Shown here: one piece after another, positions 1-64,000 of the stretch
Position numbering within the stretch: the stretch's first letter is position 1
How the letters are laid out: each line of letters starts with the position of its first letter
Assembly (NCBI GenBank): GCA_003712125.1
Contig: RHLF01000002.1
Span: 682,001-746,000, forward strand
DNA from: Allomuricauda sp.
Lineage (GTDB): Bacteria > Bacteroidota > Bacteroidia > Flavobacteriales > Flavobacteriaceae
Length of the DNA stretch: 64,000 nucleotides
Direction of reading: 5' to 3'
Program-made: the position numbers and the translations under genes
The notes under the pieces: model-generated
Databases searched by the model: none
What the model was told of the DNA's origin: nothing
The model's input: the letters and a program-made list of their open reading frames with translations, nothing else

Positions 1-376
1 TGCCAGTGCCTTCATTGGTTGAACCGTGTATTTGTTCCACGATTGGCGTAAACCAAATCGCATTTATTCCCAAATCAGTAAAGTAACCCTCCTCAATTTT
101 TTGTGTAATTCCTTGAATATCGCCACCTTCAAAGCCTCGCAAAACAGCAGTACTATCGGTGCGTTCAAAATTTATGTCCTTCTCAGGATTGCCATTGTTG
201 AAGCGATCTGTCAACAAAAAGTAGATATTGGCACCTTCCCAAACAAAAGGGACATCTTTTTTGGTTACTTTTAGGTTTTCCGCGGGAAGCTGTACGGTAG
301 TTTGTTCCTCCTTTTTCAGTTTGTCACAACCAAACACAAATGATAGCATCGACATAGCGATAAGTAGTTTGCGCAT
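1..376 (-). CDS. Alpha-amylase family (GH13) lipoprotein, N-terminal part
   Basis: Partial gene: the ATG is at 376 and the frame stays open to the window edge, so only the first 125 residues are visible. It starts with a short hydrophobic signal ending in a lipobox-like VFGC (Cys17), followed by a charged linker (DKLKKEEQ), so it should be a lipoprotein. From about residue 45 the text reads WEGANIYFLLTDRFNNGNP and, further on, GGDIQGI and DLGINAIWFTPIVEQ. These are the first beta strand and the region I signature of GH13 alpha-amylases, which hydrolyse alpha-glucans. A TAGCTTTA element about 20 nt before the ATG resembles the -7 box. The catalytic residues lie outside the window, so activity cannot be judged. 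The family call is solid; the exact substrate is not known. Confidence 0.85.
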   Translation of the reverse strand, partial: MRKLLIAMSMLSFVFGCDKLKKEEQTTVQLPAENLKVTKKDVPFVWEGANIYFLLTDRFNNGNPEKDINFERTDSTAVLRGFEGGDIQGITQKIEEGYFTDLGINAIWFTPIVEQIHGSTNEGTG

Positions 377-478
377 CTTCAGGGATTTTGCCTAAAGCTA
401 AAAAATGAATGCGGAATTATAAAATTTTATTTAGGGATGCGTGTGCTTCAAATCAGTAATACTGCACATGCCAGTGCG

Positions 479-1252
479 TTAACCGCGATTTAGGACCTTA
501 TACTCTTCGTAGCAACTGCTAATGGCATCTAATATTTGAAGGTCATTGGCCGTGCTAATGAAGGATCTTGAATAGTTGCAGTTATTGAGAATGTCTTCAA
601 TATCAACCTTTTCCAATTGCAATAGTTCGGTCAGGGTTTCCCGATCAAACTTTGAGGCCAAGAGATTGCGAATATCATCGTCTTCCTTCATTTGCCTCAA
701 TTTTCGCATTTGCCTTGGTTTTTTTCCAAATAGATTGCGGAGTAAATCCGCTGGGTTTAGTATCGCGCCCAAAACCTTTGTGACGGCGCTCGGACTCTTA
801 CTTCCCGCTTCATAACTTTTGTTCAAACCAGAAATGCTGTATTGATAGGCGTTATTTATAGGTAGGTTTTTAACGTCAATATCCAAATAGCCCGTTAATT
901 GGTAGGGTCTTACGATTACCTCTTCGAGGGCATAGGCCAGTTCTGTCAATGCTAATTTGGTACCTTCAAACTTGAACATGTCATTGGTGACCCTAATTTT
1001 TTGTGGTTTGAAACCAAGATAGGTAAGGTAAAGGGTATCATTGACCGATGCTGTAATGGTAAATTTTCCGTCTGGGTCCGTAATAGTCCCGACCACCTTG
1101 TTGAGGTTGATCACATGAACACTTTCAAGAGGAAAATCGGTTTGGGCGTTGACGACCGTCGCATTTAAATCTTGCTCAGGAAGGGGTTCTTCATCTTGAG
1201 CAAACCCAAAGTAGGTGACGCAAACGAACAACCACGGTAAAATTCTTCTCAT
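479..1252 (-). CDS. Secreted carboxypeptidase-regulatory-like domain protein
   Basis: 257 residues. Residues 1-18 form a signal peptide ending in GFAQ. Residues about 28-110 form a carboxypeptidase-regulatory-like beta-sandwich (DPDGKFTI and LYLTYLGFKPQ are the typical strands), the same module found at the N-terminus of TonB receptors. The sequence LEEVIV just after it is the usual end of that module. The C-terminal half (about 135-257) is charged and helical with no recognised domain. No beta-barrel follows, so this is a stand-alone periplasmic or outer-membrane-associated protein. Its role is unknown. It lies between the amylase and the helicase with its own upstream gap, so I infer a single-gene unit. 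Confidence 0.7.
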   Translation of the reverse strand: MRRILPWLFVCVTYFGFAQDEEPLPEQDLNATVVNAQTDFPLESVHVINLNKVVGTITDPDGKFTITASVNDTLYLTYLGFKPQKIRVTNDMFKFEGTKLALTELAYALEEVIVRPYQLTGYLDIDVKNLPINNAYQYSISGLNKSYEAGSKSPSAVTKVLGAILNPADLLRNLFGKKPRQMRKLRQMKEDDDIRNLLASKFDRETLTELLQLEKVDIEDILNNCNYSRSFISTANDLQILDAISSCYEEYKVLNRG

Positions 1253-1327
1253 GCAGCAATTTTCTTTTCTAAGGTACGAAACAACAGAAAATAACCTAAG
1301 GTCGCCTAGTATTTAGTATTCTGTTAA

Positions 1328-3100
1328 CTAAACGAATCCCTTTCGGTTTTTGTTTTTTCTTTTGCCTGATTTATTCTTGCCTCCTTTAAAATTAGATGCG
1401 TTTCTACCTTTAGAGCCCCCCCGACCCCTGCGGTCATCCCTTCGGCCTCGGTTGCGTTTTTTACTTTTTCCGCCTCGTCCGGGCTTGGTTGATACCTCCA
1501 CATTGATAAATCGTCCATCGACCTTGAAATCTGTGAAAATTTCCAGTACCAATGGAGTTAGGGAATCATCGGTATTGAAAAATGAGAAACTGTCTTTTGT
1601 ATCGACCTTGTAAATATCTTCCTTGTCGAGACCCAGATTTTCTTTCAAAAAATCCTTTAGGGACATCCAATCAAAACCATCGCGCTCGCCAACGTTGATA
1701 AAATACCGTACAGAACCATCGCCTGTACTCTCGTAGTTACCTTTGCCCGAACGCTCTTTGCCCTCACTATGAGAGCCAGCGGCGTTTAGGTCTCGAGTCT
1801 TACTGTAGTAATTGTAAAAACGGGTAAACTCCACAGAAACGATCTTTTTGATCAATTCTTCACGATCTACATCTTTTAGCACGTCGTTTATGGCTGGCAG
1901 ATAGCCCTCAATTTCCTCGTTGATAGGCGTATCTTTAATACTACGCGTTAAATGGTATAACTGAATTTCACAGATTTCGATTCCTGTTGGGATCTTTTTC
2001 TCTATAAAATCCTGTTTTATTTTCTTTTCGATGGCCTTTATTTTTCGAAGCTCACTTCGGGTAACTATGACCATTGATATTCCTGACTTTCCGGCCCGTC
2101 CGGTTCGACCACTCCGGTGGGTATAGGTCTCAATTTCGTCAGGTAGCTGATAGTTGATGACATGGGTAATGTCATCCACATCGATACCCCGTGCCGCCAC
2201 ATCGGTGGCCACCAACATCTGAATTTGTTTCTTCCGGAAAGCATTCATGACCAAATCACGTTGGTTTTGGCTTAAATCACCATGCAAGGCCCCAGCATTG
2301 TACCCATCTTCGATTAGTTTTTCAGCTACTTTTTGGGTGTCTCGCTTGGTACGGCAAAAAACAACTGAAAAGATTCCGGGGTTCGCATCTGCCAAACGCT
2401 TTAGCGCTGGGTAGCGGTCACGTCCCCCTACCACATAATGCTCATGTTGTACGGTAGTCGCACCTGTATTTTTTTCACCGACCGTAATTTCATGTGGTTT
2501 GTACATGAATTTTTTGGCGATACTAGAAACCTCTTTGGGCATTGTTGCAGAAAACAACCAAGTCGATTTTTCTTGGGGCGTATTTGAAAGAATATCCTTA
2601 ATGTCTTCATAGAAACCCATATTGAGCATTTCATCGGCCTCATCAAGAATACAATAGTCGATTTTTGAAATATCGACCATGCCACGACCAATCATATCCT
2701 TCATTCGCCCAGGTGTGGCCACAACAATTTGAGCGCCCTTTTTTATTTTTTTGGCCTGCTCTGAAATACTGGCACCTCCGTAAATAGCCACCGTATTTAG
2801 ACCCTTCATGTATTTGGAATACAACTGTATTTCATTAGTTATCTGCAAGCACAACTCACGGGTGGGAGAAAGAATAAGTCCTTGGGTGGTTCTGCTTTCA
2901 ACATGGATTTTTTGGATCAGCGGAAATCCAAAAGCAGCGGTTTTTCCTGTACCCGTCTGGGCTAGGGCCACTAAATCGGTTTCTTTGGCCAACAAAATGG
3001 GAATGGCCTTCTCTTGTACTTCGGAAGGATTTTCAAATCCTAAATCGGAAATTGCATGTAATAAAGGTTGATCTAACCCCAATGCTTCAAATGGTGTCAT
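1328..3100 (-). CDS. deaD: DEAD-box RNA helicase with DbpA-type C-terminal domain
   Basis: 590 residues; an ATP-dependent RNA helicase of the DeaD/CsdA type, acting on structured RNA in ribosome assembly and mRNA decay. Visible motifs: Q-motif region near residue 5-35, Walker A AQTGTGKT at 47-54, DEAD at 153-156, SAT at 184-186, ARGID at 303-307 and HRSGRTGR at 328-335. Residues about 470-545 match the DbpA-type RNA-binding domain, which in DbpA recognises 23S helix 92. The last about 45 residues form a Lys/Arg/Gly tail (GRGGKSKKRNRGRR and similar), probably for non-specific RNA binding. A TACCTTTG box about 105 nt upstream predicts a long, possibly structured 5' leader. Helicase function is certain; the gene symbol is by similarity only. 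Confidence 0.93.
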   Translation of the reverse strand: MTPFEALGLDQPLLHAISDLGFENPSEVQEKAIPILLAKETDLVALAQTGTGKTAAFGFPLIQKIHVESRTTQGLILSPTRELCLQITNEIQLYSKYMKGLNTVAIYGGASISEQAKKIKKGAQIVVATPGRMKDMIGRGMVDISKIDYCILDEADEMLNMGFYEDIKDILSNTPQEKSTWLFSATMPKEVSSIAKKFMYKPHEITVGEKNTGATTVQHEHYVVGGRDRYPALKRLADANPGIFSVVFCRTKRDTQKVAEKLIEDGYNAGALHGDLSQNQRDLVMNAFRKKQIQMLVATDVAARGIDVDDITHVINYQLPDEIETYTHRSGRTGRAGKSGISMVIVTRSELRKIKAIEKKIKQDFIEKKIPTGIEICEIQLYHLTRSIKDTPINEEIEGYLPAINDVLKDVDREELIKKIVSVEFTRFYNYYSKTRDLNAAGSHSEGKERSGKGNYESTGDGSVRYFINVGERDGFDWMSLKDFLKENLGLDKEDIYKVDTKDSFSFFNTDDSLTPLVLEIFTDFKVDGRFINVEVSTKPGRGGKSKKRNRGRRDDRRGRGGSKGRNASNFKGGKNKSGKRKNKNRKGFV

Positions 3101-3212
3101 CTTAGAAAATTTTATCGCAAATAAGGTGTGTTGTCCCGAGCGATTAACTTTCTAATTGGCCCATCTACAACACAATGCCCATACCGGCGGCGTGTTTAAG
3201 TCGGCAAAGGTA
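3101..3212 (-). promoter_or_regulatory. Predicted promoter and ~100-nt 5' leader of the DEAD-box helicase gene
   Basis: On the minus strand TACCTTTG (3205-3212) matches the Bacteroidota -7 consensus TAnnTTTG, just downstream of the rdgB stop. No clear -33 TTG is seen. Transcription from here would give about 100 nt of leader. The leader contains an 8-bp inverted repeat (TGTGTTGT / ACAACACA on the minus strand; arms at 3167-3174 and 3127-3134) that would enclose about 32 nt. Long leaders with cold-responsive structure are known for cold-shock helicase genes in other bacteria; that role here is inference. Confidence 0.4.
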
Positions 3213-3220
3213 GCACTATT

Positions 3221-3808
3221 TTAACGTTGCGACCCCATATTACTCAAAAAATCAATGAGTTGCTGCATTGCCTTGGCCCTATGACTTATCTTATTTTTAG
3301 TTTCCAGTGTAAGTTCGGCGAAGGTTTTTTCATACCCGCTTGGTTTGAAGATTGGGTCGTATCCAAATCCCTCATTCCCCCGTTTTTCAGTGATTATTTC
3401 ACCATGCACGATGCCTTCAAAAAGATACTTTTTCTTCCCTAAATTCAAGGCAAATACCGTTTTAAAGTGGGCACCGCGGTTAAGATGGTCCTTAAGTTTG
3501 GCCAATACCTTTTGCATATTGGCATCATCATCTTTCTCAGTTCCTGCATAGCGGGCTGAATATACGCCAGGCTCACCATCCAATACTTCAATCACAAGCC
3601 CAGTATCATCGGCAAAACAGTCGATGTTGAATTTTTGGGTAATGAAATCTGCTTTGATTTGCGCATTTTCGGCCAAGGTCTTTCCAGTTTCGGGAATATC
3701 ATCCAAAAGCCCTAGATCCTTTAAGGAAAGCAATTGAATATTAGTTGGCACCATGGCCTTGACCTCTTGAAATTTATGCTGGTTGTGTGTGGCAAAAACG
3801 AGTTGCAT
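3221..3808 (-). CDS. rdgB: XTP/dITP pyrophosphatase (RdgB/HAM1 family)
   Basis: 195 residues, normal length for the family. It hydrolyses non-canonical purine nucleoside triphosphates (ITP, dITP, XTP) to monophosphate and pyrophosphate, keeping them out of DNA and RNA. Signature residues are present: ATHNQHK at 6-12 (substrate and triphosphate loop), FADDTGL at 65-71 with the catalytic acidic pair, SARYAG at 84-89, and GFGYDPIF with a following SHR-type segment near the C-terminus. A TACTTTTG -7 box (3828-3835, minus) lies about 20 nt before the ATG. It is followed by the helicase gene on the same strand, 120 bp away, with its own predicted promoter. Confidence 0.95.
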   Translation of the reverse strand: MQLVFATHNQHKFQEVKAMVPTNIQLLSLKDLGLLDDIPETGKTLAENAQIKADFITQKFNIDCFADDTGLVIEVLDGEPGVYSARYAGTEKDDDANMQKVLAKLKDHLNRGAHFKTVFALNLGKKKYLFEGIVHGEIITEKRGNEGFGYDPIFKPSGYEKTFAELTLETKNKISHRAKAMQQLIDFLSNMGSQR

Positions 3809-3849
3809 AATCAGATTTATCTGTTGTCAAAAGTAGTATTTTAGTGGCT

Positions 3850-4302
3850 ATGAAAATTAAGATCCTACCACCATTGGTGATGGTTATTTTTGGCGCTTTG
3901 ATGTATGCCTTGGACAGCTTTTTACCCGTGGGCGAATTTGACTTTTTTGGGCGAAAAGTACTGGTTTATCTCATAGCGGCCATGGCATTTATTATCATGG
4001 CCATTGCCTTGATTCAATTTTTAAAGGCCAAGACCACCACAAACCCAATCCAGCTTGATAAAACCACTGCTTTGGTGACTTCTGGTATTTATGACTTCAC
4101 ACGTAATCCCATGTATTTGACCATGTTATTGCTGCTGATTGCCTGGGGATTACGACTCGGTAATGCCTTTAACACCCTGTTGGCAGCGGGTTTTGTATAC
4201 TACATGAACCATTTTCAGATAAAGTACGAGGAGGAAGCACTTTTACAGCAGTTTGGCAAAGAATACCAATTGTACAAAAAGGCGGTTCGAAGGTGGTTTT
4301 AG
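3850..4302 (+). CDS. Isoprenylcysteine carboxyl methyltransferase (ICMT)-like membrane protein
   Basis: 150 residues from the ATG at 3850. An in-frame GTG at 3844 is possible but falls inside a -7-like TATTTTAG element, so I prefer the ATG. There are about four hydrophobic segments. The C-terminal half carries the family signature: IYDFTRNPMYL (about 82-92), then a long helix and EEALLQQFGKEYQLYKKAVRRWF at the end, the SAM-binding motif of the ICMT/PEMT-like superfamily. Bacterial members are integral membrane methyltransferases whose substrates are mostly unknown; protein prenyl-cysteine is unlikely here. It is divergent from rdgB with a shared 41-bp upstream region. Confidence 0.8.
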   Translation: MKIKILPPLVMVIFGALMYALDSFLPVGEFDFFGRKVLVYLIAAMAFIIMAIALIQFLKAKTTTNPIQLDKTTALVTSGIYDFTRNPMYLTMLLLLIAWGLRLGNAFNTLLAAGFVYYMNHFQIKYEEEALLQQFGKEYQLYKKAVRRWF

Positions 4303-4419
4303 ATTATCAAAATCATAATTTGACCCCAACTAAAAAATAAAATTTGCACCATTATTTCGATTCTGTTGAAGGTCTTCTACTTTTTCAAAAGCAAGGACTT
4401 CTTGACAACATTTAATGTT

Positions 4420-4444
4420 TACATTTGAGGCTTAATTTTAGCAA
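4420..4444 (+). promoter_or_regulatory. Predicted -7 promoter element(s) of the serB-serA gene
   Basis: TACATTTG at 4420-4427 fits TAnnTTTG, with a TTG at 4402-4404 only 15 nt upstream (short for the usual 17-22). A second near-match, TAATTTTA (4433-4440), ends 4 nt before the ATG. One or both could drive the gene. Confidence 0.4.
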
Positions 4445-6337
4445 ATGATCGAGGTGGCACGAAAGTATGTTTTTGATTTTGACAGTACCTTAACCCAAGT
4501 TGAGGCGCTTGATGTATTGGCAGAAATTACCTTGCACAATAGGAAAGACAAGGCTGAAGTCATTGCTGAAATTCAGGAAATTACCAATAAAGGTATCGAT
4601 GGTGATATCTCATTCACAGAGTCTCTTGAAAGCCGGATCAAGCTTTTAAAAGCACATCGTGACGAATTGAACCCTTTGGTTGAAGAATTGCGTCAAAAAA
4701 TTTCCAAATCGATTGTTGCCAATAAAGAGTTTTTTGAACAGTTTGCTGATGATATTTATGTAATTTCATGTGGATTCAAAGAATTTATTGATCCCATAGT
4801 CGCTGAATATAATATTCCCTCTGAGCGCGTTTATGCCAATACCTTCAAATTCGATGATGAAGGAAACATTGTAGGTTTTGATGAGGGTAACGTGCTTTCA
4901 CAGCACAACGGAAAAATAGCCTGTCTAAAACAGATGGACCTGGATGGCGAAGTACAGGTGATTGGTGATGGGTATAGTGATTATGTCATGCGCGAAGCAG
5001 GTATAGCGGATAAATTCTTTGCCTATACTGAGAATGTACACCGTGAAAAGGCTGCAAACAATGCCGATCACGTGGCGCCAAATTTGGATGAATTTTTATT
5101 TGTGAACGATTTACCGCGAAAAATATCGTATCCCAAAAACAGAATTAAGATTCTGTTGCTCGAAAACGTGCACCATGATGCCTTCGATAATCTATCTGAG
5201 GATGGTTTTTCGGTAGAGTTGGTGAAGCACAGTATTACCGAGGAAGAGTTGATTGAAAAAATAAAGGGAATCCATGTCTTGGGTATTCGTTCAAAGACCC
5301 AAGTAACGCAAAAGGTATTGGACGCTGCCGACAAATTATTGGTGGTTGGTGCTTTTTGTATTGGTACCACCCAAATTGATTTAGACGCGGCCAAGAAAAG
5401 GGGAGTGGTAGTTTTTAACGCACCCTACAGCAATACCCGTTCTGTGGTAGAGTTGGCCATTGGTCAGATCATCATGCTCATGCGAAATGTATTTCCTCGA
5501 AGCAGTGAAATTCATCAAGGTGTCTGGAACAAGACAGCGGTCAATTCGAAAGAGGTACGCGGCAAAAACTTAGGAATTGTCGGTTATGGCAATATCGGAA
5601 AGCAGCTTTCTGTTTTGGCAGAAGCCATGGGTATGCGTGTTTATTACTACGATGTGGCCGACCAACTTGCCTTGGGTAATGCAGTCAAATGCAATTCTTT
5701 GGAGGATTTGCTATCTGTTTCCGATGTGGTAACCTTACATATTGATGACAATAAGGCCAATAAAAATTTTATAGGTGAACGCGAACTGGCCCAGATGCGC
5801 AATGGGGCACATTTGGTGAATTTATCCCGTGGTTTTGTGATTGACATTCATGCCCTTGTAGAGGCCTTAAAGTCTGGAAAACTCGCCGGTGCCGCTGTGG
5901 ATGTTTATCCGGAAGAACCAAGAACGAATGGAGCCTTTCAAACCGAACTGCAAGGCTTAGAAAATGTGATATTGACACCCCATGTAGGCGGTAGCACCGA
6001 AGAAGCCCAAAAGGATATTGCCAGTTTTGTGCCAAACAAGATAATGGATTATATCAATTCGGGAAATACGGTGGATGCAGTCAATTTTCCGAATATAAGA
6101 TTGCCCAAACAAAACAATGCCCATCGTTTTTTACACATCCATAAAAATGTTCCCGGCATTATGGCCAAAATAAACAAGGTTTTGGCCGAATACGAAATGA
6201 ACATCACGGGCCAATATCTTTCCACTGACAGTGATTTGGGCTATGTAATCACGGACCTTGACAAGGATTACAATAAGGAAGTGGTTAAGGCGCTGAAGAA
6301 CGTAGAAAACACCATTAAGTTTAGAGTTCTTTATTAG
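4445..6337 (+). CDS. serA: Fused phosphoserine phosphatase / D-3-phosphoglycerate dehydrogenase (SerB-SerA-ACT)
   Basis: 630 residues, two enzymes of serine synthesis in one chain. Residues 1-215 form a HAD phosphatase with all four motifs: DFDST at 11-15, Ser108 in ISCG, Lys157 in HNGK, and GDGYSD at 174-179. This is the SerB pattern (phosphoserine to serine). Residues about 232-550 form a D-isomer-specific 2-hydroxyacid dehydrogenase: GYGNIG NAD-binding loop at 380-385, catalytic Arg462 (SRGFVID), Glu in VYPEEP (490-491) and His513 (TPHVGG). Residues about 560-630 form a C-terminal ACT domain, probably for serine feedback. So the first and third steps of the pathway are joined; the SerC transaminase is separate and not in this window. 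The catalytic residues look intact in both halves. Confidence 0.92.
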   Translation: MIEVARKYVFDFDSTLTQVEALDVLAEITLHNRKDKAEVIAEIQEITNKGIDGDISFTESLESRIKLLKAHRDELNPLVEELRQKISKSIVANKEFFEQFADDIYVISCGFKEFIDPIVAEYNIPSERVYANTFKFDDEGNIVGFDEGNVLSQHNGKIACLKQMDLDGEVQVIGDGYSDYVMREAGIADKFFAYTENVHREKAANNADHVAPNLDEFLFVNDLPRKISYPKNRIKILLLENVHHDAFDNLSEDGFSVELVKHSITEEELIEKIKGIHVLGIRSKTQVTQKVLDAADKLLVVGAFCIGTTQIDLDAAKKRGVVVFNAPYSNTRSVVELAIGQIIMLMRNVFPRSSEIHQGVWNKTAVNSKEVRGKNLGIVGYGNIGKQLSVLAEAMGMRVYYYDVADQLALGNAVKCNSLEDLLSVSDVVTLHIDDNKANKNFIGERELAQMRNGAHLVNLSRGFVIDIHALVEALKSGKLAGAAVDVYPEEPRTNGAFQTELQGLENVILTPHVGGSTEEAQKDIASFVPNKIMDYINSGNTVDAVNFPNIRLPKQNNAHRFLHIHKNVPGIMAKINKVLAEYEMNITGQYLSTDSDLGYVITDLDKDYNKEVVKALKNVENTIKFRVLY

Positions 6338-6468
6338 AATTAGGTGGTTTGATTTTATCAATTGCCAAAAAGTAGGTGTTCACCCGCTTATTCCCTGTTT
6401 TCACAACATTTTTAAATGATTACCTATTTTTCAACGTACATTGTAGGCAAAATCTTATAAAAGTATCA

Positions 6469-7398
6469 TTGAAGAAGAATAAGATTAAAATCTTTAAAAA
6501 GGGTTTTAGGGCATATTACCTATTGGTCGTTTCTATAATTGGTTTAACTATTGCCATACAGACCATAATTCAGTATTCTTTAGATAAGCAACGCTCAACG
6601 GCCCTCATTGTAAACTTGGCAGGAAAGCAGCGCATGCTCAGTCAACGTTTGCTCAATGAAACCTATTCCTGTAGATACCATGATTGTGATTATGCCGAGT
6701 TAAAATTAACGCTGAACAAGTTGTATCATATGCACCGTGTGCTTCAAGAGGGTGATGAGCAACTGGGTATCGAAAAACTGGAGAATGAAGAAATTCTCCT
6801 AGGCCTTAGAAGTCTTCAGCCCCATGTGAGTTGGTTCAAATCGAATCTTTACGATGTAGACGACGTGAATCATGTGTCATTTGTAGATATGCGGTATCAC
6901 ACTGATCGATTTCTTGAAAAAATGGACAAAGTTGTGTTACAATTTCAAAAGAAATCGGAAGAGGATATTCGTGTGATGGGTATGGTCGAATTGCAGCTTG
7001 CCGTATTTTCAGTTTTAATAGTACTTTTCGAAATTCTCTTTATCGTCAACCCGATAATCAATCGAATTATGGGTCAAAAGAAGAAATTAAGGGAAATAGC
7101 CTGGCACCAATCGCGCGTTTTTGGTTCCCATATGAAACAAATCAAAGAACTTAAACATGTTTTTAAGATCGAAAAGGATCCAGAAAAAAAGAAGGAAATC
7201 TTCGAGTTTGTTTTCGAGGAACTCGAACAAATAGAGGATGTTTCAAAAGCAATGGTCAATGTGCTTAAAGAGAACGAAATACCGAATGAACACCCTTACA
7301 GCAACGCCATGAACAAACTGGATAATCTAATTGCGAAATACGGTCTTTTGTTGCGAAATATGTTTACTCGTGGTGATAAGGTTCATTCTTTAAAATAG
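6469..7398 (+). CDS. PilJ-domain two-helix membrane protein with kinase-like dimerisation helices
   Basis: 309 residues from a TTG at 6469; the frame runs open upstream to a GTG at 6376, but the added 31 residues look non-coding. TM1 is at about 13-35 (LLVVSIIGLTIAIQTI). A periplasmic helical domain follows with NLAGKQRMLSQRLL, the signature of the PilJ / type-IV-pili chemotaxis sensory domain. TM2 is at about 173-198. The cytoplasmic part begins REIAWHQSRVFGSHMKQIKELK, which resembles the EIAW.QSH....PL dimerisation helix of Bacteroidota PAS-type histidine kinases. A second helix (KKKEIFEFVFEELEQIEDVSKAM) follows, but no ATPase domain is present. It looks like a sensor that lost, or acts without, a catalytic domain. 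The 3' end overlaps convergent rlmH by 35 bp. Confidence 0.65.
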   Translation: MKKNKIKIFKKGFRAYYLLVVSIIGLTIAIQTIIQYSLDKQRSTALIVNLAGKQRMLSQRLLNETYSCRYHDCDYAELKLTLNKLYHMHRVLQEGDEQLGIEKLENEEILLGLRSLQPHVSWFKSNLYDVDDVNHVSFVDMRYHTDRFLEKMDKVVLQFQKKSEEDIRVMGMVELQLAVFSVLIVLFEILFIVNPIINRIMGQKKKLREIAWHQSRVFGSHMKQIKELKHVFKIEKDPEKKKEIFEFVFEELEQIEDVSKAMVNVLKENEIPNEHPYSNAMNKLDNLIAKYGLLLRNMFTRGDKVHSLK

Positions 7399-7837
7399 TA
7401 AACCCCCGATATAATTGTTCCACAAAAAACAAACGTACCATTTGGTGCGAAAAAGTCATTTTTGAAAGACTCATTTTTTCTTGTGCCCGTTTGTAAACCG
7501 CTTCACTAAAACCATAAGGGCCACCTACGACAAAGACTAAATTTTTAATACCGCTGTTCATGCGCTTTTGAAGCATCTGGGCGAATTCTATGGATGAAAA
7601 TTGCTTTCCTTTTTCATCCAAAAGCACCAATGCGTCAGAATCTTTCAATAATTTTAATATTGAGACCCCCTCCTTTTCCTTTTGCTGCTGTTTTGAAAGG
7701 TTTTTTGAATTTTTCAAGTCTGGAATTACTTGAAATTCAAATCGGATGTAATGCTTCAATCTATTTTCATACGATCTGAAAAGATCATGAAGGTCTTTAC
7801 TGTCTGTTTTTCCTACTACCAATAGAGTTATGGTCAT
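7364..7837 (-). CDS. rlmH: 23S rRNA (pseudouridine1915-N3)-methyltransferase RlmH
   Basis: 157 residues from the ATG at 7837, the usual length; an in-frame extension to 7912 is rejected because it runs into the nadC start region. RlmH is a SPOUT-class SAM methyltransferase modifying position 1915 of 23S rRNA in helix 69. Visible signatures: VGKTDSKDL near the N-terminus, LVLLDEKGKQFSS (about 69-81), FVVGGPYGFS (about 102-111), and the C-terminal trefoil knot SHQMVRLFFVEQLYRGFTI ending in PYHHE. A TATTTTTG -7 box (7841-7848, minus) ends only 3 nt before the ATG, so the mRNA may be leaderless. Confidence 0.95.
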   Translation of the reverse strand: MTITLLVVGKTDSKDLHDLFRSYENRLKHYIRFEFQVIPDLKNSKNLSKQQQKEKEGVSILKLLKDSDALVLLDEKGKQFSSIEFAQMLQKRMNSGIKNLVFVVGGPYGFSEAVYKRAQEKMSLSKMTFSHQMVRLFFVEQLYRGFTILKNEPYHHE

Positions 7838-7840
7838 GTT

Positions 7841-7848
7841 CAAAAATA
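7841..7848 (-). promoter_or_regulatory. -7 box abutting the rlmH start codon
   Basis: Minus-strand TATTTTTG fits TAnnTTTG exactly and is separated from the rlmH ATG by AAC only. The transcript would begin at or next to the start codon. Confidence 0.5.
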
Positions 7849-7911
7849 AAGCTTTTGATCTCACTATGCCTTCTTTGGGTATTTTGGTAATTTCGCAAGA
7901 AACCCAATCCA

Positions 7912-8769
7912 ATGATTTCAGAAGAGCAGTTTCAAAATGAGCTGCACCTAATTATAAAAAATGCCATACGCGAAGATGTGGGCGATGGTGACCACAGTTC
8001 CCTGGCTTGCATTCCATCTGAAGCGAAGGGAAAGGCCAAGCTCTTGGTCAAAGATGACGGGGTTATTGCAGGGGTAGCGTTTGCACGGCAGGTTTTCCAT
8101 TACGTAGACCCAGAGCTTAGGCTCACCATTCAAATCGAAGATGGAACCGCCGTAAAATACGGTGATATCGTCTTTTACGTAGAGGGTAATTCCCAAAGCA
8201 TACTAAAGGCTGAACGCTTGGTATTGAATGCGATGCAACGAATGAGTGCCATTGCCACCAAAACACGATACTTTGCAGACCTGTTGGATGGAACCAAGAC
8301 AAAAATATTGGATACCCGAAAAACGACTCCTGGTATTAGGGCCCTTGAAAAGTGGGCCGTAAAAATAGGGGGAGGAGAGAACCATCGTTTTGCACTTTAT
8401 GATATGATTATGCTTAAAGACAATCATATCGATTTCGCGGGGGGAATCACCAAAGCCATTAACAAAACCAAGGCCTACCTAAATGAAACAGGCCGTGATT
8501 TAAAGATTATAGTTGAAGCCAGAGATTTGGAAGAGATTCGGGAAATTCTAAAATCTGAAGGGGTATACCGGATACTCATTGATAATTTCAATTTTGAAGA
8601 TACCCGAGAGGCGGTAGCACTAATTGGAAATAAGTGCCTTACGGAGTCTTCCGGCGGTATTAATGAAACAACGATTCGCAGTTATGCGGAATGTGGGGTA
8701 GACTATATTTCTTCAGGGGCCTTGACCCATTCCGTATACAATATGGATTTAAGTCTAAAAGCAGTATAG
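7912..8769 (+). CDS. nadC: Nicotinate-nucleotide pyrophosphorylase (carboxylating)
   Basis: 285 residues. It converts quinolinate and PRPP to nicotinate mononucleotide, CO2 and PPi in de novo NAD synthesis. Family signatures: EDVGDGDHSS at 21-30, RKTTPGIR at 136-143 (quinolinate and phosphate binding), GGGENHR at 153-159, LKDNH at 168-172, then the VEARDLEE and SGGI barrel strands. A TAATTTCG element about 18 nt before the ATG is a likely -7 box. It abuts the YihY gene directly (the next ATG follows the stop), so it heads a nadC-yihY-DUF2147-priA operon. nadA and nadB are not in the window. Confidence 0.96.
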   Translation: MISEEQFQNELHLIIKNAIREDVGDGDHSSLACIPSEAKGKAKLLVKDDGVIAGVAFARQVFHYVDPELRLTIQIEDGTAVKYGDIVFYVEGNSQSILKAERLVLNAMQRMSAIATKTRYFADLLDGTKTKILDTRKTTPGIRALEKWAVKIGGGENHRFALYDMIMLKDNHIDFAGGITKAINKTKAYLNETGRDLKIIVEARDLEEIREILKSEGVYRILIDNFNFEDTREAVALIGNKCLTESSGGINETTIRSYAECGVDYISSGALTHSVYNMDLSLKAV

Positions 8770-9747
8770 ATGTCCCAATCCGTTGAAGAAAGGTTGGAGA
8801 AGATTCCGGTGGTCAACTGGGTGGTTGCCCTACTCAAGCGGTTAAAGTTGCCAGCTTTTGAAGGCTTGTCTTTTTATGATTTGATTGAAATGTATGTGGT
8901 GGGCATCGTACAGGGTACCCTTTCGACGCGGGCCAGTGCCATTGCTTTCAGTGTTTTTTTGGCGCTCTTCCCCTTAATGATTTTCCTTGTTACGTTACTT
9001 CCCTTTGTCATTCCTTATGCCAGCGTTGGTAATGAGAATTTCGATGGTCAATTTTTATTGTTTCTCGAATCTTTTTTACCCACGGCAACCAGCGATTATT
9101 TTGGGGATATATACCAACAAATAAAAGATCAAAAAAGGGGAGGCTTGCTTTCATCGGCCTTTCTAATTTCAATTTTTTTGGTGGCCAATGGGGTCAATTC
9201 GATTTTTGGGGGGTTCGAAAATTCATACCACGTTGAACTGACTCGAAATTTTTTCAGGCAATATGCCTATGCGCTCATGGTGGGGCTTCTTTTATCGATC
9301 TTACTTATCATAGGAGCAGTGGTGTTCGTTTATTTTGAATTTTACATCGTCGAGTATACAAGTGAGTATTTTAGTAAAACCATGGGGTATGATATTGAAA
9401 AAGGAGATGCTATTGGTTTACAGCTTTCAAAAGTCTTCTTTTTTATGCTGCTATCGTATTTGACCACAGCCATATTGTATTATTTCGGTACGGCGGAAGG
9501 GAAACAGGCGCGATTTTTCTCGGCCGGAGCTTTGATGACAACTTTATTGTTTCTTTTGACTTCTTATCTTTTTGGGGTTTATGTAGAAAAGTTTGCCCGG
9601 TATAACGAACTCTATGGTGCTCTGGGAGGCTTATTGATTCTAATGGTATTTATTTGGTTAAATTCAAACATCCTCCTCTTGGGGTTTGAACTCAATGCAA
9701 CCCTGAATTCTTTAAAAAAACGACATCAAAAAGAACAAGGCGGATGA
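8770..9747 (+). CDS. YihY/BrkB family inner-membrane protein
   Basis: 325 residues with about six membrane helices. The N-terminal STRASAIAFSVFLALFPLMIFLV region is the family hallmark (first helix with conserved Ala-Phe-Phe/Pro pattern), and the last two helices (ELYGALGGLLILMVFIWLNSNILLLGFELN) are equally typical. The family was once called ribonuclease BN by mistake; it is a membrane protein of uncertain function. Translation is coupled to nadC upstream (0 bp gap) and the DUF2147 gene downstream (ATGA overlap). Nothing in the sequence narrows the role. Confidence 0.88.
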   Translation: MSQSVEERLEKIPVVNWVVALLKRLKLPAFEGLSFYDLIEMYVVGIVQGTLSTRASAIAFSVFLALFPLMIFLVTLLPFVIPYASVGNENFDGQFLLFLESFLPTATSDYFGDIYQQIKDQKRGGLLSSAFLISIFLVANGVNSIFGGFENSYHVELTRNFFRQYAYALMVGLLLSILLIIGAVVFVYFEFYIVEYTSEYFSKTMGYDIEKGDAIGLQLSKVFFFMLLSYLTTAILYYFGTAEGKQARFFSAGALMTTLLFLLTSYLFGVYVEKFARYNELYGALGGLLILMVFIWLNSNILLLGFELNATLNSLKKRHQKEQGG

Positions 9748-10175
9748 GACCTGTGATTTTTTTAATTCTATTTTTTTTCAGCTGTGGGCTGCTCTTTGGG
9801 CAGTCTATTTTTGGCAAATGGAAGACAATTGATGACAAATCAGGAATAGAAAAGGCCGTTGTTGAAATTTATGAATACGAAGGACTGGTCTATGGAAAAG
9901 TGGTTGAAATTTTAGAGCAAGGACGCGAAAATGAGTTGTGCACAAAGTGTAAGGGTGAAGACAAGAACAAGCCCATAGTAGGCATCAAGGTCATCAAAGG
10001 ATTAAAGTTCAACGGTAAGGATGAATACAAGGGCGGTCGGCTTTTTGACCCCGAATATGGTGTTGAAGTACGCGGCAAAATTTGGCTCCAACCAAAAAAC
10101 AAAGACAAACTCATGGTGAGAGGCTACCTGGCTTTCTTGTATCGTACCCAAACGTGGCTCAGGGTTAAAGATTAA
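9744..10175 (+). CDS. DUF2147 family secreted protein
   Basis: 143 residues. A signal peptide covers 1-20 (hydrophobic LILFFFSCGLLFGQ). The mature part follows the DUF2147 pattern: FGKWKTIDDKSGIEKAVVEI, then a C..C pair (LCTKCKG, about 72-75), PIVGIKVIKGL, GGRLFDPEYGVEVRGKIWL and a C-terminal MVRGYLAFLYRTQTW. The family is a small beta-rich exported domain of unknown function, common in Bacteroidota. It overlaps the YihY gene by 4 bp and priA by 1 bp (TAATG), so it is co-transcribed with both. Confidence 0.85.
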   Translation: MRPVIFLILFFFSCGLLFGQSIFGKWKTIDDKSGIEKAVVEIYEYEGLVYGKVVEILEQGRENELCTKCKGEDKNKPIVGIKVIKGLKFNGKDEYKGGRLFDPEYGVEVRGKIWLQPKNKDKLMVRGYLAFLYRTQTWLRVKD

Positions 10176-12643
10176 TGACTATGGTTTTGGAGTATTTTTT
10201 GGATGTCGTCTTACCCATTCCTCTGCCGAGGACTTTTACCTATAGTATTTCTGAAGCTCAAGCTGAACTTTTAAAACCTGGAATGCGTGTAGCCGTTCCT
10301 TTTGGTAAATCAAAAATTCAAACGGCCTTGAGTTTTCGGGTGCATAACAACGCCCCACAGGCCTATGAAGCCAAAGAAATTTACCAAATACTTGATGATT
10401 ATCCTTTGGTCAATGAAATCCAGCTTAAACATTGGCAATGGATTGCAGATTACTATATGTGCACACTGGGAGAAGTTTTTCGAAGCGCCCTGCCCAGTGC
10501 ATTTTTGTTGGAAAGTGAAACTTTAGTCGTTTCCAATAAAGAAGCTGAGGTACGTGAAGAAGAACTTAATGATGATGAATTTTTGATCTATGAAGCTTTA
10601 AGACATCAATCACAGTTAAAAATTGCTGATATATCGGCCATTGTTGGCCGAAAGACCGTGATGCCGTTGGTCAACAAGTTGCTAAAAAAAGGTATTGTTT
10701 ATCAAAAAGAGGAACTTTATGAGCAGTATAAGCCAAAACTGGTTCGATTTGTTCGATTGGCTCCCGCCTATTCCTCTGAGTCGGCCACCCAAAATCTATT
10801 AGAGCAGTTATCACGTGCACCCAAACAACGTGAGGCATTAATGCATTTATTCCAGCTTCAGGCTACGACCCAAAAACCCGTTTCGGTCAAAGCGCTTGAA
10901 CAACAAAGTGGAACTTCGTCAGCAGTCATTAATTCTCTTATTTCCAAAACCATTTTTGAGGAGTATTATTTGCAACAAGACCGACAGGCTGATAACGATA
11001 CGATTGTAACTGGTGCAAAAACATTAAATGAAGAGCAGCAAAACGCTCTCGCTAGTGCGCAACAAGGTTTTAATGCCAAAAAGGTGGTGTTGTTACATGG
11101 GGTAACGGCCTCAGGAAAAACCGAGGTTTATAGCAAATTGATCAAAGATGTGCTTGATTCTGGGCAACAAGTCTTGTATCTCTTGCCAGAAATAGCACTT
11201 ACAACACAGATAATTACAAAACTCAAAAACCAATTCGCTGGAAAAACTTCGGTGTACCATTCCAAATATAGTCTGAACGAGCGTGTTGAGGTTTGGAACA
11301 ACGTGTTGCATCAAAAAGAAAAGGCTCAAATTGTTGTTGGGGCGAGATCTTCTCTTTTTCTACCTTTTTCCAATTTAGGACTGGTGGTCATTGATGAAGA
11401 GCACGAAAGCTCCTTTAAGCAATTTGACCCAGCACCCAGATACCATGCCCGAGATGCGGCAATCGTATTGGCGAATTTAAGTGAATGTGCTTGCATTCTT
11501 GGTTCTGCGACGCCGAGTGTGGAAAGCATGTACAATGCCAATTCAAAAAAATATGTTTTGGCGACAATGACCAAAAGATATTCCCAATCTCCTTTGCCAA
11601 AAATCGAGTTGGTCAACTTAAAGGAGGCCGTTCGCAAAAAACAGGTGAAGGGTCATTTTTCTAATGAATTACTAAACAACATTCAAGAAACCTTGGCGGT
11701 TGGCCAACAGGTGATTTTATTCCAAAATAGGAGGGGATATGCACCTATCGTTCAATGTGCAACTTGTGGCCATGCCCCGCAATGCCCCAATTGCGATGTA
11801 AGCTTAACGTTTCACAGCAACCAAAATCAATTGCGATGCCATTATTGTGGGTATAACCGACCCTTGGAAGCAAGCTGTGAAGCCTGTGGCAGTTTCACCT
11901 TGGACAAATTGGGACTTGGAACAGAACAAGTGCAGAATGAACTTACCAACCATTTGCCAGAGATCCGTACGGGAAGGATGGATTTGGATACGACTCGAGG
12001 CAAACATGCCCATGAAAAGATAATAACGGCTTTTGAAAACAGGGAATACGATGTGCTGATCGGTACGCAAATGGTCACCAAGGGACTGGATTTTGGAAAT
12101 GTGGGTTTGGTCGGTATCATGAACGCTGATACCTTACTTAATTTTCCAGATTATAGGTCGCATGAAAGGAGTTTTCAGTTACTGGTTCAGGTGGCCGGTA
12201 GGGCCGGTCGTGCAGATAACCCCGGTCGTGTTATCATTCAGACCTATAATCCCTACCATCCCATTTTGAAGCAGGTGTGTTCTTATGACTACGAACAGAT
12301 GTACACTGACCAAATTGTAGATCGTGAGCATTTCGGATATCCGCCTCAGCAGCGCATCATTAAAATAACTTTAAAGGATAAGGATTTTAACAAGTTGAAC
12401 GAAGCTTCGACCTGGTTTTATAATGGTTTGAAAAACCTCTTCCCCTCACAAAAAATTCTGGGACCTGAGCACCCACCTGTCGCGAGGATCAGAAGGTACT
12501 ACCTAAAAAACATGTTGCTTAAGCTAGAGATGAACCAATCGCCATCAAAAATCAAAAATGGCATCAAAAGAATTCAAAAATCCTTCGATGCCATTCCTTA
12601 CTATAAAAGTGTCAGACTGGTCTACGATGTAGACCATATATAG
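10175..12643 (+). CDS. priA: Primosomal protein N' (replication restart helicase PriA)
   Basis: 822 residues. PriA reloads the replisome at stalled forks. Domains in order: N-terminal 3' DNA-binding domain (about 5-105), winged helix, and helicase with Walker A GVTASGKT at 309-316 and DEEH at 407-410 followed by the aromatic-rich loop SSFKQFDPAPRYHARD. The zinc-binding region has eight cysteines (about 528, 531, 537, 540, 555, 558, 568, 571). Then helicase motifs IV-VI (IGTQMVTKGLDF; LLVQVAGRAGRA) and a C-terminal domain. All key residues are present. The start at 10175 overlaps the previous stop; an ATG at 10181 is an alternative. It is convergent with the LytTR gene with no gap and no visible terminator between. 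Confidence 0.95.
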   Translation: MTMVLEYFLDVVLPIPLPRTFTYSISEAQAELLKPGMRVAVPFGKSKIQTALSFRVHNNAPQAYEAKEIYQILDDYPLVNEIQLKHWQWIADYYMCTLGEVFRSALPSAFLLESETLVVSNKEAEVREEELNDDEFLIYEALRHQSQLKIADISAIVGRKTVMPLVNKLLKKGIVYQKEELYEQYKPKLVRFVRLAPAYSSESATQNLLEQLSRAPKQREALMHLFQLQATTQKPVSVKALEQQSGTSSAVINSLISKTIFEEYYLQQDRQADNDTIVTGAKTLNEEQQNALASAQQGFNAKKVVLLHGVTASGKTEVYSKLIKDVLDSGQQVLYLLPEIALTTQIITKLKNQFAGKTSVYHSKYSLNERVEVWNNVLHQKEKAQIVVGARSSLFLPFSNLGLVVIDEEHESSFKQFDPAPRYHARDAAIVLANLSECACILGSATPSVESMYNANSKKYVLATMTKRYSQSPLPKIELVNLKEAVRKKQVKGHFSNELLNNIQETLAVGQQVILFQNRRGYAPIVQCATCGHAPQCPNCDVSLTFHSNQNQLRCHYCGYNRPLEASCEACGSFTLDKLGLGTEQVQNELTNHLPEIRTGRMDLDTTRGKHAHEKIITAFENREYDVLIGTQMVTKGLDFGNVGLVGIMNADTLLNFPDYRSHERSFQLLVQVAGRAGRADNPGRVIIQTYNPYHPILKQVCSYDYEQMYTDQIVDREHFGYPPQQRIIKITLKDKDFNKLNEASTWFYNGLKNLFPSQKILGPEHPPVARIRRYYLKNMLLKLEMNQSPSKIKNGIKRIQKSFDAIPYYKSVRLVYDVDHI

Positions 12644-13336
12644 TTACACATTGGCCAGGGCCTCTGCTAACTCTGTTTTTTTGTTTCTGCTCAAAGGTAT
12701 TTGACGACCTCCGACCTCAACATTTTTACTGTTGAATTTTTCAATTTTTTCTAAGTTGACAATGTACGACTTATGAATGCGCAAGAACTTTTCTGCAGGC
12801 AATTGCTTTTCAAAAGACTTCATTGTGGAAAGGATAACAATATTGGCTTCATCGGTAACCAATTTGATATAATCTCCAAGAGCCTCTATCCACTTAATGT
12901 CATTGAGGATAACCTTACGCTTTTTAAGGTTACTTTTCACGAAGATATGCTCTTCGTCCTCGTCAACTCGGTTCATTTGCTCGTATTTGGTCACAGCTCT
13001 TTTTACAGAAGCTTCAAAACGTGCAAGAGTAATAGGTTTGTGCAGATAGTCTGTTACATCATAGTCAAATGCCTTTAATGCATAATCGGGCTTTCCAGTA
13101 ATCAATATTACCTGAGGTGGGTTTTCAAGAGCCTCAAGTAGGTCAAAGCCGCTGATAATAGGCATTTCAACGTCTAAAAAGATAAGGTCTATCTCATGGT
13201 TTTTCAATCCATTCTTCGCTTCGATGGCGTTACTGTACTCAGCAACAAGAGCCAAATGGGGGTGGTTATTCACCAATTTGGCAACAGCCATACGCTGCAT
13301 GGATGAATCGTCAACAATTATACTTCGTAATTTCAT
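12644..13336 (-). CDS. LytTR-family response regulator (orphan)
   Basis: 230 residues. Receiver domain 1-120 with acidic pocket Asp9/Asp10, phosphorylatable Asp55 (LIFLDVEMP), a Thr in ITGKPDY and Lys in YLHKPI. LytTR DNA-binding domain about 130-228, including IFVKSNLKK, WIEALGDYIKL, FLRIHKSYIVN and IPLSRNKK. Regulators of this class bind direct repeats through beta strands. No histidine kinase lies next to it, so it is an orphan in this window. The 238 bp upstream is shared with the divergent rpsF operon; a TAATTTG near-match to the -7 box lies about 40 nt before the ATG. Target genes cannot be inferred. Confidence 0.93.
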   Translation of the reverse strand: MKLRSIIVDDSSMQRMAVAKLVNNHPHLALVAEYSNAIEAKNGLKNHEIDLIFLDVEMPIISGFDLLEALENPPQVILITGKPDYALKAFDYDVTDYLHKPITLARFEASVKRAVTKYEQMNRVDEDEEHIFVKSNLKKRKVILNDIKWIEALGDYIKLVTDEANIVILSTMKSFEKQLPAEKFLRIHKSYIVNLEKIEKFNSKNVEVGGRQIPLSRNKKTELAEALANV

Positions 13337-13520
13337 AGATTGGGGTGATTTGTGGGGTTTAAATCATCGGCAAATTACACAAAAAACACGGTCAAGTGCA
13401 ACAAAAGATGTAAACATGGCTTATTCTGTTGTGTATTTAGCAATAGATGTGATTTAGGTTGGATTAATTTTAAACTTGTTAATAACTATTTGCTACTATA
13501 ACGAAGTTTTCATTCTTTTC

Positions 13521-13551
13521 TTGTAATTGGGTTGAATTAGTGTTACTTTTG
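13521..13551 (+). promoter_or_regulatory. Promoter of the rpsF-rpsR-rplI operon
   Basis: TTG (13521-13523), 20-nt spacer, TACTTTTG (13544-13551): a full match to the Bacteroidota TTG-N-TAnnTTTG promoter. The start site would be about 13556, giving a leader of only about 18 A-rich nucleotides without a Shine-Dalgarno sequence. Confidence 0.7.
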
Positions 13552-13574
13552 CGCTCCTTTAAAATAAATAGAAT

Positions 13575-13913
13575 ATGAACCATTACGAAACTGTTTTCAT
13601 TTTGAATCCCGTTCTATCTGATACCCAGATAGAGGAAACAGTCAAGAAATTTGAGGATTTCTTGGTTAAGAATGGTGCCAAAATGGTTTCCAAAGAAAAT
13701 TGGGGACTTAAAAAATTGGCATATCCCATTCAGCACAAGAAAAGTGGATTTTACCACTTGTTTGAGTTTACCGTACCCGGTGAAGCAATTTCACCCTACG
13801 AACTCGAATTGATCAGAGACGAGCGTGTGATGCGCTTCTTGACTGTAAAATTAGACAAGCATGCTATTGCATGGGCTGAAAAGCGTAGAACTAAATTAAA
13901 AGCTAAAGCGTAA
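13575..13913 (+). CDS. rpsF: 30S ribosomal protein bS6
   Basis: 112 residues, typical. It begins [21 protein letters not shown], the standard S6 start, and has [23 protein letters not shown] and the [12 protein letters not shown] strand that pairs with S18 at the platform of the 30S subunit. It is the first gene of rpsF-rpsR-rplI; no ssb or priB lies between, which is usual for Bacteroidota. The upstream sequence AAATAGAAT is A-rich, fitting the non-Shine-Dalgarno initiation of this phylum. Known from Flavobacterium johnsoniae ribosome structures: bS6, bS18 and bS21 sequester the anti-Shine-Dalgarno end of 16S rRNA. Confidence 0.97.
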
Positions 13914-13918
13914 GAGAT

Positions 13919-14215
13919 ATGTCTTCGATAGAACAACAGGCAAAAGCAAAAAAAGATGGGGAAATCAGATACCTGACCCCATTGAACATTGAGACCAATA
14001 AACAAAAGAAATATTGTCGTTTCAAGAAATCAGGGATTAAGTACATTGATTACAAGGATCCCGATTTCTTAATGAAGTTGGTCAACGAACAAGGAAAACT
14101 TCTTCCAAGAAGATTAACAGGAACATCATTAAAATACCAAAGAAAGGTGGCTCAGGCAGTAAAGCGTGCCCGTCACTTGGCATTAATGCCGTACGTTGGT
14201 GATATGTTGAAATAA
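13919..14215 (+). CDS. rpsR: 30S ribosomal protein bS18
   Basis: 98 residues, slightly longer than the E. coli protein because of an N-terminal tail rich in Gln and Lys. Core signature: [18 protein letters not shown] (about 30-47), then [31 protein letters not shown], the rRNA-binding helix. A single Cys33 is present rather than a zinc-binding set. The gap to rpsF is 5 bp and to rplI 12 bp, so it is co-transcribed. In this phylum S18 helps bury the anti-Shine-Dalgarno sequence (known from F. johnsoniae); the gene itself has no Shine-Dalgarno. Confidence 0.97.
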
Positions 14216-14227
14216 AATTTTGATAGC

Positions 14228-14680
14228 ATGGAATTGATATTAAAAGAAGACGTACAGGACTTGGGTTTTAAAGATGACATCGTGACAGTAAAAAATGGTT
14301 ACGGAAGAAACTTTCTAATTCCTCAAGGAAAGGCAGCATTGGCAACACCGTCAGCGAAGAAGGTTTTAGAAGAAACCCTTAGACAGCGTGCCCACAAAGA
14401 AAAGAAGGTAATTGATGCGGCCAATAAAACTGCGGGTGCATTGAAAGAACTTGAAATCAAGATACCCGCAAAAGTTGGAACCGGTGATAAACTCTTTGGT
14501 TCCGTAACCAATATTGATTTGGCAACTGCTCTTGAAAAAGCAGGACATACCATTGAGAAAAAGTATATCATGATTCAAGGTGGTACCGTTAAAAGAGTGG
14601 GGCCTTACAATGCGCAGATTCGTTTGCATAGAGAGGTTTCTGTGGATTTCCCATTTGAGGTTGTCGCTGAGAAAAAGTAA
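14228..14680 (+). CDS. rplI: 50S ribosomal protein bL9
   Basis: 150 residues, normal length. The N-terminal domain starts MELILKEDVQDLGFKDDIVTVKNGYGRNFLIPQGKA, the L9 signature with the conserved GYGRNFLIP. A long connecting helix (about 40-75) joins it to the C-terminal rRNA-binding domain with KLFGSVTNIDLA. It binds near the L1 stalk base and affects frame maintenance. It is the last gene of the operon and is followed by a strong intrinsic terminator. Confidence 0.97.
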   Translation: MELILKEDVQDLGFKDDIVTVKNGYGRNFLIPQGKAALATPSAKKVLEETLRQRAHKEKKVIDAANKTAGALKELEIKIPAKVGTGDKLFGSVTNIDLATALEKAGHTIEKKYIMIQGGTVKRVGPYNAQIRLHREVSVDFPFEVVAEKK

Positions 14681-14701
14681 TACGTATATAAATATGTGAT
14701 G

Positions 14702-14734
14702 AAGCCCTAACTGAAAAGTTGGGGCTTTATTTTT
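14702..14734 (+). terminator. Intrinsic terminator of rpsF-rpsR-rplI
   Basis: An 11-bp stem (AAGCCCTAACT / AGTTGGGGCTT, all positions pair, one G-T) closed by a GAAA tetraloop, followed by TATTTTT. The T-run also forms the -7-like box in front of the next gene. Confidence 0.85.
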
Positions 14735-14735
14735 G
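14728..14735 (+). promoter_or_regulatory. -7 box overlapping the terminator tail, abutting the next ATG
   Basis: TATTTTTG fits TAnnTTTG; it overlaps the U-tract of the rplI terminator and ends 4 nt before the ATG at 14740. No -33 TTG at the right distance is seen. Confidence 0.4.
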
Positions 14736-14739
14736 GATT

Positions 14740-15210
14740 ATGAAGTACAGAAGACTTACAAAAGAACAGTTGGAAGAGCTGCATCCCGAATTCATCAATT
14801 TTCTAGCTACCCAATCCATTACAGCTGAGGAATGGAGTCGGTTAAAAGAAGAAAAACCCAAAGTTGCTGAAGAGGAGCTCGATGTTTTTAGTGATTTGAT
14901 TTGGGAGGGTGTACTTGCCAATGTCAGGTACTTGGAAAATATCTCAGAACAGCACATGCACCTTTTTGATTTGACCGAGAAGGAAATGAAGTTGCTTTCG
15001 GTCAAAGTGTTGAACCCCAATATCGATTTGAGAACAACGGAAGGTTTTGCATGGTTCAAACGCAATTTTCAATCTGATTTTGTGGAGTATGTGACCGCTT
15101 CCAAAGCCTATTCACAAGATAAAAACCAAGACAAATTCAATATCATCCAACAGGGTGCGGTAATAACCAAGGGTGAGTTATACCAATGGTTTGATGAAAT
15201 TATTGAATAA
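14740..15210 (+). CDS. Conserved flavobacterial protein (DUF6495-like)
   Basis: 156 residues, soluble, acidic, no signal peptide and no membrane segment. The start MKYRRLTKEQLEELHPEFINFLATQSI is a pattern I recall from a family conserved across Flavobacteriia and named DUF6495; the assignment is from memory. The ATG at 14740 is preferred over an in-frame TTG at 14719, which lies inside the terminator stem. It sits between rplI and hisS but has its own predicted start region. Function unknown; strong conservation next to translation genes hints at, but does not prove, a cytoplasmic housekeeping role. Confidence 0.7.
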   Translation: MKYRRLTKEQLEELHPEFINFLATQSITAEEWSRLKEEKPKVAEEELDVFSDLIWEGVLANVRYLENISEQHMHLFDLTEKEMKLLSVKVLNPNIDLRTTEGFAWFKRNFQSDFVEYVTASKAYSQDKNQDKFNIIQQGAVITKGELYQWFDEIIE

Positions 15211-15229
15211 GGTTTTTGTGATTCCTGTT

Positions 15230-15257
15230 TTGACAGGAACCACATTCCTTATATTTG
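15230..15257 (+). promoter_or_regulatory. Promoter of hisS
   Basis: TTG (15230-15232), 17-nt spacer, TATATTTG (15250-15257): a full match to the Bacteroidota promoter. The predicted leader is about 13 nt. Confidence 0.7.
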
Positions 15258-15274
15258 TCCGAATATTTTTCTGA

Positions 15275-16657
15275 ATGCCACAAAAACCATCCATACCAAA
15301 GGGAACCCGTGATTTCTCACCATCAGAAATTGCCAAACGCAATCACATCCTTGCTGTTATAAAAAGACAATTTGAGTTATTTGGTTTCATGCCCATTGAA
15401 ACCCCGAGTTTTGAAAACTCGGAGACCTTGTTGGGTAAATATGGTGATGAAGGCGACCGTTTGATTTTTAAGATTTTGAATTCAGGCGACTTTATTTCGA
15501 AGGTTGATGATGTTACCTATAGCTCAAAAAACTCTACCTCCTTAGCGCCAAGAATTTCAGACAAAGCACTGCGGTACGATTTAACGGTACCCTTTGCGCG
15601 CTACGTGGTCATGCACCAAAATGAGATAGATTTTCCCTTTAAACGTTATCAAATCCAACCTGTATGGCGGGCCGACAGACCCCAAAAAGGGCGTTATCGA
15701 GAATTTTACCAATGTGATGCCGATGTTGTTGGAGCCAATGCCATAGTTCAAGAGGTTGAATTTATACAATTGTACGATGCTGTTTTCACCGAACTGGGCT
15801 TAGCGGGTACAACAATCAAAATCAACAATCGCAAGATTTTGTCAGGTATCGCTGAAGTAATTGGTGCCAAACATCTTTTGGTAGACTTTACGGTAGCCTT
15901 GGATAAACTTGATAAAATTGGGGAGGAGAAGGTTAAAATGGAAATGCTCGAAAAGGGTATGTCAGCAACCGCGGTTGAGCGAGCTGGACCGTTATTTTCA
16001 TTGCAGGGTGACAATTTTGAAAAACTCGATACACTTCAAACCTTTCTTTCTGGATCTGAAATAGGACGCGAAGGTGTTGCCGAGTTGCGATCAATACTTG
16101 ATGTGCTCAAAGAGCTACAATTGGATTCCTGTTCCCTGGAAATTGATGTGACCTTGGCCCGTGGTCTGAATTACTACACCGGTGCCATATTTGAGGTCGC
16201 TGCCCCACAGCAGGTACAAATGGGCTCTATTGGTGGCGGTGGTCGCTATGATGACCTTACTGGAATATTTGGACTCAACGACGTGAGCGGTGTGGGAATT
16301 TCATTTGGATTGGACCGGATTTATTTGGTTTTGGACGAATTGGATCTTTTTCCGAAAGCAATTGCCAAAAGTTTGGATGTCTTGTGTTTGAATTTTGGTG
16401 AGCAGGAAGCAATCGCTGCCTTGCATTTGGTTTCTAAACTAAGAAATAGCGGTGTTCGCGCTGATTTGTATCCCAGTTCGGCCAAAGTGCCAAAACAATT
16501 CAAATATGCCGACAAACGCGAAGTGCCCTACGTAATTCTTTTGGGTGCCAACGAACTTGCGGAACGAAATTTTGTTGTTAAAGACATGCACACTGGTGAG
16601 CAAAAGCTGTATTCGCTAGACAATCCTGAGCCCTTCATACAGGAATTACAATCGTGA
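15275..16657 (+). CDS. hisS: Histidine--tRNA ligase
   Basis: 460 residues. Class II aminoacyl-tRNA synthetase. It opens KGTRDFSPSEIAKRN (the HisRS start motif). Motif 2 is WRADRPQKGRYREFYQCD (about 131-148). The histidine-specific motif is ARGLNYYTGAIFEV (about 294-307), and motif 3 includes IGGGGRYDDLTG then SGVGISFGLDRI. The C-terminal anticodon-binding domain is about 365-460. All core residues are seen. The 3' end overlaps the convergent Nudix gene by 12 bp. Confidence 0.97.
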   Translation: MPQKPSIPKGTRDFSPSEIAKRNHILAVIKRQFELFGFMPIETPSFENSETLLGKYGDEGDRLIFKILNSGDFISKVDDVTYSSKNSTSLAPRISDKALRYDLTVPFARYVVMHQNEIDFPFKRYQIQPVWRADRPQKGRYREFYQCDADVVGANAIVQEVEFIQLYDAVFTELGLAGTTIKINNRKILSGIAEVIGAKHLLVDFTVALDKLDKIGEEKVKMEMLEKGMSATAVERAGPLFSLQGDNFEKLDTLQTFLSGSEIGREGVAELRSILDVLKELQLDSCSLEIDVTLARGLNYYTGAIFEVAAPQQVQMGSIGGGGRYDDLTGIFGLNDVSGVGISFGLDRIYLVLDELDLFPKAIAKSLDVLCLNFGEQEAIAALHLVSKLRNSGVRADLYPSSAKVPKQFKYADKREVPYVILLGANELAERNFVVKDMHTGEQKLYSLDNPEPFIQELQS

Positions 16658-17185
16658 TTTAATGGCCTCAATAACGGTGGTGTAACGCGTTTTTGAATTC
16701 GAAACAAACCTTTCGTCATTCCGCTGTACCAAATTTTCAAATTCCTTAAGCGAAACCCATTGGAGGGCTTCAACCTCCGACTCTTGTTTGGTCAGGGGTG
16801 TGCCTTGGTTGAGTTCATATAAATAGGTATGGGTGAACTCGCGGTCCCAGAAAATTTCGGAATACTTTTTTTCAATTTTTACGAGCCCTATTTTTTGAAG
16901 TTGACTGCGATCGATAATCACGCCAATTTCTTCTTCCACTTCACGGAAAGCCGCTAATTCAGGAGATTCTCCAGTTCCAATGTGTCCTGCTACAGATACA
17001 TCCCATTTTAGGGGATTGGCTTCTTTAAGGGCACTTCGTTGTTGCAGTAAAACTTGGCCATCACATGTATAGCACCACACATGCACGGTAGCATGAAAAA
17101 GTCCTTTTTTATGGGCTTCAGACTTTAAGGTAGATGTTCCGGTAGGGTTCCCTTCATCATCTAAAATGTCTACCTCTTCATCCAT
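16646..17185 (-). CDS. Nudix hydrolase
   Basis: 179 residues with a perfect Nudix box: Gly, five residues, Glu, seven residues, then REVEEEIGV (about residues 67-89). The N-terminal DEEVDILDDEGNPTG and HKKGLFHATVHVW strand resemble the YfcD / isopentenyl-diphosphate isomerase-like branch, whose members include hydrolases of unclear substrate. The isomerase's own catalytic Cys/Glu pattern is not clearly present, so I do not call it idi. It lies 5 bp after the M42 peptidase gene on the same strand, so the two are probably co-transcribed. Substrate unknown. Confidence 0.85.
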   Translation of the reverse strand: MDEEVDILDDEGNPTGTSTLKSEAHKKGLFHATVHVWCYTCDGQVLLQQRSALKEANPLKWDVSVAGHIGTGESPELAAFREVEEEIGVIIDRSQLQKIGLVKIEKKYSEIFWDREFTHTYLYELNQGTPLTKQESEVEALQWVSLKEFENLVQRNDERFVSNSKTRYTTVIEAIKSRL

Positions 17186-17190
17186 CAGTA

Positions 17191-18279
17191 CTATTCAAAA
17201 TAGCTAAATGTCTCACCTGCCTGAATGGTCAGCAAGGTTTCGTAGATCAATCGAATTACATTTTCTACGTCATCACGATGTACAGTTTCAACTGTAGTGT
17301 GCATATAGCGTAGGGGCAAGGAAATCAACGCAGACGCCACGCCACCATTGCTGTAGGCAAAAGCATCTGTATCGGTTCCGGTGTATCGCGAATTTGCCGC
17401 CCGTTGAAATGGAATTTTTTTGGCTTCTGCGGTTTCAATGATACGTTCCCTTAGTTTTTGTTGTACGGCTGGAGCATAGGCAACCACGGGCCCCTTACCA
17501 ATCGACGCTTCACCTTGTTTCTTTTTGTCGATCATTGGGGTGGTGGTGTCATGGGTCACATCGGTAACAATGGCCACATTGGGTTTGATAGTTTGCGTAA
17601 TCATTTCAGCACCTCTCAAACCAATTTCTTCTTGTACAGAGTTGGTGATATAAAGTCCGAAAGGAAGTTTCTTTTTATTCTCATGGAGCAACCGGGCTAC
17701 TTCGGCGATCATGAACCCACCGGCCCTGTTATCAAGCGCACGACATACAAATTTGTCTTTATTCAATATATGGAATTCATCAGGGTAGGTGATGACACAG
17801 CCCACATGTACACCCATTTTTTCAACTTCATCCTTGTCCTTGGCCCCGATATCTATAAAAATGTTATCCAATTTGGGAGGTTCTTCCTTCGCGTTGCTTC
17901 TCGTATGTATCGCAGGCCAACCAAAAACACCTTTAACGATGCCCTTTTTGGTGTGTATGTTCACCCATTTTGAGGGAGCGATCTGATGGTCACTGCCCCC
18001 ATTTCGGATCACATAGATCAGGCCATTGTCAGTAATGTAATTTACGTACCATGAAATTTCGTCAGAATGGCCTTCGATGACCACACGGTAATCAGCCTCA
18101 GGATTTATAACGGCAACCGCGGTGCCATAGGTGTCGGTGATAAAATCGTCAACATAGGGTTTTAGATAGTCCATCCATATTTTTTGCCCCTCCCATTCGT
18201 AACCGGTAGGAGCAGCATTGTTCAAATACTTTTCGAAAAATTTTAAGGATTTATCCGTGAGGATTTTTTCTTTGGCCAT
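17191..18279 (-). CDS. M42 family metallopeptidase (glutamyl aminopeptidase-like)
   Basis: 362 residues from the ATG at 18279 (a TTG two codons upstream is less likely). Two-zinc aminopeptidase of the TET/PepA M42 family, forming large cytoplasmic oligomers that trim peptides. Metal and catalytic residues seen: His71 (EGHSDEI), bridging Asp183 (ALDNRAG), catalytic Glu217 and metal Glu218 (SVQEEIG), Asp240 (IVTDVTHD) and a C-terminal His (RYMHTTVE). Length and motifs are complete. A TAAGTTTG -7 box at 18297-18304 (minus) lies about 17 nt before the ATG. It leads the Nudix gene in a two-gene unit. Confidence 0.93.
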   Translation of the reverse strand: MAKEKILTDKSLKFFEKYLNNAAPTGYEWEGQKIWMDYLKPYVDDFITDTYGTAVAVINPEADYRVVIEGHSDEISWYVNYITDNGLIYVIRNGGSDHQIAPSKWVNIHTKKGIVKGVFGWPAIHTRSNAKEEPPKLDNIFIDIGAKDKDEVEKMGVHVGCVITYPDEFHILNKDKFVCRALDNRAGGFMIAEVARLLHENKKKLPFGLYITNSVQEEIGLRGAEMITQTIKPNVAIVTDVTHDTTTPMIDKKKQGEASIGKGPVVAYAPAVQQKLRERIIETAEAKKIPFQRAANSRYTGTDTDAFAYSNGGVASALISLPLRYMHTTVETVHRDDVENVIRLIYETLLTIQAGETFSYFE

Positions 18280-18296
18280 GTTCAATATTTAAACAC

Positions 18297-18304
18297 CAAA
18301 CTTA
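18297..18304 (-). promoter_or_regulatory. -7 box of the M42 peptidase gene
   Basis: Minus-strand TAAGTTTG, exact TAnnTTTG, 17 nt before the ATG. No clear -33 TTG. Confidence 0.4.
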
Positions 18305-18348
18305 GCAATATTCACGTTTATTTAATAATATGCGAGTAGCAATATCAT

Positions 18349-18356
18349 TACTTTTG
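18349..18356 (+). promoter_or_regulatory. -7 box of the DUF4294 gene
   Basis: TACTTTTG, exact TAnnTTTG, 26 nt before the ATG at 18383. No clear -33 TTG. Confidence 0.4.
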
Positions 18357-18382
18357 GTTTGGTTTTTGGACGGAAGACTTTT

Positions 18383-19063
18383 ATGAAGCGATACTTTCTT
18401 GCGGTTTGTTATTTGGTTTTCTTTTGGTCGCATGGTCAGATTGAAGATGAAGCCATCGATTCAACGGCCTATTATGTCCGTATGGAAGGAGATTCATCAT
18501 GGATTAAGGCCATTGCCTTGGATGACGTCTATATTTTTGGCAAGCTTGAGTTTGCCGATCGAAAGGAGAAGTTGCGTTACTATATCCTCCGCAGGAAAAC
18601 CCTAAAAGTATATCCGTATGCCAAAATGGCTGCCGAACGATTGGTAGAACTGAACGACAGTCTGCAATACATGACCAAGAAGCGGGAAAGAAAGCGATAT
18701 ACCAAAAAAGTACAGAAATATATTGAGGGTGAATTTTCCGAAGAATTGAAAAAGCTGACACGAACCGAAGGTCAGATTTTGGTGAAATTGATTCACAGAC
18801 AAACAGGAAGTACCGCCTTTGATTTGGTGAAAGAACTTCGGAGTGGGTGGCGTGCGTTTTGGTACCAGACGACTGCGCGTGCCTTCAAAATCAATTTAAA
18901 AAGAGAGTTCAAACCTTCAGAGGTTCATGAAGACTACCTCATTGAAGATGTGCTTCAACGGGCCTTTGCCGCCAACCGTCTCGAACGTCAAAAATCTGTT
19001 TTGGATTATGATTATGCCTCTTTGAGCAATAAGTGGAAGGCCGCTCCAAGAGAAGAAAACTAA
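18383..19063 (+). CDS. DUF4294 family exported protein
   Basis: 226 residues from the ATG at 18383; an upstream in-frame start at 18359 would put non-hydrophobic residues before the signal. A signal peptide covers about 1-18 (YFLAVCYLVFFWSHGQ). The conserved core YYILRRKTLKVYPYAKMAAERL, then a basic helical KKRERKRYTKK stretch, then FDLVKELRSGWRAFWYQT matches the Bacteroidota DUF4294 family. Function unknown. It is divergent from the M42 peptidase, and its 3' end overlaps the convergent DUF6095 gene by 4 bp. Confidence 0.82.
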   Translation: MKRYFLAVCYLVFFWSHGQIEDEAIDSTAYYVRMEGDSSWIKAIALDDVYIFGKLEFADRKEKLRYYILRRKTLKVYPYAKMAAERLVELNDSLQYMTKKRERKRYTKKVQKYIEGEFSEELKKLTRTEGQILVKLIHRQTGSTAFDLVKELRSGWRAFWYQTTARAFKINLKREFKPSEVHEDYLIEDVLQRAFAANRLERQKSVLDYDYASLSNKWKAAPREEN

Positions 19064-19293
19064 GATTTCTTTTTCTTACCGAATACTGCGTCCATTACAA
19101 TATTTACCGAACGGAACCCCAAGTATATGGCAAAGCCCGCTAATATAAGGCCCAAAATAAGCACCGGAATAAATAAGGGCTTATCTGTGTTCTTAAAAGC
19201 TTGATAAAGTACAACGGGCGCTATAAACATGACTAAGGCCGTATAGGCGAATGATTTCATACCCTTTACCAATAAGTCTTTGTTTGTCTTCAT
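19060..19293 (-). CDS. Small two-helix membrane protein (DUF6095-like)
   Basis: 77 residues with two membrane helices (about 15-32 and 41-60) joined by a short loop KNTDKPLF, and a basic C-terminal tail KKKKS. The N-terminus (KTNKDLLVKGMKSFAYTALVMFIAP) looks like the DUF6095 family of Flavobacteriia. Function unknown. Despite its size it is likely real: good codon pattern, typical topology, and a conserved position beside DUF4294 as I recall it. It is followed by the convergent DUF4294 gene. Confidence 0.7.
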   Translation of the reverse strand: MKTNKDLLVKGMKSFAYTALVMFIAPVVLYQAFKNTDKPLFIPVLILGLILAGFAIYLGFRSVNIVMDAVFGKKKKS

Positions 19294-19376
19294 ACTAACT
19301 TTAAATGTAAAAATAATAGGTTTATATTTATCAAAATCGGTCTGGTATCAACCATAATAAATAAACGTATCATTTG

Positions 19377-20702
19377 ATGGAGCTCGTAGTCATTCTTGCC
19401 GTAATTCTATTTATCATCATTTCAACAGTACGGTTTAAGCTGCATCCCGTACTATCCTTAACGCTCGCAGCGGTCATTTCGGGTTTTCTTCTGGGAATGG
19501 ATACCAAAGCTGTGATGGAGCAAATGGCGAACGGTTTCGGGAAGACATTATCGGGTATTGGGCTGGTGATTGCTTTTGGGAGCATTATAGGAATTTATCT
19601 AGAGAAGACCGGGAGCACCAAGGTTTTGACCGACACAATTCTTAAATGGGTTGGACTAAAACGTTCGCCTTTGGCAATCAACTTGGCCGGATTTGTAGTT
19701 TCGATTCCGGTATTTTGCGATTCTGGATTTATCATACTTTCTTCTCTAAACAAGTCATTAAGTAAAAAATCAGGAATTCCCGTCCTCTTTTTTGCCATAG
19801 CACTTGCTACCGGCCTCTACGCAGCGCATGTTTTTGTTCCGCCTACTCCTGGACCATTGGCTGCAGCGGCAATATTGGATGCAGAGCTGGGAACGGTGTT
19901 GCTTTGTGGATTGGCTGTGGCCATTCCCGTTTCGTTAACCGGTTATTTATGGGCTCGCTTTATCTCTGGGTATATCAAAATTGAATCGAATGCGCAGAAG
20001 GAGATCAGCACAAAACAAGACGAAGAAAAAAACCTTCCTACAGCATTTATGGCTTTTTTACCCTTGTTGGTTCCTTTGGTGCTGATTGCCTTGAAATCGG
20101 TGGTCAATTATCCCTCTCAACCTTTTGGTGAAGGCTTGTTTTCCAATCTGGTTGATTTTCTGGGTAGCCCTATAATCGCTTTGTTGGTCGGGGTGTTTTT
20201 GGCTTTCCTGTTGGGGAGAAATCATACCGCGACCCAGAAGCAAGATTGGGTCACGACAGCCTTAAAACAGGCTGGCCTTATTGTATTGATAACTGGGGCC
20301 GGTGGTGCATTTGGTGCAATTTTGCGAACCGTTGATATTGCCACCATTCTGAATCTAAACGCGACGTCGGGTTCTGGAGGTTTATTGATTTGTTTTGGTA
20401 TTGCTGCGGCCCTAAAAACCGCACAAGGTTCTTCAACCGTTTCCATCATTACCACAGCAGCAATCGCAGCACCGCTATTGGCCACATTTGGTTTAGACAG
20501 TATGATGGGTAAGGCACTGGGCGTTTTGGCAATAGGAGCTGGCGCAATGACCGTTTCCCATATTAATGACAGTTACTTCTGGGTGGTGTCCCAATTTTCC
20601 AATCTTGACGTAAAACAAGCCCTAAAAGGGTATACCACAGCGACATTTTTTCAAGGATTGGTAGGTATTCTTATCATACTGCTGATGTACCAATGGTTGT
20701 AG
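19377..20702 (+). CDS. GntP-family gluconate:H+ symporter
   Basis: 441 residues, about 12 membrane helices. The family signature IPVFCDSGFIILSSLNKSLSK (about 111-131) and the paired PPTPGPLAAA and GSSTVSIITTAA motifs are clear. GntP transporters import gluconate or related sugar acids. The ATG at 19377 is preferred over the TTG one codon upstream. A gluconokinase gene is 43 kb away in the same window, consistent with gluconate use, although they are not one operon. 3-deoxy-gluconate or other sugar acids cannot be excluded as substrate. Confidence 0.9.
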   Translation: MELVVILAVILFIIISTVRFKLHPVLSLTLAAVISGFLLGMDTKAVMEQMANGFGKTLSGIGLVIAFGSIIGIYLEKTGSTKVLTDTILKWVGLKRSPLAINLAGFVVSIPVFCDSGFIILSSLNKSLSKKSGIPVLFFAIALATGLYAAHVFVPPTPGPLAAAAILDAELGTVLLCGLAVAIPVSLTGYLWARFISGYIKIESNAQKEISTKQDEEKNLPTAFMAFLPLLVPLVLIALKSVVNYPSQPFGEGLFSNLVDFLGSPIIALLVGVFLAFLLGRNHTATQKQDWVTTALKQAGLIVLITGAGGAFGAILRTVDIATILNLNATSGSGGLLICFGIAAALKTAQGSSTVSIITTAAIAAPLLATFGLDSMMGKALGVLAIGAGAMTVSHINDSYFWVVSQFSNLDVKQALKGYTTATFFQGLVGILIILLMYQWL

Positions 20703-20705
20703 CAA

Positions 20706-21632
20706 CTAATCAATACGAATGGTTCGCTTGAATTCTTGTACAACTGCGAAATAACCAAGGGCAAAGGAATCTGGTCTGCCCACATTGTCAAAAATTTCAA
20801 TATTATCCAAACCCGTTACATCAAACATATTGCCTCGAACTGTGGCTGCTGGGGTTTCAAAAACACCTCCGTCATTTTCCGTTTGTTCGACTAGAAGATC
20901 TATATAATTAAAAAATTGCTGGTCAGCACCTAAAATACTGATTTCCAGTTCTGTGCCACTTTGTAATTCTTCATCGTAAAAGTAAGAAAAGCTAAATTCT
21001 TGTCCGTCTATAAACTGGTCATCCGTTGCCAAGAAGTTGCCAAAGCCAAAATCAAAAACATAAAAGTCTTGTTGATCAGGTACATCGGTGAAGGTGACGA
21101 CAATCTCTGTTTCATCCTCGTCAAAAAGGGTTTCTGTGCCTTGTTCCAGATTGTCAATCGGTACAGTGGGCGCATAATTGGTTTGACCTGCATAACGCCT
21201 TCCTTTATGTTCAACAACAAGAAAAAAAATGGTGTTCTCATTTATGGATGCGGTTCGGATTCTGTCATCGACATCATTGCCGATGGTATCAGGCTCATAA
21301 ATACCAGTTCCTGGAACATATTCACGCAAAATTGAGGTGCCCAATTGGAATTGTGTCGGCTCCAACGAATCCCTAACTCCGGCCAAAATAACAGCACTTT
21401 CAAGTTGTGTGATGGTATTCTCACCAAAAAATCCTGACGATTCAGTGACCCTTATTTCAATTGGTAAGAATTCTTGATTTTCATCCACTCGAACAACACC
21501 ATTAATAACCAATCGGGTTTCGGGTTCGGGTAATCCAACATCGATAACATCTTCACAGGAGGTGAAAACCAATAAAACCGCGATGATTGGCAGGAGAAAC
21601 TTAGGTGTGGCTACAGCACTAAAACTATTCAA
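20706..21632 (-). CDS. DUF4249 family lipoprotein (second copy)
   Basis: 308 residues. The signal ends in a lipobox FTSC (Cys26) followed by EDVIDV, an acidic stretch after the Cys that in Bacteroidota favours export of lipoproteins to the cell surface. The mature part is beta-rich: TRLVINGVVRVDENQEF, a HKGRRYAGQTNY segment, and a C-terminal block that is almost identical to the next gene upstream (44 of 49 aligned residues in the LGADQQFFNY to TGLDN block). DUF4249 genes usually lie just downstream of a TonB receptor. It overlaps the first copy by 8 bp and is the last gene of the three-gene unit. Function unknown; a substrate-binding or receptor-cap role is inference. Confidence 0.85.
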   Translation of the reverse strand: MNSFSAVATPKFLLPIIAVLLVFTSCEDVIDVGLPEPETRLVINGVVRVDENQEFLPIEIRVTESSGFFGENTITQLESAVILAGVRDSLEPTQFQLGTSILREYVPGTGIYEPDTIGNDVDDRIRTASINENTIFFLVVEHKGRRYAGQTNYAPTVPIDNLEQGTETLFDEDETEIVVTFTDVPDQQDFYVFDFGFGNFLATDDQFIDGQEFSFSYFYDEELQSGTELEISILGADQQFFNYIDLLVEQTENDGGVFETPAATVRGNMFDVTGLDNIEIFDNVGRPDSFALGYFAVVQEFKRTIRID

Positions 21633-22527
21633 TGATTAAGGTGCTTTTAAATTCTTGGACAACTGCAAAATAACCCAAAGGAAAGTCGTCGGGCCTATTC
21701 ACATTGTCAAACAGTAAATTGTTATCAAGCCCTGTAACATCAAAGACATTACCTCGGACCGTGGCGGCGGGGGTTTCAAAAACACCCCCATCATCTTGGG
21801 TCTGTTCTACGAGCAGGTCCATATAGTTGAAAAATTGCTGATCAGCACCTAATATGCTAACCTCCAATTGCTCACCTGACTGTATATCTCGTTGGGGGAA
21901 GTACGAAAATTCGAATTCTTGGCCATCAATGAACTGGTCATCCAGGGCAAGGAACTCGCCTTCACCAAAATCAAAAACATAGTAATTGTCAAAATCGGGG
22001 ATGTCGTTAATGGTAATCTTTACCTCAATATCATCTTCATCAAAAAGTGTTTCATCGCCCTGCTCGATATTTTCTATAGGTACCGAAAACGAAAATGGCG
22101 TTCTCGAGGCATATCTTCTTCCTTTATGTTCCATCACAAGAATGAATACGGTATTGGGAAAAATATCTTGGGTTCGAATCCGTTGGTCACCGTCAAAACT
22201 TGGGTCAGGTACATAAACCCCGCTGCCTGGTTCGAGTTCCGTTAAGGAGGAAGAAGCCAAATTTTCAAGGATTTCTGGAGCGTCAGGATTTGGCTGACCA
22301 TAAAATATTACGGCATTATCATCTAAAGATGTTGGAATATTATCATCAAAGAAATTTGTGGTCTCTGATACCCTAATTTCAACAGGTACAAACTGTTCGC
22401 CAAAGTCAACCCGTAAAAGGCCATTCACTACCAATCGGGGTTGGGTAGTCTGTAATTCGACATCGACCACATCTTCACAGGATTGGAAAATAAGGAGTAC
22501 ACCAAAAAGAAAAATGAACTTTTTCAT
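21625..22527 (-). CDS. DUF4249 family lipoprotein (first copy)
   Basis: 300 residues. Short signal with lipobox FQSC (Cys16) followed by EDVVDV, again acidic after the Cys. Overall plan is the same as the downstream copy: RLVVNGLLRVDFGEQF, HKGRRYASRTPFSF, IENIEQGDETLFDEDD, FGEGEFLALDDQFIDGQEFEFSYF and the highly conserved C-terminal block. It lies 3 bp from the TonB receptor stop, so it is translationally coupled. The two copies differ most in the N-terminal third and in the surface loops (for example the segment after QAxFYGQPNP), suggesting divergence in what they bind (inference). Confidence 0.86.
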   Translation of the reverse strand: MKKFIFLFGVLLIFQSCEDVVDVELQTTQPRLVVNGLLRVDFGEQFVPVEIRVSETTNFFDDNIPTSLDDNAVIFYGQPNPDAPEILENLASSSLTELEPGSGVYVPDPSFDGDQRIRTQDIFPNTVFILVMEHKGRRYASRTPFSFSVPIENIEQGDETLFDEDDIEVKITINDIPDFDNYYVFDFGEGEFLALDDQFIDGQEFEFSYFPQRDIQSGEQLEVSILGADQQFFNYMDLLVEQTQDDGGVFETPAATVRGNVFDVTGLDNNLLFDNVNRPDDFPLGYFAVVQEFKSTLIIE

Positions 22528-22530
22528 GGA

Positions 22531-24936
22531 TTAAAACTTAAAATTATAGGTGATGGCCGGAACCACGCCAAATATCGAAGTTCGAATGGCTTCATTTCTT
22601 CCGGTATCTTGGTTCTGTCTAAAGTTTATAGACGCTGCATTCATACGATTATACACATTGTATACGCTAAACACCCATTCTCCCTGAAAGTTTCTGTTTT
22701 TATTTTTCCTTGGCCGCATGGTGGCAGAAATGTCCAATCTGTGGTAGTCTGGAAGCCGAGTTTGATTTCGTAGACCAAAAAAGGGAACAACCAACTCTTC
22801 AAATTCAAACTGTCCGACAGGATAATTGGTAGGTTGACCCGTTTGATAAATAAAATTTGCATTAAAGCTCCATTTATCATTCAATTCATAATTGCCAAAA
22901 AGGGCAACATCATGGGTCTTGTCAAATGGGGTAGGGTACCATTCCCCAAAATTAATACCCGTTTCTTGGTTACTTCTACCATTGTCAGTTACCGGTTCGC
23001 GACCCGGGGTACGTTGTTCTGAACGCGATAGGGTATATGCCAACCATCCTTGAAAACGGCCCTCATTTTTTCTGAACAACACCTCCAAACCATAGGCTCT
23101 GGCCTCACCGTTCAAGATGACTTGTTCAATGGCATTATTGGCTATTAAATCGGCACCATCAATATAATCGATTCGATTTTGAATATCCTTATAAAAGCCC
23201 TCGAGTTCTAAGGTATAATCTCCTCCTTTCAGGTTTTTAAAATACCCCAGGGCGTATTGATCCAATAACTGGGGTTCCACAAAAGGTCCACTGGGGGTCC
23301 AAACATCCAAAGGAGTAGGGGAGCTGGTATTGGATAATAGATGCAGGTATTGGGCCAATCTTGTATAGCTTGCCTTTACAGAGGTATTTTCATCGAGTAC
23401 ATAAGCTGCTGAAACCCGAGGTTCAAAATTGAAATAAGTTTTTAAGTTCGTCCCCCGACCTGGGTTAATGGTATCAATGGGAGTTGCCTCTCGATAAATG
23501 AGCTGGAAGGGGTCGAAGATAACTGGCTGATTGTTTTGGTACACAAATAGTTCATCCTGCCCCAAGCGATTAAACTGACTAACTCGAAGTCCATAATTAA
23601 CACTTAGATCTTTGGTGACTTGTTGTTCAACATCAACATAGGCAGCAGCTTCATTCGCATATTTTTTGGTCAATTGTTCTTCCAGAATACCTGAATCAGG
23701 ACTATTGGGCTTTATTTTCCCTGGATTAAAGACATAGTAAATGTTATTTAGACCGTAATTGATCTGAAGCTTATCATTTATATAGTGTTTGAGATCGTAT
23801 TTCAAATTAAAATTTTGAATGCCCGAGTCCCATTCAAAACCAACAAAATCGAGCTCCAATCCGTAAAAATAATCGGAATAGATCAGGGAAAGATTTGAAA
23901 AAAGCTTATCTGAGAAAAGATGGTTCCATCTAAAATTACCCACCGCATTGCCGTAAATATTTACAAAACTATCGTTGATGCTGAATAGATCCCGCCCAAA
24001 ATATCCAGAGAGGTAAATACTGTTTCTATCATTGATTTTGTGATTTATTTTGGTGTTCAAATCATAGAAATACGCTTTGTTGTCAATATCAAAAAGCGGC
24101 AGGAAAAGGTGCGCATATGAAGCTCTTCCCCCTGCCAAAAAAGCGGTCCGGTCCTTTTCAATAGGGCCCTCGATCAACAAACGACTCGCAACGGCCCCAA
24201 TACCGCCGTTCACCTTGAATTCTTTGCTGTTCCCCTCTTTTTGAAAAATCTCCAAAACCGATGATACCCGACCCCCGTACCGCGCAGGGATTCCACCTTT
24301 AAAAAGTTTTACATCTTTAATGGCATCTGGATTAAAAACTGAGAAAAAGCCAAATAAATGCGAGGAATTGAATATGGTTGCCTCATCCAACAATATCAGG
24401 TTTTGGTCCGCGGCGCCACCCCGTACATTGAAACCCGAAGAGGCCTCCCCCGCATTGGTCACACCGGGCAATAGAACCAAAGACTTGATCACATCGGCCT
24501 CGCCGAGAACCACAGGTATCTTCTTTATGGTTTGTACCGCGATGGTATTTACACTCATCTGTGGCTTTCGAATATCCGTGCGTTCAACATCTTCAGAAAC
24601 AACAACTTCTTCCAGCTGTTCTGCACTCTCGGTCATTTTAAAATCAACCTTTTTATTGGAATTTAAGTTGACGGTTCGTTTGATGTCGCTGAAACCTAAA
24701 TAGCTAATGAATACGTCGTATTCTCCAGCTGGCAAGGTGATGGAATAAAAACCATATTCGTTTGTGGTTGTCCCTGATTGCAATTCTGGAATGGCAATGG
24801 TAACCCCGATTAAGGTTTCGTTGCTGGAGGCTTCCGAAATTGTACCGCTAAGTGTGAATTTTTGTTGTGCAAAAGCAGATAGGGAAAGCAGACTGATGCA
24901 AAGTGCTAACAGAAAGCGTTTGTGAAAGTTTGGCAT
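22531..24936 (-). CDS. TonB-dependent receptor with carboxypeptidase-like N-terminal domain
   Basis: 801 residues. Signal peptide 1-23 (SLSAFAQ), carboxypeptidase-regulatory-like domain about 25-110 (GFYSITLPAGEYDVFISYLGFSD), then a plug domain: VVLGEADVIKSLVLLPGV, SSGFNVRGGAADQNLILLDEA, GGIPARYGGRVSSVLE. The rest is a 22-strand beta barrel ending in the aromatic-rich AITYNFKF, as expected for insertion by the Bam machinery. It is an outer-membrane active transporter; the substrate is not indicated. SusC-type receptors are longer (about 1000 residues) and pair with SusD; this one is shorter and pairs with two DUF4249 lipoproteins instead. Confidence 0.92.
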   Translation of the reverse strand: MPNFHKRFLLALCISLLSLSAFAQQKFTLSGTISEASSNETLIGVTIAIPELQSGTTTNEYGFYSITLPAGEYDVFISYLGFSDIKRTVNLNSNKKVDFKMTESAEQLEEVVVSEDVERTDIRKPQMSVNTIAVQTIKKIPVVLGEADVIKSLVLLPGVTNAGEASSGFNVRGGAADQNLILLDEATIFNSSHLFGFFSVFNPDAIKDVKLFKGGIPARYGGRVSSVLEIFQKEGNSKEFKVNGGIGAVASRLLIEGPIEKDRTAFLAGGRASYAHLFLPLFDIDNKAYFYDLNTKINHKINDRNSIYLSGYFGRDLFSINDSFVNIYGNAVGNFRWNHLFSDKLFSNLSLIYSDYFYGLELDFVGFEWDSGIQNFNLKYDLKHYINDKLQINYGLNNIYYVFNPGKIKPNSPDSGILEEQLTKKYANEAAAYVDVEQQVTKDLSVNYGLRVSQFNRLGQDELFVYQNNQPVIFDPFQLIYREATPIDTINPGRGTNLKTYFNFEPRVSAAYVLDENTSVKASYTRLAQYLHLLSNTSSPTPLDVWTPSGPFVEPQLLDQYALGYFKNLKGGDYTLELEGFYKDIQNRIDYIDGADLIANNAIEQVILNGEARAYGLEVLFRKNEGRFQGWLAYTLSRSEQRTPGREPVTDNGRSNQETGINFGEWYPTPFDKTHDVALFGNYELNDKWSFNANFIYQTGQPTNYPVGQFEFEELVVPFFGLRNQTRLPDYHRLDISATMRPRKNKNRNFQGEWVFSVYNVYNRMNAASINFRQNQDTGRNEAIRTSIFGVVPAITYNFKF

Positions 24937-25020
24937 TAAGACTTCGGTTTCTCTAAAAATATTTAGAAAACCTAGAAGCTAAAAGGCTTTGGGCCAATTT
25001 TAACACTTAATCCATGGGAT

Positions 25021-27300
<2,280 letters not shown>

Positions 27301-27302
27301 TC

Positions 27303-27688
27303 ATAAAAACAAAAGCCATACCTATGCCTGAACATTGATATGGCTTTCAGGAAAAACTTACAAACTTCAATTTCGCGTCAGACGCTCAATTTCAGCCATT
27401 GACTGGTTTGTATTGTTTTTCAACGTTTAAGTGTAATCCTGTTTTTAATTTTTCAACTAAACCACTGTTTTACACCTGTTTGTTGCATCTAAGATTTATC
27501 AAAACTGAAAATTGCTCTTCTGTTCGCACATAAACCTTTTTGTAGTTTCTGGTTTGCCGTAGCTTCCCATCTGCTACAATACTTTTTGATTAGTAGTGTA
27601 ACCAATTAAAAAGTGAAACAACATCATAAAGAACGTCAACTTTACTTCGACTCCAACTCACATACCGAAGCGTGCTTGTTGTTATCTT
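27303..27688 (-). ncRNA. Candidate unannotated RNA in the icd-rplS gap
   Basis: The gap between icd and rplS (27241-27827) holds no reading frame of useful length on either strand. On the minus strand there is a promoter-like TTG-N19-TACATTTA (27693-27722). About 340 nt further on lies a 9-bp perfect inverted repeat AAAGCCATA / TATGGCTTT (27312-27320 and 27339-27347), followed on the minus strand by TGTTTTTAT, as in an intrinsic terminator. Between them would lie a transcript of about 385 nt. It contains a small hairpin (GTAGC / GCTAC near 27559-27576). I looked for conserved RNase P, tmRNA and SRP RNA motifs and found none. A decayed mobile-element remnant is an alternative. Confidence 0.35.
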
Positions 27689-27692
27689 GAAG

Positions 27693-27722
27693 TAAATGTA
27701 TAATAAAAAAGTTGTCATGCAA
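27693..27722 (-). promoter_or_regulatory. Promoter-like element inside the icd-rplS gap
   Basis: Minus strand: TTG, 19 nt, TACATTTA (one mismatch to TAnnTTTG). It points leftward into gene-free sequence, not toward a known gene. Confidence 0.4.
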
Positions 27723-27781
27723 GATTTCTAACGAACTAAAAATCAACATAATATGAACCACACTTATTAACAATTGTTCAT

Positions 27782-27806
27782 AAAAAAAGGCGTCCATTGG
27801 ACGCCT
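27782..27806 (-). terminator. Intrinsic terminator of rplS
   Basis: Minus strand: AGGCGTCC, AAT loop, GGACGCCT, then TTTTTT. A perfect 8-bp GC-rich stem with U-tract, 22 bp after the rplS stop. Confidence 0.9.
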
Positions 27807-27827
27807 CTATATATCGTGTGGTTTTTG

Positions 27828-28178
27828 CTAGCCTCTAATCTCTTTGATTCGGGCCTTTTTACCAGTTAATTTTCTGAAGTAGAAGATTCTTGAACGTCTC
27901 ACCTTACCCTTTTTATTCACCTCTACCTTCTGTAGTGCGGGCATATTCACCGGAAAAATTCGCTCAACTCCAACTGTACCTGACATTTTTCGAATCGTAA
28001 ATGTCTCAGTTGAACCAGTTCCCCTTCGTTGTATTACAACACCTTTAAAAAACTGCGTTCTTGTTTTTTCGCCTTCTTTAATTTCGTAATAAACGGTGAT
28101 TGTATCACCCGATGAAAATTCAGGAAAATCCTTCTTCTCAACAAACTCGTTTTCTACAAATTTTAATAATGATTCCAT
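27828..28178 (-). CDS. rplS: 50S ribosomal protein bL19
   Basis: 116 residues. It carries SGDTITVYYEIKEGEKTRTQFFKGVVIQRRGTGSTETFTIRKMSGTVGVERIFPVNMPALQKVEV and the basic tail VRRSRIFYFRKLTGKKARIKE, the complete L19 pattern (30S-50S interface near bridge B8). Although near trmD, as in many bacteria, it has its own promoter 69 nt upstream and its own terminator. The ATG lies inside a small predicted hairpin (CCATT / AATGG), which may control translation. Confidence 0.97.
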   Translation of the reverse strand: MESLLKFVENEFVEKKDFPEFSSGDTITVYYEIKEGEKTRTQFFKGVVIQRRGTGSTETFTIRKMSGTVGVERIFPVNMPALQKVEVNKKGKVRRSRIFYFRKLTGKKARIKEIRG

Positions 28179-28246
28179 TTTGAATGGTTTTCATGGTATA
28201 AGAGCAACATACACGACCTTCGTCAGAGGTTACTTTTAATAGGCTG
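28179..28246 (-). promoter_or_regulatory. 5' leader of rplS, candidate autoregulatory RNA
   Basis: About 60-65 nt between the predicted start site and the ATG. Visible pairings: ACCT / AGGT around a 7-nt loop (28213-28227) and CCATT / AATGG around CAA, which puts the ATG in the stem. I recall a published set of ribosomal-protein leader RNAs that includes an L19 leader from Flavobacteria; whether this matches it must be tested. Confidence 0.4.
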
Positions 28247-28276
28247 CAAAATTAGTTGTTTATTTTAAATTGACAA
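28247..28276 (-). promoter_or_regulatory. Promoter of rplS
   Basis: Minus strand: TTG (28274-28276), 19-nt spacer, TAATTTTG (28247-28254): full match to the Bacteroidota consensus. Confidence 0.7.
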
Positions 28277-28299
28277 TAAATTTTGGAATGAAATATATT

Positions 28300-28974
28300 T
28301 TATTCCAAAAGGTCGGGGCGTTTCTCTTTGGTTCGTTCCAGTGCCATTGTCTCGCGCCATTGTTCAATGGCTTTAAAATTGCCGCTTAATAACACCTTGG
28401 GCACCTCCATTCCCTTGTAATTTGAAGGTCTCGTGTAAACTGGAGGGGCCAACATCCCATCTTGGAAGGTATCGGTCAGGGCCGATGTTTCATCATTGAG
28501 CACCCCTGGTAGCAGTCTAATTATGGCATCTGAAAGCACAGCTGCAGCCAATTCGCCACCCGAAAGCACATAATCTCCAATCGAAATCTCTCGTGTTATA
28601 TGTAAATCACGAATACGCTGATCCACTCCTTTATAGTGCCCGCATAGTATCATGATATTCTGTTTGATCGAAAGCTCATTTGCAGATTGCTGGTTCAAGG
28701 TTACGCCATCTGGGGTCATGTATATGATTTCATCATAGTCCCGTTCCGCTTTTAAGGCACTAATACATTTGTCTATAGGCTCAACCATTAAAACCATACC
28801 GGCACCGCCGCCAAATTGGTAATCATCTACCTGCTTGTAGTTTCCGACCGTGAAATCTCTAAGGTTGTGCAGATGAACTTCTACAAGCTTTTTTTCGATG
28901 GCGCGCTTTAGAATTGAGGCATCAAAGGGACTTTTTAACAATTCAGGCAGTACGGTGATAATGTCAATTCGCAT
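28300..28974 (-). CDS. trmD: tRNA (guanine37-N1)-methyltransferase TrmD
   Basis: 224 residues. SPOUT methyltransferase that makes m1G37 in tRNAs reading CNN codons and so prevents +1 frameshifts. Signatures: [13 protein letters not shown] at the start, [40 protein letters not shown] and [16 protein letters not shown] (the trefoil-knot SAM site), then the C-terminal [15 protein letters not shown] segment. It lies 31 bp after the GNAT gene on the same strand and before rplS, which has a separate promoter. Confidence 0.97.
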
Positions 28975-29005
28975 AGTTCATCAAAGAGATGCAAAGGTAA
29001 TGCAA

Positions 29006-29458
29006 TTACAGTTCCGTGTTTTTCCAGAAATAATGGAAGAAGTCTTCATCCTTTTCCCAACCCAGTTGCTCATACAGTTTTTGGGCAGGGTTATCCTTGG
29101 CCGTTTCTAACGCCAAACCCTTAAATTTTAGGTCCGAACAAAATTCTTGAGCATGTTTTAGTAGCAGTTTTCCAGCACGCTGTCCACGATATTCGGGTTT
29201 TACATACAGGTCATTCAGAATATAAAAGGGTTGCAAGCTAACCGATGAAAATGTTTTGTAAAGCTGTGTGAACCCAACGGGTATTTCTCCATCCAGTGCC
29301 AAAAAAACCACACTATCGTTGTTTTGGAAACGACGTTCTAAAAATGCTCGGCTTTGTTGGAGGTCAGAATCCTGCTCATAAAAGACACGATAGGCATCAA
29401 AAAGCTCTGACACCATTAAAAGGTGTTTACTATCGGCCTTAATTACTGAAAACCCCAA
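29006..29458 (-). CDS. GNAT family N-acetyltransferase
   Basis: 150 residues. The acetyl-CoA-binding core is clear: FYILNDLYVKPEYRGQRAGKLLLKHAQEFC, where the RGQRAGK stretch is motif A (R/Q-x-x-G-x-G/A), followed by GLALETAKDNPAQKLYEQLGWEKDEDFFHYFW. Substrate cannot be read from sequence; similar proteins include small-molecule and protein acetyltransferases. It sits 4 bp after the coiled-coil membrane protein gene and 31 bp before trmD, so all three are likely one transcript. Confidence 0.87.
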   Translation of the reverse strand: MGFSVIKADSKHLLMVSELFDAYRVFYEQDSDLQQSRAFLERRFQNNDSVVFLALDGEIPVGFTQLYKTFSSVSLQPFYILNDLYVKPEYRGQRAGKLLLKHAQEFCSDLKFKGLALETAKDNPAQKLYEQLGWEKDEDFFHYFWKNTEL

Positions 29459-29462
29459 GCGG

Positions 29463-30074
29463 TCAAAGTGTCTTTTTGTTCTTATTCAATTCGTCTTGCA
29501 ACTGTCGGCTGATTTTTTGCTCACGCTCTAAGGCTCTGCGACGGTGCTGTTCAAATTCTTGTTCCAGGTCCGCCAGGGAAGCTTTGGCCTGTTGGGTTAG
29601 AAAATTACTGTTTCTAAATCTGTAAATAAAGAACAGCAGTAAGAGCAACAATCCGATTATCGTTGACCACATTATCGCCTTATAGGTTCCTTTGGAAAGT
29701 AAACCGCCAAAAAAAGAAATACTGTCTTTTTCAGCAGTGATTTTTTTCAACTCATTGGAAGTCTGTTCAACTGAGGTTTTCAGCGCAGCCACCTCATTTT
29801 CATTTTTGACAATGGTGGCCTGTAAGTCAGTAATGGTCTTACTATTTTGACCAATACTATCCAATACATTGTTTTTCAGTTTATTTAACTGAACAATGCG
29901 AATCACCTCATAACGAACACCATTGGCATTATAATTACCTGATTTTTTTTCTAGAAATCGAAATTGTTCTGCTATCGTGCCTTCATCCAACGATTGGATT
30001 TCTTGACCGTATGTTCCAGTGAACACACACGCGAAAAAAAATAGGGTGAAGGGCCAGGTTTTTTTCAACTGCAT
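29463..30074 (-). CDS. Single-pass membrane protein with two coiled coils
   Basis: 203 residues. Cleavable signal about 1-23 (FFFACVFTGTYGQ), then a periplasmic part with EQFRFLEKKSGNYNANGVRYEVIR and a coiled coil (about 65-118), a membrane helix (about 132-153, AIMWSTIIGLLLLLLFFIYRF), and a charged cytoplasmic coiled coil (about 160-203). I recall homologues in Flavobacteriia carrying the database name tRNA (guanine-N1)-methyltransferase; nothing here resembles that enzyme, and the name probably came from the neighbouring trmD. Function unknown; it may be a scaffold. A good promoter precedes it. Confidence 0.75.
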   Translation of the reverse strand: MQLKKTWPFTLFFFACVFTGTYGQEIQSLDEGTIAEQFRFLEKKSGNYNANGVRYEVIRIVQLNKLKNNVLDSIGQNSKTITDLQATIVKNENEVAALKTSVEQTSNELKKITAEKDSISFFGGLLSKGTYKAIMWSTIIGLLLLLLFFIYRFRNSNFLTQQAKASLADLEQEFEQHRRRALEREQKISRQLQDELNKNKKTL

Positions 30075-30104
30075 GGCTTTAGATTTTAAAGATTTAGAGG
30101 GAAA

Positions 30105-30133
30105 CGAAATTACACGAATAAAATCAATCTCAA
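30105..30133 (-). promoter_or_regulatory. Promoter of the coiled-coil protein-GNAT-trmD unit
   Basis: Minus strand: TTG (30131-30133), 18-nt spacer, TAATTTCG (30105-30112); one mismatch in the -7 box. About 30 nt before the ATG. Confidence 0.6.
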
Positions 30134-30175
30134 AAGAAATGGAAATGTATTCTTTTCTGAATTAATGAAACCGGC

Positions 30176-31624
30176 TTAATAATAGGTAAAACGCCTCACC
30201 TTAGCAATGTATTTGGCCAATCGAACAACTTGGTGCGAGTAGCCATATTCGTTATCATACCAAACGTATAGCACAATATTTTTGCCATCTGCTGAAACCA
30301 GGGTCGCTTTGCTATCATAAATTGATGGCGCAGAGGTACCGACAATATCTGACGATACAAGTTCATTGCTCAAAGAATATTTGATTTGTTCAACCAAATC
30401 TCCCTCAAGTGCATATTTTTTTAGAATGGTATTGACACCTTCTTTTGATGTTTTGTTTTTGACCTCTAGATTTAAAATAGCAAGTGAACCATTGGGAACT
30501 GGCACCCGAATGGCATTTGAGGTAAGTTTGCCGTCGAGCACAGGTAGTGCTTTGGCCACAGCCTGGCCCGCTCCGGTTTCAGTAATTACCATATTCAAAG
30601 CTGCGGCCCTACCTCTGCGGTATTTTTTGTGCATATTATCAACCAAGTTCTGGTCGTTGGTGTAGGCATGTATGGTTTCGAGATGTCCTTTCTTAATTCC
30701 CAAGGAATCCTCAACAACTTTTAGTATAGGGGTTATGGCATTTGTGGTGCACGATGCCGCGGAGTAAATTTTGGTTTCATCGGGATCGAATTCTTTATGG
30801 TTGACCCCGTGTACAATATTTGGAATCCCCTTGCCTGGGGCAGTCAGTAAGACGCGACTTACACCTTTGGCAACCAAATGCCTTGAAAGAGCCTTTTCAT
30901 CTCTAAATGCACCGGTATTGTCAATTACCAAACAATCCGAAATTCCATATTGGGTATAATCAATATCCTCAGGCTTATCTGCTGAAATTACAAACACAGT
31001 CGTGCCATTGATTGCCAGGGCCTTATTCTGTTCATCAACATCTACCGTACCACTAAACTGGCCATGTACGGAATCGGTTCGTAAAAGAGCTGCCCGCTTT
31101 TCGAGAATTTCTTTTGTGATTTCTCCGCGGGTAACGATGGCACGTAATCGCAGTTGATTGCCCTTGCCGGTCTTTGCCATTAGCTCCCTGGCCAAAAGCC
31201 TTCCGATTCTTCCGAAACCATATAAAACAACATCTTTGGGTTTGATTCCCTTAGATGCATTGGCTTCTTTTAATTTATCAAGAACAAAAGCCTTGACATT
31301 TAAATGACTACTTATTTGTGAATGGTATTCATAAGTTAGTTTGCCAATATCAAGTTTTGAAGGAGGCAGGTTGATATCGTTTATGGCTCGCAAAATTTCA
31401 ACCGAATCAAAGATTGAAATGGGTTTTTGTACAAATTCACCGGCATATTCATGGAGATTGATAATGTCACTAACATTTTTATCGATGACCTGATTTTTGA
31501 AGAGGACCACTTCTATAGATTTATCATACCATAGATCGCTGATTATTTTAATGAATTCAGTTGTTGCCTTTCTTCGATCTGCTTGGAAAGCAAGCTCTTT
31601 TTCATAGGAATTGTTATTGCCCAT
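30176..31624 (-). CDS. Glyceraldehyde-3-phosphate dehydrogenase, long GapB type
   Basis: 482 residues from the ATG at 31624 (a TTG two codons upstream is less likely). The catalytic body starts late: NAD loop GFGRIG at 136-141, active-site Cys292 (SAASCTTNAITP), His319 (TIHAYTND), phosphate-site TSNAIRVPVPNGS and the C-terminal WYDNEYGYSHQVV. The first about 128 residues form an extra helical domain absent from ordinary GAPDH (about 335 residues). The same layout is found in Pseudomonas GapB-type enzymes, which in that genus act in gluconeogenesis. I infer the same direction here. A TACTTTTG box lies about 40 nt upstream. Confidence 0.9.
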   Translation of the reverse strand: MGNNNSYEKELAFQADRRKATTEFIKIISDLWYDKSIEVVLFKNQVIDKNVSDIINLHEYAGEFVQKPISIFDSVEILRAINDINLPPSKLDIGKLTYEYHSQISSHLNVKAFVLDKLKEANASKGIKPKDVVLYGFGRIGRLLARELMAKTGKGNQLRLRAIVTRGEITKEILEKRAALLRTDSVHGQFSGTVDVDEQNKALAINGTTVFVISADKPEDIDYTQYGISDCLVIDNTGAFRDEKALSRHLVAKGVSRVLLTAPGKGIPNIVHGVNHKEFDPDETKIYSAASCTTNAITPILKVVEDSLGIKKGHLETIHAYTNDQNLVDNMHKKYRRGRAAALNMVITETGAGQAVAKALPVLDGKLTSNAIRVPVPNGSLAILNLEVKNKTSKEGVNTILKKYALEGDLVEQIKYSLSNELVSSDIVGTSAPSIYDSKATLVSADGKNIVLYVWYDNEYGYSHQVVRLAKYIAKVRRFTYY

Positions 31625-31700
31625 AGTCAATTTACTGGAAGGTTTTTAAAATTTTGCGCAAAAGTAATAATTCAAACGTTTTCGTAAAAGTTGTAGAAAG

Positions 31701-31726
31701 AAAAAAAGCCCCTCGAAAAGGGGCTT
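31701..31726 (-). terminator. Intrinsic terminator of the DegP-like gene
   Basis: Minus strand: AAGCCCCT, 5-nt loop, AGGGGCTT, then TTTTT. An 8-bp perfect stem, 27 bp after the protease stop. Confidence 0.88.
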
Positions 31727-31752
31727 CATTTTTCTATTGCTCAGCTTTGTAC

Positions 31753-33144
31753 CTATTGAAAAATAAGCTTTTCCTTTTCCCCATTTTCATCAACAGTGGT
31801 AATGCTGATAGTATCATAGCGAGAGATTTTGGAAAAGACATTTTTGGCATCATCAATATTGTCTATTTCCTCACCGTCTACTTCCGTAATTACCTTATTT
31901 TGTAGGCCATATCTTTGGTATGCCCCTGGCACACCTATAATCTTAACTCCATCGGTCACCCCATAATTTTTGATATCCGTTTTTGTTAGGTTTTTAACCC
32001 TTAGTCCTAAATTGGGCAGGTCAACCGTTTGATTTTTGGTCAAAACAACCGGAATGGTCATTCTTTTTCCATTTCTGTCAACTAACACATCCACTTTGTC
32101 ACCGGGTCTTTTGGCAGAGAGAAAACCGGTGAGTTCTGAGAACTTGCGCACCCTAACATTGTTTACCTGCTTAATAACGTCTCCAGATTTTAATCCGGCT
32201 TTTTCTGCACCCGACTCTTCTTCAATGGCACTGATATACACCCCATCAATTTCATCCAGACCTTGTTCAATGGCATCTCTTGACCTCGTATTCAGAGCGG
32301 AAATACCGAGTAGTCCCTTTTGTACATTGCCAAACTCCAATAAATCGTCCACTACTTTTTTAGCAATGTTGCTGGGCACTGCAAATGAATACCCTACATA
32401 AGATCCGGTTTGCGAGGTAATTGCCGTATTGATCCCGATCAAATCGCCGTTTGTATTTACTAGGGCACCTCCGCTATTTCCCGGATTCACCGCAGCATCG
32501 GTTTGAATGAACGATTGATTCCTTCCAGGAGAGATCGATCTTGCTTTGGCACTTACAATTCCAGCGGTAACCGTTGATGTTAAGCCAAATGGGTTACCGA
32601 CTGCCAAAACCCATTCACCCACCTTTGCATAATCGGAATCTCCAAATGCCAAATAGGGCAGGGGTTGTTCCACATCAATTTTTAACAAGGCAATATCTGT
32701 GGGCTCATCGGCACCCACCACCTCAGCTTCGTAACTTTTGTTGTTGTTCAAGGTAATTTCCAGACGGGTGGCCTTTTGAATTACGTGGTTGTTTGTGACA
32801 ATATAGCCGTCGGGAGAAATAATTACTCCAGACCCCGTTCCGATTTGGGGTTGTCGTGACCCTTCAGAACCATAGAAAAACTCCGTAAGCGGATTGGCAC
32901 GGGAAACGCTCATATTTTTCACATAAACCACAGCGTTGACCGTTTTTTCTGCTGCGATGGTAAAATCTATTTCATTGATTCCGGAACCATTTGTCGTCGC
33001 CGGAAAATTGGTTTTTACAAAAGGTGTTGTGTCTTTGTCGTTGACCCATTGGTAGGAGTCTTTCTCAAAAAATAGTTTATAGGCTCCTAAAGTAAACCCA
33101 CCGGCCAATAGCGCTACCAGAAATAAATGGATTGTCTTTTTCAT
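31753..33144 (-). CDS. degP: DegP/HtrA-like periplasmic serine protease
   Basis: 463 residues from the ATG at 33144. An N-terminal hydrophobic segment (about 5-24) acts as signal or anchor. Trypsin-like domain with triad His120 (TNNHVI), Asp150 (EPTDIALL) and Ser224 (NPGNSGGAL). Two PDZ domains follow (about 275-370 and 380-463; GVYISAIEEESGAEKAGLKSGDVI marks the first). It degrades or refolds misfolded envelope proteins. The triad is intact. The upstream region holds a TACTTTTA near-match to the -7 box, and the gene is divergent from dapF. The domain layout fits DegP/DegQ rather than one-PDZ DegS. Confidence 0.94.
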   Translation of the reverse strand: MKKTIHLFLVALLAGGFTLGAYKLFFEKDSYQWVNDKDTTPFVKTNFPATTNGSGINEIDFTIAAEKTVNAVVYVKNMSVSRANPLTEFFYGSEGSRQPQIGTGSGVIISPDGYIVTNNHVIQKATRLEITLNNNKSYEAEVVGADEPTDIALLKIDVEQPLPYLAFGDSDYAKVGEWVLAVGNPFGLTSTVTAGIVSAKARSISPGRNQSFIQTDAAVNPGNSGGALVNTNGDLIGINTAITSQTGSYVGYSFAVPSNIAKKVVDDLLEFGNVQKGLLGISALNTRSRDAIEQGLDEIDGVYISAIEEESGAEKAGLKSGDVIKQVNNVRVRKFSELTGFLSAKRPGDKVDVLVDRNGKRMTIPVVLTKNQTVDLPNLGLRVKNLTKTDIKNYGVTDGVKIIGVPGAYQRYGLQNKVITEVDGEEIDNIDDAKNVFSKISRYDTISITTVDENGEKEKLIFQ

Positions 33145-33253
33145 TATCAATTGGAATTATTTGAGATTTAACAATTTAAAAGTAGTAGAAATACGCCCTG
33201 TTTTTAACAGTTTAACGCCTTTTTAACTGCAAAAAAAACCTTAAAAGAATAAG

Positions 33254-33261
33254 TATCTTTG
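33254..33261 (+). promoter_or_regulatory. -7 box abutting the dapF start codon
   Basis: TATCTTTG, an exact TAnnTTTG, ends 4 nt (TACG) before the dapF ATG. The transcript is predicted to be leaderless. Confidence 0.5.
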
Positions 33262-33265
33262 TACG

Positions 33266-34054
33266 ATGCAAAAAGGTGAATTGCTTACTTTTTACAAATA
33301 TCAAGGCACAGGAAACGATTTTGTCATCATTGACAATCGACAAAATAGTTTTGATAAAAGTGATACCGAACGCATTGCCTTCTTATGCGATCGAAAATTT
33401 GGCATAGGTGCCGATGGACTTATTTTACTCGAGAATGAAGAAACGGTCGATTTTCGGATGGTTTATTTCAATTCAGATGGTAATGAAAGTTCTATGTGTG
33501 GCAATGGTGGCCGATGTATAGTGGCCTTTGCCAAAAAATTGGGCATCATTGATAACCAGGCCAAATTTATCGCCATTGATGGACTGCACCATGCCGAAAT
33601 TCATGATGATGATGTCTCGCTGTCCATGAAGGACGTGGCTGAGGTCAGGGAAAAACCGGCCTATTTTTTTCTAAATACAGGTTCACCCCATCATGTACAA
33701 CTCGTAAATGAACTTGATTCCTTTAATGTTTATGAGGAAGGCGCACGATTGCGGTACGGTCTATATGGTAAAAAAGGTTCCAATATTAACTTCGTTCAGC
33801 AAGTAAGAGACGGCGCGTTTAAAATTCGAACCTATGAGCGCGGTGTTGAAAACGAGACGCTTTCCTGTGGCACAGGAGTTACAGCTGCAGCCCTCGCCAT
33901 GCATCGTGCGGGAAAGGTCGATGCCAACGAGATTGGTATAGAAACACAAGGTGGCCATCTCAGTGTTGCTTTCACCGAAGAAAACGGAACCTATACAAGT
34001 GTACGTTTGAACGGTCCGGCCAAATTTATTTTTAAGGGAGAAATAGCATGGTAA
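33266..34054 (+). CDS. dapF: Diaminopimelate epimerase
   Basis: 262 residues. It interconverts LL- and meso-diaminopimelate for lysine and peptidoglycan synthesis. The two catalytic cysteines are present: Cys78 in SSMCGNGGRC and Cys201 in LSCGTGVTA. The N-terminal GTGNDFVIIDNR and GADGLILL strands are typical. dapA lies 18 kb away in this window. The stop overlaps the GNAT gene by 7 bp, so dapF-GNAT-mltG form one operon. Confidence 0.96.
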   Translation: MQKGELLTFYKYQGTGNDFVIIDNRQNSFDKSDTERIAFLCDRKFGIGADGLILLENEETVDFRMVYFNSDGNESSMCGNGGRCIVAFAKKLGIIDNQAKFIAIDGLHHAEIHDDDVSLSMKDVAEVREKPAYFFLNTGSPHHVQLVNELDSFNVYEEGARLRYGLYGKKGSNINFVQQVRDGAFKIRTYERGVENETLSCGTGVTAAALAMHRAGKVDANEIGIETQGGHLSVAFTEENGTYTSVRLNGPAKFIFKGEIAW

Positions 34055-34584
34055 ATGTACTCCAAGGCAATCGCATATTTCTAAGGGCCTTAGAGCAGAA
34101 GGACCTCGATTTTTTATATGAATTGGAAAACGATTCCAACATTTGGGAAATTAGTGGTACACTAACTCCTTATTCACGTGGCGTTTTGAAGACTTATTTG
34201 CAAAACGCGCATCGCGATATTTATGAAGTAAGGCAATTGCGTTTGGCCATTTGCAGCTTAGAGGGAGAAGTGCTCGGCCTCATCGATATGTACGATTTTG
34301 ACCCCAAAAATAGAAAGGTGGGTATCGGTATTATTGTAAAAGAGGAGAAAAACCGCAATATGGGAATTGGTGCAGAAGCGATTTCGGTACTATGCGATTA
34401 TGGGTTTTCGACACTGGGGCTTCATCAGGTGTACGCAAACATATTGGAATCCAATGAACGAAGTATACATTTGTTCAAGAAATTGGGATTTTCGATGGTA
34501 GGCATCAAAAAAGATTGGGTCTTTTCAAATAACACCTTCAAAAATGAGCTACTTTTTCAAAAAATAAACCAGAATGTATCGTAA
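34048..34584 (+). CDS. RimJ/RimL-type GNAT N-acetyltransferase
   Basis: 178 residues. It begins LQGNRIFLRALEQKDLDFLYELEND, the standard start of the RimJ/RimL-like branch. The acetyl-CoA loop is VGIGIIVKEEKNRNMGIGAEAISVLCDYGF, followed by HQVYANILESNERSIHLFKKLGF. The family modifies protein N-termini or small molecules such as polyamines; the substrate is not evident here. It overlaps dapF by 7 bp and mltG by 11 bp, so it is translationally coupled to cell-wall genes on both sides. Confidence 0.87.
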   Translation: MVNVLQGNRIFLRALEQKDLDFLYELENDSNIWEISGTLTPYSRGVLKTYLQNAHRDIYEVRQLRLAICSLEGEVLGLIDMYDFDPKNRKVGIGIIVKEEKNRNMGIGAEAISVLCDYGFSTLGLHQVYANILESNERSIHLFKKLGFSMVGIKKDWVFSNNTFKNELLFQKINQNVS

Positions 34585-35617
34585 AAAACTTCTTTTGGGT
34601 ATCGCCCTTGTGGGATTGATGGTATGTGGATTTTTCGCATATAAGATTTATGCCGCGATATTTTCACCCAATACCAGCTTTAACAATGATGAGGCGATTG
34701 TGTTTATCCCTACTAACGGTACGATGGATACGGTAGTTGAACGACTTTCTCCCCTACTGAAAAATACGGCTGCATTCACGGCAGTTGCCGAACGCAAGGG
34801 GTATGCCTCTAATGTCAAAGGGGGTAGGTATATCATCAAGAAGGGAATGAACAACAATGAAATCATCAATTCACTGCGCAGTGCCAACCAACCTGTTCGG
34901 GTTTCATTCAACAATCAAGAAACCCTGGCCGATTTAGCCGGGCGAATCGCCACTCAAATTGAGGCCGATAGTGTGACCCTGCTCAAAGCGTTCAATGAGC
35001 CTGCGTTTCTTGATGAAAATGGTTTTGATGAGGACACCAAATTGGCGATGTACCTGCCAAATACCTACGAATTTTTCTGGAATACGAGTGCCGTGGAATT
35101 CAGGCAACGTATGCTTCAGGAATACAAGCGTTTTTGGAACGAAGAGCGCCTTAAAAAAGCAGCTGACCAAAACCTTGACCCCCAAGAAGTAAGTGCTCTT
35201 GCCGCTATCGTTCAAAAGGAGACCGTCAAGATCGATGAACGACCAAGGGTGGCGGGTGTGTATCTAAACCGACTTAAGATTTCAATGCCGTTGCAGGCCG
35301 ATCCGACGGTAATTTTTGCTATTCGAAAGGAAACGGGCGTTTATGATACGGTTATAAAACGGGTATTATACAGAGACCTGGAAATAGATTCGCCCTACAA
35401 TACCTATAAAAACAACGGACTTCCCCCCGGACCCATTACGATGCCTGATATTTCTTCCATTGAGGCCGTATTGAATCCTGAAAAACACAACTATTTATAT
35501 TTTGTTGTCGATGTCTCCAATTTCGGCTACCATAAATTTGCGGCAACCGGTGAGCAACACAACCAAAATAAGGTGCAATACATCCGATGGCTCAATTCAA
35601 AGAAAATCAGACGATAG
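34574..35617 (+). CDS. mltG: Endolytic murein transglycosylase MltG
   Basis: 347 residues. One N-terminal membrane helix (about 6-28) and a periplasmic YceG domain. Signature residues: YLPNTYEFFWNTSA (160-172), Glu216 in AIVQKET as the likely catalytic acid, ERPRVAGVYLNRL and MPLQADPTV. MltG cleaves nascent glycan strands and so ends their growth. It is the third gene of dapF-GNAT-mltG. The ATG at 34574 overlaps the GNAT gene by 11 bp. Confidence 0.94.
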   Translation: MYRKKLLLGIALVGLMVCGFFAYKIYAAIFSPNTSFNNDEAIVFIPTNGTMDTVVERLSPLLKNTAAFTAVAERKGYASNVKGGRYIIKKGMNNNEIINSLRSANQPVRVSFNNQETLADLAGRIATQIEADSVTLLKAFNEPAFLDENGFDEDTKLAMYLPNTYEFFWNTSAVEFRQRMLQEYKRFWNEERLKKAADQNLDPQEVSALAAIVQKETVKIDERPRVAGVYLNRLKISMPLQADPTVIFAIRKETGVYDTVIKRVLYRDLEIDSPYNTYKNNGLPPGPITMPDISSIEAVLNPEKHNYLYFVVDVSNFGYHKFAATGEQHNQNKVQYIRWLNSKKIRR

Positions 35618-35713
35618 GGTTGTTTGTCGGGTTTTTCTTTCCTGTTAACGGATTTTGGGTCACTTTTAAGAAAATCTTAGGAGCTTTGTAGTCGCCAACG
35701 AAAAATCCCCCAC

Positions 35714-35721
35714 TATATTTG
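35714..35721 (+). promoter_or_regulatory. -7 box upstream of the SLT-like gene
   Basis: TATATTTG, an exact TAnnTTTG, about 60 nt before the ATG at 35782. No well-spaced -33 TTG. Confidence 0.4.
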
Positions 35722-35781
35722 CCGGCTCAAATTTAGATTCCTTTTTCATTCAAAATAATAAGGAATTTTAAATAGGTGATT

Positions 35782-36420
35782 ATGAGAAGATGGATAAATT
35801 TTTTATGTCATCTTGCCCTTTTCGGGGCCTTGACCAGTTTTGTTACTTTTTCCTCGACAAAAGAAATTGTTGATGTTCCAGAAACATTGAAGGTTGTTGA
35901 GGAGGCTTACTTCATTTATCCCCAACTTGAAGACAAGGCTGCGTATGTTTCAAGTAATTTGATTTTCTTGGGCGATTCGTATTTGGGTTTTAGAGAATCC
36001 CTTGCTTTTAAAGAGTCGAAAGGCGATTATAGGGTGACCAACACCTTAGGTTACTTGGGTAAATATCAGTTTGGGGCCAGCACTCTAAAACTGATGGGCG
36101 TTTATGACACGCAAAACTTTATGTCAAATCCTATTTTGCAGGAGCGCATATTCGATTTGAATGTTGCCAGAAACAAATGGATTCTAAGAAGGGATATCAA
36201 AAGATTTGTTGGAAAAAAGATAAATGGTGCCCTTATCACAGAATCGGGCATTGTTGCTGCAGCCCATTTGGCAGGAGCAGGCAATGTGAAGAAATATTTA
36301 CGTTCATATGGTAAAATTGATTTTTCCGATGCCTACGGAAGTACCATAAAATATTATATGAATAAGTTTTCAGGATTTGATATTTCTCAAATTCATGCAC
36401 AGCACAACCCGAAAATTTAA
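35782..36420 (+). CDS. Lysozyme-like (SLT-type) exported protein
   Basis: 212 residues from the ATG at 35782. An N-terminal hydrophobic segment (about 5-22, LCHLALFGALTSFVTF) acts as signal. The core LAFKESKGDYRVTNTLGYLGKYQFGASTLKLMGV has the Glu-Ser-x-Gly and GxxGxYQF features of lytic transglycosylases and lysozyme-like folds, with Glu in KESKGDY the probable catalytic acid. SGIVAAAHLAGAGNVKKYLRS is the usual later helix. Probably acts on peptidoglycan. It follows mltG but has its own predicted promoter and a strong terminator, so it is a single-gene unit. Confidence 0.78.
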   Translation: MRRWINFLCHLALFGALTSFVTFSSTKEIVDVPETLKVVEEAYFIYPQLEDKAAYVSSNLIFLGDSYLGFRESLAFKESKGDYRVTNTLGYLGKYQFGASTLKLMGVYDTQNFMSNPILQERIFDLNVARNKWILRRDIKRFVGKKINGALITESGIVAAAHLAGAGNVKKYLRSYGKIDFSDAYGSTIKYYMNKFSGFDISQIHAQHNPKI

Positions 36421-36446
36421 TCGGGTTAGAAAGTGCAATTAAAATT

Positions 36447-36468
36447 GTCCGCATTTGCGGACTTTTTT
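36447..36468 (+). terminator. Intrinsic terminator of the SLT-like gene
   Basis: GTCCGC, ATTT loop, GCGGAC, then TTTTTT. A 6-bp perfect stem. The T-run touches the stop codon of the convergent methylase gene. Confidence 0.85.
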
Positions 36469-37168
36469 ATGCATGAATAATAAATATGGAGGGGCGTTTG
36501 TTTAGTTCCAGGTTTATTTGCTTTAACTCCCGAACTGTTTTTGAAACGATCACTTCACTTTCCAAGGTCAAATCGGTTGCCACACACAATCTGGTATCCG
36601 GTTTAAGTACTTTTACGAATTCTACGAACAATTTGTTATTGCGGTATGGAGTTTCGATAAAAATTTGGGATTGATTTTGATCCGCCGATAGTTTCTCCAT
36701 TTTTTTAATGGCTTTTTTACGTTCGCCATCGTCGATAGGTAGGTAGCCATTAAAAGCAAAACTCTGGCCATTCATACCACTGGCCATCAAGGCCAAAATA
36801 ATTGAGGTTGGTCCAACCAGTGGCACCACTTGAATGTTTCTTTCATGCGCTATTCGAACCACATCAGCACCTGGATCGGCCACTCCAGGACATCCTGCTT
36901 CAGAAAGCAAGCCCACATGTTGACCATGAACGCAGGGGTCCAAAAAAGCTGGTAATTCGTGAGGCTCGGTATATTTATTTAAGCGATTGATTTTTAGACT
37001 TGGTTGCGATTTTTTAGGGCTAATTTTTTTGATAAAGTGGCGTGCCGTCTTTTCATTCTCAACAATAAAATGATCAATGTTTTCTATGGTCCACTTGACA
37101 GATATCGGAAGAACTTCCAAGGGCGAAGTATTACCCAAGGTTGTAGGTATCAAATACAATTTTCCCAT
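36467..37168 (-). CDS. Tetrapyrrole-methylase-fold SAM methyltransferase (RsmI-like)
   Basis: 233 residues from MGKLYLIPTTLGNTSPLEVLP at 37168; an ATG at 37195, directly after the previous stop, is an alternative. Motifs of the tetrapyrrole methylase / RsmI fold: GLLSEAGCPGVADPGADVVRIAH (SAM-binding loop), VVPLVGPTSIILALMASGMNGQSFAFNGYLP and IFIETPYRN. True RsmI methylates C1402 of 16S rRNA and is usually about 280 residues; this shorter form is a separate Bacteroidota-type branch, so I do not assign rsmI. It lies downstream of the LMW phosphatase and dnaA on the same strand. Confidence 0.82.
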   Translation of the reverse strand: MGKLYLIPTTLGNTSPLEVLPISVKWTIENIDHFIVENEKTARHFIKKISPKKSQPSLKINRLNKYTEPHELPAFLDPCVHGQHVGLLSEAGCPGVADPGADVVRIAHERNIQVVPLVGPTSIILALMASGMNGQSFAFNGYLPIDDGERKKAIKKMEKLSADQNQSQIFIETPYRNNKLFVEFVKVLKPDTRLCVATDLTLESEVIVSKTVRELKQINLELNKRPSIFIIHA

Positions 37169-37195
37169 TACCAAACCGGGTCCCTTTTCTTGCAT

Positions 37196-37651
37196 CTAAT
37201 CGTTATTTAGTGAAGCAGCTATTACCTCACATGCATCATTGATCATTTGATAGACGTTTTCAAACCCCTCATCTCCTCCATAATAAGGATCTGGCACTTC
37301 GCTTTGCCCCATATTTGTAACATCGAGTAGCAAGCTAACCTTGTCTTTTTGGGATTGATTGGACGTCATGGTCAAAATATCGGAATAATTTGCTTTATCC
37401 ATAACATAGATCAGGTCAAATTCATCAAAATCGGATTTGTTGAACTTTCGGCAGCGTTGATTGCTTATGTCTAATCCATGTTTTCCGGCTACGGCTATAG
37501 ACCTAGGGTCAGGGGGATGACCTACATGGTACCCTGCAGTACCCGCTGAATCAACAAAAACATGAGCTGGGTTTACTTTTGAAGTGAGAATGCCTTCCGC
37601 CAAGGGCGATCTACAAATATTTCCGAGACAGACCATGAGAACTTTGGTCAT
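37196..37651 (-). CDS. Low-molecular-weight protein-tyrosine phosphatase
   Basis: 151 residues. P-loop CX5R is Cys8 to Arg14 (VCLGNICRSP), and the general-acid loop is DPYYGG (about 123-128), with the downstream aromatic replaced by GGDEGFENVYQMI as in the family. It removes phosphate from tyrosine or low-molecular aryl phosphates. No tyrosine kinase or capsule cluster is adjacent, so a link to exopolysaccharide control is not supported. It lies 10 bp after dnaA on the same strand, likely co-transcribed. Confidence 0.93.
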   Translation of the reverse strand: MTKVLMVCLGNICRSPLAEGILTSKVNPAHVFVDSAGTAGYHVGHPPDPRSIAVAGKHGLDISNQRCRKFNKSDFDEFDLIYVMDKANYSDILTMTSNQSQKDKVSLLLDVTNMGQSEVPDPYYGGDEGFENVYQMINDACEVIAASLNND

Positions 37652-37661
37652 TCAGAAAATA

Positions 37662-39086
37662 TTAAGTGAATTTTTTGTTCAGATCTTCAATATATTTCCT
37701 GAACTGCTTATCAGTTTCTGAAAGATTGTCAACTGTTTTGCAGGCATGTAGTACGGTAGCATGGTCTCTTTTTCCAATTTGAGAGCCAATACTTGCCAAA
37801 GAAGCTTTGGTGAATTTTTTTGCAAAGAACATGGCCAACTGACGTGCCTGAACAATATGTCGTTTGCGTGTTTTGGATTGTAATGTGGCCACATCCATTT
37901 CGAAATAGTCTGAGACCACTTTTTGGATGTAATCAATCGACACTTCCCTTTTGGTGTTTTTCACAAATTTTTCGACAACCTGCTGGGCTAACTCTAAGGT
38001 AACCTCTCTTTTGTTGAAAGAAGATTGGGCTATTAGAGAAATAATGGCCCCTTCAAGTTCACGAATGTTTGTTTTTATGTTTTTCGCAACGTGGTCAATA
38101 ATTTCTTCTGGCATTTCAACCCCATCTCGATACAGCTTGTTCTTGAGAATACTGATGCGAGTTTCATAGTCAGGGCTCTGGAGTTCAGCGGATAGACCCC
38201 ATTTAAAACGTGAAAGCAGCCGCTGTTCGATGTCTTGCATATCAACGGGTGCCTTGTCTGAAGTTAAGATGACTTGCTTGCCATTTTGGTGCAAATGGTT
38301 GAAAATATGGAAGAACACATCTTGGGTACCCGACTTTCCTGAAAGAAATTGTACGTCGTCAATTATTAGAGTGTCTATTAATTGATAGAAATGAATAAAG
38401 TCGTTCCTTGTGTTCTTTTTTACAGACTCGATGTACTGCTGGGTAAATTTTTCGGCAGAAATATAGAGCACTGTTTTTTCAGGATATTTGTCCTTGATTT
38501 CAACGCCAATGGCATGCGCCAAATGCGTTTTTCCCAAACCTACACCCCCAAAAATGAGTAATGGGTTAAACGATGTGCCTCCCGGTTTGTTGGCAACAGC
38601 CATTCCAGCGGATCGAGCCAAACGGTTGGAATCTCCTTCCAAGAAATTCTCGAAGTTGTAACTAGGGTTGAGCTGTGATTCAATTTTGATATTTCGTATA
38701 CCAGGAATCACAAACGGATTTTTTAATTCTGGGCTTTTAGAGGTTACTGGAACATCCAACTCTTGAGGTGCCATGGAAGAACGATTTGCACTTGGTATTT
38801 TTTCAGTGAAAGGTTCACTGTTACCATATTTGTTCTCCATTTTTATGATATAGATAAGCTTGGCATGTTCTCCCAATTCTTTTGTTAGGGCAACTTTGAG
38901 CAATTTAACATAATGCTCTTCCAGCCATTCATAAAAAAATTTACTTGGTACTTGAATGCTCAAGGCGTTATCCGTAAGCCGGATTGGTTTGATGGGTTCA
39001 AACCAAGTTTTGAATGCCTGCGGTTGGATATTGTCTTTGATAAAGGCCAAACATTTATTCCAAACCGAGTCTGCCGTGACATTCAT
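37662..39086 (-). CDS. dnaA: Chromosomal replication initiator DnaA
   Basis: 474 residues, all four domains. Domain I about 1-80 (VWNKCLAFIKDNIQPQAFKTWFEPI); a linker; AAA+ domain with GGVGLGKTHLAHAIG Walker A and LIIDDVQFLSGK Walker B, sensor LLSRFKWGL; and domain IV with KRHIVQARQLAMFFAKK and IGSQIGKRDHATVLHACKTV, the DnaA-box-binding signature. It opens oriC. The gene is followed by the LMW phosphatase and methylase, not by dnaN. The 205-bp upstream region contains a 13-bp palindrome but no cluster of DnaA boxes that I can see. Confidence 0.97.
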   Translation of the reverse strand: MNVTADSVWNKCLAFIKDNIQPQAFKTWFEPIKPIRLTDNALSIQVPSKFFYEWLEEHYVKLLKVALTKELGEHAKLIYIIKMENKYGNSEPFTEKIPSANRSSMAPQELDVPVTSKSPELKNPFVIPGIRNIKIESQLNPSYNFENFLEGDSNRLARSAGMAVANKPGGTSFNPLLIFGGVGLGKTHLAHAIGVEIKDKYPEKTVLYISAEKFTQQYIESVKKNTRNDFIHFYQLIDTLIIDDVQFLSGKSGTQDVFFHIFNHLHQNGKQVILTSDKAPVDMQDIEQRLLSRFKWGLSAELQSPDYETRISILKNKLYRDGVEMPEEIIDHVAKNIKTNIRELEGAIISLIAQSSFNKREVTLELAQQVVEKFVKNTKREVSIDYIQKVVSDYFEMDVATLQSKTRKRHIVQARQLAMFFAKKFTKASLASIGSQIGKRDHATVLHACKTVDNLSETDKQFRKYIEDLNKKFT

Positions 39087-39143
39087 AAAAATACTCCTTG
39101 TTTGTTGGTTAGTTAGTGTCTTAGTTTTTGCTCAAAACTTTGG

Positions 39144-39156
39144 GGGGAAATTCCCC
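39144..39156. promoter_or_regulatory. Palindrome GGGGAA-A-TTCCCC upstream of dnaA
   Basis: A perfect 6-bp inverted repeat around one central A, about 60 bp before the dnaA ATG, in otherwise AT-rich sequence. It lies shortly downstream of a TATTTG near-match to a -7 box (minus, about 39170-39175). It could be an operator or small hairpin in the leader. No known binding protein is implied. Confidence 0.35.
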
Positions 39157-39291
39157 GCTCTGGATGCGACAAATATGTGAACAAAAATTTTAAAAAAAAA
39201 ATGATTTAAGGGTTGAATTTTGTCTTTTTTTTTCGCATGTTTCCGTTCCATAAAATCAAGCCTCTAAATATATACTTTTTCCTTTAATTTA

Positions 39292-39687
39292 ATGAATTTT
39301 AATTCTTTTTCTTTCCGTATTCGGTATGCGGAAACCGACCAAATGGGTGTTGTGTATCATGGCAACTATGCGAAATACCTAGAGATCGGGAGGGTCGAGT
39401 GGTTGAGGGCACTTGGAATCACCTACAGAAGTATGGAGGAAGGGGGAATTATGTTGCCCGTTATTTTCCTACAGATCAATTACAAAAAATCTGCAAAATA
39501 TGACGATTTGATTACGGTGGAAACTGTTCTGAAAAAAACCCCCTCGGTCAAGATAGAATTTGACTACAAAATCTATAATGAAAGTAGGGAATTATTAGCC
39601 GATGCGAATACCGTTTTGGCATTCATGGATATGAGCACGGGAAAACCCATAAAATGTCCTGATTATATACTTGAAAAGTTAAGCTAG
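39292..39687 (+). CDS. Acyl-CoA thioesterase (YbgC/4-hydroxybenzoyl-CoA type)
   Basis: 131 residues, single hot-dog domain. RIRYAETDQMGVVYHGNYAKYLEIGRVEWLRALG (about 9-42) contains the catalytic Asp16 of the 4HBT group, and PVIFLQINYKKSAKYDDLITVET is the usual second strand. It hydrolyses acyl-CoA thioesters; YbgC in proteobacteria sits with the Tol-Pal system, but no tol genes are here. It is divergent from dnaA and convergent with the IMPACT gene (4-bp overlap). Confidence 0.9.
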   Translation: MNFNSFSFRIRYAETDQMGVVYHGNYAKYLEIGRVEWLRALGITYRSMEEGGIMLPVIFLQINYKKSAKYDDLITVETVLKKTPSVKIEFDYKIYNESRELLADANTVLAFMDMSTGKPIKCPDYILEKLS

Positions 39688-40295
39688 TTTTTTACAATTC
39701 TAACCTTGTGCAATGTTTGAAAAATTTCAAGTATTCGCTTCACATCATTTTTTGGAATTCTTAGTTCAATTTGGCAATCGGCTTCCATTTTTTGATTAGA
39801 TACCTTCAGTGCGTGTTGTTTAATGATCCGCATTACATTGCTCATTTCAGAGTAGGGAAAGTATAATAAAAGGTTTTCTTCAAGGCGTCTTGTTTCAATC
39901 GTTGCGGCATCCAAAGCCAATTTTGCAGCATTGCGGTAAGCAGCTATTAATCCCCCAACACCAAGTTTCGTACCCCCAAAATAACGCGTTACGGTAACCA
40001 AGACATTCGTTAGATCAAATGATTGTATTTGACCATAAATCGGTTTTCCAGCAGAATTATTGGGCTCACCATCGTCATTCACCCTATGATTTAAGGTGTT
40101 GACGCCCAGTTGCCATGCGTAACATACATGATTGCTTTGTGGATGTTTTGCTTTTATTTCCTCTAATACTGCTTTGATTTCCGCTTCTGAATTGACCGGA
40201 AAGGCTTGCCCCAAGAACTTGCTCTTCTTCTCTTTGAACAATACTTCAGGCGAAACTTTTGCAAGGGTATTAAAGCTGTCTGATTCGCTTTCCAT
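39684..40295 (-). CDS. IMPACT/YigZ family protein
   Basis: 203 residues from the ATG at 40295, which overlaps the previous stop (TAATG); the longer frame inside the transporter gene is rejected. The N-terminal IMPACT domain has KSKFLGQAFPV, HVCYAWQLG, RVNDDGEPNNSAGKPIYGQI and VTRYFGGTKLGVGGLIAAYR, all diagnostic. A ferredoxin-like C-terminal domain follows (about 135-203). Members bind nucleic acid or translation components; the exact function in bacteria is unsettled. It is last in the ribD-HAD-DMT-IMPACT operon. Confidence 0.9.
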   Translation of the reverse strand: MESESDSFNTLAKVSPEVLFKEKKSKFLGQAFPVNSEAEIKAVLEEIKAKHPQSNHVCYAWQLGVNTLNHRVNDDGEPNNSAGKPIYGQIQSFDLTNVLVTVTRYFGGTKLGVGGLIAAYRNAAKLALDAATIETRRLEENLLLYFPYSEMSNVMRIIKQHALKVSNQKMEADCQIELRIPKNDVKRILEIFQTLHKVRIVKN

Positions 40296-41158
40296 TAGAA
40301 CAAGGCTACCAAAAGAATACTTAATACAGCCAATACAATTCCGAGCCAATTTTTAAAATTTAATCGTTCTTTAAACAACACAATGCCCAGAAGTGTTGAA
40401 AACATGACGATTGCCACATTGTTCAAGGTAAAGACTGAAGCACTATTTAGAGATTCATGGTTCAGTGCTCTCAGTAAAAAATAGATGGAAAAGTAATTGG
40501 GCACACCCAGGCAAATGCCGCCAAGAACGTTTCGAAAATTTACCTTGAACGAATTTTTGATTCGCCTATATGCGATGACGATAAGCCCTGAGCTTGCAGC
40601 TGCGCCAAAGACAGTTGATGAAAAAATTGGATATTGGCCATCTTCTAAATGTGCATCTTGAATAAATTTGATGCTGGTATCAATTATTCCCGATCCCAAA
40701 AATACCAATAAGGGAAGCCAAAGGTGATTTTTTCCAATCTTGGTACCCTTGGACTTAAGAGAGGCCAGATAAACGGCTATCAAGGCAAGGAAAATGCCCA
40801 AAACTTGCCAGTTTGAAAGCACATCTTTGTAATACAAAACTGCAAATACCACTGGAATTACCAATGACATTTTTGTGGCCACAGAAGTAACACCAACACC
40901 ATTTACTTGCGAGGATCGGGCCATTATGTTGAAAATGAGAATGAATAAGACACCTAGCGCGACAGTTCCCATAAACCAAGGTTGTTCAATAAGTTCAGAA
41001 GGTGTGATGGCATATGAATTAAAGAACAAACCTGTTATTGATGCTACCATGTAATTCACCACAATGGCATAAAAGGTTTGCACCTTGTAAACATCAAATA
41101 GCTTGAAGACTACAAAAATTAAGCTAGAGCAGAGTACACTTAGGGCTAAATCAATCAC
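40295..41158 (-). CDS. EamA/DMT-type transporter
   Basis: 287 residues with about ten membrane helices in two repeats, as in drug/metabolite transporters of the EamA family (LVIPVVFAVLYYKDVLSNWQVLGIFLALIAVYLASL in repeat 1; NVAIVMFSTLLGIVLFKERLNFKNWLGIVLAVLSILLVALF in repeat 2). Substrate not evident. It overlaps the HAD gene upstream by 4 bp and the IMPACT gene downstream by 1 bp, so the genes are translationally coupled with ribD; a flavin-related cargo would be speculation. Confidence 0.85.
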   Translation of the reverse strand: MIDLALSVLCSSLIFVVFKLFDVYKVQTFYAIVVNYMVASITGLFFNSYAITPSELIEQPWFMGTVALGVLFILIFNIMARSSQVNGVGVTSVATKMSLVIPVVFAVLYYKDVLSNWQVLGIFLALIAVYLASLKSKGTKIGKNHLWLPLLVFLGSGIIDTSIKFIQDAHLEDGQYPIFSSTVFGAAASSGLIVIAYRRIKNSFKVNFRNVLGGICLGVPNYFSIYFLLRALNHESLNSASVFTLNNVAIVMFSTLLGIVLFKERLNFKNWLGIVLAVLSILLVALF

Positions 41159-41760
41159 AATACATGCTTTTTTAGCTCGACAAAATCTTCTTTACCAACC
41201 TGCAAATGCCAAGTTTTAATAGCAAGTTTTGCAGCTGCATCAGTATTTTCTTTGGTATCATCCACAAACAAAGTTTCGTGGGGTTGCAAGTTGTTTTCTT
41301 TTAAAACAAAATCAAAAATTTCTGAATCGGGCTTTCGCATGCCAATTTCATAAGAAAGATAAAATGCCTCAAAACAATTTTTGAATCGGTTGAACCTTTC
41401 GGTTCCCATATGTTCTTTTACAAAGTCGATATGCAGTTCATTTGTATTGCTCAACAGAAATAAGCGAAAGTCCTTTGAGGCTGCCATCTTTTCCAGATAG
41501 TTCAAGCGATATTCGGGAAAATCCTTTAAAATGGCATTCCAGGCATCAATAAGGTTCTGCCTAGTGGCTCTCGAAAACAGCTTGCCGGTATGTCCTAAAA
41601 ACGATTCGCTATCAACGAATCCCCGTTCATAGTCCTTGAACAATTCGTCTAGTTCAGGGGTTATCTTTTCAAACCCATAGGACATCATTTCTCGAGCCGT
41701 AGCGGGTTTGTCCAAGTTAATGAGAACGTCACCAAAGTCTAGAATCAGGTTTTTAATCAT
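41155..41760 (-). CDS. HAD-superfamily hydrolase
   Basis: 201 residues. Motif I is DFGDVL (about 8-13): the second acidic residue is Gly-Asp shifted (DxGxV type, as in subfamily IA members similar to YihX). Motif II is LLSNTNELH, motif III Lys in RKPDSEIFD, motif IV LFVDDTKENTDAA. Its position directly after ribD (8-bp overlap) suggests it could supply the missing riboflavin step: dephosphorylation of 5-amino-6-ribitylamino-uracil phosphate, known to be done by HAD phosphatases in other bacteria (YigB, YbjI). That is inference from context. YihX-like alpha-glucose-1-phosphatase is an alternative. Confidence 0.82.
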   Translation of the reverse strand: MIKNLILDFGDVLINLDKPATAREMMSYGFEKITPELDELFKDYERGFVDSESFLGHTGKLFSRATRQNLIDAWNAILKDFPEYRLNYLEKMAASKDFRLFLLSNTNELHIDFVKEHMGTERFNRFKNCFEAFYLSYEIGMRKPDSEIFDFVLKENNLQPHETLFVDDTKENTDAAAKLAIKTWHLQVGKEDFVELKKHVL

Positions 41761-42799
41761 GCTGTAAAAGGATTAGTTCATCATTTCCTACATAAAGTTG
41801 TTTTGAGCTACCACCATTTATTTTTGGAGCGGGAATACCCGAGTGGAAACACGTTTCATTTTTAAAAATCCGCGCTTCATCCCACAGGCCCGAATCAATA
41901 AAGGTCTGAAGGGTTTTGGCACCCCCCTCGACTATAACACTAAGAATATTGTTTTTATACAGTGTATTGCAAATTGTCCTGCCCAAATTGTCATCAAAAA
42001 CAAGCTGTTCGTAGCAAAGATTTTGCCGGTTTGTGCCTTCCTTTTCAGTTAATAGCAAAGTTTTGACCTGCCCATTCTTAATGGTGTAGGCATCGGGCAC
42101 CTTCAAACTGCGGTCCAATAGTACCCTTATTGGAGCTTTTCCGGCCCAATTTCTGACATCGAGTTTTGGATTGTCCTCCAAAGCGGTTGATGTGCCTATT
42201 AATATTGCCATTTCATCACTTCGCCACCGATGTACCAACTGCCTTGAATAGGCATTGGTGATCCAATAAGGTTCGGGATTTTCTTTTCTGCTTGTTTTTT
42301 CTGGTGCAATAAACCCATCATGGGTCTGGGCCCATTTCAAAATGATATAGGGTCGCTTTTTTTCTTGAAAGGTCAAAAATCGTTTATGGTGTTCCCTGCA
42401 TGCCTCAGCTAAAACACCGACCTGCACCTCGGCGCCCATTTGTTGTATTTTTTGAATTCCAGAACCGGCAACTTTCGGATTGGGATCCTTTAATCCTACA
42501 ACCACCTTTGGAATTTTATGTTGAATGATCAAATCGGCACAAGGAGGGGTTTTGCCATGGTGTGAACAAGGTTCTAAGGTAACATACAGGGTAGCATTTT
42601 CAAGTAGTGATTTATCCGCAACTGAGTTAATGGCGTTCACTTCGGCATGCGGCCCCCCGAAAGCACTTGTAAAACCTTCACCAATAATGTTTTCATTATG
42701 AACAATGACGCATCCGACCATCGGATTTGGTGCAGCAGACCCAAGGGCTTTTTTGCCGAGCGCAATGGCCCGGAACATATATTTTTGGTCTATATTCAC
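41753..42799 (-). CDS. ribD: Bifunctional riboflavin deaminase-reductase RibD
   Basis: 348 residues from a GTG at 42799. I choose it because homologues start with a similar NI..KYM sequence and a TACTTTTG -7 box ends 4 nt before it; the frame is open further but those residues (PLCNLFCLG) look non-coding. Deaminase domain: zinc ligands His51 and Cys78/Cys87 with Glu53 (HAEVNAI; PCSHHGKTPPC). Reductase domain: about 150-348 (LKWAQTHDGFIA, ILIGTSTALEDNPKLDVR, IVEGGAKTLQTF). It carries out the second and third steps of riboflavin synthesis. It heads the ribD-HAD-DMT-IMPACT operon. Confidence 0.93.
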   Translation of the reverse strand: MNIDQKYMFRAIALGKKALGSAAPNPMVGCVIVHNENIIGEGFTSAFGGPHAEVNAINSVADKSLLENATLYVTLEPCSHHGKTPPCADLIIQHKIPKVVVGLKDPNPKVAGSGIQKIQQMGAEVQVGVLAEACREHHKRFLTFQEKKRPYIILKWAQTHDGFIAPEKTSRKENPEPYWITNAYSRQLVHRWRSDEMAILIGTSTALEDNPKLDVRNWAGKAPIRVLLDRSLKVPDAYTIKNGQVKTLLLTEKEGTNRQNLCYEQLVFDDNLGRTICNTLYKNNILSVIVEGGAKTLQTFIDSGLWDEARIFKNETCFHSGIPAPKINGGSSKQLYVGNDELILLQHD

Positions 42800-42803
42800 G
42801 CTG

Positions 42804-42811
42804 CAAAAGTA
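42804..42811 (-). promoter_or_regulatory. -7 box abutting the ribD start codon
   Basis: Minus-strand TACTTTTG, exact TAnnTTTG, ends 4 nt (CAGC) before the GTG. No room for an FMN riboswitch, so none controls this operon. Confidence 0.5.
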
Positions 42812-42917
42812 GGAGATTCCCAAACAAAATAAGTTGCACAATGGATACATCTACCACAAAGGTTTTAATTGTGTTGCGTTCCATTTCAATGGGCTTCTAC
42901 CATCATAAGGTTCAAAG

Positions 42918-43761
42918 ATGCGATTAGCGGATATCAAAACCATTTTTCACCAAGAGTTGGATTCACTATATGAACGAAACGAGGTAGATGCCTTTTTCTA
43001 TCGCATGGTTGAGCATTATCTCATGCTGGAACGATTCGTCTTGGTTGTTCAACCCGATTATACCTTGACGAAAGCACAGGAACAGCCCTTATTCGAAGGC
43101 TTGGCACAATTAAAACTTGAAAAGCCACTTCAATATATTTTAGGTCGGGCCTTTTTTTTGGATATGGAATTGAAGGTAAATGAGCATGTACTCATTCCAA
43201 GACCCGAGACTGAAGAGCTTGTACGGTGGCTAATCACTGAGTGTCATAACAAGAAGACAGGTCTAGGAATTTTGGATGTTGGAACCGGAAGTGGATGTAT
43301 TGCCATTGCCTTAGCTAAGCATTTTTCGAGTGCGAGGGTTGATGCCATGGACGTTTCAGAAAAAGCTCTTGCGGTTGCCCTCGAAAACGCAAAACAGCAT
43401 AAAGTCGCTATTAATAGTGTTCTTGATGATATCGGTCAGGCACAAACCCAAGAAAAATATGATCTGGTGGTGTCAAATCCCCCATACGTTAGGGAGCAGG
43501 AAAAAAGGGATATAAAGAACAATGTTAAAAAATATGAACCTGGATTGGCCTTATTTGTTTCTGATCAAAAGCCCTTAATTTTTTACCAAGCCATAGTTGA
43601 ATTTTGCCGAAAAAACTTAAAACCAGGAGGTATGCTTTTTCTTGAAATCAATCAATATTTGGCGAAGGAAACCCAACAAATTTTAGTTGATAACCTGTTT
43701 CAGGAAGTGGAGTTGAGGAAAGATATTTTTGGTAATTTCCGCTTTTTGAAAGGAAGGAAAG

Positions 43762-43769
<8 letters not shown>
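42918..43769 (+). CDS. prmC: Release factor glutamine methyltransferase PrmC
   Basis: 283 residues. It methylates the Gln of the GGQ motif in RF1 and RF2. N-terminal helical domain about 1-75. SAM-binding motif ILDVGTGSGCIAIALAK (118-134) and the catalytic NPPY at 187-190 (VVSNPPYVRE) are intact; PRPETEELV (95-103) is the usual linker. It overlaps the LOG gene by 8 bp and starts a prmC-LOG-ligA operon. It is divergent from ribD. Confidence 0.95.
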
Positions 43770-46334
<2,565 letters not shown>

Positions 46335-46336
46335 TC

Positions 46337-46369
46337 AAAAATGATTTTGCGACCAGGCATCATTTTTTT
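46337..46369. terminator. Candidate bidirectional terminator between ligA and DUF3089
   Basis: AAAAATGAT (46337-46345) and ATCATTTTT (46359-46367) form a perfect 9-bp but AT-rich stem with a 13-nt loop; T-runs follow on both strands. It covers the stop of the convergent gene. Confidence 0.45.
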
Positions 46370-47379
46370 GAATCCAAATACACCCGCACCCGATTTTTGG
46401 CATTCTCGCGAATATTCATGTAGTAAAAATTGATGTCTGCAATATGATAGTTTTTTCGGGTAAGGAGAAAACTCCCGGGAAACCGAGGCTTATTTGCCCA
46501 CAAAATTCCCTTGTGAACCTTGGCATCAACGCGACGTTTCAACACCTTGTCAAAATTCCTGAGTACAGCTCCTAAATTTTGCGATTTGGCAACATAGGTG
46601 GTATCTGTAGTCCAACTTAAGGGGTTGGTAACCAAAATGGTGTCTCCCAAAGGGCGATTATCGGGTAAATGCCCATTTTTGAAGGTTCGCCATGATATGG
46701 CACAACCAATATCGCTTTCACTCTGACAGGGTACGATATAATTGAAATAGGTTTTGGGCACTGGCATTCCAATAAGGTAAGCGGCAACCAATCGCTTTTT
46801 TAGAGGTTTTCCATCAAAAAATTCACGTAAAAGCGGACCTGCATGGGTGGTGCCCTGACTATGGGAAGCTATGATTATTGGTCGTCCCTGGTTATAGTAT
46901 TCCAAGTAATGTTGAAAGGCCCGTTTGACATCCTTATAAGCCACTTCAAACGCTGCTTTCGCCGATTTTTTATCAGCAGCACTATAGCTGATCAGATGGG
47001 CCTGCCGGTACCTCGGGGCAAAAATTCTACCTGCGGCATTAAATGCACTGGCTTGAAAAAGAAGCGTGGAATTATCAACTCTTTCATTGAGTTCGGTATC
47101 ATCAATTTTTGGATTCCAGGGTAGATTTTCCCCTTTGTTGTTATAGATTGTGGGATGGATAAAAAAAACATCGGCTTTCAACGATTTGGAAGCCAACTGC
47201 TCTGAACCCGGAATTCTATCGGCATTGTCTCTTTTGTCTGGGTGTGCCGCCCAATTTTCCAGGTTCGAATAATCTACTTTCTCAAGCTCAGGACGTACAA
47301 AGCTAGCTGAAGGGCCATAGGTTTTGCACCCGAAGCATAGTAGCATGAAAATAAAGGGGAGTTGAAGTTTTCGAATCAT
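46360..47379 (-). CDS. DUF3089 family alpha/beta hydrolase lipoprotein
   Basis: 339 residues from the ATG at 47379. A signal with lipobox CFGC (Cys18) suggests a lipoprotein. The core ADVFFIHPTIYNN, QAHLISYSAADKKSAKAAFEVAYKDVKRAFQHYLEYYNQGRPIIIASHSQGTTHAGPLL has the nucleophile elbow SHSQG typical of alpha/beta hydrolases, and the whole layout matches DUF3089. Substrate unknown; family members are esterase-like. It is divergent from the M23 peptidase with 22 bp between the starts. Confidence 0.82.
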   Translation of the reverse strand: MIRKLQLPFIFMLLCFGCKTYGPSASFVRPELEKVDYSNLENWAAHPDKRDNADRIPGSEQLASKSLKADVFFIHPTIYNNKGENLPWNPKIDDTELNERVDNSTLLFQASAFNAAGRIFAPRYRQAHLISYSAADKKSAKAAFEVAYKDVKRAFQHYLEYYNQGRPIIIASHSQGTTHAGPLLREFFDGKPLKKRLVAAYLIGMPVPKTYFNYIVPCQSESDIGCAISWRTFKNGHLPDNRPLGDTILVTNPLSWTTDTTYVAKSQNLGAVLRNFDKVLKRRVDAKVHKGILWANKPRFPGSFLLTRKNYHIADINFYYMNIRENAKNRVRVYLDSKK

Positions 47380-47401
47380 TTGGCCTAATTTAGAAAAAGA
47401 A

Positions 47402-47980
47402 ATGATAACTAACACAACGAGACGCTTTTGGTTTGTTTTACTTTCAGGCTTCGCCTTTTTAGTTCGCTATCGCTATTTTAAAAAGTGGTTTTGGGTGCCA
47501 CTGGTCATTTTGCTTATGGGATTTTTACTGCCACAAAATATGATAATCCCGGTTCAGGGGGCCACGGTAGCTAGTTGGAACAAGGATTCCTTTTGGGCAT
47601 ATCCCTGGGGGAGTTCGATAACCCATAAAGGCATCGACATATTTGAAGAACGGGGTACGCCGGTCATCGCCTCAACCTATGGATTGGTAATTTATACTTA
47701 TACGGGAGGTAAAGGCGGGAAGTCGGTAATGGTTTTAGGGCCCAAATGGCGCTTTCATTATTATGCACATTTGGATAAAATTGATGCATTTCCCTTGCAG
47801 CCTGTCAAGCGTGGAAAAAAATTGGGAACTGTCGGCGATACAGGAAATGCCAAAGGAAAATCACCGCATCTTCATTATGCTATCACCACCCCTTTTCCCT
47901 ATTTTTGGTTACGAGACGACCAGGCAGTTCAGGGTTGGAAAAAAATGTTTTATCTGAACCCAGATAGTTGGCTCCGATGA
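47402..47980 (+). CDS. M23 family metallopeptidase, membrane-anchored
   Basis: 192 residues. A hydrophobic stretch (about 9-42, with the basic RYRYFKKW between two helices) anchors it. The catalytic domain has HKGIDIFEERGTPVIAS (His and Asp zinc ligands), FHYYAHLDKI and SPHLHYAIT (HxH). All three zinc ligands are intact, so it should be an active lysostaphin-type endopeptidase on peptidoglycan cross-links. The family usually carries LysM or coiled-coil regions; here they are absent. The TAATTTAG 7 nt before the ATG is a -7-like element. Confidence 0.9.
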   Translation: MITNTTRRFWFVLLSGFAFLVRYRYFKKWFWVPLVILLMGFLLPQNMIIPVQGATVASWNKDSFWAYPWGSSITHKGIDIFEERGTPVIASTYGLVIYTYTGGKGGKSVMVLGPKWRFHYYAHLDKIDAFPLQPVKRGKKLGTVGDTGNAKGKSPHLHYAITTPFPYFWLRDDQAVQGWKKMFYLNPDSWLR

Positions 47981-48016
47981 TGAAAAAAGGCTTGTACAAT
48001 AATTTTATGGTTTGTT

Positions 48017-48310
48017 ATGATTGCTTCCTTCGAAGAATTTAAAGATACATTGGAGCATAGGCAACCGCCCGAAAATTGGCCTGTAAGCCTTCAGGCCTTA
48101 GGATATGATTATAAGGGGGATTGGCAAACGGCCCATGAATTGGTGGACCAATTGGGTGACCCAATGGCGAAATGGGTGCATGCCTACTTGCACCGAAAAG
48201 AGGGTGATGAATGGAATGCAGGTTATTGGTACCGTCAAGCGGGAAAGGCTTTTTGCGAGTTGTCTTTAGGCGAAGAGCTAAAAGCGTTGGTCTTACAATT
48301 TATTCACTGA
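48017..48310 (+). CDS. Small conserved hypothetical protein
   Basis: 97 residues, acidic, soluble. It contains WVHAYLHRKEGDEWNAGYWYRQAGK (about 55-79), a pattern I recall in a widespread group of short uncharacterised proteins with the same AYLHR..GD..NA.YWYR.AG sequence. No signal, no membrane segment. The last 7 bp overlap the convergent DinB gene. A TAATTTTA element lies 9 nt upstream of the ATG. Function unknown. Confidence 0.6.
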   Translation: MIASFEEFKDTLEHRQPPENWPVSLQALGYDYKGDWQTAHELVDQLGDPMAKWVHAYLHRKEGDEWNAGYWYRQAGKAFCELSLGEELKALVLQFIH

Positions 48311-48846
48311 TACAACACAAAACGAGGTGGGGTCAATCCATTTAATCGCATTTGGACCAGCATCTGCGCTCGATGGTGAACGATGTGCTCAGCCATCAGC
48401 ATAACGATTTGTCTCTTGGAACGATCAAGACCAAAATAATCAAGTTTTTCGTCGAGCTGTTGTGGGTCAAAGCCTTTTAAATATGAAATGGCTTCATTGA
48501 AAGTTTCATCAATGACCGCTATCATTTCTGCCTTGGATTTATTATCTGTTTTGTAAATGGTATCTGTGTTCCAGTCCCTTGCTTCGCGACCTCCTAATAG
48601 CGACTGGCAATGCCAATCTAATGCAAATCCAATATGCATCAGGTTTTCGGAAAAACTTAAAGATTCTGGTGCGGCCTTATACCCATACTTGTCTTCGGGC
48701 ATGGCATCGGCTACTTGCAGTAAGTACTTTCGGGAGTTTTCCAACCGTTCTACAACTTCTGAAATAAAAATGTTCTCTTGGGCGCCAATTGGGGATAGGG
48801 TCAGAAAAAGGAAAAGTGCGGTCAGTGAGATGTTGAATTGCCTCAT
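48304..48846 (-). CDS. DinB-family protein with signal peptide
   Basis: 180 residues from the ATG at 48846, giving a clear signal peptide (SLTALFLFLTLSPIGAQ, about 7-23); a 12-residue longer form has no such logic. The mature part is a four-helix bundle with a conserved His in LMHIGFALDWH and the HIVHHRAQM region, the three-His metal site of the DinB/YfiT group. DinB proteins are normally cytoplasmic thiol or glutathione-dependent transferases; an exported member is uncommon but seen in Bacteroidota. Function unknown. Confidence 0.82.
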   Translation of the reverse strand: MRQFNISLTALFLFLTLSPIGAQENIFISEVVERLENSRKYLLQVADAMPEDKYGYKAAPESLSFSENLMHIGFALDWHCQSLLGGREARDWNTDTIYKTDNKSKAEMIAVIDETFNEAISYLKGFDPQQLDEKLDYFGLDRSKRQIVMLMAEHIVHHRAQMLVQMRLNGLTPPRFVLYQ

Positions 48847-48980
48847 GGTACGATGTAGCATTATAAAATTGATCTTTGTCATTTAAGGGGGTCATACCTA
48901 TATGACGGTCAATTTTATTCAAAAAAATCCTACATAACGTCCCAAAGTTGTATGATAGGTAATAAATCGCGTATAACTGG

Positions 48981-49895
48981 TTAAACTTGGATACTGACCC
49001 CTTTGCCAGCTACTTTTTTAGCGCTGTCAAAATAAAAATCAATACGCCCCAAATTGAGTCCATAACAACCTACCTGGTTGACCAAAACTTCTTCGCCAAT
49101 TTTGTTTAATCTCACATCGGGTTTTTCCAAAAAGGTATGCGTATGCCCTCCAATAATAAGTTGGGTATGTTGTGTTTTTGTTGCTAGGGTCACATCATCG
49201 GGTCGATTCGGATTGTTCTCATAGTCATAGCCAAGATGCGAAAGACAGATAATGAGGTCACAGTTCTCCTCTTCCTTAAGTTTTCGCTCGGTGTCTAAGG
49301 CAATTTCATAGGGATTGTGATACACGGTTTCCTTATATAACTTTTGCAATACCAAGCCGTCTAGCGCAATACCAATGCCATAGACACCTATCTTGATACC
49401 ATCCAAATAATAAGTGTGGTAGGGGTTGACAAATCCGTTCATCACGGTATTTGTGAAATCATAATTGGCAGAAAGCAACTTGAAGGTGGCATGCGGCACT
49501 TGCGCCAATAGTCCGTCGATGCCATTGTCAAAATCATGGTTGCCAATTGTAGCTGCATCATAGTTGAGTTTGCTCATTAATTTGAATTCCAATTCACCGC
49601 CATAAAAATTAAAGTAAGGGGTGCCTTGAAAGATATCGCCCGCATCAAAAAGCAAGGTATTCGGATTTTCTTCCCGAATTTGATGAACAAGGTCCGCCCG
49701 TCGGGCCAATCCACCCAAATTGGCATACCGTGAATGATCGGATGGAAAGGGATCGATATGACTGTGCACATCATTGGTGTGTAGAATGGTGATTTGCTTT
49801 GTGCCTTGTGTTGAACAAGACTGGAGCCCTGCACCGGCAATGCCCAAATAGGCGGCTGAAGCCATTGAATTTTGTAAAAAAGTACGTCTATCCAT
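48981..49895 (-). CDS. Metallophosphoesterase half of a split 5'-nucleotidase
   Basis: 304 residues. The N-terminus is a Tat signal (RRTFLQNS) with a lipobox (LQSC), so it should be a Tat-exported lipoprotein. The catalytic domain has all calcineurin-like blocks: HTNDVHSHIDPF, LLFDAGDIFQG, IGNHDFDNGID, LIICLSHLGYD and GGHTHTFLE. This is the N-terminal (catalytic) half of UshA-type 5'-nucleotidases. Its C-terminal half is a separate gene directly upstream; the ATG here overlaps that stop (TAATG), so the pair is translated together. It probably frees phosphate and nucleosides outside the inner membrane. Confidence 0.93.
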   Translation of the reverse strand: MDRRTFLQNSMASAAYLGIAGAGLQSCSTQGTKQITILHTNDVHSHIDPFPSDHSRYANLGGLARRADLVHQIREENPNTLLFDAGDIFQGTPYFNFYGGELEFKLMSKLNYDAATIGNHDFDNGIDGLLAQVPHATFKLLSANYDFTNTVMNGFVNPYHTYYLDGIKIGVYGIGIALDGLVLQKLYKETVYHNPYEIALDTERKLKEEENCDLIICLSHLGYDYENNPNRPDDVTLATKTQHTQLIIGGHTHTFLEKPDVRLNKIGEEVLVNQVGCYGLNLGRIDFYFDSAKKVAGKGVSIQV

Positions 49896-50662
49896 TATCT
49901 TCTTATAAATCGTTCATCAACCGTATTTCTCAAGGTATCGTGGCTTTTGAAATAGTCTATTAATGCATTTCTTACCAAATATTCCATGACCTCCACATTG
50001 CTTCTATTTTTAAAGAAACCCATATCGTCACCACCTTGCACCAAATAATCTGAAGTTGCGGCTAAATAGGTGCGATTTTCATCAAAAGGCTCGCCATTAA
50101 TAATGACAGATTGAATACTATCTTCCTTGTCAAGAATAATTTGCATTCCCGCAATGGGATGGGCGCGACCAGATTTCTTTAAAAATCGGACCAAGCCTAA
50201 AACAGCATTGCCTGGCATTTCCACTATGGCAATGCGATTTTCAAAAGGCATTACTTGATAGGCGGTTCTCGTGGTTACTTGCCCCTTGGATATTATTGAA
50301 CGAATACCGCCGTGGTTGAAGATGACAAAATCAACCGGTGTGCCGGTGCGCGATTCATAAATAGGAGAGGCTTGTTCCAAAATGGCATCTGCAAGGAGGT
50401 TTCCCGCAGAGGTGTTTAATTCGCCGTCCCCTTTGGTCAGTGTTCTGGGCGCGTAGGAAAGGGGCATATCCATCACTTCATTGACCCGTTTCCTGTAGGG
50501 TGCTATAAAGCTTTCGATGCTATCAACTTCGGCCAATGAACTGTCAACAGGCACCTGTGAACCCGCTATTTGAGATAGTTGATTCGCTTGTTCCTTACAG
50601 GAGTGAAAACAACCAATTGTTATAAATAAAACAAAAAGTTGTATTTTTAAAAGTCGTGTCAT
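49895..50662 (-). CDS. 5'-nucleotidase C-terminal domain lipoprotein
   Basis: 255 residues from MTRLLKIQLFVLF at 50662; the longer frame (to 50824) lacks a signal. Lipobox CFHSC (Cys22) follows the hydrophobic signal. The rest matches the substrate-binding C-terminal domain of UshA-type enzymes: LGNLLADAIL-like (SAGNLLADAIL), VIFNHGGIRS, QVMPFENRIAIVEM and YLVQGGDDMG. It holds the nucleotide base, while catalysis is in the next gene. The two parts are in reverse order compared with single-chain UshA. Confidence 0.9.
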   Translation of the reverse strand: MTRLLKIQLFVLFITIGCFHSCKEQANQLSQIAGSQVPVDSSLAEVDSIESFIAPYRKRVNEVMDMPLSYAPRTLTKGDGELNTSAGNLLADAILEQASPIYESRTGTPVDFVIFNHGGIRSIISKGQVTTRTAYQVMPFENRIAIVEMPGNAVLGLVRFLKKSGRAHPIAGMQIILDKEDSIQSVIINGEPFDENRTYLAATSDYLVQGGDDMGFFKNRSNVEVMEYLVRNALIDYFKSHDTLRNTVDERFIRR

Positions 50663-50697
50663 GTATATCTTTGAACTGTCAAAAGCAGCTATTTGGT

Positions 50698-50705
50698 TAC
50701 ATTTG
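50698..50705 (+). promoter_or_regulatory. -7 box of the DUF6913-dapA unit
   Basis: TACATTTG, exact TAnnTTTG, 18 nt before the ATG at 50724. No well-placed -33 TTG. Confidence 0.4.
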
Positions 50706-50723
50706 TAAAAATGTGAAAAATTA

Positions 50724-51257
50724 ATGGTTTTAAGGGGGCTGCAGGAAAAATTTAAAGTTAAATCTGGTCGAAAATATTTGGCTGAAGAGCTGGAGAAACC
50801 GGCATTGGCCACCAATAGGACCAAGGGTATATCAGCAATAGGATGTATTGTAGATGTTGATGCATTTTCAAATGCAGAAGTATTTTACGAATTGATTGAT
50901 GAATTTTCCTTACGACCCAATGCCATTAAAATTATAGGGTATAAACGCGATTTTGACAAGAATTCCCCTTTTGCTATTCAGATGTTCACTGACAGGGACC
51001 TCGGATGGAAGGGAAAAATAGAAAATGGTTACGTTTTGGAATTTTTGGGAAGAGAGTATGATTTGTTGATCAATTACTACACGGAAGACAATTTGCTTAT
51101 GAAGCTTTTGTCGGTTCGAACCCCTGCGCGATTGAAGGTTGGTTTGACCGAAGTGGATCCCAAACTAAATGATTTGATTTTGAATACGCCCATAAAGGAG
51201 TTTGGAACCTTTAAGGCCGAATTGAAAAAGTACTTAACGATATTAAAGGAGATTTGA
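50724..51257 (+). CDS. DUF6913-like conserved protein
   Basis: 177 residues, soluble, no signal. The N-terminal [14 protein letters not shown] is basic, then [24 protein letters not shown] and [31 protein letters not shown] recall this pattern as DUF6913 of Flavobacteriia, and it seems to keep its position before dapA. The stop overlaps dapA (TGATG), so they are translated together; this suggests, without proof, a role linked to lysine or peptidoglycan synthesis. Function unknown. Confidence 0.68.
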
Positions 51258-52150
51258 TGGAAGCATTGGTAGGTACTGGAGTTGCTCTGGTTACACCGTT
51301 TAACCAAGATTTGTCAGTTGATGTGGAAGCCCTACAGCGACTCACGGAACATTGTATTGCTGGAGGGTTGGATTACCTGGTTGTTTTGGGCACCACTGGG
51401 GAGTCTGTGACGCTTTCTCGAGATGAAAAAATACTGGTCATGGATACAGTGGCCAAGGTGAATGCCGGTCGCTTGCCCTTGGTTGTGGGTGTTGGAGGGA
51501 ACAATACACAGGCAGTCGTGAATGATTTAAATACGCTTGATACAAGCGATTTTACGGCCATACTTTCGGTATCACCCTATTACAATAAACCCACCCAAGA
51601 AGGTATCTATAGACATTTTAAAGAGGTCGCCAAAGCATCACCCCTCCCCGTAATCTTATACAACGTACCTCCTAGAACAGGTAGCAACATGACCGCCGCC
51701 ACTACCTTGCGTTTGGCCCATGAGATTTCCAATATTGCCGCCATTAAAGAAGCCTCGGGTGATATGGTGCAAGTAAATGAAATCATCAAACAAAAACCGG
51801 CCGACTTTTTGGTCCTGGCCGGTGATGACTTTACTGCATTGCCAATTGTTTTGGCCGGTGGTTCTGGGGTAATTTCAGTTTTAGGACAGGGTTTGCCCAG
51901 GGAGTTCGCTACCATGATAAATTTGGGATTAAATGAAGATGCTGATGCCGCCTATGAAATTCACCATTCACTTTTGAACGGTATGCATCTAATCTTTGAA
52001 GAGGGCAATCCGGCAGGAATTAAGAGCATTTTAGAACAGCTGGGTCTGACCAATGCCAAAGTACGCCTGCCTTTGATCGAAGCTTCATCAACATTAAAGT
52101 CTAAAATAGGAGATTTTATGCAACCCTTTCAGCGGGTATATGCTTCCTGA
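51257..52150 (+). CDS. dapA: 4-hydroxy-tetrahydrodipicolinate synthase
   Basis: 297 residues. It condenses pyruvate and aspartate semialdehyde, the first committed step to lysine and diaminopimelate. Schiff-base Lys164 (IKEAS), Tyr135 ([10 protein letters not shown]), and GTTGES at 45-50 are all present. The ATG at 51257 overlaps the preceding stop. The only weak spot is none: length and motifs are standard. dapF is 18 kb away. Confidence 0.97.
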
Positions 52151-52241
52151 GCGTTAAACCTAAGCCAAATAGGTTTTTGATATGCGGAGATACGCCTATT
52201 TTTGGTAGGCATCTAAATTTTTATTATCCCTATACAATCAT

Positions 52242-52249
52242 TACTTTTG
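52242..52249 (+). promoter_or_regulatory. -7 box of the bamD-rpoZ-coaBC-porD unit
   Basis: TACTTTTG, exact TAnnTTTG, 17 nt before the bamD ATG at 52267. No clear -33 TTG. Confidence 0.45.
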
Positions 52250-52266
52250 CAAAATATTTTTTCAAA

Positions 52267-53076
52267 ATGCGGAACGCTTTCCTTTTGATTTTCACTGTTT
52301 TACTTTTATTTTCTTGTAATGAGTATCAAAAAGTACTCAAGAATGAAGATGTAAAGGCAAAATACGATTTGGCTGAACGGTATTATAACGAAGGAGATTA
52401 TAAGCGAGCCAAACGCCTTTTCGAACAAATTGCACCTAAGTATGTGGGTAAGCCTCAGGGCGAACGCGTAATGTTCTTTTTTGCCGATTCTTATTTTAAA
52501 ACAGGTGATTATTACCTTTCGGGCTATCAATTTGAGCGTTTCATTAAATCGTATCCAAAGAGTGATAAGATGCAAGAGGCCACCTTTTTAGGTGCTAAAA
52601 GCTACTATGAATTATCGCCTAAATACTCGCTGGATCAAACCGATACAGATAAAGCGCTGAGTAGACTGCAAACTTTTATAAATACCTATCCTGAGTCTGA
52701 GTTTTTTGCTGAAGCCAATGAAATGGCTCAAGAATTAACACGAAAGAAGGAAAAGAAGCAGGTCGAAATTGGAAAGCAATTTGACAAATTAGGAGAATTT
52801 AATTTTCCAATTTTAATATCGGCTATTACAGCTTTGGATAATTTTGTTGCCGAGAATCCAGGGTCGCCTTATCGCGAAGAAGCCCTTTTTCACAAGCTTA
52901 AGGCAACCACGAACCTGGCACTAAATAGTACGGTCATTAAGAAAGAAGAACGGGTTGAGGAAGCTATCGCAGCCTACAGGGCCTTAATGAAAGCCTATCC
53001 TGAATCAGCCTTTAAAAAAGATGCTAATAATCTATACAAGACATTACAAAGAGAACAAAAACAACTTTCAAAATAA
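52267..53076 (+). CDS. bamD: Outer-membrane assembly lipoprotein BamD
   Basis: 269 residues from the ATG at 52267; a longer open frame (from 52177) has no signal. Lipobox LFSC (Cys17) then NEYQKVLK, without acidic residues, as expected for a lipoprotein kept on the periplasmic face. Five TPR-like repeats follow: LAERYYNEGDYKRAKRLFEQIAPKY, ADSYFKTGDYYLSGYQFERFIKSYPKSD, and others. This is the essential Bam subunit for barrel insertion, also called YfiO. First gene of an operon that continues with rpoZ, 15 bp later. Confidence 0.93.
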   Translation: MRNAFLLIFTVLLLFSCNEYQKVLKNEDVKAKYDLAERYYNEGDYKRAKRLFEQIAPKYVGKPQGERVMFFFADSYFKTGDYYLSGYQFERFIKSYPKSDKMQEATFLGAKSYYELSPKYSLDQTDTDKALSRLQTFINTYPESEFFAEANEMAQELTRKKEKKQVEIGKQFDKLGEFNFPILISAITALDNFVAENPGSPYREEALFHKLKATTNLALNSTVIKKEERVEEAIAAYRALMKAYPESAFKKDANNLYKTLQREQKQLSK

Positions 53077-53091
53077 TACGGACATAAGCCT

Positions 53092-53418
53092 ATGAACGAT
53101 TTGAAAAATACCAATGCAGCAGTTACCACGGTAACACATAACAGAAATGAGTTTGACGAAAAAACCGAAAACATTTACGAGGCTATTTCGATAACAGCCA
53201 AAAGGGCCATTCAAATCAATTCTGATATTAAGAAGGAATTGTTGGAAAAACTAGAGGAGTTTGCTACATACAGTGATAGCCTCGAGGAAGTTTTTGAAAA
53301 CAAGGAACAGATTGAAGTATCCAAGTTTTACGAAAAACTACCAAAACCCCATGCCTTGGCCATTCAAGAATGGTTAGAGGATAAAATTTATTACCGCAAC
53401 ACAGAAAACGACGAATAG
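53092..53418 (+). CDS. rpoZ: RNA polymerase omega subunit (Rpb6/RpoZ type)
   Basis: 108 residues. It contains NIYEAISITAKRAIQINSDIKKELLEKL (about 28-55), where the AI.I..KRA.QI pattern is the RpoZ/Rpb6 signature. The C-terminal half EVSKFYEKLPKPHALAIQEWLEDKIYYR is typical of Bacteroidota omega. It stabilises the beta' subunit. Immediately before coaBC (1-bp gap), a neighbourhood also seen in other phyla where rpoZ, gmk and coaBC are linked. Confidence 0.88.
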   Translation: MNDLKNTNAAVTTVTHNRNEFDEKTENIYEAISITAKRAIQINSDIKKELLEKLEEFATYSDSLEEVFENKEQIEVSKFYEKLPKPHALAIQEWLEDKIYYRNTENDE

Positions 53419-53419
53419 G

Positions 53420-54625
53420 ATGTTAAAGGGTAAGCATGTTCTTTTGGGCATCACCGGAGGAATTGCCGCTTACAAAACAACTTTCCTAGTTCGTTTATTG
53501 ATAAAAGCCGGTGCAGATGTCAAAGTAATCATGACACAAAGTGCCGGCTCTTTTGTTGCCCCACTTACGCTTTCTACCCTTTCGAAAAATCCTGTTCTTT
53601 TTGATTTTGTGAATGAGGAAGATGGATCTCTTTCTTGGAACAACCATGTTGAGTTGGGCCTTTGGGCAGATGTAATGCTCATTGCACCAGCAACGGCGAA
53701 TACGCTTTCTAAAATGGCGAATGGAGTTTGTGATAACTTGCTCTTGGCCACCTACCTTTCGGCGAAATGCCCCGTTTTCTTTGCCCCGGCCATGGATTTG
53801 GATATGTACAGACATCCATCCACCAAAGCTTCCCTTGATACGTTGCAATCTTTTGGAAACCTGATGATTCCAGCAGAATCGGGTGAACTGGCCAGTGGAT
53901 TGCACGGTGAAGGTAGAATGGCCGAACCTGAGACCATGCTGAAGATGCTAACGGAGTATTATGCCTTGGGACTCCCACTTTCCGGTAAAACAGTTTTAAT
54001 AACGGCTGGACCAACACATGAAGCCCTTGACCCAGTTCGTTTTTTGGGCAATAAATCCACCGGCACCATGGGTTTTGAATTGGCCCATAGGGCAGCTGAA
54101 TTGGGTGCTTCGGTAATTCTTGTTGCAGGCCCCACGCATTTGCAGTTGGAGCATTCGAATATCAAAATACACAGGGTAGTATCTGCAAACGAGATGTACC
54201 ATGCTGTGCATGAATATTTTGAGGGTGTTGACATTGCCATCTCGGCCGCTGCGGTTGCCGATTACCGCCCAAAAACAGTTGCTGACCAAAAAATCAAAAA
54301 GAAGGAAGGCCCAATGCACCTGGAAATGGTACGCAACGAAGATATTCTGAAATCGATGGGCAAAAAAAAGAAGCACCAGTATTTGGTGGGCTTTGCTTTG
54401 GAGACCCAAAACGAAAAAGAAAACGCCCAAAGGAAGCTTCAAGAGAAGAACTTAGATGCCATTGTATTGAATTCATTGAATGACAAAGGAGCCGGATTTG
54501 GCGAAAAAACCAACAAAGTCAGTTTTCTGGACAAGAATTCCAATGCAAAAACGTTTGAAGTAAAGGCCAAGGCTGATGTGGCCATTGATATTTGGAAAGA
54601 AATCATCTCAAGACTCAATGATTAG
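53420..54625 (+). CDS. coaBC: Bifunctional CoaBC (phosphopantothenoylcysteine synthetase/decarboxylase)
   Basis: 401 residues. CoaC half 1-185: flavin-binding GGIAAYK (13-19), catalytic His76 (SWNNHVEL), PAMDLDM and the substrate clamp GEGRMAEP. CoaB half about 190-401: ITAGPTHEALDPVRFLGNKSTGTMGFELA (NKS-TG-MG nucleotide binding) and AISAAAVADYRPK. Two steps of coenzyme A synthesis in one enzyme; coaE is 6 kb away in the window. It overlaps porD by 8 bp. Confidence 0.96.
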   Translation: MLKGKHVLLGITGGIAAYKTTFLVRLLIKAGADVKVIMTQSAGSFVAPLTLSTLSKNPVLFDFVNEEDGSLSWNNHVELGLWADVMLIAPATANTLSKMANGVCDNLLLATYLSAKCPVFFAPAMDLDMYRHPSTKASLDTLQSFGNLMIPAESGELASGLHGEGRMAEPETMLKMLTEYYALGLPLSGKTVLITAGPTHEALDPVRFLGNKSTGTMGFELAHRAAELGASVILVAGPTHLQLEHSNIKIHRVVSANEMYHAVHEYFEGVDIAISAAAVADYRPKTVADQKIKKKEGPMHLEMVRNEDILKSMGKKKKHQYLVGFALETQNEKENAQRKLQEKNLDAIVLNSLNDKGAGFGEKTNKVSFLDKNSNAKTFEVKAKADVAIDIWKEIISRLND

Positions 54626-55508
54626 GGCGTTTCTGTTAGGGTTTATTTTTATTACCGTAAACTGGGTTGCGGCACAAGAATTAAATTGCACGATTACCGT
54701 AAATTCAGATCAGGTTGGGCAAACCAACCAGCAGATATTTACCACCCTTGAACGTTCCCTGAACGATTTTGTCAACAAGACCAAATGGACAGATCGGGTG
54801 TACAATGAAAATGAACGTGTGAATGCGCGAATATTCATTACCATTTCGCAATATGAATCCGATCGTTTTGAGGCCAATATTCAACTGCAGTCCTCTCGGC
54901 CCGTATTCAATACCTCCTATGAAAGTCCTGTGTTCAATTATCGAGACAATGCCTTTAATTTTCAGTATCAAGAGTTTGAACCCTTGGTGTACAATCCCAA
55001 TTCGTTTGATTCGAATTTGGTAGGGGTCATTTCCTACTATGTTTATGTGATATTGGGCTTAGATGCCGATACCTTTTCACTTCAAGGTGGTGATGAGCAC
55101 TATCGCAAAGCGCAAAACATTGTGACACAAGCCCAAGGCACCAGTTTTTCTGGGTGGGCGCAAGAGACCGGAGAGCGCACGCGTTTTGAACTTGTCGATA
55201 ACTTATTGTCAAACTCTTTTCGCGAATATCGCATTGCCATGTACAATTACCATCGCAAGGGATTGGATATTTTAGGAGATAATAATAGTACCGGTAAGCA
55301 GATTATTGCGGGCAGCCTGCGCTTATTCGAGACCTTGATCAAACGTAGACCCAATGCATTTTTGATACAGACCTTCTTCGATGCCAAATCTGAAGAAATC
55401 CAAAACATCTTTTCAGATGGCCCTAAGGTTGACATCGTAAAACTCAAAGAAACCTTGAACCGCGTGGCACCCTTTTATTCTTCAACTTGGAATCAAATTA
55501 ATTACTAA
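54618..55508 (+). CDS. porD: DUF4835 family protein (PorD-like)
   Basis: 296 residues from MIRAFLLGFIFI at 54618, which overlaps the coaBC stop. A signal peptide covers about 1-19 (NWVAAQ). The mature sequence (ELNCTITVNSDQVGQTNQQIFTTLERSLNDFVNKTKWT ... and VGVISYYVYVILGLDADTFS) matches DUF4835, a Bacteroidota-only family. In some databases this family carries the name PorD, linked to type IX secretion; I give that name with caution. No other por genes are in the window, but bamD in the same operon supports an outer-membrane role. Confidence 0.8.
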   Translation: MIRAFLLGFIFITVNWVAAQELNCTITVNSDQVGQTNQQIFTTLERSLNDFVNKTKWTDRVYNENERVNARIFITISQYESDRFEANIQLQSSRPVFNTSYESPVFNYRDNAFNFQYQEFEPLVYNPNSFDSNLVGVISYYVYVILGLDADTFSLQGGDEHYRKAQNIVTQAQGTSFSGWAQETGERTRFELVDNLLSNSFREYRIAMYNYHRKGLDILGDNNSTGKQIIAGSLRLFETLIKRRPNAFLIQTFFDAKSEEIQNIFSDGPKVDIVKLKETLNRVAPFYSSTWNQINY

Positions 55509-55558
55509 CTGGCATTTTCTACAAAGACGATTATCTTTACGCGATAAAGATTTTCAAA

Positions 55559-57211
55559 TTGCTCAGTAAACTTTCCATAAAAAATTATGCGCTTATTTCT
55601 GAATTGGAAGCTTCCTTTTCAGAAGGATTCACCACCATCACCGGTGAAACAGGCGCAGGGAAATCTATTTTGTTGGGTGCCCTTTCTTTGGTTCTTGGCA
55701 AAAGGGCCGATCTCTCCTCCCTAATGGATAAAGAGAAAAAATGCATAATCGAAGCTGAGTTTGCTATTGGAAAATACGACATGGCTTCTTTCTTTAAGGC
55801 GCATGATTTGGATTTTGAGCCCCAAACCATTTTACGAAGAGAAATTTTGCCCTCCGGAAAGTCTAGGGCTTTTGTCAATGATTCCCCCGTTAACCTCAAT
55901 GTGCTTTCGCAATTGGGGGGAAGTTTGGTTGACGTGCATTCCCAACACCAAACCTTGCAGTTAACCGAGAATGATTTTCAATTGAAAGTTATTGATGCCC
56001 TTGCGGACAATGCTGGGAAATTACAAGAATACATCTTGGAACTTTCCTTGTATCGAAGGGCTCAAAGTGAACTTTCAGGGCTTTTAGATTTTCAGTCATC
56101 GGCCGATAAGGAACATGATTACAACAGTTTTTTGTTAAAGGAACTGGAGGCTTTTCCCTTAAGTGAAGGAATTCAAGAGGAGTTGGAAGAAGAGCAAGCG
56201 CAACTAAGCAATGCTGCCCAAATAATTTCACAGCTGTCCTCTGGAAACCAATTGCTGAGGGCCGAGCATATGGGCATTTCAGAACAATTGGGCGAGCTGA
56301 AACGCATATTTCAAGATTTAGCCCCATTTGGAGCTAAATATGAAGCCATAAGAGAGCGACTGGAATCTGTTTTTATTGAACTGGAAGACATAGCCAATGA
56401 GGTAGAGTCTTTTTCAGAGGAAGTGGCCCTAAATCCAAATCGATTGGAAGAGGTCAATGCCCTTTTGCAATCGTTCTATTCGCTCCAGAAAAAGCATCAG
56501 GCCGAATCTGTAGAAACCTTATTGGAGGTGAAGGAAGCATTGCGTTTAAAGGTGGATGCCACTGAAAATATAGAAGTTCAAATTGAAGAAAAGAAAGCTG
56601 AGGTTTCAGCGATTGAGCAACGTCTTGCCGCAATAGCAATAGTTATTCGGGAGAAAAGGAACTCGGTAATCCCCAAGTTGAAAAACTTATTGCAAAACGA
56701 TTTGTTCTCTTTGGGGATGCCATCCACCACCTTTAAGATTGAAATAAATCCTGCGGAAGCCTATAAAAGAAATGGGAAAGACGATCTTACATTTTTGTTT
56801 TCGGCCAACAAGGGTTCAGATTTTGGTGAATTAAAGAAAGTGGCTTCGGGTGGGGAGCTTTCCAGAATTATGTTGGTCATCAAATCGATATTAGCTGACT
56901 ACGAGCAATTGCCCACCATGATGTTTGATGAAATTGATACGGGAGTTTCTGGCGAAATATCAAATAGAATGGGCGAAATCATGCACAAAATGAGTTCAAA
57001 AATGCAGGTGTTTGCCATAACGCATTTACCCCAGGTGGCCTCCAAAGGTGATGAACAGTTTAAGGTGTTTAAGGATGAAACCGACCAGCTCACCCATACC
57101 AAGATCAAAAAACTGGGTGATGATGAACGCATTGTGGAATTGGCACAGATGTTAAGCGGAAAGTCCGTTTCCGACTCTGCCTTGGCCCATGCCAGGCAAT
57201 TGTTGCAATAG
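55559..57211 (+). CDS. recN: DNA repair protein RecN
   Basis: 550 residues from a TTG at 55559 (LSKLSIKNYALISELEASF, the standard start). SMC-like ATPase for double-strand break repair. Walker A GETGAGKS at 29-36, a long coiled coil in the middle, ABC signature VASGGELSRIMLVIKSILAD and Walker B TMMFDEIDTGVSG, then ITHLPQVASKGD. A TATCTTTA element about 20 nt upstream resembles the -7 box. No LexA-type operator is evident by eye. Confidence 0.95.
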   Translation: MLSKLSIKNYALISELEASFSEGFTTITGETGAGKSILLGALSLVLGKRADLSSLMDKEKKCIIEAEFAIGKYDMASFFKAHDLDFEPQTILRREILPSGKSRAFVNDSPVNLNVLSQLGGSLVDVHSQHQTLQLTENDFQLKVIDALADNAGKLQEYILELSLYRRAQSELSGLLDFQSSADKEHDYNSFLLKELEAFPLSEGIQEELEEEQAQLSNAAQIISQLSSGNQLLRAEHMGISEQLGELKRIFQDLAPFGAKYEAIRERLESVFIELEDIANEVESFSEEVALNPNRLEEVNALLQSFYSLQKKHQAESVETLLEVKEALRLKVDATENIEVQIEEKKAEVSAIEQRLAAIAIVIREKRNSVIPKLKNLLQNDLFSLGMPSTTFKIEINPAEAYKRNGKDDLTFLFSANKGSDFGELKKVASGGELSRIMLVIKSILADYEQLPTMMFDEIDTGVSGEISNRMGEIMHKMSSKMQVFAITHLPQVASKGDEQFKVFKDETDQLTHTKIKKLGDDERIVELAQMLSGKSVSDSALAHARQLLQ

Positions 57212-57235
57212 TTGTTTTGCAATTGAATATCTTTG
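57203..57235 (+). promoter_or_regulatory. Promoter of fabI
   Basis: TTG (57203-57205), 22-nt spacer, TATCTTTG (57228-57235). It lies partly in the recN tail; leader of about 20 nt. Confidence 0.55.
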
Positions 57236-57258
57236 TCGGCAAAACCAACAGATATACA

Positions 57259-58071
57259 ATGTCACATAATTTACTAAAAGGAAAAAAAGGAATCATTTTT
57301 GGCGCTCTTGATGCAAACTCTATTGCTTGGAAAACCGCCGAGCGGGTTCATGAAGAAGGCGGTAGTTTTGTTTTGACAAATGCACCCATCGCAATGCGCA
57401 TGGGGCAGATCAACGAATTGGCGAAGAAAACGGGATCTGAAATTATTCCGGCTGACGCTACCAACGAAGAGGATTTAGAAAATTTGGTTAGCAAATCGAT
57501 GGAGCTGATGGGGGGTAAGCTCGACTTTGTGCTCCACTCTATTGGGATGTCAATTAACGTTCGGAAAGGACGCCATTATACGGATGAAAAATATGATTTC
57601 ACGGCCAAGGGATGGGATGTTTCGGCCTTGTCATTCCACAAGGTAATGCAAGCCCTCTACAAGGCAGATGCCATGAATGAATGGGGCAGTATTGTAGCAC
57701 TGACCTATATGGCTGCCCAACGAACGTTTCCTGATTATAATGATATGGCCGATAACAAGGCGTATTTAGAATCTGTGGCACGTAGCTTTGGTTACTTTTT
57801 TGGAAAGGAAAAGAAGGTGCGGGTCAATACCATTTCGCAATCTCCAACGCCAACCACGGCAGGTCAAGGTGTGAAGGGGTTTGATGGCTTTATCAATTAC
57901 GCTGAGAAAATGTCACCTTTGGGTAATGCCACTGCAGCGGATTGTGCAGATTATACCATATCCTTATTCTCAGATTTGACGAAGAAAGTGACCATGCAAA
58001 ATCTCTTTCATGATGGCGGATTTTCAAATACAGGAGTTAGCCAAGAAATCATAGATGAATTTTCTGAGTAA
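57259..58071 (+). CDS. fabI: Enoyl-[acyl-carrier-protein] reductase (NADH) FabI
   Basis: 270 residues from MSHNLLKGKKGIIFGALD at 57259; the 14-residue longer open frame overlaps the promoter and is rejected. SDR fold: GALDANSIAWKTA nucleotide-binding loop, catalytic Tyr160 and Lys167 with the FabI spacing (Y-x6-K, PDYNDMADNKAYL), then RVNTISQSPTPTTAGQGVKGF. It reduces the enoyl-ACP in the last step of fatty-acid elongation and is the target of triclosan. Followed by a strong terminator. Confidence 0.95.
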   Translation: MSHNLLKGKKGIIFGALDANSIAWKTAERVHEEGGSFVLTNAPIAMRMGQINELAKKTGSEIIPADATNEEDLENLVSKSMELMGGKLDFVLHSIGMSINVRKGRHYTDEKYDFTAKGWDVSALSFHKVMQALYKADAMNEWGSIVALTYMAAQRTFPDYNDMADNKAYLESVARSFGYFFGKEKKVRVNTISQSPTPTTAGQGVKGFDGFINYAEKMSPLGNATAADCADYTISLFSDLTKKVTMQNLFHDGGFSNTGVSQEIIDEFSE

Positions 58072-58088
58072 GGTATACACATCACTTA

Positions 58089-58124
58089 AAAAGCCATCTG
58101 CCTTTCGTGGATGGCTTTTCTTTT
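58089..58124 (+). terminator. Intrinsic terminator of fabI
   Basis: AAAAGCCATC (58089-58098), 11-nt loop, GATGGCTTTT (58110-58119), then CTTTT. A 10-bp perfect stem, ending 4 nt before the GT2 start codon. Confidence 0.85.
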
Positions 58125-58127
58125 AAT

Positions 58128-59129
58128 ATGGCATTGCATTTTTCATTCATAGTGCCCGTTTACAATCGTCCGGAGGAGACTAAAGAGCTTTTGGAGAGTT
58201 TTTTAATTCAAGATTCACCTGACTTCGAAGTAGTTATAGTTGAAGATGGATCCCAACATACCAGTGAGGAGGTGATCGATGATTTTGCCCGTAAGCTCAA
58301 TGTGTCGTATTACCAAAAACCAAATACGGGCCCTGGAGATTCAAGAAATTATGGGATGCGTCGTGCCAAAGGTGACTACTTCATAATTTTGGATTCGGAT
58401 TGTGTATTGCCACCACATTACTTAACTGAGGTTCGAAAAGAGCTTGACAATAGTTTTGTGCATTGTTTTGGTGGACCAGATCAAGCACACGAATCCTTTA
58501 CTTCGATACAAAAGGCCATTGATTTTACAATGACCGCATTTATAACTACTGGGGGAATCCGAGGGGGGAAAAAGGCAGTGACGAAATTTCAACCAAGGAG
58601 TTTTAACCTGGGTATTTCAAAAGAAGCCTTTGTAAAAACTGGAGGATTTGGAAATATTCATCCTGGTGAAGACCCAGATTTGGTTTTTAGATTGTGGAAA
58701 TCAGGATACGACACACGTCTTTTTAAGAACGCTTTTGTATATCATAAGCGCCGCATCAATTGGAAAAAATTTAGGCAACAGGTGACCAAATTTGGAATGG
58801 TTCGGGCCATATTGAACAAATGGCACCCCAAGACTGCGAAAATTGCCTATTGGTTTCCCTCATTTATTACCATCGGATTCTTAAGTTCTTTGTTGCTTGC
58901 AGCTTTTGGCATATACTGGCCAAGCCTGTGCGTTTTGGCTTATGTTTTTTTGGTTTTCTTGGGCGCCTTAATTGCTGGCTTGTCTTTCAAAGCAGCGTTC
59001 CTTTCAATTTATGCGGTTGCCATACAGTTTTTTGGGTACGGACTGGGCTTTCTTAAATCAACGATCTTGGTTAATTTTAGCAATAAGAAGCCTGAGGAAC
59101 TTTTTCCAACGCTATTTTTTAAGGCATAA
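58128..59129 (+). CDS. Family 2 glycosyltransferase, membrane-anchored
   Basis: 333 residues from the ATG at 58128; the GTG seven codons upstream lies in the fabI terminator. GT-A domain: FSFIVPVYNRPEETKELLESFL, VVIVEDGSQ, GPGDSRNYGMRRAKGDYFIILDSDC (DSD metal motif, about 79-81), then a second acidic segment GEDPDLVFRLWKSGYD and a HKRR. Two to three C-terminal helices (about 240-315). It probably makes a lipid-linked glycan at the inner membrane; sugar and acceptor unknown. The stop touches the ybbR start (0 bp), so GT2-ybbR-coaE are co-transcribed. Confidence 0.9.
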   Translation: MALHFSFIVPVYNRPEETKELLESFLIQDSPDFEVVIVEDGSQHTSEEVIDDFARKLNVSYYQKPNTGPGDSRNYGMRRAKGDYFIILDSDCVLPPHYLTEVRKELDNSFVHCFGGPDQAHESFTSIQKAIDFTMTAFITTGGIRGGKKAVTKFQPRSFNLGISKEAFVKTGGFGNIHPGEDPDLVFRLWKSGYDTRLFKNAFVYHKRRINWKKFRQQVTKFGMVRAILNKWHPKTAKIAYWFPSFITIGFLSSLLLAAFGIYWPSLCVLAYVFLVFLGALIAGLSFKAAFLSIYAVAIQFFGYGLGFLKSTILVNFSNKKPEELFPTLFFKA

Positions 59130-60083
59130 TTGAGCAGTTTAGGAAACATATTAGGAGGTTTGGATCGTCGGAAAGTAAAAATGTTTTCGATTTTTTTTCT
59201 GTGCTCTTTTTTGGCTTGGTTCATAAGTAATCTTTCGGAGCCCTATGAATCAACAGTCGCTTTTGATATAAATTACACCCGGGTACCAGATTCACTATCC
59301 GTTTCCAAAGGATCAAGAATGAAATTGGATGCCAAGGTTAAGGCCAATGGATTTGCATTCTTATACTATAATTTTTATCCCAAAAAAATTGAATTAGATC
59401 TTGCACAGGCAAAGGCTTTGACGGGTCGGTTCTATTATCCGAATACCGCTTTGGTTAAAACTATTGAAAAACAGCTTTCAAGTTCGACCAAATTGGTTGC
59501 TGTTTTTCAAGACACCTTGTTTTTAAATGTTTTTCAGGTAACATCGAAAAAGGTGGAAATAAAGCCCAATATAACCTTAAGTTTGGAGCAGAATTATTTG
59601 ATGGATGGCCCTTTGATGATAGATCCCCAGAGCATTACCCTAAAAGGTCCTGAAGCGGAAATAGCAAGTGTTCAAGAAATCATTACCGAATCTACAGAAC
59701 TCGTCAACATCACTTCAGATTTTGATATCGAAGTGAAACTGGCATTACCCGACCATTTGGAAAATACCACGATTTCATCAAATATGGTGCGCTTATCAGG
59801 TAAGGTGGTGCGGTTTTCTGAGAAAGTTTTTGAGGTGGAAATACAAGTGCTCAACAGCCCAGAAGGACTTGGTGTCAAAACCTTTCCGAATTCTGTTTCT
59901 GTGCTTTGCAAGGCGCCAATTGAAGCCTTGAAGACCATCAAGTCAGAAAATTTTGAAGTAGTGGCCAATTATCAAGATCGGGTCGATGACAAGTTGTTTC
60001 TGAATATTAGAGCACGGCCTCAAAAGGCTTATGATGTGCGCATTCTTGAAAACCAAGTGAATTTTATTTTGGAGAAGCAATGA
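59130..60083 (+). CDS. YbbR-like domain protein
   Basis: 317 residues from a TTG at 59130 directly after the GT2 stop; an ATG at residue 18 would remove the basic RRKVK that precedes the membrane helix, so TTG is preferred. One helix (about 18-37, FSIFFLCSFLAWFISNL), then extracytoplasmic beta-rich YbbR repeats (about 45-130, 140-215 and 225-310). In Firmicutes, YbbR/CdaR regulates a c-di-AMP cyclase, but no cyclase gene lies here, so that link is not supported. Overlaps coaE by 4 bp. Confidence 0.82.
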   Translation: MSSLGNILGGLDRRKVKMFSIFFLCSFLAWFISNLSEPYESTVAFDINYTRVPDSLSVSKGSRMKLDAKVKANGFAFLYYNFYPKKIELDLAQAKALTGRFYYPNTALVKTIEKQLSSSTKLVAVFQDTLFLNVFQVTSKKVEIKPNITLSLEQNYLMDGPLMIDPQSITLKGPEAEIASVQEIITESTELVNITSDFDIEVKLALPDHLENTTISSNMVRLSGKVVRFSEKVFEVEIQVLNSPEGLGVKTFPNSVSVLCKAPIEALKTIKSENFEVVANYQDRVDDKLFLNIRARPQKAYDVRILENQVNFILEKQ

Positions 60084-60667
60084 AAATAGTTGGTTTGACC
60101 GGGGGAATAGGCAGCGGAAAGTCGCTTGTAGCAACTATGTTTAAAGGGTTTGGTATCGCTGTTTATGACTCAGATCTCGAGGCCAAATACTTAATGAACA
60201 CTTCTGTAAAACTTCGAAAAGATATCATTGCCTTATTGGGTGAATCGGCATATGATAAAGGTGGGCTCAATCGAAAATACATTGCCGAGAAGGTTTTCAA
60301 AGATGCCGATTTACTCTCTAAATTAAATGGTATTGTGCATCCCGCGGTGCAGCACGATTTTTTGCAATGGGTAAAAAGACAGGAATCACCTTATGTCATT
60401 CAAGAAACCGCATTAATTTTTGAAAATAACGCCGCTGACCGTTATGATTATGTGATTCTGGTCATAACACCTGAAGAAGAAAGGGTCAAAAGGGTTATGG
60501 AACGCGATGGTCAATCGCGTGAGAAGGTTTTGGCACGGATAAAAAACCAACTTGATGATCAGCATAAAATACCTCAGGCTGATTTTGTGATTAAAAATCT
60601 CATTAAGGAGGACACTCATGAGAGCGTTTTTCAAATCCATAAGGCCATATTGGCCGAAATGGCCTGA
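60080..60667 (+). CDS. coaE: Dephospho-CoA kinase
   Basis: 195 residues. It phosphorylates dephospho-CoA, the last step of CoA synthesis. P-loop GGIGSGKS at 8-15, DSDLEAKYLM, LNRKYIAEKVF, HPAVQHDFLQWV and the lid Arg in RVKRVMERDGQS. Standard length. It overlaps the YbbR gene by 4 bp (ATGA). Confidence 0.96.
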   Translation: MKIVGLTGGIGSGKSLVATMFKGFGIAVYDSDLEAKYLMNTSVKLRKDIIALLGESAYDKGGLNRKYIAEKVFKDADLLSKLNGIVHPAVQHDFLQWVKRQESPYVIQETALIFENNAADRYDYVILVITPEEERVKRVMERDGQSREKVLARIKNQLDDQHKIPQADFVIKNLIKEDTHESVFQIHKAILAEMA

Positions 60668-60732
60668 TTTTAAAAAATTAACATTTTTGTTAAGGTTAGG
60701 TTAAACGCTAAATCCTCTGAATGTTAAATTTC

Positions 60733-60740
60733 TAATTTTG
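60733..60740 (+). promoter_or_regulatory. -7 box abutting the sensor-kinase start codon
   Basis: TAATTTTG, exact TAnnTTTG, ends 5 nt (AATAA) before the ATG. No -33 TTG at the usual distance. Confidence 0.45.
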
Positions 60741-60745
60741 AATAA

Positions 60746-62326
60746 ATGAACAAGAAGCTGTTTGTTCTTCTCGTCATTCTAATGAGTCTGTCCCTTGTCG
60801 GGATAATCTTTGTTCAAGGCTATTGGATCAAGACTTCAGTTGAAGATAAGGAAGAGCAGTTCTCAAATGCCGTAGTTGCCATTTTAGATGAGGTGGCAGA
60901 CAAAGTAGAAAGCAGGGAAAGAAAGGATTATTACGACCGGTTTGCTTCGCAAATTGATAGCGCAGGCACACCAATATCAACCCAATTAAGCAATTTTTTC
61001 TTTGTTGATCGCGATTTGAATTCCAATGAAATTCTTTTTTATTCCCATGGAATATTGGAAGAAGATTACGGAATATCATCAACGTTCTTTGACAATTTCA
61101 GTGAAGAAGACACAACGCGGATTAAAAATTATACCAGCAAGCGTACGACCACAATTTTTAAAGAAGATTATGGGTTGGACGGTAAGCGATATAAATTAAC
61201 TCCTATTCAAAAGCTTGAGAGAATTGGAGGCCTATCTAGAATGGAACAGGCGCAATTTGATGACGTTTTCATGGAACGTGCCAAACGTGTTCCGATTCAT
61301 ATGAGAGTTTCAAAGCAAGAATTGGAGCTCCTTTTATCGCGTGAATTGGAGAATCGCGGTATGGATTTGGACTATGAATATGGGGTGTACAGCCAGGGAT
61401 ATCCAACGAAAGTTAAATCGAAAAAATTCAAGTTTGGTCAAACGTCGATGTATAAGGCGCCTATTTTCAAAGACAGTGAAGGCGACACAAATTTTTCATT
61501 ATTGCTCACTTTTCCGAAGAAAAAGCGTTTTTTGCTTCAGTCTATTATGGGCATGGCCTTGCTTTCGCTCATTTTTACCTTAGTCATTGTTATAGCGTAT
61601 TCAAGCGCAATTTATCAGTTGATCAAACAGAAACAGATTTCTGAAATCAAATCGGATTTCATCAACAACATGACCCATGAGTTTAAGACGCCTATCGCTA
61701 CAATCAATTTAGCAGTTGAGGCCATACGAAATCCGAAGTCTATTGAAGACAAGGATAAGGTGTTGCGTTATTTGGGTATGATCAAGGATGAAAATAAACG
61801 CATGCATGCTCAGGTAGAAAACGTTTTACGCATATCTAAATTGGAGAAAAACCAATTGGATATTAGTAAGGATAGGGTAGACGCACACGACATTATTCAA
61901 GACGCCATTACTCATGTGGAGTTAATCGTAAAAGATAGGGGCGGGTATGTCGAATCAAATCTTAAGGCCGAACGTTCAGATGTTTTGGCGAACGACATGC
62001 ATTTAACAAACGTTATCGTTAATATTCTCGACAATGCCATAAAGTATTCGCCAGAAGCCCCAAAGATTGATGTGTCCACTGAATTGGCTAAGAGTTATAT
62101 TATCATAAAAATCAAGGACCAAGGTGCTGGAATGAGCAAGGCGGTTCTAAAAAAGGTTTTTGAAAAATTTTACCGGGAGCACACCGGAGATGTGCATAAT
62201 GTCAAGGGCCACGGATTAGGTTTGGCCTACGTAAAACGAATAGTAGATGATCATCAAGGTGAAGTTTATGCAGAAAGTGAAAAAGGCAAAGGAAGCACTT
62301 TCTATATCAAACTACCTCTAATTTAA
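60746..62326 (+). CDS. Sensor histidine kinase (RprX-like)
   Basis: 526 residues. TM1 about 5-25, periplasmic domain about 30-258, TM2 about 262-284. HisKA domain with phospho-His311 (NNMTHEFKTPIATI), HATPase domain with N box VIVNILDNAIKYSPEAP, G1 KDQGAGMSK and G2 VKGHGLGLAYVKRIV. The overall form and the N-terminal VLLVILMSLSLVGIIFVQGYWIK look like RprX of Bacteroides, which pairs with RprY. Its signal is unknown. The regulator gene starts 6 bp after it. Confidence 0.9.
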   Translation: MNKKLFVLLVILMSLSLVGIIFVQGYWIKTSVEDKEEQFSNAVVAILDEVADKVESRERKDYYDRFASQIDSAGTPISTQLSNFFFVDRDLNSNEILFYSHGILEEDYGISSTFFDNFSEEDTTRIKNYTSKRTTTIFKEDYGLDGKRYKLTPIQKLERIGGLSRMEQAQFDDVFMERAKRVPIHMRVSKQELELLLSRELENRGMDLDYEYGVYSQGYPTKVKSKKFKFGQTSMYKAPIFKDSEGDTNFSLLLTFPKKKRFLLQSIMGMALLSLIFTLVIVIAYSSAIYQLIKQKQISEIKSDFINNMTHEFKTPIATINLAVEAIRNPKSIEDKDKVLRYLGMIKDENKRMHAQVENVLRISKLEKNQLDISKDRVDAHDIIQDAITHVELIVKDRGGYVESNLKAERSDVLANDMHLTNVIVNILDNAIKYSPEAPKIDVSTELAKSYIIIKIKDQGAGMSKAVLKKVFEKFYREHTGDVHNVKGHGLGLAYVKRIVDDHQGEVYAESEKGKGSTFYIKLPLI

Positions 62327-62332
62327 ACAGTT

Positions 62333-63055
62333 ATGGAGACAGAAAACAAAAAAATACTTTTAGTTGAAGACGACCCTAACTTTGGTATTGTCCTAAAAGA
62401 TTATTTGACCATGAACGATTTCGATGTCGTTCTTGCCAAAAATGGCATGGAAGGTTTTGAAAAATTCAAGAAAGACAACTATGACGTTTGTATTCTTGAT
62501 GTAATGATGCCCTATAAAGATGGCTTTACACTGGCCAGGGAAATAAGGGAAAAGAATGAAAATGTTCCCATCATCTTTTTGACCGCCAAAACAATGAAAG
62601 AAGATGTTTTGAAAGGTTATAAAGCGGGTGCAGATGACTACCTGAACAAACCGTTTGACTCAGAAGTACTTCTGATGAAACTTAAAGCTATACTTCAGAG
62701 AAAATCATCTAACACATTAGCTGACAGTAAGCAATTTGAATTCGAAATCGGTAATTTTCACCTGAATTCAAAACTCCGCTTTTTGAGATATAAAGATGAA
62801 GAACCCATTAAGCTTTCACCAAAAGAAAATGAGCTCTTAAGATTGCTTGCGCTTCATGAAAATGATTTAATGCCTAGAGAATTGGCTTTGACCAAGATTT
62901 GGCGCGATGATAATTATTTTACTTCAAGAAGTATGGATGTTTATATCGCAAAACTCCGTAAATATTTGAAGCGTGATGACTTGGCGGAGATATTGAACAT
63001 TCATGGGGAAGGATTCAGATTGGTTGTAAAAGCGGGAAACGAACAGGCTTCCTAA
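62333..63055 (+). CDS. OmpR-family response regulator (RprY-like)
   Basis: 240 residues. Receiver 1-120 with acidic pair in LLVEDDPNFG, phospho-Asp56 (VCILDVMMPYKDG), Thr in FLTAKTM and Lys in DDYLNKPFD. A winged-helix DNA-binding domain covers about 140-235 (IKLSPKENELLRLLALHENDLMPRELALTKIW, RSMDVYIAKLRKYL). It is the natural partner of the preceding kinase, with which it forms a two-gene operon. Confidence 0.94.
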   Translation: METENKKILLVEDDPNFGIVLKDYLTMNDFDVVLAKNGMEGFEKFKKDNYDVCILDVMMPYKDGFTLAREIREKNENVPIIFLTAKTMKEDVLKGYKAGADDYLNKPFDSEVLLMKLKAILQRKSSNTLADSKQFEFEIGNFHLNSKLRFLRYKDEEPIKLSPKENELLRLLALHENDLMPRELALTKIWRDDNYFTSRSMDVYIAKLRKYLKRDDLAEILNIHGEGFRLVVKAGNEQAS

Positions 63056-63092
63056 GCGCCGTTGGCAAGTCCCAATAAACAAGAATAAGGAT

Positions 63093-63587
63093 TTAAACCT
63101 TGTTGATTTGGTTCAATACTTGGTTTACAATTGCATGGGTACTTTGTATCACGTTAACCTGAATGGCCTCGGTTGGCACTTCTAGGGTATCAAATTGTGA
63201 TTGAAGCAGTTCAATTGGCATAAAGTGATTCTTTCGTTGCTGCATTCTTTGTTTTATCTGTTCGAAAGAGGCTTCTAAAAAAATAAACTGGATATTGTCT
63301 TTTATTCCGCTTGACAACACTTGTCTGTACTTTTCTTTTAGGGCGGAACAGGCGATAATAGCACCGTCTGATTGATGTGCAATGGCCAGTTCGTTGAGAG
63401 CGATAAGCCAGCCTTCACGGTCTGAATCATTTAAGGGTTGTCCTGCCGACATCTTCAAAATGTTTTCCTCTGGATGAAAATCATCACCATCAAAAAAAGG
63501 CAGTTTCAAGGCCTCCGCGAGTAACTTGCCAATAGTGGTTTTACCCGTTCCAGAAACTCCCATTACAATAAAAACACTTTTATCCAT
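63093..63587 (-). CDS. gntK: Gluconokinase
   Basis: 164 residues from the ATG at 63587 (a TTG two codons upstream is possible). GntK/IdnK-type P-loop kinase: GVSGTGKT at 10-17, the substrate segment FFDGDDFHPEENILKMSAGQPLNDSDREGWL and ACSALKEKYRQVL. It makes 6-phosphogluconate from gluconate. The gluconate permease gene at 19.4 kb would supply substrate. The start overlaps the miaA stop by 8 bp, so gntK is read after miaA. Confidence 0.93.
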   Translation of the reverse strand: MDKSVFIVMGVSGTGKTTIGKLLAEALKLPFFDGDDFHPEENILKMSAGQPLNDSDREGWLIALNELAIAHQSDGAIIACSALKEKYRQVLSSGIKDNIQFIFLEASFEQIKQRMQQRKNHFMPIELLQSQFDTLEVPTEAIQVNVIQSTHAIVNQVLNQINKV

Positions 63588-64000
63588 CGGCAAGGGTATT
63601 CAATTTTTTGGTCACTTCTTCAATCACCTTTTCCTTGGGGGCATCAAAATCAATCCAAAGAATGACATCATTTTTTCGATACCAAGTGAGCTGCCGTTTG
63701 GCATATCTGCGGGTGTTTTTTTTGATTTCTGAAATAGCGAATTCCAATGTGTATGCACCATCCAAATACTGGAAAAGTTCTTTATATCCCACAGTTTGCA
63801 ATGCGTTGAGGTTTTTGTGTTCGAAAAGCTTTTTCGCCTCGTCGAGCAAACCAGTTTGCATCATTTGATCTACACGACGTTCTATTCTTTCGTATATGGT
63901 TTCTCGCGAGGCTTGAATACCCAAATAGAGTGTTTTGAAGGGTCTTGTTATACTCTTTTTTCCCAAGAAGGAAGAGTACGGCTTTCCTGACCCTCTGGTA
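63580..64000 (-). CDS. miaA: tRNA dimethylallyltransferase, C-terminal part
   Basis: Partial: the frame stays open to the window edge, so about 140 C-terminal residues are seen. The visible part starts TRGSGKPYSSFLGKK and contains TLYLGIQASRETIYERIERRVDQMMQTGLLDEAKKLFE, TVGYKELFQYLDG and TRRYAKRQLTWYRK, all typical of MiaA (isopentenylation of A37 in tRNAs reading UNN codons). The N-terminal P-loop lies outside the window. It overlaps gntK by 8 bp. Confidence 0.94.
   Translation of the reverse strand, partial: TRGSGKPYSSFLGKKSITRPFKTLYLGIQASRETIYERIERRVDQMMQTGLLDEAKKLFEHKNLNALQTVGYKELFQYLDGAYTLEFAISEIKKNTRRYAKRQLTWYRKNDVILWIDFDAPKEKVIEEVTKKLNTLADG

Follow-up and report, generated by a model that had tools for sequence, protein, structure and literature searches.

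The 587-base gap between rplS and icd in Allomuricauda sp. (positions 27241 to 27827 of the window, i.e., the whole stretch of 64,000 nucleotides that was analysed) probably harbours, in single copy, an independent RNA gene whose structured non-coding product would be about 385 nt long. Read along the minus strand, the proposed order of elements is a palindromic element, which would bind a regulator of the RNA's promoter, followed by this promoter, the RNA itself, its intrinsic terminator, and a separate promoter box for icd. Comparison among relatives indicates that the RNA is under selection in sequence and structure and has start and end signals of its own, and by the same comparative evidence it appears to represent a genuine structured-RNA family absent from Rfam 15. 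As in independent small RNA genes, an own promoter and terminator (both as sequence signals) were found together with compensatory base changes. The transcript is presumably stable, and the finished RNA would work in trans.

Both flanking genes are encoded on the minus strand, with rplS (ribosomal protein L19; 27828..28178; Pfam PF01245, E 4.2e-42) upstream and icd (monomeric isocitrate dehydrogenase; 25021..27240; Pfam PF03971, 1286 bits) downstream. The icd start is predicted to be the ATG at 27240 (MAKIFYTK) rather than that of a longer ORF from 27273, since the Pfam match starts at residue 3 counted from 27240 and the longer ORF would overlap the conserved icd promoter box. The intrinsic terminator assigned by sequence to rplS (AGGCGTCC..GGACGCCT plus a T-run; 27782..27806, minus strand) is a hairpin with letters that, by eye, change among relatives. 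A sequence-only reading of the window had called this gap its largest gene-free stretch; the region 20703-21624 is longer and has no ATG ORF of 100 aa, but it contains a TTG-start ORF of 308 aa, which leaves the rplS-icd gap as the longest by that ORF list. The TTG-start ORF itself (20706-21632, minus strand) is easily mistaken for a gap. Two further RNA elements were observed upstream of rplS: in the window an L19-Flavobacteria ribosomal leader (RF03130; 28205-28232, minus strand, 41.8 bits), which is of the same kind as the L19 leaders reported for Flavobacteria (PMC7247131), and in one relative a Flavo-1 RNA (RF01705; L103:3787-3857).

Relatives were taken from one rplS protein scan, as the best 80 of 536 confirmed loci, among which the top-scoring named loci for the rplS of the window were those of Flagellimonas species. 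The icd gene is found downstream of rplS in 67 of these 80 loci, and the gap measures 400-1100 nt in 58 of the 67; the remaining nine, with gaps below 400 or above 1100 nt, were excluded, so that 59 gaps, including that of the window, were aligned. Most of them have kept the palindromic upstream element, the promoter, several hairpins, and the terminator, while much else varies. Common to most are a hairpin with a UUnACGUU-like loop, an AAACG word located some 200 nt further on, and a terminator of the form AAAGCCAUAU..AUAUGGCUUUU. Fewer conserved elements were recognized in distant genera, e.g., Joostella, Galbibacter, Zhouia, and Leeuwenhoekiella. When the gap was used as a DNA query, 20 of 60 genomes gave a match, among them that of the window, and matches beyond the genus mostly covered the upstream element and the terminator. 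Conservation in 58 loci plus the window rules out a decayed element, which had been the alternative offered by the earlier reading.

The promoter and the terminator lie where that reading had placed them. The promoter (27722-27693, minus strand) is of the Bacteroidetes type and is recognized by its conserved sequence, with a -33 TTG (27722-27720), a spacer of 19, and a -7 TACATTTA (27700-27693); judged by these boxes it is housekeeping-type. The pattern TAnnTTW is present at this position in 51 of the 59 aligned gaps, and the full form TTG-N17-22-TAnnTTW near this site in 38, whereas 200 single-base shuffling rounds gave 6.2 on average and 12 at most. Upstream of the promoter, a conserved palindromic element (TTATGAACAATTGTTAATAA..GTTCATA..TGTTGAT; 27742..27783, minus strand) probably serves this promoter as an operator or activator site. 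Its words recur anywhere in the gap in many of the 59 sequences (TTATnAACA in 50, AACAATTGTT in 37, and TGTTGAT in 44), and the exact word AACAATTGTTNATAA has a single site in the window's genome, before the RNA promoter. The latter word was also seen in other Flavobacteriaceae genomes, where five of 13 places inspected lie before gyrB (L167, L170, and L173) or before carB (L168 and L171); gyrB (L167) and carB (L168) were named by Pfam, and the genes at L170, L171, and L173 by similar N-termini. The palindrome box may be linked to growth or to DnaA, with a candidate regulator shared with gyrB and carB.

The RNA's intrinsic terminator (AAAGCCATATC..GGTATGGCTTT plus a T-run; 27304..27347, minus strand) is supported by sequence and conservation and consists of a stem at 27347-27312 with a T-run down to 27304. 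The letters of its proximal stem, AAAGCCAU/AUGGCUUU (27347-27340 and 27319-27312), are nearly invariant among relatives. Since a terminator requires pairing only, such invariance may point to the RNA's 3' end having a sequence-specific role.

Between these signals, the structured RNA is assigned to 27304..27688 (minus strand) on the basis of covariance model, covariation, and fold energy, with its start predicted from the promoter. Counted from about the promoter to the T-run, the length is 378-392 nt in 17 Flagellimonas-type sequences including the window, the starts having been placed partly by rule and partly manually. Folded as RNA, 27693-27304 yields -107.8 kcal/mol (z = -4.79), and none of 100 dinucleotide shuffles reached a value as low. 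With the terminator removed (335 nt), the RNA strand had a mean z of -3.2, with 47 of 55 gaps below -2 and the window at -2.7, whereas the opposite strand had a mean z of -1.0, with 11 of 55 gaps below -2; this comparison employed 30 shuffles per gap and the 59 gaps minus four that lack a simple hairpin pattern.

The proposed fold would start with a predicted 5' hairpin (27644..27693, minus strand), obtained from the single-sequence fold, of which the first few bases may precede the start site; by eye, like hairpins of differing sequence are present in relatives, and they are outside the structures in which covariation was counted. It would be followed by the hairpin TAAAG-[TTGACGTT]-CTTTA (27627..27644, minus strand; loop 27639-27632), which is supported by covariation, with both-sided changes at four of seven stem pairs in the Maribacter-type set and at one of seven in the Flagellimonas-type set. 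The loop of this hairpin would pair with a stretch located some 200 nt further downstream, enclosing several stem-loops, after which a 3' domain (27304..27427, minus strand), which is the part modelled in R1 and R2 (see below), would form a closing stem around two hairpins and end in the terminator. The proposed partner of the loop is its complement AACGTTGA (27420..27427, minus strand). This long-range pairing, between loop UUGACGUU and partner AACGUUGA with the word AACGU(C/U)(A/G)(A/G), comprises eight pairs in the 17 Flagellimonas-group sequences, in which 98.5% of the cells are paired, the exceptions being the first pair in two sequences. The window's lowest-energy fold contains part of it, and in Maribacter types about five of the eight pairs are possible by eye. 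We consider the pairing likely; since it is kept through one-sided changes alone, with no both-sided change and an invariant core, the data are only compatible with it.

Compensatory base changes support the branched fold in two clades, each aligned by sequence only. In the full-length Flagellimonas-type set (n = 17, including the window), both-sided changes occurred at 51 of 114 pairs, compared with 28.8 in shuffled and at most 31 in slid controls, and 144 double-changed cells were counted (46.5 shuffled; at most 64 slid). The Maribacter-type set, i.e., Maribacter, Arenibacter, Zobellia, Kriegella, and others like them, gave both-sided changes at 46 of 90 pairs (25.3 shuffled; at most 29 slid) and 154 double-changed cells (51.6 shuffled; at most 48 slid) for 20 full-length sequences, which remained of 22 chosen after L071 and L075 were skipped. 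In both clades the number of pairs with both-sided change exceeded all 500 shuffles and every slid control; these controls leave shared ancestry in, and the structures were predicted by RNAalifold on the same alignments on which they were scored, that of the Flagellimonas type being edited by removal of a few weak pairs and addition by hand of the long-range pairing. For the Maribacter-type 3' domain (n = 23), aligned by sequence only, a structure of 42 pairs drawn by hand on the alignment on which it was scored was 95.5% paired and had 48 double-changed cells, against 13.1 in shuffled and 6-14 in slid controls. Refitting of this domain to 76 matches (69 distinct) displayed both-sided changes at 33 of the 42 pairs, in an alignment fitted to the structure. 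The 3'-domain set shares 19 loci with the Maribacter-type full-length set, and the two full-length sets share none.

Covariance model R1, built on the 23 Maribacter-type 3' domains with the window excluded, finds the window at 73.7 bits (E 3.7e-17), while R2, of which the window is a seed member, scores it at 85.5 bits. The match of a model trained without the window, together with the conservation and covariation, sustains the earlier proposal of an RNA of about 385 nt, and the alignment of gaps from relatives with its pairing test, which that reading had suggested as a check, came out in favour of an RNA with conserved sequence and pairing. Among the best 80 of 536 loci, R1 matched within the gap at 40 bits or more in 50, of which 23 are its seeds. 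In 199 Flavobacteriaceae genomes (one per genus), R1 gave 29 matches of at least 55 bits, G000 included, and 131 at E <= 0.001. At E <= 0.001, R2 had matches in 42 of the 296 genomes searched from the order and in 22 of 198 from a sample of the phylum; among the matches listed, all above 51 bits belong to Flavobacteriaceae. An 82-nt match of 50.9 bits in G613, a genome outside the family, and a second place of 35.5 bits in G000 are probably terminators. These two values render matches of about 30-50 bits with either model unsafe, and the tally of 131 of 199 is therefore an overestimate. Weaker matches in G011, G012, G016, G017, and G018 are probably real, since they lie about 300-600 nt from an upstream element found by DNA search. 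By these models, the RNA appears to be restricted to Flavobacteriaceae and to be spread unevenly there. In the window's own genome it occurs at one place, other matches being weak or the terminator read backwards. Moreover, five loci with icd beside rplS have gaps of only 98-241 nt without an R1 match there, and of three such short-gap genomes that were searched two had no match and one a match of 34.5 bits, which is within noise; the five loci indicate that the RNA can be lost.

The RNA persists when its neighbourhood is broken up. R2 was used to search 18 genomes with unusual neighbourhoods, of which 11 have icd more than about 4 kb from rplS; these 11 represent the 13 loci without a nearby icd, with L050 and L099 left out. 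The RNA was found elsewhere in 10 of the 11 (59.7-119.6 bits), i.e., in Poritiphilus, Muriicola, two Eudoraea MAGs, Zeaxanthinibacter, three Robiginitalea, and two Flavobacteriaceae genomes, and the eleventh, a Flavobacterium MAG (L109), gave no R2 match. Two of the ten (the genomes of L073 and L081) share their coordinates with L155 and L154 of the R2 training set, so that their matches are not independent. In all ten the RNA lies directly before icd, with a like upstream word about 430-460 nt 5' of the terminator. As the RNA persists where icd is away from rplS, rplS is not a required partner.

An RNA with these properties could pair with messengers as an antisense-type small RNA, like Rfp18, a tentative reading that is one form of the trans-acting RNA and overlaps with it in probability. 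An independent promoter and an intrinsic terminator, as found here, are typical of antisense-type sRNAs. Such sRNAs exist in Flavobacteriaceae (PMC9723704), but at about 385 nt the present RNA is twice the median of 176 bp given there, and by eye there is no long unpaired segment common to both clades. A protein-binding RNA, forming an RNP or acting as a scaffold, appears somewhat more likely than a simple antisense sRNA, given the branched fold, the possible long-range closure, and the fact that, by eye, the two clades share no long unpaired segment. A broader and more speculative proposal, which we regard as rather improbable, is that it constitutes a family-wide housekeeping RNA of the Flavobacteriaceae, with a standing like that of 6S RNA or tmRNA, that would form an RNP and be tied to growth or replication by the box also found before gyrB and carB.

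The RNA might also act in cis, as a leader of icd starting at about 27690 that senses a metabolite or a protein and in which the terminator at 27304-27347 is switched to control icd. Its position directly upstream of icd, its staying with icd rather than rplS in 10 of 10 rearranged loci, and the attenuator-like layout of a terminator ahead of an ORF agree with this reading, although staying with icd is weak evidence, since little free space flanks the RNA unit. Against an attenuator argues, firstly, that a conserved promoter box of icd itself follows the terminator, with a -7 box TATATTTG (27260..27267, minus strand) 19 bases before the icd start; 49 of the 59 gaps have the pattern TAnnTTWG within their last 75 bases, a count that rises to 50 if the pattern is widened slightly, compared with 4.3 in single-base shuffles. 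Secondly, no competing antiterminator better than chance was found when the 5' arm of the terminator was paired with the upstream RNA (mean z -0.2; three of 55 gaps below -2). Finally, in Olleya (L074) another gene intervenes, the order being the RNA (a weak match of 39.9 bits, although inspection by eye shows the upstream element and also a terminator in which one change compensates another), a pentapeptide-repeat gene, and icd, apparently with another promoter. The pentapeptide-repeat gene is located at L074:5050-5622, and proteins alike by eye are encoded before icd in two Lacinutrix loci. A leader of icd is thus considered unlikely, and the RNA most likely acts in trans.

It is highly improbable that the gap is instead a DNA element, e.g., a replication origin, with the upstream palindrome resembling inverted DnaA-type boxes. 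The dnaA gene (37662-39086) lies 10 kb from the gap, and box-like repeats (TTATGAACA / TGTTAATAA) are present in the palindrome; however, of 15 matches in the window to the DnaA-type box consensus TTATCCACA (at most one mismatch), none is in the gap. In one complete relative, skew values that are mostly negative up to 1.72 Mb give way to mostly positive ones at 1.9 Mb and beyond (twenty noisy 10-kb samples, of which eight of ten agree on each side), placing the minus-to-plus switch away from the gap. An origin would also leave the covarying stems, the strand-specific folding, and the promoter and terminator unexplained. In these 20 noisy samples (G002, C1), the GC-skew changes from plus to minus near dnaA (coordinate 0) and from minus to plus near 1.8 Mb; by the usual rule, dnaA and the RNA would then be on the terminus side.

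There is very little probability that the transcript is the messenger of a small protein. Short ORFs are present, as in any sequence, but those inside the gap are all short, and no ATG ORF of at least 20 aa is shared by all 17 aligned sequences, L042 being without any of that length, and the stems covary; this agrees with the earlier reading, which had seen no useful ORF. An overlooked housekeeping RNA (6S, RNase P, tmRNA, or SRP RNA) has a negligible probability, as its only favourable point, a size close to that of RNase P RNA and tmRNA, is set against the lack of any Rfam family at threshold in the gap, the comparison by which SRP RNA was assessed, and against 6S-Flavo, RNase P RNA, and tmRNA each scoring above the family cut-off elsewhere in the genome.

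Scans with Rfam 15, including 6S-Flavo, as the sequence-only reading had advised, returned no family at gathering score in the window gap and no family match in the gaps of 12 relatives; at E <= 10 the gap gave only sub-threshold matches (SprD, mir-268, and others), which we attribute to chance or to the rplS terminator. RNase P RNA (RF00010) has no match in the gap and is encoded at C3:117121-117427, and tmRNA (RF00023) likewise has none, ARAGORN finding none in the window, and is encoded at C2:160706-161105. Among the open-licence PMC articles listed, no title or abstract start reports an RNA between rplS and icd in Flavobacteriaceae.

To our knowledge, the RNA biology of Flavobacteriaceae has been little studied. 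The family is a major component of life in soil, marine, and freshwater habitats (PMC9723704). The strong structural selection, the single genomic place, and the persistence after the neighbourhood was broken up mark the RNA as a candidate for a general role in the cell. It is directly testable by means of the covariance models, the proposed fold, and the boundaries, and it belongs in genome annotation.

Several known RNAs provide a framework for comparison. The suggestion that the RNA could be of 6S type fell away: 6S-Flavo (RF01685) has no match in the gap at gathering score or E <= 10, and the genome's copy is located at C2:425538-425647. Moreover, 6S RNA forms a long hairpin with a large central bubble, unlike the branched fold with many stem-loops predicted here, and 6S-Flavo, an RNA gene that one search recovered from 37 of 37 Flavobacteriaceae genomes, has 108 model positions compared with about 385 nt for the present RNA.

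Rfp18 and other Rfp sRNAs of Flavobacterium psychrophilum are likewise independent transcripts from the same bacterial family, some with strong predicted folds and conservation beyond the species, but the Rfp-containing transcripts are described as short (PMC9723704). In genus g147, which is perhaps Flavobacterium (a guess), five of the 19 listed genomes matched the RNA at E <= 0.001 (best 51.9 bits), and 14 had no match.

The icd and icd-II motifs, riboswitch candidates of Proteobacteria, are also structured RNAs upstream of icd; they are described as three-stem junctions, the first stem of icd-II holding the icd ribosome site (PMC8632094). Compared by description, the present RNA differs from them in ending in a terminator, in the separate icd promoter box, and in belonging to another phylum. 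Its last stem is the terminator, the T-run of which stops 63 bases short of the icd start, the promoter box lying in between, and the ribosome site of icd is not located in a first stem of the window RNA. Finally, OLE, GOLLD, HEARO, and ROOL, to which the Rfam scans of the gap gave no match, are large structured bacterial RNAs that are longer than the present RNA and, like it, are long, branched, supported by covariation, and of a function that is not obvious from sequence.
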